The notes under the pieces: model-generated
Databases searched by the model: none
Told to the model about the DNA's origin: nothing
What the model saw: the letters and a program-made list of their open reading frames with translations, nothing else
Program-made: the position numbers and the translations under genes
Source: Kiritimatiellales bacterium
Lineage (GTDB): Bacteria > Verrucomicrobiota > Kiritimatiellia > Kiritimatiellales > Pontiellaceae
Direction: 5' to 3'
Assembly (NCBI GenBank): GCA_015486775.1
Contig: WFRA01000009.1
Span: forward strand, 1 to 17,098
Length of the DNA stretch: 17,098 nt
Shown here: positions 1-17,098 of the stretch, piece by piece
Layout of the letters: every line of letters begins with the position of its first letter
How positions within the stretch are numbered: position 1 is the stretch's first letter

Positions 1-39
1 AACAAAATGCTCGCGGAGGTTTCCGATTATGCAGAATAA
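1..39 (+). CDS. atpA: V-type ATP synthase subunit A, C-terminal tail (partial)
   Basis: Frame 1 is open from the window edge and reads [12 protein letters not shown] before a TAA at 37-39. It overlaps the start of subunit B by 11 bases, which is the arrangement expected for translationally coupled ATPase genes. Identity as catalytic subunit A is inferred only from its place directly before subunit B; twelve residues are too few to show homology. The Shine-Dalgarno sequence of subunit B lies inside these codons. Confidence 0.5.
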
Positions 40-1327
40 AGTATACCACCGGATTGAACAGATTACCGGCAACGTGATTGTGGTGAAGGCCGAGGGCGTG
101 ATCAATGGCGAGCTGGCGCAGGTGGATGCCGCGCACGGCATGTCGCTGGCTCAGGTGATCCGCCTCGAAAATGAAAACGTGTTCCTCCAGGTTTTCGCGG
201 GCGGACGCGGAGTGAGTACCGATGCGAAGGTTCGCTTTTTGGGGCGCACCATGCAGGTGCCTTTCTCCGAAAACCTGCTCGGCCGCGTATTTACCGGTTC
301 GGGCGCACCGCGCGACAAGGGGCCGGCCATCACTGAAAACATGATCGAGATCGGCGGCCCGTCCGTCAACCCCGCCAAACGCATCATCCCGCGCAACATG
401 GTGCGAACCGGCATCCCGATGATCGATGTCTTCAACACGCTGGTGGAATCGCAAAAGCTCCCGATCTTTTCGGTGGCGGGCGAGCCCTACAACGAGCTGT
501 TGGCGCAGATCGCCCTCCAGGCCGAAGTAGACATCATTATCCTCGGCGGCATGGGTCTGAAGCACGACGACTATCTCTACTTCCGCGACAAGCTCGACGA
601 ATCCGGCGCCCTCTCGCGCTCGGTCATGTTTGTCCACACCGCCTCCGACCCCACCGTGGAGTGCCTGCTCGTGCCCGACATCTCGCTGGCCGTCGCCGAA
701 AAATATGCGCTCGAAAACAAGCGCGTGCTCGTGCTCCTCACCGACATGACCAACTTTGCCGACTCCATGAAAGAGGTGGCCATCACCATGGAGCAGATCC
801 CCTCCAACCGGGGCTATCCCGGCGACCTCTACTCGCAGCTCGCCTCCCGCTACGAAAAGGCGGTCGACTTCGAGGGCAGCGGTTCCATCACCATCCTGGC
901 CGTCACCACCATGCCGGGCGACGACGTAACCCACCCGGTTCCGGACAACACCGGCTACATCACCGAGGGTCAGTTCTACCTCAAGAACGGCCGGATCGAG
1001 CCGTTTGGTTCGCTCAGCCGCCTCAAGCAGCAGGTGAACGATCGCACGCGCGACGACCACCGCGCCATCATGGACACCATGATCCAGCTCTACGCCTCCT
1101 ACAAAGAGACCCTCGAAAAGCAGTCGATGGGTTTCCGCATGAGCGACTGGGACAACAAGCTGCTTAAATATGGCGAACGCTTCGAAACCGAAATGATGGA
1201 GATCACCCTCAACATTTCACTCGAAGATGCCCTCGATGCCGGCTGGCGGCTCCTGGCCGACTGCTTCGAGCCCGCCGAAACCGGAATCGCCTCCAAGCTC
1301 ACCGATCAATTCTGGCCGAAGGACTAG
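29..1327 (+). CDS. atpB: V-type ATP synthase subunit B
   Basis: Non-catalytic nucleotide-binding subunit of the V1 sector; three copies alternate with three A subunits in the cytoplasmic head. The 432-residue length fits the bacterial V/A-type B family. Visible marks are an N-terminal beta-barrel segment (about 1-75), a degenerate P-loop region SVAGEPYNE at about 148-156 in place of a true GxxxxGKT, the [18 protein letters not shown] strand at about 233-250, and the [18 protein letters not shown] block at about 259-276. The C-terminal helical domain ends near TDQFWPKD. The ATG has a CGGAGG Shine-Dalgarno sequence at 14-19, inside the end of subunit A. The missing Walker lysine is normal for B subunits and is what separates them from A. 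Confidence 0.96.
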
Positions 1328-1330
1328 TAA

Positions 1331-1350
1331 GGGCAGGTTGCAACCTGCCC
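1331..1350. repeat. Perfect 20-bp palindrome between atpB and atpD
   Basis: Starting three bases after the atpB stop, GGGCAGGT-TGCA-ACCTGCCC reads the same on both strands. In RNA it gives an 8-bp GC-rich stem with a UGCA tetraloop. No U-run follows, so it is not an intrinsic terminator. A second short palindrome, ACCCATGGGT, follows at 1353-1362. Possible roles are mRNA stabilisation or processing between the 3-copy and 1-copy subunit genes, or one copy of a dispersed palindromic repeat; the window alone cannot decide. Confidence 0.8.
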
Positions 1351-1370
1351 ATACCCATGGGTGCTGAAAC

Positions 1371-1958
1371 ATGGCAAAGATCAAGCTAACCAAAAACGAG
1401 CTCAAGACGCAGCGCGATTCGCTGGCGCGGTTCAACCGCTATCTGCCGACGCTGCAACTCAAGAAGCAGCAGCTGCAGATGGAGATGCGGCGGCTGGACC
1501 AGGAGATCGAGGAAAAGCGCGACGAAGAGCAGGAGGCCCGCGCCAAGCTGAGCGCCTGGATTCAGCTCTACTCCGAGCCGATCGACCTGGCGCCCTTCGC
1601 CGAGCTGGAATCGTTCCAGACCTCGCACGGCAACATTGCCGGCGTGAACATTCCCATCCTTGAAAACCTGATTTTCAAAGAAGCCCTTCCCGACCTCTTC
1701 GAAACCGACCCCTGGACGGACGAGGGCATCCGCGTGCTCAAGCAACTAACCCGCCTGCGCGTGGAGCGCCAGATTCTTGAAGAGCAGCACCGCCTACTCG
1801 CCGAAGAGCTGCGCACCACCACCCAGCGCGTCAACCTCTTCGAAAAAGTCAAGATTCCCGAAGCCAAGGAAAACATCCGCGTCATCCGCATCTTCATGGG
1901 CGACCAGCAGACCGCCGCCGTCGCCCGCTCCAAAATCGCCAAAGGAAAATCAGCTTAG
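1371..1958 (+). CDS. atpD: V-type ATP synthase subunit D
   Basis: Central rotor stalk subunit of V1, one copy per complex, turning inside the A3B3 head. The 195-residue product is rich in charged helix-forming residues. Two long coiled-coil helices are visible, at about residues 5-65 (LTKNELKTQRDSLARFNRYL onward) and about 125-185 (LKQLTRLRVERQILEEQHRL onward), with a shorter middle region; this is the hairpin architecture of the family. The ATG is 43 bases after the atpB stop. Only a weak GGTG at 1360-1363 could act as a Shine-Dalgarno sequence, in contrast to atpB and atpK. Its place in the operon and its length support the call. Confidence 0.93.
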   Translation: MAKIKLTKNELKTQRDSLARFNRYLPTLQLKKQQLQMEMRRLDQEIEEKRDEEQEARAKLSAWIQLYSEPIDLAPFAELESFQTSHGNIAGVNIPILENLIFKEALPDLFETDPWTDEGIRVLKQLTRLRVERQILEEQHRLLAEELRTTTQRVNLFEKVKIPEAKENIRVIRIFMGDQQTAAVARSKIAKGKSA

Positions 1959-1968
1959 GATAAAAGGA

Positions 1969-2046
1969 AACCGCGAATGAACGCCAATAGACGCAAATGG
2001 ATTTGGAAAAGCAGAGCATTCGTGCCGATTCGAGAAATTCGTGGTT
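1969..2046. repeat. Word-repeat element between atpD and atpI
   Basis: This 78-bp stretch begins with AACCGCGAAT (1969-1978) and ends with ATTCGTGGTT (2037-2046), a 10-bp inverted pair with one mismatch. Inside, the left part repeats variants of CGCGAATGAACGC, CCAATAGACGC and CAAATGG, and the right part carries inverted variants (ATTCGTGCCGATTCGAGAAATTCG). Intergenic elements of this GAACGCGAAT style recur in many bacterial genomes, as far as I recall. It lies directly before the atpI start and accounts for the spurious upstream extension of that reading frame. Confidence 0.6.
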
Positions 2047-2053
2047 AAATATT

Positions 2054-3856
2054 ATGATCGTTAAGATGAAAAAACTGACGCTCCTGTGTACGCGGGCGCA
2101 ACAGGAGCAGACGCTGGACAAGCTGCGGGATCTGCAGGTGGTTCATGTCGAGCATGTCCAAGCCCCCGACGGTGCCGATCTGGAAAAAGCCCGCAACCAC
2201 CTGCTCTACGTCCAGCGCGCGCAGGAAGTTCTGGCGGCTCATCCCGATACCGAACCCACTGGCACCGGCCCCGACGAGCTGGCCGACAAAGTATGGGCAC
2301 TAATCCATCGGGAAAAAGAGCTCAAAGAATCCATCCAAGCCTTGGAACACGAGCACGCCCGCATCGCCCCCTTTGGCGAATTTGACCCGCGCGCCATCCA
2401 AAAACTCAACGAAGAAGGGCTCTTCGTCAAGCTCTACGAACTCCCGGCCAAAAACACCCCCGAAGCCCCCGATGGCGTGGCCATAACCGAAATTAGCAGG
2501 GGGAAATACGACACCTATGTCCTGGCGGTTTCCAAAAACGATTTCACCCTCCCGGCGCACGAAGTCCGCCTGCCCGACCGCTCGCTCTCGCGCATCGAGC
2601 ACCATCTCGAAAAAAACAAAAAGGCGCTCGAAGAGACCGAAGCCCAGTTCCAGAAATATGCGGGCGACAAAAAGATTGCCGACGAGATTGTGGCCAAAGC
2701 CGAGGATGCCGTCCGATACTTGGAAGTCCGGCAAGGCATGGGCACCGACAGCGCCGTCACCTACCTCCAAGGCTTCTACCCCATCGACCGCGAGGCCGAC
2801 CTCGTCGCCGCCGCAGAAGAAAATGGATGGGGCTACCAGTTCGAAGAAACCTCCGACGACGACATGCCCCCCACCCTGCTCCGCAACCCCAAGTGGGTCA
2901 ACCCCATCAAGCCGGTCTTCCAAATGATTGGTGTGCTCCCCGGATACCGCGAACTCGATGTGAGTGCCGTATTTCTCATTTTCCTCAGTATCTTTTATGC
3001 GTTTCTGATCGGGGATGCGGGATACGGATTCATGTTTGTGGCGATTAGCCTCTTCTTCAAAGCCAAATACAAGGGCAATGAAAAAGCACAATACATCATG
3101 AACCTGCTGATTTTGATGAGCAGTTGCACGATCGTCTGGGGCATGCTGACCGGAGTCTACTTTGGAATTTCTTTCGACGCACTGCCAGCCCCCCTGCGCT
3201 CGCTCTCTTCGGGCTGGCTGATCGGCCACGGGGATCCGGAAGTTGCCAAAACCAATGTTATGCATGTCTGCTTCACCCTCGGGGCGGTTCATCTGAGCAT
3301 CGCCCACCTCTGGAACTTCATAAAAAAAATCAACACCTGGGAAGCATTGGCCAACATTGGGTGGCTCATCTGTACGTGGATGCTCTATTTTGTTGTCCTG
3401 CAGATGGTGCTGGACATCCAACCCCCTTTCTCCGCGAACTTTCTCTGGGGCGGCGTGGGCATCGGTGCCGGGCTGGTTTTTATCGCCCTACTCCTGCAAA
3501 AAGAAATTCTCGGAGTAATCACCCTAGCCTTGGACATCATTTCCAACTTTGTGGATATCATTTCATACGTCCGCCTCTATGCCGTCGGTGCCGCATCTTT
3601 CGCCATCGCCAACGCATTCAATGAAATGGCCGTGAATGCCCTCGGAGAAAAAGGGATACTGATTGGCGGACTCATTGCGACCCTCTGCATTTTTGGTGGA
3701 CACGCCCTGAATATCGCCCTTGGAGCCATGGGCATTCTCGTCCATGGAATCCGGCTCAACACCCTGGAATTTTCCAGCCATGCGGGCGTGCAGTGGGCCG
3801 GCGAAAAATTCAACCCATTCAGTAGAAAAGAAACTTCAACTCAGCAAGGAGGATAA
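2054..3856 (+). CDS. atpI: V-type ATP synthase subunit I
   Basis: Membrane stator subunit (a/I family), about 600 residues from ATG 2054. The N-terminal half is cytoplasmic and charged with coiled coils (a helix-rich stretch near KNKKALEETEAQFQKYAGDK). The C-terminal half has about seven hydrophobic segments, starting near LDVSAVFLIFLSIFYAFLIG. The segment IISYVRLYAVGAASFAIANAF carries the family's essential arginine (Arg507 in this numbering, codon 3572-3574), which faces the rotor-ring glutamate in ion transfer. The frame stays open upstream to ATG 1997, but those 19 codons come from the word-repeat element, and family members start at the MKKLTLL-type sequence, so 2054 (or 2066) is preferred. 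No clear Shine-Dalgarno sequence precedes either ATG. The TAA overlaps the Shine-Dalgarno region of atpK. Confidence 0.95.
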   Translation: MIVKMKKLTLLCTRAQQEQTLDKLRDLQVVHVEHVQAPDGADLEKARNHLLYVQRAQEVLAAHPDTEPTGTGPDELADKVWALIHREKELKESIQALEHEHARIAPFGEFDPRAIQKLNEEGLFVKLYELPAKNTPEAPDGVAITEISRGKYDTYVLAVSKNDFTLPAHEVRLPDRSLSRIEHHLEKNKKALEETEAQFQKYAGDKKIADEIVAKAEDAVRYLEVRQGMGTDSAVTYLQGFYPIDREADLVAAAEENGWGYQFEETSDDDMPPTLLRNPKWVNPIKPVFQMIGVLPGYRELDVSAVFLIFLSIFYAFLIGDAGYGFMFVAISLFFKAKYKGNEKAQYIMNLLILMSSCTIVWGMLTGVYFGISFDALPAPLRSLSSGWLIGHGDPEVAKTNVMHVCFTLGAVHLSIAHLWNFIKKINTWEALANIGWLICTWMLYFVVLQMVLDIQPPFSANFLWGGVGIGAGLVFIALLLQKEILGVITLALDIISNFVDIISYVRLYAVGAASFAIANAFNEMAVNALGEKGILIGGLIATLCIFGGHALNIALGAMGILVHGIRLNTLEFSSHAGVQWAGEKFNPFSRKETSTQQGG

Positions 3857-3857
3857 G

Positions 3858-4316
3858 ATGGATGCAGCAACAATGACAGCTTTGGCCAAATTAGGCGGAG
3901 CAATGGCTCTCAGTTTTGGAGCAATCGGATCGGCACTGGGAACGGGAACTGCAGGCATGGCGGCCGTGGGCGCATGGAAAAAATGCTACCTGCAAAGCAA
4001 GCCCGCCCCCTTCATCCTGCTCGTGTTCATCGGCGCACCCCTGTCGCAGACGATCTACGGCATGTTGTTGATGAACAACATCGGCAAACTTGCCGCAGGG
4101 GGAGGAGAAGCCATGTGGCCAGCCATGCTCGGAGCCGGAATCATCGGCGGCATCGCCATGGGCATGTCCGCATGGTATCAGGGAAAAGCCGGTGCGGCTG
4201 CCTCCGATGCGCTCGCGGAGACCGGGCAGGGGTTTGGTAACTACCTCACCACCCTCGGTGTCGTGGAAACGGTGGCGCTCTTTGTGATGATCTTCATCCA
4301 AGCCGCCATCAAATAG
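3858..4316 (+). CDS. atpK: V-type ATP synthase subunit K (rotor-ring proteolipid)
   Basis: Rotor-ring subunit of the Vo sector, 152 residues, with four transmembrane helices arranged as two hairpins, the 16-kDa type. The ion-binding glutamate is Glu137 in GVVETVALF of helix 4. The first hairpin has Ser63-Gln64 (APLSQTIYG) instead of a second carboxylate. Helix 3 has Gln108 (WYQGKAG). These match by position Thr64, Gln65, Gln110 and Glu139 of Enterococcus hirae NtpK, whose ring binds Na+; the alignment is by eye. ATG 3858 is chosen over the longer open frame because a perfect AAGGAGG lies at 3846-3852, five bases upstream, and the protein then begins at the first helix. It starts one base after the atpI stop and is the last gene of the operon. 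Confidence 0.95.
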   Translation: MDAATMTALAKLGGAMALSFGAIGSALGTGTAGMAAVGAWKKCYLQSKPAPFILLVFIGAPLSQTIYGMLLMNNIGKLAAGGGEAMWPAMLGAGIIGGIAMGMSAWYQGKAGAAASDALAETGQGFGNYLTTLGVVETVALFVMIFIQAAIK

Positions 4317-4318
4317 GC

Positions 4319-4360
4319 TTCCAATCCTTGGAAATGTGGCGCGGGCTTTCCAGCCTGCGC
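4319..4360. repeat. Two adjacent hairpin repeats after atpK
   Basis: The first is TTCCA-ATCCT-TGGAA at 4319-4333. The second is GCGCGGGCT-TTCC-AGCCTGCGC at 4339-4360, a 9-bp stem with one G-U pair. Neither has a U-run, and the real terminator follows downstream. They resemble the palindrome after atpB in being short, GC-framed and placed just behind a stop codon, so they may be dispersed palindromic repeats. Confidence 0.6.
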
Positions 4361-4365
4361 AAAGC

Positions 4366-4399
4366 AAAACGCCACGGATTACCCGTGGCGTTTTTTTTT
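4366..4399 (+). terminator. Intrinsic terminator of the V-ATPase operon
   Basis: AAAACGCCACGG (4366-4377) pairs perfectly with CCGTGGCGTTTT (4383-4394) around a 5-base loop, followed by a run of nine T at 4391-4399. It lies 49 bases after the atpK stop. The A-tract on the left side gives a short T-tract on the other strand, so it may also stop the convergent fab transcript. Confidence 0.93.
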
Positions 4400-4424
4400 G
4401 TCTATGGCCAAGACCGCCCCATGC

Positions 4425-4445
4425 GGTTTCCAGAGATTGGAAACC
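4425..4445 (-). terminator. Hairpin at the fabF stop codon
   Basis: GGTTTCCA (4425-4432) pairs with TGGAAACC (4438-4445) around GAGAT, directly overlapping the first base of the fabF stop. It has no U-run on the minus strand, so it is more likely a 3'-end stabilising structure, with termination at the bidirectional hairpin at 4366-4394. The inner part, TTCCA-N5-TGGAA, has the same arms and spacing as the hairpin at 4319-4333. Confidence 0.4.
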
Positions 4446-5692
4446 TACTTCGGCTTGGTGAAGCAGAGCGTGGCATTGTGCCCGCCAAAGCCGAGCGAGT
4501 TGCTCAGGGCGGCGTTGATTTCCATCTCCCGCGCTTGGTTGGGCACATAGTCCAGATCGCAGTCGGGATCGGGGGTGGTGTAGTTGATCGTGGGCGGCGC
4601 GATGCTGTCGCGGATCGCCAGCGCGCAGATGGCGGCTTCGACCCCGCCGGCCGCGCCGAGCATGTGGCCGGTCATGGATTTGGTGGAGCTGACGGCGACC
4701 TTGTAGGCAAGCTCTTCGCCAAGCGCGCGCTTGATGGCGAGCGTTTCGCCTTTGTCGTTGTAGTAGGTGGAGGTGCCGTGCGCGTTGATGTAGTCGATGT
4801 CTTCGGGTTTGAGCCCGGCATCGGCGATTGCGAGTGACATGCCGCGCCCGGCTTCGACGGCGGTCTCGGAGGGGGCGGTGATGTGGTAGGCATCGCAGGT
4901 GCGGCCATAGCCGGATGCTTCGCAATAGATTTTTGCCCCGCGCTTGAGGGCGTGCTGTTTTTCTTCAAGAATAACGATGCCTGCGCCCTCGGACATGACG
5001 AAGCCGTCGCGCTCCTTGTCGAACGGGCGGGATGCGCCTTCGGGGTCGTCGTTGCGGCGGCTGGTGGCACGCAGGGCGGAGAAGCCGCCGATGCCGAGCA
5101 TGGCAACGGAGGCTTCGGCACCGCCGGCCACCATGATGTCGGCATCGCCATACTGAATCATGCGCATGGCTTCGCCGATGGAATGCGTGCCGGATGCACA
5201 GGCGCTGGTGACACAGAAATTGGGCCCCTTGAAGCCATATTTTATGGCCACATATCCGGAAAGGATGTTGGTGATCATCTGGGGAATGAGCTGCGGGGAG
5301 ATGCGGCGGGGGCCGCCTTTGATTGCGCGGGCGGACTGCTCCTGCATGTACTGCATGCCGCCGATGCCGGAACTGGCAATCACACCGACGCGCTGATGGT
5401 CGATCGCGTCGAGGTCAAGGCCGGAGTCCTCGACGGCCATGGTGGCGGCGGCCATGCCCCAGATGGCAAAGGGATCCATCTTGCGGGCTTCCTTCTTGTC
5501 GAGGAACTTTTCCACGTCGAGATCGCGGATCTCGCCGCCGATCTGGACGGCATACTGGTCGATATCCGGCACGTTTTCCACGCGGGCAATGCCGGATTTC
5601 CCACTCTTGATGCCTTCCCAAAACCGATCGAGCTCGCTTGCGACAGGCGAAACAACCCCCAAGCCGGTAACCACTATTTCACGACGATCCAT
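4445..5692 (-). CDS. fabF: Beta-ketoacyl-ACP synthase II
   Basis: Cytoplasmic elongation enzyme of type II fatty-acid synthesis; it condenses malonyl-ACP with acyl-ACP. With the start at ATG 5692 the protein has 415 residues, as usual for FabF. The thiolase-fold catalytic set is visible: nucleophile Cys165 (TSACASG), His305 (NAHGTSTYYND), Lys338 (STKSMTG) and His343 (TGHMLGAAGG). The frame extends seven codons upstream to a TTG, but GAGGAG at 5699-5704 sits six bases before the ATG, so 5692 is the start. It is the last gene of the fab cluster, 84 bases after acpP, and its ribosome site is complementary to an upstream hairpin loop. Confidence 0.97.
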   Translation of the reverse strand: MDRREIVVTGLGVVSPVASELDRFWEGIKSGKSGIARVENVPDIDQYAVQIGGEIRDLDVEKFLDKKEARKMDPFAIWGMAAATMAVEDSGLDLDAIDHQRVGVIASSGIGGMQYMQEQSARAIKGGPRRISPQLIPQMITNILSGYVAIKYGFKGPNFCVTSACASGTHSIGEAMRMIQYGDADIMVAGGAEASVAMLGIGGFSALRATSRRNDDPEGASRPFDKERDGFVMSEGAGIVILEEKQHALKRGAKIYCEASGYGRTCDAYHITAPSETAVEAGRGMSLAIADAGLKPEDIDYINAHGTSTYYNDKGETLAIKRALGEELAYKVAVSSTKSMTGHMLGAAGGVEAAICALAIRDSIAPPTINYTTPDPDCDLDYVPNQAREMEINAALSNSLGFGGHNATLCFTKPK

Positions 5693-5757
5693 GACCCGCT
5701 CCTCTTTTTTCAAAAAAACCGAAATGGCCGGAACGCCTGAGGAGCGGTTCCGGCCAT
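5693..5757 (-). promoter_or_regulatory. acpP-fabF leader: hairpin, U-run and fabF Shine-Dalgarno complement
   Basis: On the minus-strand transcript an 11-bp perfect stem (plus-strand 5724-5734 and 5747-5757, ATGGCCGGAAC and its complement) closes a 12-base loop. The stem is followed, after UUCGG, by seven U, which has the form of an intrinsic terminator. The loop holds CGCUCCUC (5739-5746), the exact complement of GAGGAGCG at 5697-5704, which contains the fabF Shine-Dalgarno sequence. The loop could therefore pair with the ribosome site as an H-type pseudoknot. Sequence facts are direct; a role in lowering fabF relative to acpP is inferred. Confidence 0.6.
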
Positions 5758-5776
5758 CAACTCGCTTCGAGCCAGT

Positions 5777-6016
5777 CTACTCGCCGAAACCTTTTTCTTT
5801 CAGGTAGCTGATGACTGCCCCGACGGAAGTCATTTTCTCGGCGTCTTCGTCCGGGATTTCAGCACCGAACTCTTCTTCGAAGGCCATGACCAACTCCACG
5901 GTGTCGAGGGAGTCCGCGCCGAGATCTTCGATGAAGGACGCGCCTTCGGTTACCTGGTCGGCGTTGACGCCGAGCTGCTCAACAATGATATCTTTTACTT
6001 TATCTTCAAGTGCCAT
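5777..6016 (-). CDS. acpP: Acyl carrier protein
   Basis: Small acidic carrier of growing acyl chains, 79 residues. The phosphopantetheine serine is Ser36 in the [11 protein letters not shown] motif, and helix II that follows ([13 protein letters not shown]) is the partner-recognition helix. A strong AAGGAGA lies at 6023-6029, six bases before the ATG. The 40-base gap to fabG contains TATAAG on the minus strand (plus 6045-6050), a possible internal -10 element, but I find no matching -35. Extra transcription and a terminator-like hairpin behind the gene would both suit a protein needed in large excess. Confidence 0.98.
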
Positions 6017-6056
6017 TTTCTATCTCCTTAGTTCTAGGTTTACACTTATACAAACA

Positions 6057-6800
6057 CTACATGACCATTCCGCCGCATGTCGAGACCACCTGCCCCGTCA
6101 CATACGCGGATACATCACTTGCCAAAAACAGAACAACGTTGGCCACGTCTTCCGGCTCGCCGAAGCGGCGAAGCGGAATGAGTTCCTTCATCTTGTTCTG
6201 GACTTCTTCGTCCAAAGCATCGGTCATGGCGGTGCGGATGAATCCGGGCGCCACGGCGTTGCAACGGACATTGCGGGAGGCCAGCTCCTTCGCAACGGTC
6301 TTGCTAAACGAAATCACACCGCCCTTGGAGGCCGCATAGTTGGCCTGCCCGGCGTTGCCCATCAGACCAATCACCGAAGCGATGTTCACGATGGTTCCGG
6401 AGCGCTGCTTCATCATGCCGCGCATCACAGCCTTGGTGCAGAGGAACGTGCCCTTGAGGTTGACGTCGAGCACGGCGTCCCAGTCGGCCTCGCTCATGCG
6501 CATGAGCAGCCCATCCTTGGTGATGCCGGCGTTGTTGACGAGTATGTCGATCTTGCCAAAATCCTTTTCGATGGCCTTGATGCCTGCGGTCACGCTATCG
6601 CCTTCGGCCACGTTCACGCCGTAGCACTCGGCGCGGCGCCCGAGCGCCCGCACTTTTCCGGCGGTCTCTTCGAGCCATGCGGCATCGAGGTCGCACAAGG
6701 CGAGATCCGCACCGGCCTCGGCCAGCTTGAGGGCGATGGCTTGTCCCAGCCCGCGGGCGGAACCGGTTACCAGCGCCGTTTTTCCATTCAATTCAAACAT
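6057..6800 (-). CDS. fabG: 3-oxoacyl-ACP reductase
   Basis: NADPH-dependent reductase of the fatty-acid cycle, short-chain dehydrogenase family, 247 residues (usual 240-250). The Rossmann motif TGSARGLG is at 12-19, NNAG at 89-92, and the catalytic tetrad is Asn114 (DVNLKG), Ser142, Tyr155 and Lys159 (YAASK). The C-terminus ([14 protein letters not shown]) is the usual FabG ending. It starts nine bases after the fabD stop with AGGAAA upstream. The cluster position rules out a general SDR. Confidence 0.97.
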
Positions 6801-6809
6801 GAAAATTTC

Positions 6810-7715
6810 CTATTCCTTTTCCAAATCTGTTAATCGCCCGATGTTACGGACTGAACACGTCTTGTCAATACGCTTTATGAGTCCGGCCAGCACCTTGCCC
6901 GGCCCGCATTCGACAATCTCTTCCACCCCATGGGATACCATCCACTGGATCAGGGAAACCCACTGCACCGACGAGGTGATCTGCCTGACCATGTCGTCCT
7001 TCACCGATGCGGCACCATGGGGCGTGGCCGTTACGTTCGAGAGCACCGGAACCTTTTCCGGCGCAAACTCGATCCCGTCGAGGAAGGCGGCCATGGTATC
7101 GGCGGCGGGCTGCATCAGCGGCGAATGGAAAGCACCGGCCACGGGGAGGCGGATGGCGCGCTTGGCACCGGCTTCCTTCACAAGCGCTTCGGCTTGGCCG
7201 ATGGATTCGGCGGTACCGGAAAGCACGGTTTGCGCCAGCGAATTAAAGTTGGCCACGTAGCAACCGGCCTCGGCGGCAATTTTCACAAGCGCGTCGCCGT
7301 CGACGCCCATCACGGCGAGCATGGCGCCGGGGTTGGCCTCGCAGGCGGCCTGCATGGCTTCGCCGCGCGCCTTCAAGATCCTGATGGTGTCCTCGAAACC
7401 AACCACGCCCGAAACATGGAGCGCTGTCCACTCGCCGAGGCTATGCCCCGCGAGCAGGTCGTATTCCAACCCGGGCTGCTTGATTTCCAAGGCTTGGAAA
7501 GCCGCGGCGCTCGCCACAAAAATGCCGAGCTGCGCGTGGTTGGATTTGTTCAGCTCGTCCTGCGGCCCTTCGAAGCAAATTTTTTCGAGGTCGTAGCCGA
7601 GGATTTCGTTGGCTCGCTCGAATAGAGCCTTGCATTCGGGAATCGCCTCGGCGAGATCCTTGCCCATGCCGACGACCTGCGATCCCTGCCCGGGAAAAAC
7701 GATTGCTCTCTTCAT
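6810..7715 (-). CDS. fabD: Malonyl-CoA:ACP transacylase
   Basis: Transfers malonyl from CoA to ACP, supplying the extender unit. The product has 301 residues. Visible are the oxyanion motif GQGSQ (9-13), Gln62, the nucleophile elbow GHSLGEW with Ser92, the malonyl-binding Arg117 (LKARGEAMQ) and catalytic His197 (GAFHSPLM). Its ATG overlaps the fabH stop as ATGA at 7712-7715, so translation is likely coupled. Confidence 0.97.
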   Translation of the reverse strand: MKRAIVFPGQGSQVVGMGKDLAEAIPECKALFERANEILGYDLEKICFEGPQDELNKSNHAQLGIFVASAAAFQALEIKQPGLEYDLLAGHSLGEWTALHVSGVVGFEDTIRILKARGEAMQAACEANPGAMLAVMGVDGDALVKIAAEAGCYVANFNSLAQTVLSGTAESIGQAEALVKEAGAKRAIRLPVAGAFHSPLMQPAADTMAAFLDGIEFAPEKVPVLSNVTATPHGAASVKDDMVRQITSSVQWVSLIQWMVSHGVEEIVECGPGKVLAGLIKRIDKTCSVRNIGRLTDLEKE

Positions 7716-8707
7716 GATTTACTCCACTCCAGCACGTTGGCTCCCCAGGTAAACCCGCCGCCAAAAACGGTCATGGCCACGAGGTCGCCTTTTTGGATGG
7801 TTCCATCCTTGGCGGCCTCGTCGAGCGCGATCGCCAGCGCGGCCGAGGAGGTGTTGGCATATTTTTCGACGTTGGTGTAGACTCGCCCGGCAATGTCCAG
7901 CCGCTTGGCGATGGCATCGATGATGCGGATGTTCGCCTGGTGCGGGATAAAGCATTTGATCTCGTCGGAGGTCACGTTGTTTTTTTCCAAGGCCTGGACA
8001 ACCGCCTCGGTCATGCGGACGACGGCGTGCTTGAACACCTCGCGCCCCTGCATCTTGAGATAGTGCTGCCGCTGGTCGAGCACCTCTTGCGAGAACGGGT
8101 TGCGGCTGCCGCCGCCCGGCGTCCAGAGCAGATCGGCCAGCGAGCCGTCGGAACCCATGGCCGATTTCATGATGCCGCGGCCTTCGCCGCCGGCCTGAAG
8201 CACGGCCGCGCCCGCGCCGTCGCCGAAGAGGATGCAGGTTCCGCGGTCTTCCCAGTCGATGAAGGTGCTCATTTTTTCCGCGCCGATCACCAGCGCGGTC
8301 TTCACCGCGCCGCTGGCAATCTGGTTGCGGGCGTTGTCCAGCGCATAGAGGAACCCGGAGCAGGCCGCGCCGAGATCGTAGCAAAAGGCGTTCTTCGCCC
8401 CGATCTTTTCCTGGACAAAACAGGCGGTGCTGGGAAAAAACATGTCGGGCGAAAGGGTCGCAACCACCAGCAGATCAACCTCGTCGGCGGAGATGCCAGC
8501 ATCAGCGAGTGCCGCCTTGGCAGCTTCTGAACCCAGATCCGACGTGGCTTGGTCGGCGGCGGCGATATGCCGCTCGCGCATGCCGGTGCGGGAGTGAATC
8601 CAATCATCGGAAGTTTCGACGATTTTTTCGAGGTCGAGATTCGTGAGCACCTTTTCGGGTACGTACGAACCGGTTCCAATAATTGAAACTGTGCGGGTCG
8701 GTTCCAT
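7712..8707 (-). CDS. fabH: Beta-ketoacyl-ACP synthase III
   Basis: Starts chain synthesis by condensing an acyl-CoA (often acetyl-CoA) with malonyl-ACP. The 331-residue product has the KAS III triad Cys116 (GAACSGF), His256 (IPHQANIR) and Asn285 (YANTSSAA), and the family's early motif ETSDDWIHSRTGMRERH at about 31-47. It begins 21 bases after the plsX stop with only a weak GAGAAG-type ribosome site. The next gene, fabD, overlaps its stop codon. Confidence 0.97.
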   Translation of the reverse strand: MEPTRTVSIIGTGSYVPEKVLTNLDLEKIVETSDDWIHSRTGMRERHIAAADQATSDLGSEAAKAALADAGISADEVDLLVVATLSPDMFFPSTACFVQEKIGAKNAFCYDLGAACSGFLYALDNARNQIASGAVKTALVIGAEKMSTFIDWEDRGTCILFGDGAGAAVLQAGGEGRGIMKSAMGSDGSLADLLWTPGGGSRNPFSQEVLDQRQHYLKMQGREVFKHAVVRMTEAVVQALEKNNVTSDEIKCFIPHQANIRIIDAIAKRLDIAGRVYTNVEKYANTSSAALAIALDEAAKDGTIQKGDLVAMTVFGGGFTWGANVLEWSKS

Positions 8708-8728
8708 GGTTGCTTCTCGCAGTGTAAA

Positions 8729-9736
8729 CTAGGATTGATTTATACTCTTTAGCTGGGCTTCGATCAAATGGTTTACGTCATGATCGATGGCCTCGGTGGC
8801 CACACGGATGGCGTTGAAGGTGGCCAGCGCGTTTGACGATCCGTGGCCGATAATCACCACCCCGTTCGCGCCGAGCAGCGGCGCGCCGCCGTAGCTCGAG
8901 GGATCGGCGTGCGACTTCATCTCGTCGAACACCCCTTTGGAGAGCAGCGCCCCGAGGATGCGGAGCGGGTTAGCCTTGAACATGGTCTTGAGCCAGTCGC
9001 CGATCATCCGGGCGACGGCCTCGCTGGTCTTGAGCACCACGTTTCCGACAAACCCGTCGCACACGGCAACATCGACCTTGCCGCCGAAAAGGTCGCGGCT
9101 CTCCACGTTGCCGATAAAATTGATTTTCGACCCTTCGAGCAGCCCGAAGGTTTTCTTGGTGATCTCGTTTCCCTTGGCGGCCTCTTCGCCGATGCTGAGC
9201 AGGCCCACACCGGGGTTCGCAATGCCCAGGATCTCGCGGGAATAGATGCTGCCCATCACGGCATACTGCTGGAGCATCTCCGGCGTGCTGTCGGGATTGG
9301 CGCCCGCATCAAGCAGGACAAAGGGCTTTTTCGGCGTGGGCATGACGGTGGCGATCGCCGGGCGGGCGACGCCTTCCAAGGTCCGGAGCTTGAGCGTGGC
9401 GGCCGCCACGGCCGCCCCGGTGTTCCCGGCGGAAAAGATGGCGTCGGCCTTGCCGTCCTTCACGAGTTCGATGGAGCGGGAGATGGAGGAGTCCTTCTTG
9501 CGCCGGATGGCGATGGCCGGGGACTCGCCCATCTCCACCACCTCGGAGGCGTGGACAATTTCGATGCACCCGGGCACGGAACCCTTGTGCTTCGTAAGCT
9601 CGGCGCGGATCGCGACCTCATCGCCAACCAGAAAAAGCTTTTCAATGCCCGGAATCCCCTCGGCAGCCCGAAGGGTTCCTTCGACGATCTCGCGGGGGGC
9701 ATAGTCCCCCCCCATCGCATCTATGGAGATCCGCAT
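8729..9736 (-). CDS. plsX: Phosphate acyltransferase PlsX
   Basis: Converts acyl-ACP to acyl-phosphate, the donor for PlsY in phosphatidic acid synthesis; a peripheral membrane enzyme. The product has 335 residues. The N-terminal IDAMGGDYAP, the central SAGNTGA and the C-terminal CDGFVGNVVLKTSEA motifs are family marks. The codons for MGGD hold a run of eight G (plus-strand C 9706-9713), preceded by six C in the facing position, which can fold back. It starts six bases after the rpmF stop. The plsX-fabH-fabD-fabG-acpP order is widespread in bacteria. Confidence 0.97.
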   Translation of the reverse strand: MRISIDAMGGDYAPREIVEGTLRAAEGIPGIEKLFLVGDEVAIRAELTKHKGSVPGCIEIVHASEVVEMGESPAIAIRRKKDSSISRSIELVKDGKADAIFSAGNTGAAVAAATLKLRTLEGVARPAIATVMPTPKKPFVLLDAGANPDSTPEMLQQYAVMGSIYSREILGIANPGVGLLSIGEEAAKGNEITKKTFGLLEGSKINFIGNVESRDLFGGKVDVAVCDGFVGNVVLKTSEAVARMIGDWLKTMFKANPLRILGALLSKGVFDEMKSHADPSSYGGAPLLGANGVVIIGHGSSNALATFNAIRVATEAIDHDVNHLIEAQLKSINQS

Positions 9737-9742
9737 GGGAAC

Positions 9743-9931
9743 CTACTCGTCGGAGGAAACAGTCAGAACCTGGCGCCCGTTGTAGTACCCGCAGCTTGGG
9801 CAGGCATGATGGGGTTGTTGCGGCGCACCGCACTGGGCGCAGCTCGAAGCGCGGGCAATCGGCTTCTTGGTATTCTGAGCCTTGCGGCTCGCGGTCTTGC
9901 TTTTCGACGTTTTTCTCTTTGGAACTGCCAT
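9743..9931 (-). CDS. rpmF: 50S ribosomal protein L32
   Basis: Small basic large-subunit protein, 62 residues, with the MAVPKRKTSKSKTASRK start typical of bL32. Four cysteines (Cys31, Cys34, Cys44, Cys47) form a zinc ribbon, so this is the zinc-binding version. A GGGAGG ribosome site lies upstream. The yceD-rpmF pair ahead of plsX is a conserved bacterial arrangement that ties ribosome and lipid synthesis. Confidence 0.97.
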   Translation of the reverse strand: MAVPKRKTSKSKTASRKAQNTKKPIARASSCAQCGAPQQPHHACPSCGYYNGRQVLTVSSDE

Positions 9932-9950
9932 CGCAATCCTCCCTTAAGTT

Positions 9951-10412
9951 CTATAAATCCAGACTGTCCAGCGCCGTCCACGGACTGGGGCGCTCCCCCG
10001 TTCCGCAACCGCACGAACCCTTGTTCAGATCCGCGCCGCACTGCGCGCATAATCCCTTGCACCCCTCGCCACATACCGGAAACCCGGGAATATGCAACAG
10101 AAGCTCCTCCCGCATATCCGCCGTGATATCCACCGAATCAACGTCCTTGGATGCGGAATAAGCGCGTAGAAAATCGGAAACTCTCACCGTTGTCGAGAAA
10201 AATACCGTACATCTTGTGCACCTCAGGCCCAGCCCGACCGAGAGGGTGCCCCGCACAACCAGCTCTTCCGAAACACACTGGGCGGAAAGGTCGTAGCGCA
10301 CGTCGCCCTCCACCCGGACGAACGGATCGTCCGCAATCTCCAGGATCGCTCCCGGATCGGTTCCCTCGTATTGAAAACCCTCCGCAGGAATCCGCGCCAC
10401 CAAAATTTTCAT
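9951..10412 (-). CDS. DUF177 / YceD-family protein
   Basis: Family of small proteins found beside rpmF; in plants and E. coli it is linked to 23S rRNA accumulation, with no enzyme activity known to me. The product has 153 residues, with a CxxC at Cys65/Cys68 and the C-terminal signature CGEGCKGLCAQCGADLN (Cys114, 118, 122, 125), which looks metal-binding. It is the first gene of the minus-strand cluster, 19 bases ahead of rpmF. The AAGGGAAG directly upstream of the ATG is an average ribosome site. No further function can be read from the sequence. Confidence 0.9.
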   Translation of the reverse strand: MKILVARIPAEGFQYEGTDPGAILEIADDPFVRVEGDVRYDLSAQCVSEELVVRGTLSVGLGLRCTRCTVFFSTTVRVSDFLRAYSASKDVDSVDITADMREELLLHIPGFPVCGEGCKGLCAQCGADLNKGSCGCGTGERPSPWTALDSLDL

Positions 10413-10556
10413 CTTCCCTTTCTCCCTGTTGAAACAACACCCGAAACCCCTACCAAATCCCTCACCAAAAAACTACCCCCATTTTGGGATTGGAGCGCTT
10501 TTCGCGAATTGATAGTTTCCGCGTCTAATTCCAAACCAAACCAAGGGACATCAAAA
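10413..10556. promoter_or_regulatory. Divergent promoter region, fab cluster / serC
   Basis: These 144 bases separate the two divergent units and must hold both promoters unless the serC unit starts elsewhere. On the plus strand TCTAAT (10524-10529) is a good -10, but the hexamer 17 bases upstream (TTCGCG) is a poor -35. AAGGGA at 10543-10548 is the serC ribosome site. On the minus strand I find no convincing -35/-10 pair. Confidence 0.45.
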
Positions 10557-11630
10557 ATGAGAGCATTCAACTTCTCCGCCGGGCCGGCCGCATTGCCGGA
10601 AGAGGTACTCAAGGAAGCACAGGCAGAACTGCTGGACTACCAGAACTCCGGCATGTCCATCATGGAAATGAGCCACCGAGGCAAGGAATATTCCGCCATC
10701 CACGCCGAAACCATCGCCAACATCAAAGAGCTACTCAACATTCCCGAAGGCTACAGCGTGCTCTTCATGACCGGCGGTGCCTCCACCCAGTTCGCCCTCA
10801 TCCCCATGAACCTGCTCGGCGAAGGCCAAACGGCCGACTACACCAACTCCGGTGCCTGGGCCGCCAAGGCCATCAAGGAAGGCCAGCTTCTCGGCAACGT
10901 CAACATCGCCGCCGACTGCGGCAAAGAGATCCCCACCCGCGTTCCAACCCTTGGAGAACTCAACCTCACCGATGGCGCGGCCTACCTGCACATCACCTCC
11001 AACGAAACCATCTCCGGCGCACAGTGGAAACAGTTCCCCGAGCACGAAACGCTCATCGCCGACATGTCGTCCGACATCCTCTCCCGCCCGCTCGACGTCT
11101 CCAAATTTGGACTCATCTATGCCGGCGCGCAGAAAAACCTCGGCCCGGCCGGCGTCACCCTGGTCATCATCCGCGACGAGCTGGCCAAGCGCTGCCCCGA
11201 CACCGTCCCCACCATCATGCGCTACCAAACGCACATCGACGGCAACTCGCTCTTCAACACCGTGCCCACCTTCCCCGTCTACATGCTCTGCCTCGTCACC
11301 CGCTGGCTCAAGGCCAAAGGCGGGCTCGAAGCCATGCAGCGGCAGAACGAAGAAAAGGCCGCCAAGCTCTATGCCGCCATTGACGGCACCGATTTCTACA
11401 CCGGCACCGCCGTCAAGGAAAACCGTTCCACCATGAACGTCACCTTCCGCATCGCCAACGAGGAACTCGAGGCCAAATTCATCGCCGAGGCCGCCGAGAA
11501 AAACCTCAAAGGGCTCAAGGGCCACCGCTCCGTCGGCGGCATCCGCGCCTCCATCTACAACGCCTTCCCCGCCGAAGGCGTCGATGCGCTCATTTCCTTC
11601 ATGAAAGAGTTTGAAGCCGCCAACGGATAG
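10557..11630 (+). CDS. serC: Phosphoserine aminotransferase
   Basis: PLP enzyme that makes phosphoserine from 3-phosphohydroxypyruvate and glutamate in serine synthesis; it also acts in one pyridoxine route. The product has 357 residues (usual about 360). The N-terminal FNFSAGPAALPEEVL, the phosphate/PLP loop GGASTQF (73-79), the HRGKEY segment and the Schiff-base lysine Lys193 in YAGAQKNLGPAG are all present, and it ends in the HRSVGGIRASIYNAFP motif. The frame is open upstream to 10371, but those codons cross the intergenic region; ATG 10557 has AAGGGA eight bases before it and begins at the conserved N-terminus. No serA or serB is visible nearby. Confidence 0.97.
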   Translation: MRAFNFSAGPAALPEEVLKEAQAELLDYQNSGMSIMEMSHRGKEYSAIHAETIANIKELLNIPEGYSVLFMTGGASTQFALIPMNLLGEGQTADYTNSGAWAAKAIKEGQLLGNVNIAADCGKEIPTRVPTLGELNLTDGAAYLHITSNETISGAQWKQFPEHETLIADMSSDILSRPLDVSKFGLIYAGAQKNLGPAGVTLVIIRDELAKRCPDTVPTIMRYQTHIDGNSLFNTVPTFPVYMLCLVTRWLKAKGGLEAMQRQNEEKAAKLYAAIDGTDFYTGTAVKENRSTMNVTFRIANEELEAKFIAEAAEKNLKGLKGHRSVGGIRASIYNAFPAEGVDALISFMKEFEAANG

Positions 11631-11639
11631 CCGTATAAA
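11611..11639 (+). promoter_or_regulatory. Promoter of tRNA-Arg
   Basis: TTGAAG (11611-11616) and TATAAA (11634-11639) are separated by 17 bases, a near-consensus sigma-70 type promoter. The -35 lies in the last codons of serC. Transcription would start near 11646, about 12 bases before the mature tRNA. Confidence 0.65.
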
Positions 11640-11657
11640 CGCCGCTTCCTTTTTCGC

Positions 11658-11732
11658 GCGCCCATAGTTCAATGGATAGAATAGTGGCCTCCGAAGCCAT
11701 AGATACAGGTTCGACTCCTGTTGGGCGCACCA
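11658..11732 (+). tRNA. tRNA-Arg (anticodon CCG)
   Basis: A full cloverleaf folds: acceptor GCGCCCA/TGGGCGC, D arm GTTC/GAAT, anticodon arm GTGGC/GCCAT with loop CTCCGAA, 4-base variable loop, T arm ACAGG/CCTGT with TTCGACT, and an encoded ACCA end. The anticodon CCG is at 11691-11693 and reads CGG. Length is 75 bases including CCA. It has its own promoter and terminator, and the decayed stretch downstream begins right after it. Confidence 0.96.
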
Positions 11733-11766
11733 TATTCCAAACGCGGAGCGCGAGCCACCCCCGGCC

Positions 11767-11798
11767 AAAACCGCCCGGACCACCGCGGCGGTTTTTTT
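11767..11798 (+). terminator. Intrinsic terminator after tRNA-Arg
   Basis: AAAACCGCC (11767-11775) pairs with GGCGGTTTT (11787-11795) around an 11-base loop and is followed by T through 11798. It is placed 34 bases after the tRNA. Confidence 0.88.
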
Positions 11799-11837
11799 GT
11801 ATCCAGGCAATTCCTTCTTCAGGCTGCAGCAGCCGGA

Positions 11838-11881
11838 GATCTATAATCCAGATTGACGATCGTCAATCTGGATTATAGATC
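11838..11881. repeat. 44-bp perfect palindrome
   Basis: The left half GATCTATAATCCAGATTGAC, the centre GATC (11858-11861) and the right half form an exact self-complementary 44-mer. Past one bulged A (11837) the arms continue as GCCGG (11832-11836) and CCGGC (11882-11886). The palindrome is AT-rich inside GC-rich flanks. It does not carry a U-run and lies 39 bases past the tRNA terminator. It could be a paired copy of an element end left by inverted insertion, or a symmetric protein-binding or cruciform site. Confidence 0.95.
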
Positions 11882-11894
11882 CCGGCCGGGTAGA

Positions 11895-12252
11895 TCGGCG
11901 GGCTCCCCCTCGGGATTTTAGAACTTTTAGACCATGGAATGTGCCTCCATTGGTTCCATACTCATTTCGATGGCTATTTACGAGCTGTTGCCGAACGATA
12001 TCGGCAGGCAGTTTGGCGCAGGCGATTTCCTTGCCGGAAGCATTCCGGCGCTCTCCTTGACCATGCCCAGCTCAAATAGCTTGGCGATTAGACGACTAAC
12101 CCGCACCCAAAGCCCTGCTGGGCATCAAGCACAAGGGAGAAAAGAACAACTTCCAGAGGAAAAATACGCGATCTGGAAAATGCCCTTTTTTTAGAGACAT
12201 CATATCGAAGGTTTTTTTCGACATAAGCTCTCCGAAGTTTGCAAGGAGGCGT
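11895..12252 (-). pseudogene. Possible decayed IS4-type transposase fragment
   Basis: No intact gene lies here, but minus-strand frames hold pieces in a fitting order. From 12252 to 12088 one frame reads an N-terminal-like piece with AFSRSRIFPLEVVLFSLVLD. Further on, shifted frames give LFELGMVKESAG, then KEIACAKLPADIVRQQLV and FHGLKVL, before a stop inside the 44-bp palindrome. The run of pieces resembles the N-terminal half of IS4-family transposases (an F-R-P-[FL]-[EQ]-V-V segment, a QAR-KLP-like segment, then a W/F-HG-[RK]-V-L strand); this is from memory and by eye. The C-terminal catalytic part is absent. The small plus-strand open frame at 11934-12194 has no family features. Confidence 0.3.
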
Positions 12253-12266
12253 TTGACTTATCGGTG

Positions 12267-12566
12267 TTAATCATCGTGACTCCCCTTCTTAATCAGCTTC
12301 GTGTTTATCGTACTCAGCTCATTGTGCAGCAGCCTTATCCTTGCTCCCTGAACGGCGGCCGCCTTGAATTTTTTTAGATGCGCTGCCGAGATGTAGGTAA
12401 TCTTGTTTTTCCCCTTTATACTCTGGGAAAGGTAGTAGAATGGAGTCTGCTTACCGCAGCTCTTTCGGGACGTTTCAACAACCGACCCGTTCACCCAAGG
12501 CGGGGCTTCACTTATTTCCTTCAACAACTTGTCGCGTCGTGCTTTCAATTTTTCAACTTCATTCAT
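12267..12566 (-). CDS. DUF6788-like small protein
   Basis: A 99-residue basic protein. An N-terminal helix (NEVEKLKARRDKLLKEIS) leads to a middle beta region (GSVVETSRKSCGKQTPFYYLS, then KGKNKITYISAAHLKKFKAA) and a C-terminal helix (RIRLLHNELSTINTKLIKK). The G-S-V...K-x-x-CGK...PFYYLS...I-T-Y-I layout matches the DUF6788 family, which is often met next to transposases; function is unknown to me. The longer frame to 12698 is set aside because AAGGAG (12577-12582) precedes ATG 12566 and the family pattern starts there. A TATAAT box and inverted repeat lie upstream. It shares strand with the decayed transposase-like piece downstream. Confidence 0.6.
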   Translation of the reverse strand: MNEVEKLKARRDKLLKEISEAPPWVNGSVVETSRKSCGKQTPFYYLSQSIKGKNKITYISAAHLKKFKAAAVQGARIRLLHNELSTINTKLIKKGSHDD

Positions 12567-12585
12567 CCCCGCCGAACTCCTTTTT

Positions 12586-12608
12586 AATATGCTAAAACGC
12601 ATATTATA
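12586..12608 (-). promoter_or_regulatory. -10 box and operator-like inverted repeat of the DUF6788-like gene
   Basis: On the minus strand TATAAT (plus 12603-12608) is followed by AATATGC-N6-GCATATT (12586-12592 and 12599-12605), whose first arm overlaps the -10. A repressor bound there would block the promoter. No good -35 is seen at 16-18 bases. Confidence 0.4.
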
Positions 12609-12733
12609 CGGCATGAAAAAAAGCAAGCTACGTTGTGTGTAAATTTGACCGGATGGTGAGTGAAGCACGGAGCTGATCTCCGAGCGGGGGAGTTGCAATG
12701 CTTAATACATATTACACGAAGGTTGGCCACAGC

Positions 12734-12857
12734 TAAGCCTCAAAAGGCTTAACCTCCCACCCATTAGGGGGATGCTGAAAATAAGAATAACCCTGTGGGT
12801 TAACGCTGGAATTTTGTGTCATACCTGCAAATAAAGGGCGACAACCATTTTCAGCAT
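12734..12857. repeat. Nested hairpins of unknown role
   Basis: TAAGCCT-CAAA-AGGCTTA (12734-12751) is a 7-bp perfect hairpin. ATGCTGAAAAT (12772-12782) pairs with ATTTTCAGCAT (12847-12857), an 11-bp perfect inverted repeat 64 bases apart. Inside it is TAACCC-TGT-GGGTTA (12788-12802). The layout suits a folded RNA or the ends of a very small mobile element. Confidence 0.5.
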
Positions 12858-12920
12858 TTCAACTGCTTTTTCTAGCACCTTATTTTCAAAATTCGATCAT
12901 GTTTGCACAGGATTTTTTAC

Positions 12921-12985
12921 ACCAAGATCGCAAAGTCCGCAAAGAGAGGAAGTTCCTTGCTTCGCGACCTTTGCGAGCTTCTGTT
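12921..12985. repeat. Word-repeat element, CGCAAAG type
   Basis: ACCAAGATCGCAAAG and TCCGCAAAGAG repeat a CGCAAAG word, and the right side carries the inverted form, CTTCGCGACCTTTGCGAGC. The outer pair GATCGCAAAG (12926-12935) and CTTTGCGAGC (12969-12978) matches at nine of ten positions. The design is the same as that of the element before atpI: short tandem words closed by their own inverted copy. Confidence 0.55.
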
Positions 12986-13211
12986 CAAATTTGGTTCCGG
13001 CTTCGCTAGATTGGGATGAAACAGGAGCCGGGGAAAGCCGCCACCGAGTTCGCGAAGTCGCTCGGCCAGCCCACCACCTGATTCGGCACCGCCGCACCAT
13101 CTACACACAGTGGATTTATGCAATCATAGTTGCCATTTTTAGTCTAAATATGGCGGCATATGTTTCATATTTTAGTTGACGCGCCACAGAGTGGTTCGCT
13201 AGCTTTCCGTC

Positions 13212-14384
13212 GTGAAAAATAAAAAACGCCATATCAAGAAACCTTCCGGTAGCTTTTTTCTCTTTGGACCGCGTGGCACGGGAAAATCCACTTGGCTGGA
13301 ATCGCGTTTCAAGGATGCCCTATGGGTGGATCTTCTCGAACCGGCTACACATCGACGGTTTGCCGCGCATCCCGAGAGGTTGGCTGATTTGCTGGAAGGC
13401 CACCCGGATCAAAAAACGATTGTCATTGATGAAGTGCAGAAGGTTCCCGAACTTCTGACGGTGGTTCACCAATACATCGAGAAGAAAAAGGGGTATCGCT
13501 TTATCCTGACGGGATCCAGTGCCCGGAAGCTAAAGCGCAGCGGAATGGATTTACTGGCGGGACGGGCCGTGGTGGCCTTTGCCCATCCATTCATGGCCTC
13601 TGAGCTGGGAACCTCCTTTATATTGAGCGAGGCACTGCGCCTTGGAACCGTGCCCCTGATTCTGGCGGCGGAAGACCCCGCCGCAACGCTGGCGGCCTAC
13701 GTCATGCTGTATGTGCGGGAAGAGGTGATGGCTGAAGGACTGGTGCGCGATATCGGGGGCTTTTCGCGCTTTCTCGAAGCGATTAGTTTTTCGCAAGCGT
13801 CGCTGCTCAATGTGGCGGAAGTCTCCAGGGAATGCGAAGTCAGCCGAAAAACGGTTGAAGGATATGTTTCAGTTCTGGAGGATATGCTACTGGGCAGTCT
13901 GCTTCCCGTATTTTCACGCCGGGCAAAACGAAGGCTGGTCAAGCAATCGAAATTCTATTTTTCGGACTGCGGCGTGTTTCGATCCGTTCGTCCCAAAGGC
14001 CCGCTGGATCGCTTGGAGGAGATGGATGGCGCAGCATTGGAGGGACTGGTCTACCAGCACCTAAAAGCATGGGGCGACTACTCGGAGGGATCTAGCGAAC
14101 TGTTTTTCTGGCGAACCCAATCCGGGTCGGAGGTGGATTTTGTCGTGTACGGCGAATCGCAGTTCTGTGCGCTGGAGGTAAAAAACAGCCGGAAGGTGGA
14201 TCGAAAAGACCTGCGGGCCTTGAAAGCGTTTCGAAGCGATTATCCCGAAAGCACCGCAGCCCTCCTGTACCGGGGAACGGAGCGGCTTCTGGTGGATGAC
14301 ATATGGTGCATTCCGTGCGACGAGTTCCTGAGGCAACTGACACCTTCAAGGGAAGTTTTGCAAATAGTAACCCCTCTGTCTTAA
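13212..14384 (+). CDS. AAA ATPase with C-terminal DUF4143 domain
   Basis: A 390-residue protein of the widespread but poorly understood AAA_14/DUF4143 family. Walker A is GPRGTGKS (19-26), Walker B TIVIDE (69-74) and a sensor segment ILTGSSARKLKRSG (about 98-111). A helix-turn-helix-like stretch SLLNVAEVSRECEVSRKTVEGYVSVLEDM lies near 197-225. The DUF4143 part carries a SEVDFVVYG...CALEVKNSRK pattern (Glu307, Asp309, Glu322, Lys324), which resembles a PD-(D/E)xK nuclease core. The start is GTG 13212 with no Shine-Dalgarno sequence; a TTGACG at 13176-13181 and a weak TAGCTT at 13200-13205 would place transcription start close to the GTG, so a leaderless mRNA is possible. It stands alone, with no partner gene, in the stretch behind the tRNA. 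Confidence 0.88.
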   Translation: MKNKKRHIKKPSGSFFLFGPRGTGKSTWLESRFKDALWVDLLEPATHRRFAAHPERLADLLEGHPDQKTIVIDEVQKVPELLTVVHQYIEKKKGYRFILTGSSARKLKRSGMDLLAGRAVVAFAHPFMASELGTSFILSEALRLGTVPLILAAEDPAATLAAYVMLYVREEVMAEGLVRDIGGFSRFLEAISFSQASLLNVAEVSRECEVSRKTVEGYVSVLEDMLLGSLLPVFSRRAKRRLVKQSKFYFSDCGVFRSVRPKGPLDRLEEMDGAALEGLVYQHLKAWGDYSEGSSELFFWRTQSGSEVDFVVYGESQFCALEVKNSRKVDRKDLRALKAFRSDYPESTAALLYRGTERLLVDDIWCIPCDEFLRQLTPSREVLQIVTPLS

Positions 14385-14429
14385 AGGAAAAATCCTCAAG
14401 ACCCGCGCAATCTGTGGCCAATGATTTTT

Positions 14430-15068
14430 TCAATAGGCGCATTCCACGGGAATCCACTTGGGCTTGTAGACCTTCAGGTTACCGAACCGAATATGGGATT
14501 GATAGACCCCAAAGCCGATGCGACCCGGCGCCTCTTTCGCCAACGGATTGGGATCGAGAAACTCCATGACCAGTTGCCCGTCAACCAGGATAAAGACGGT
14601 TTTTTCAATCATGCCGCATTGGATCCTGTACCGCCTCCCCGGCTCCAATTTGAACAGGGGCGTCATGGCCATGAAGACCTCGTCGCCTTCGATCCTTTCC
14701 ACGCCGGACTTGTTTTTCCACCAGCCGCCAAGGCCGGCCAGATAGCCGCTGTCCCAATGATTCTCTTCCTTGTTGAGCGTGGTGCCCCACCACCAGATAA
14801 TATCGTGGTCGGAGGGCGCGACCGTCTGTGCATCGAACTCCATGAACACATCGCCGAAAAACTGCTTCCGGCTGAAAAGCTGCCCATGCCTTAAGTCGGC
14901 ACCCTCTTTCCATTTCCCTTCGAGCACCCCGTCCTTGATCGACCACTCCGCGTTTCCGACTTCGATCCAATCGTTGGAAAGATGTTCGCCGGATGAGAAG
15001 TCCTCCTCAAGCAACAATTCGGATTCCTCGAAGTCGATCCTCTTCCCCAATATTTCCAGACACGCCAT
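14430..15068 (-). CDS. Concanavalin-like hypothetical protein (DUF1080/YesU-like)
   Basis: A 212-residue protein with no signal peptide, so probably cytoplasmic. The pattern EDFSSG...NDWIEVGNAEWSIKDGVLEG at the start, a tryptophan-rich centre (DHDIIWWWGTT, LGGWWKN), and the ending APGRIGFGVYQSHIRFGNLKVY fit the jelly-roll shape of DUF1080 or DUF1961 (YesU) proteins, which are tied to sugar metabolism. I cannot choose between them by eye. ATG 15068 follows a G-rich AAGGGGGGCGG ribosome site; the frame's further upstream codons overlap ald. It sits 22 bases after the ald stop as the last gene of that unit and converges with the ATPase gene, with no clear terminator in the 45-base gap. Confidence 0.6.
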   Translation of the reverse strand: MACLEILGKRIDFEESELLLEEDFSSGEHLSNDWIEVGNAEWSIKDGVLEGKWKEGADLRHGQLFSRKQFFGDVFMEFDAQTVAPSDHDIIWWWGTTLNKEENHWDSGYLAGLGGWWKNKSGVERIEGDEVFMAMTPLFKLEPGRRYRIQCGMIEKTVFILVDGQLVMEFLDPNPLAKEAPGRIGFGVYQSHIRFGNLKVYKPKWIPVECAY

Positions 15069-15090
15069 TTCCCGCCCCCCTTTTTCCTGC

Positions 15091-16188
15091 CTAATCCAGT
15101 GCATGGAACTCCATTCCATGGGCGTTGGCCACCGGCGCGCAGGTCACGTGACCGTTCAGCGTATTGACGCCAGAGCGCAGCTCGGGAATCTGTTCGAGCG
15201 CCCCCTCCAGCCCGAGGTTGGCGAGCTTGACGGCATAGGGTAGCGTCGAGTTGGTGAGCGCCTGCGTCGAGGTGCGCGCATAGGCCCCCGGCATGTTTGC
15301 CACGCAGTAGTGCAGAACATCCTCTTCCCAGTAAACCGGATCGTCGTGCGTCGTCGCGTGCGAGGTTTCGGCGCAACCGCCCTGGTCGATGGCGATGTCG
15401 ACAAAGACGGAGCCGGGCTTCATCTGCTTCAGGAAGCTGCGCTTGATCAGCTTGGGCGCCTTGGCGCCGGGGATCAGGACGGCGCCGATCAGCAGGTCCA
15501 CGCTCGACAGCCGTTCCAGCAGGGCGGCCTCGGTGGAGTAGATCGTGCGGATGGCGCCATGGGTGGAGGTGTCGATAAAGTGCATCTTTTCGATGTCCAC
15601 CTCCAGCAGGGTAACATTTGCGCCGATGCCGGCGGCCACGCGTGCGGCGTTGAGCCCGGCCGTGCCACCGCCGATCACCAGCACATCGCCGATCGGCACG
15701 CCGGGAATCCCGCCCAGCAGGATGCCCGAGCCACCGTAGGGCTTGGCCAGATAGTAGCTACCCATCAGGGTGCCCATGCGCCCGGCAATCTCGCTCATGG
15801 GTTCAAGCAGCGGCAGGCGGTTGCCCACCTGCACGGTCTCGTAGGCCACGCCGGCCACGCTGGCGGAGCAGAGCGCCCGGGTCAGCGGCTCGTTCGCCGC
15901 GAGGTGGAGGTAGGTGAAAAGGATGAGCCCGCTTCGGAAATATCCATATTCCGATGCGATCGGCTCCTTGACCTTGACGACCATCTCGGCGGCCCAGGCC
16001 TCGGCGGCGGAGGCCACCATCGTTGCGCCCGCCGAAACGTATTGATCGTCCGGGAACCCGCTTCCCTCCCCGGCTCTGGTCTCGACCAGCACCTCGTGCC
16101 CGGCGGAAACCAGCTGCTGCACACCGGATGGCGTGCAGGAGACCCTGTTTTCCTTCACCTTGATCTCTTTTGGAATCCCAATCTTCAT
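15091..16188 (-). CDS. ald: Alanine dehydrogenase
   Basis: NAD-dependent enzyme that interconverts alanine and pyruvate plus ammonia. The product has 365 residues (usual about 370). [17 protein letters not shown] with Arg15, Lys74 (VKVKEP) and His95 (TYLHLAA) form the substrate site, the Rossmann motif is [20 protein letters not shown] (about 173-192), and the catalytic aspartate is Asp268 in [14 protein letters not shown]. The frame is open far upstream, but the family start is MKIG at 16188, with AGGAAG before it. The ATG overlaps the upstream aminotransferase stop as ATGA (16185-16188), so the two genes are very likely coupled. Confidence 0.97.
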
Positions 16189-17098
16189 TTCCCGGCTTCC
16201 TGCTTCAGTTCCTTGATGCTTTCGAGCACAGCCTTGGCCATATATTTCACCTCGGCCATGGTCAGCGGATAGAGCGGCAGGTGGGTGTAGCAGCGATTGA
16301 ATGTTTCCTCGGTCTTTGGGCAGGTCTTGGCGATCTTCTTTGCATCGTAGCCATATTGCTCGAAGATGTTGAATTTGTAGAGCGGGCCGAAGTGGGTCAC
16401 TTCGGTAACGCCCTTTTCCTTCAGCTTTTTCTTCAAGGCCTGGCTGTCGGCACCGACACGCTTCGGATCGATGCGCAGCAGGAAGAGGTGGTGGCTGCCG
16501 TAGGTCTTTGCCGTGTCCGCCGGCGGAAGCAGGATGGCCTTCTCCTTGGCGAAAGCCTCGCGCAGATAGTCGGCGTGCTTTTTGCGCTTGGCGAGGATCT
16601 TGTCGAGACGTTTGACCTGGAGCCGGTAGCCGAGCGCCGCGATCTCCGTGGACGAATAGTTGCAAGGCACCTGCGGCTTGCCGAAGCGGTCAATCAGCGG
16701 CGAAATGTCATAGAGCCAGTTCTCGATGGTCCGGGTGAAATCCAACCCCAGGAAACGGCCAAGGGAAAACTGCTCCCCGAGGGGATCGTTCGAGACCAGC
16801 AGGCCGCCTTCGCCGAAGGAGTTGATGTTCTTCACCTCGTGCATGGAATAGCCGCCGAAGTGGCCGATGGTTCCAAGCGGCTTGCCCTTGTACATTGCGC
16901 CGAGTCCATGCGCGGCATCTTCGATCACATAGAGGTCGTGCTGCTTCGCCAGCTTCATGATCTTGGTCATGTCGCACGGGTAGCCGCCAATGTGGACCGG
17001 CATGATGACCCGGGTGCGCTTGGTGATCTTCCGAGCCACATCGGCGGGATCCATGTTGACCGTCCGGGGATCGATGTCGGCAAACACCAGCTTGGCAC
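16185..17098 (-). CDS. DegT/DnrJ/EryC1-family PLP aminotransferase (5' end outside window)
   Basis: Fold-type I PLP enzyme of the sugar aminotransferase family, usually acting on a keto-sugar nucleotide. The visible part has AKLVFADIDPRTVNMDP at the window edge (the frame stays open past it, so a start at GTG 17087 is unlikely), the PLP aspartate in VIEDAAHGLGAMYKGKPLG, and the Schiff-base lysine in MHEVKNINSFGEGG (codon 16830-16832). The C-terminal domain ends in HLPLYPLTMAEVKYM. Roughly 300 of about 380-400 residues are present. The substrate cannot be told, and the partner genes of a sugar pathway would lie upstream of the window. Confidence 0.92.
   Translation of the reverse strand, partial: AKLVFADIDPRTVNMDPADVARKITKRTRVIMPVHIGGYPCDMTKIMKLAKQHDLYVIEDAAHGLGAMYKGKPLGTIGHFGGYSMHEVKNINSFGEGGLLVSNDPLGEQFSLGRFLGLDFTRTIENWLYDISPLIDRFGKPQVPCNYSSTEIAALGYRLQVKRLDKILAKRKKHADYLREAFAKEKAILLPPADTAKTYGSHHLFLLRIDPKRVGADSQALKKKLKEKGVTEVTHFGPLYKFNIFEQYGYDAKKIAKTCPKTEETFNRCYTHLPLYPLTMAEVKYMAKAVLESIKELKQEAGK

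Follow-up and report, generated by a model that had tools for sequence, protein, structure and literature searches.

A conserved hairpin between acpP and fabF in Pontiella and related bacteria, a candidate leaky internal terminator

Results

The acpP-fabF locus

The stretch of DNA analysed here, 17,098 nt of contig WFRA01000009.1 from a Kiritimatiellales bacterium and called the window throughout, carries acpP followed by fabF on the minus strand (Table 1). Between the acpP stop codon (UAG, 5779-5777) and the fabF start codon (AUG, 5692-5690) lies a gap of 84 nt, whose position inside a putative operon would fit an internal terminator. The genome is a relative of Pontiella (Kiritimatiellota): its fabF is 81-86% identical to the closest named records, which belong to Pontiella desulfatans, Pontiellaceae and Kiritimatiellales, and the gap of the P. 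desulfatans record is the same as that of one genome in our genus sample (L009/L028). Elsewhere the window holds V/A-type ATP synthase genes on the plus strand (29-3856; alpha/beta family, subunit D and 116-kDa-subunit family), a plus-strand tRNA-Arg (CCG) at 11658-11732, and a minus-strand open reading frame of 524 aa (15091-16665) resembling alanine dehydrogenase/transhydrogenase, the real start of which is probably further inside, its Pfam match beginning at residue 163. Between the convergent fabF and V-type ATPase genes stands a strong hairpin whose tail is U-rich whichever way it is read, probably a bidirectional terminator-like element.

Table 1. Features of the acpP-fabF region of the window.
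Feature	Position	Strand	Description
acpP, acyl carrier protein, 79 aa	5777..6016	-	Pfam PF00550, E 1.6e-14
fabF, 3-oxoacyl-ACP synthase II, 415 aa	4445..5692	-	Pfam PF00109/PF02801; start set at ATG 5692
Intercistronic hairpin	5724..5757	-	11-bp outer stem; inner 3-bp helix 5745-5743/5737-5735; apical loop CCUCA
U7 run	5712..5718	-	five bases beyond stem
CGCUCCUC, loop stretch complementary to SD	5739..5746	-	sequence
GAGGAGCG, fabF Shine-Dalgarno (SD) region	5697..5704	-	sequence
Terminator-like hairpin 3' of fabF	4366..4394	.	within-genome yardstick for U-rich tail

In the transcript of the gap, a 5' arm AUGGCCGGAAC (5757-5747) and a 3' arm GUUCCGGCCAU (5734-5724) form 11 of 11 Watson-Crick pairs around the 12-nt loop CGCUCCUCAGGC (5746-5735). 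The spacer UUCGG (5723-5719) and then seven U residues follow, and the SD region GAGGAGCG is an exact 8-nt complement of CGCUCCUC in the loop. A preliminary description of this DNA had given the same 11-bp stem, 12-nt loop, U7 and 8-nt complement, all of which we find again; the U run, though, is not directly behind the stem, five bases separating the two, and U makes up 4 of the first 8 bases after the last G-C pair (tail AUUUCGGUUUUUUU). Nor is the loop open in the predicted fold, where GCU and GGC pair within the 12 nt and leave CCUCA unpaired, with a hairpin energy of -23.2 kcal/mol compared with -19.0 kcal/mol when the inner helix is omitted. Over a 110-nt stretch from the acpP stop codon into fabF, the fold z score was -2.3, and 5 of 200 shuffles were equally good. 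Rfam covariance models gave no match in 5600-5850 up to E 1, and a tRNA elsewhere was their only match in the whole window.

Conservation within the genus

The genus sample comprised 28 genomes, many of them fragmentary (up to 650 contigs), 26 of which had a fabF match at the cut-off (G023 had none); these 26 together with G013 provide 27 acpP-fabF gaps. L028-L031, whose gap sequences are the same as those of L009, L016, L015 and L017, were dropped. The hairpin is present in 26 of the 27. The sole gap without it, L025 (G006:C9), is a 59-nt AT-rich gap in a 1.2-Mb genome that contains T8 yet no hairpin; we excluded it from the alignment and from the loop-SD tests, and L023, L024, L026 and L135 from alignment A2. 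The outer stem GGCCGG...CCGGCC is near-invariant across the 23 core gaps, and 90.4% of the cells are paired over 15 pairs. Because the stem barely varies, covariation within the genus could not be demonstrated, 62 of 500 and 89 of 500 shuffles being equally good. The distance between the arms does vary, and in most genus members the inner loop region forms an additional helix (for example GCUC/GGGU, GCCC/GGGC or ACUC/GAGU).

A strict version of the hairpin pattern occurs in 14 of the 28 genus genomes, each time at the acpP-fabF gap. We rejected a repetitive element as an explanation, there being only two sites elsewhere (in G001 and G019). A covariance model built from the 23 genus rows has its top match at the gap in 23 of the 28 genomes (E <=5.1e-7), because the model was built from those same rows. 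Its best match outside the gap is G019:C205 (E 5.5e-5), with the stem GGCCGGAAC..GUUCCGGCC and the tail UUUUUUG. Neither this site (L179, 357-389) nor another off-gap match, G040:C100:6072-6109 (L178), is at acpP, and both carry U5-U6 tails; the two stems are near-identical to that of the acpP-fabF hairpin and read like ordinary terminators, which makes it less likely that this gap has stem letters of its own.

The hairpin beyond the genus

In the sister family we sampled 14 genomes, three of which had no fabF match, and read 11 gaps. All 11 contain CCGGGAAC...GUUCCCGGC (with a G-U pair in L129) followed at most one base from the stem by U6-U9, and the element at this gap is a predicted terminator of textbook form. 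The genus covariance model gave no significant match at the sister-family gaps (E 3.8 in G032; 0.04, second in its genome, in G028); homology across the two families is therefore a matter of position and shared stem core only.

By a fixed criterion, a hairpin occurs in 38 of 39 acpP-fabF gaps in the order as against none of 39 fabG-acpP gaps, a control gap that is shorter (median 38 versus 85 nt). For the class, we took 40 loci from 39 further families, all among those listed, whose genomes had been drawn from a larger group; f4, f21, f29, f30, f37 and f41 are outside the sample. Here fabF adjoins acpP in 36 loci (35 families) and was not found beside it in L144, L152, L161 and L176. The same criterion finds a GC hairpin in 34 of the 36 class acpP-fabF gaps (all but L153 and L165) compared with 8 of 40 fabG-acpP gaps. 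Fold scores draw a softer contrast than the criterion does, with z < -3 in 16 of 32 scored acpP-fabF gaps and 2 of 23 fabG-acpP gaps.

We also compared 30 selected stem arms, from 6 order representatives and from those 24 of the 34 class hairpins that have a CCGG-like or hand-set anchor; L014, whose arms are the same as the window's, was dropped, and L140, L141, L146, L148, L149, L151, L155, L160, L163 and L171 are outside the set. In these arms 95.9% of cells pair, a count that leans toward pairing since the arms were taken from the fold, and 54 cells are changed on both sides. No shuffle among 500 equalled either figure, nor did any equal the covariation score; one of 500 matched the number of doubly changed pairs. 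This pattern bears on a reading of the inverted repeat as a DNA operator bound by a repressor instead of an RNA structure. The stem letters are indeed palindromic and well conserved, but the spacing between the arms is variable, the inner part forms an extra helix, the arms change together across families while their letters differ, and the repeat lies between a stop codon and an SD within a gene cluster; we regard an operator as very improbable.

At greater distance, 65 loci had an acpP match; of their acpP-fabF gaps 45 were scored and 29 reached z < -3, versus 1 of 38 fabG-acpP gaps. The gap of E. coli K-12 (NC_000913.3) holds a terminator-like hairpin with UUUUAUCUUUUU following within a few bases (z -4.3). 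Compared across genomes, then, the hairpin is real: genus and order retain it, and it is frequent across the class.

Pairing between the loop and the fabF SD

The 8-nt complement had led to the proposal of an H-type pseudoknot, in which the loop would bind the fabF SD and so prevent translation of fabF from RNA that reads through. Energetically and geometrically the window may accommodate this structure, the loop-SD duplex being worth -14.0 kcal/mol for 8 bp and -8.2 kcal/mol for 6 bp. Pairing CUCCUC with GAGGAG only does leave two bases to cross the second stem, as the preliminary description held: we read 2 nt across the 6-bp stem and 19 nt across the hairpin, lengths that are compatible by a common rule of thumb. 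In the prediction most of the window's SD is paired as well (mean unpaired 0.22; range 0.15 to 0.69 in 27 gaps), but its predicted partners are other than the loop, in a folding method that excludes pseudoknots, and formation of the pseudoknot would cost the inner helix.

Loops and SDs of different genomes were compared in 27 gaps, which include L135 from a neighbouring genus and leave out L025. The longest Watson-Crick match averages 4.11 nt within a genome and 3.82 nt between mismatched genomes, a difference with p 0.049 when the window is included; once it is removed the means are 3.96 and 3.75 and p is 0.11. Allowing G-U pairs gives p 0.26 (all) and 0.40 (without the window), duplex energy gives 0.12 and 0.23, and the loop-SD test in the sister family gives 0.80. 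Matches of 6 nt are found in L013 and L017 and of 5 bases in several other gaps, but the pairing register changes from genome to genome; in the window's own register 57.6% of cells in the pseudoknot columns pair, 266 of 500 shuffles do as well, and 451 of 500 do so for covariation. Covariation had been named as the check for the stem and for the loop/SD pair alike, and it is the selected class-wide stem arms that have it and the loop/SD columns that do not.

The match had further been called rare by chance. It is uncommon, shuffling of the loop letters reaching 8 nt against the window SD 102 times in 20,000, but not extreme: the 27 matched pairs include one 8-nt match and the 702 mismatched pairs six, and matches of at least 6 nt are found in 3 of 27 and 29 of 702. 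One 8-nt case somewhere is unremarkable because 27 gaps were compared. The SDs of four other genomes would also pair over 8 bases with the window loop, and it is therefore the loop that is the unusual partner. The inner helix accounts for the CUC-like stretch that the loops have, and its 5' side explains the loop letters better than pairing with the SD does.

We rejected the pseudoknot as an account of the element, with no covariation, a long match private to the window and matched pairs not clearly above mismatched ones; that it blocks fabF translation in read-through RNA is highly unlikely, relatives keeping the hairpin and losing the long loop complement. To judge from the letters of its relatives, the 8-nt match looks like a coincidence of one genome, although a weak trend, or an effect private to the window, is conceivable. 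Complementarity between a loop and the SD is what likens the element to the pseudoknots by which translational riboswitches hide an SD; it differs from them in that no conserved pairing, ligand domain or Rfam family was seen here. Three other pairings that would hide the SD, in which the SD pairs with sequence past the acpP stop or with the spacer, or the first fabF codons pair with the loop, were no better in matched than in mismatched combinations (p 0.26 to 0.74), and an extended outer helix pairing upstream sequence with the 3' spacer gave p 0.10, 0.12 and 0.57 in three sets.

The tail behind the stem

U7 had been offered as evidence for termination, but of the 26 hairpin-bearing genus gaps only that of the window has it, and Pontiella tails are U-poor, with the consensus AUUU. 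In the first 20 bases past the stem the longest U run is U7 in the window, U5 in L003 and U4 in L004 and L012, and at most U3 in the other 19 of the 23 core gaps; three other genus members with small genomes have U5. For 21 core loci we used the hairpin behind fabF as a yardstick. Of the 8 bases that follow the hairpin, 3-5 are U in the acpP-fabF gap, and the median is 6 behind fabF. When the most U-rich hairpin is picked at both sites, the acpP-fabF count is lower in 19 of 21 loci and equal in 2; when the lowest-energy hairpin is picked, it is lower in 11, equal in 4 and higher in 6. Whether the acpP-fabF tail is the weaker of the two thus depends on the comparison hairpin chosen.

Such tails lend weight to the main rival of a leaky terminator, a processing or stabilising role, in which the Pontiella hairpin would no longer terminate and an endonuclease would cut beside it, the hairpin then shielding the acpP 3' end from exonucleases and leaving more acpP RNA than fabF RNA. 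The 19 core gaps lacking a U run longer than 3 are consistent with this, as are the near-invariant stem letters across the genus and the 6-8 U among the next 8 bases behind fabF in 18 of 21 loci (with the most U-rich hairpin chosen). A precedent exists in the cip-cel operon, where, in the part of the source available, stem-loops direct cleavage and stability (PMC10311766). What the two cases share is an intergenic stem-loop that governs, or here would govern, the ratio of the flanking RNAs; as that part of the source describes it, the cip-cel operon acts by cleavage and stability, whereas the acpP-fabF hairpin is known from sequence (PMC10311766). Against a processing role, the U-rich tail is kept in the sister family and in many other families, suggesting termination as the ancestral function, and near-identical stems elsewhere are ordinary terminators by their appearance. 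We consider this reading possible and clearly the less probable one.

Discussion

ACP is required in excess. Its molecules have to be more numerous than the enzymes that draw on it, although acpP commonly clusters with the genes of those enzymes, and a hairpin at the junction, frequent through the class and also present in E. coli and other phyla, would be a simple and testable account of the ACP ratio. We think it fairly likely that the acpP-fabF hairpin is a leaky internal terminator that also shields the acpP RNA at its 3' end once released, with ACP exceeding FabF. Some polymerases would halt at the hairpin and yield a transcript ending after acpP, the remainder would continue into fabF, and the hairpin would protect the 3' end of the freed acpP RNA, the outcome being ACP output above that of FabF. 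We infer termination, read-through and the ACP:FabF ratio at this gap from the conserved position, the class-wide stem covariation, the canonical tail of the sister family and the U-poor tail of Pontiella. Since the Pontiella tail is short (AUUU), termination should be partial; it is also conceivable that so weak a tail causes no termination. Partial termination leaving acpP in excess had already been suggested for the window, and the conserved hairpin and the canonical terminator of the sister family show that suggestion to point in the right direction, although the U7 on which it leaned is private to the window. Between them, Pontiella and the sister family provide a natural comparison of a weak tail with a strong one.

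By analogy, the element is of a known kind, a ratio-setting internal terminator as in ABC-importer operons, of which the acpP-fabF case would be a new example. Internal terminators after the binding-protein genes of ABC importers combine long GC stems with tails low in U and determine the transcript ratio, according to the part of PMC9045158 available. With those of Ruminiclostridium cellulolyticum, as that part presents them, the acpP-fabF hairpin shares a stem-loop behind a gene needed in excess within an operon, a long GC stem and a tail less U-rich than the canonical one; the genes and the phylum differ, and termination was measured there whereas here the element is read from its letters (PMC9045158). 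The E. coli hairpin stands between the same two genes in the same position and is strong, with a U-rich tail; its stem sequence differs, and the two are compared by position. In E. coli, acpP and fabF are co-transcribed, as stated in the available part of PMC9825163. Among the matches listed in our full-text literature search, none described the acpP-fabF element by title and abstract, and the accessible portions of PMC6131387, PMC1779546, PMC9239193, PMC5337935, PMC9825163 and PMC2837039 contain no account of it; older E. coli work may describe the E. coli terminator.

An excess of ACP could also arise from internal promoters, acpP and fabF being among the E. coli genes with known ones in the available part of PMC1779546. 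Against this, though as a weak test, a simple scan found nothing promoter-like on the minus strand of the window in fabG, acpP or the acpP-fabF gap. Directly upstream of fabG there is a promoter-like site, TTGACA-16-TAACAT (10/12; 6868-6841, minus strand); the window contains 7 sites of that grade, with 5.4 expected by chance.

A bolder extension, which we hold to be unlikely, is that bacterial type II fatty acid synthesis uses the acpP-fabF hairpin as a general stoichiometry device in many phyla, often with a CCGG-type stem core in Kiritimatiellae; in Pontiella the tail would have been lost and the stem letters are near-fixed, so a nuclease or an RNA-binding protein, rather than RNA polymerase, may read the stem. 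The locus also illustrates that a striking 8-base match can prove to be chance after relatives are compared.

Similarity of the hairpin between phyla may be convergence. Cloacimonadota gaps (L036, L041-L044 and L049) have a recurring stem of their own, GGUGGAG..CUCCACC, and Bacillota gaps (L045, L057, L059, L067 and L091) another, GUCCC..GGGAC, each often with few U after it.
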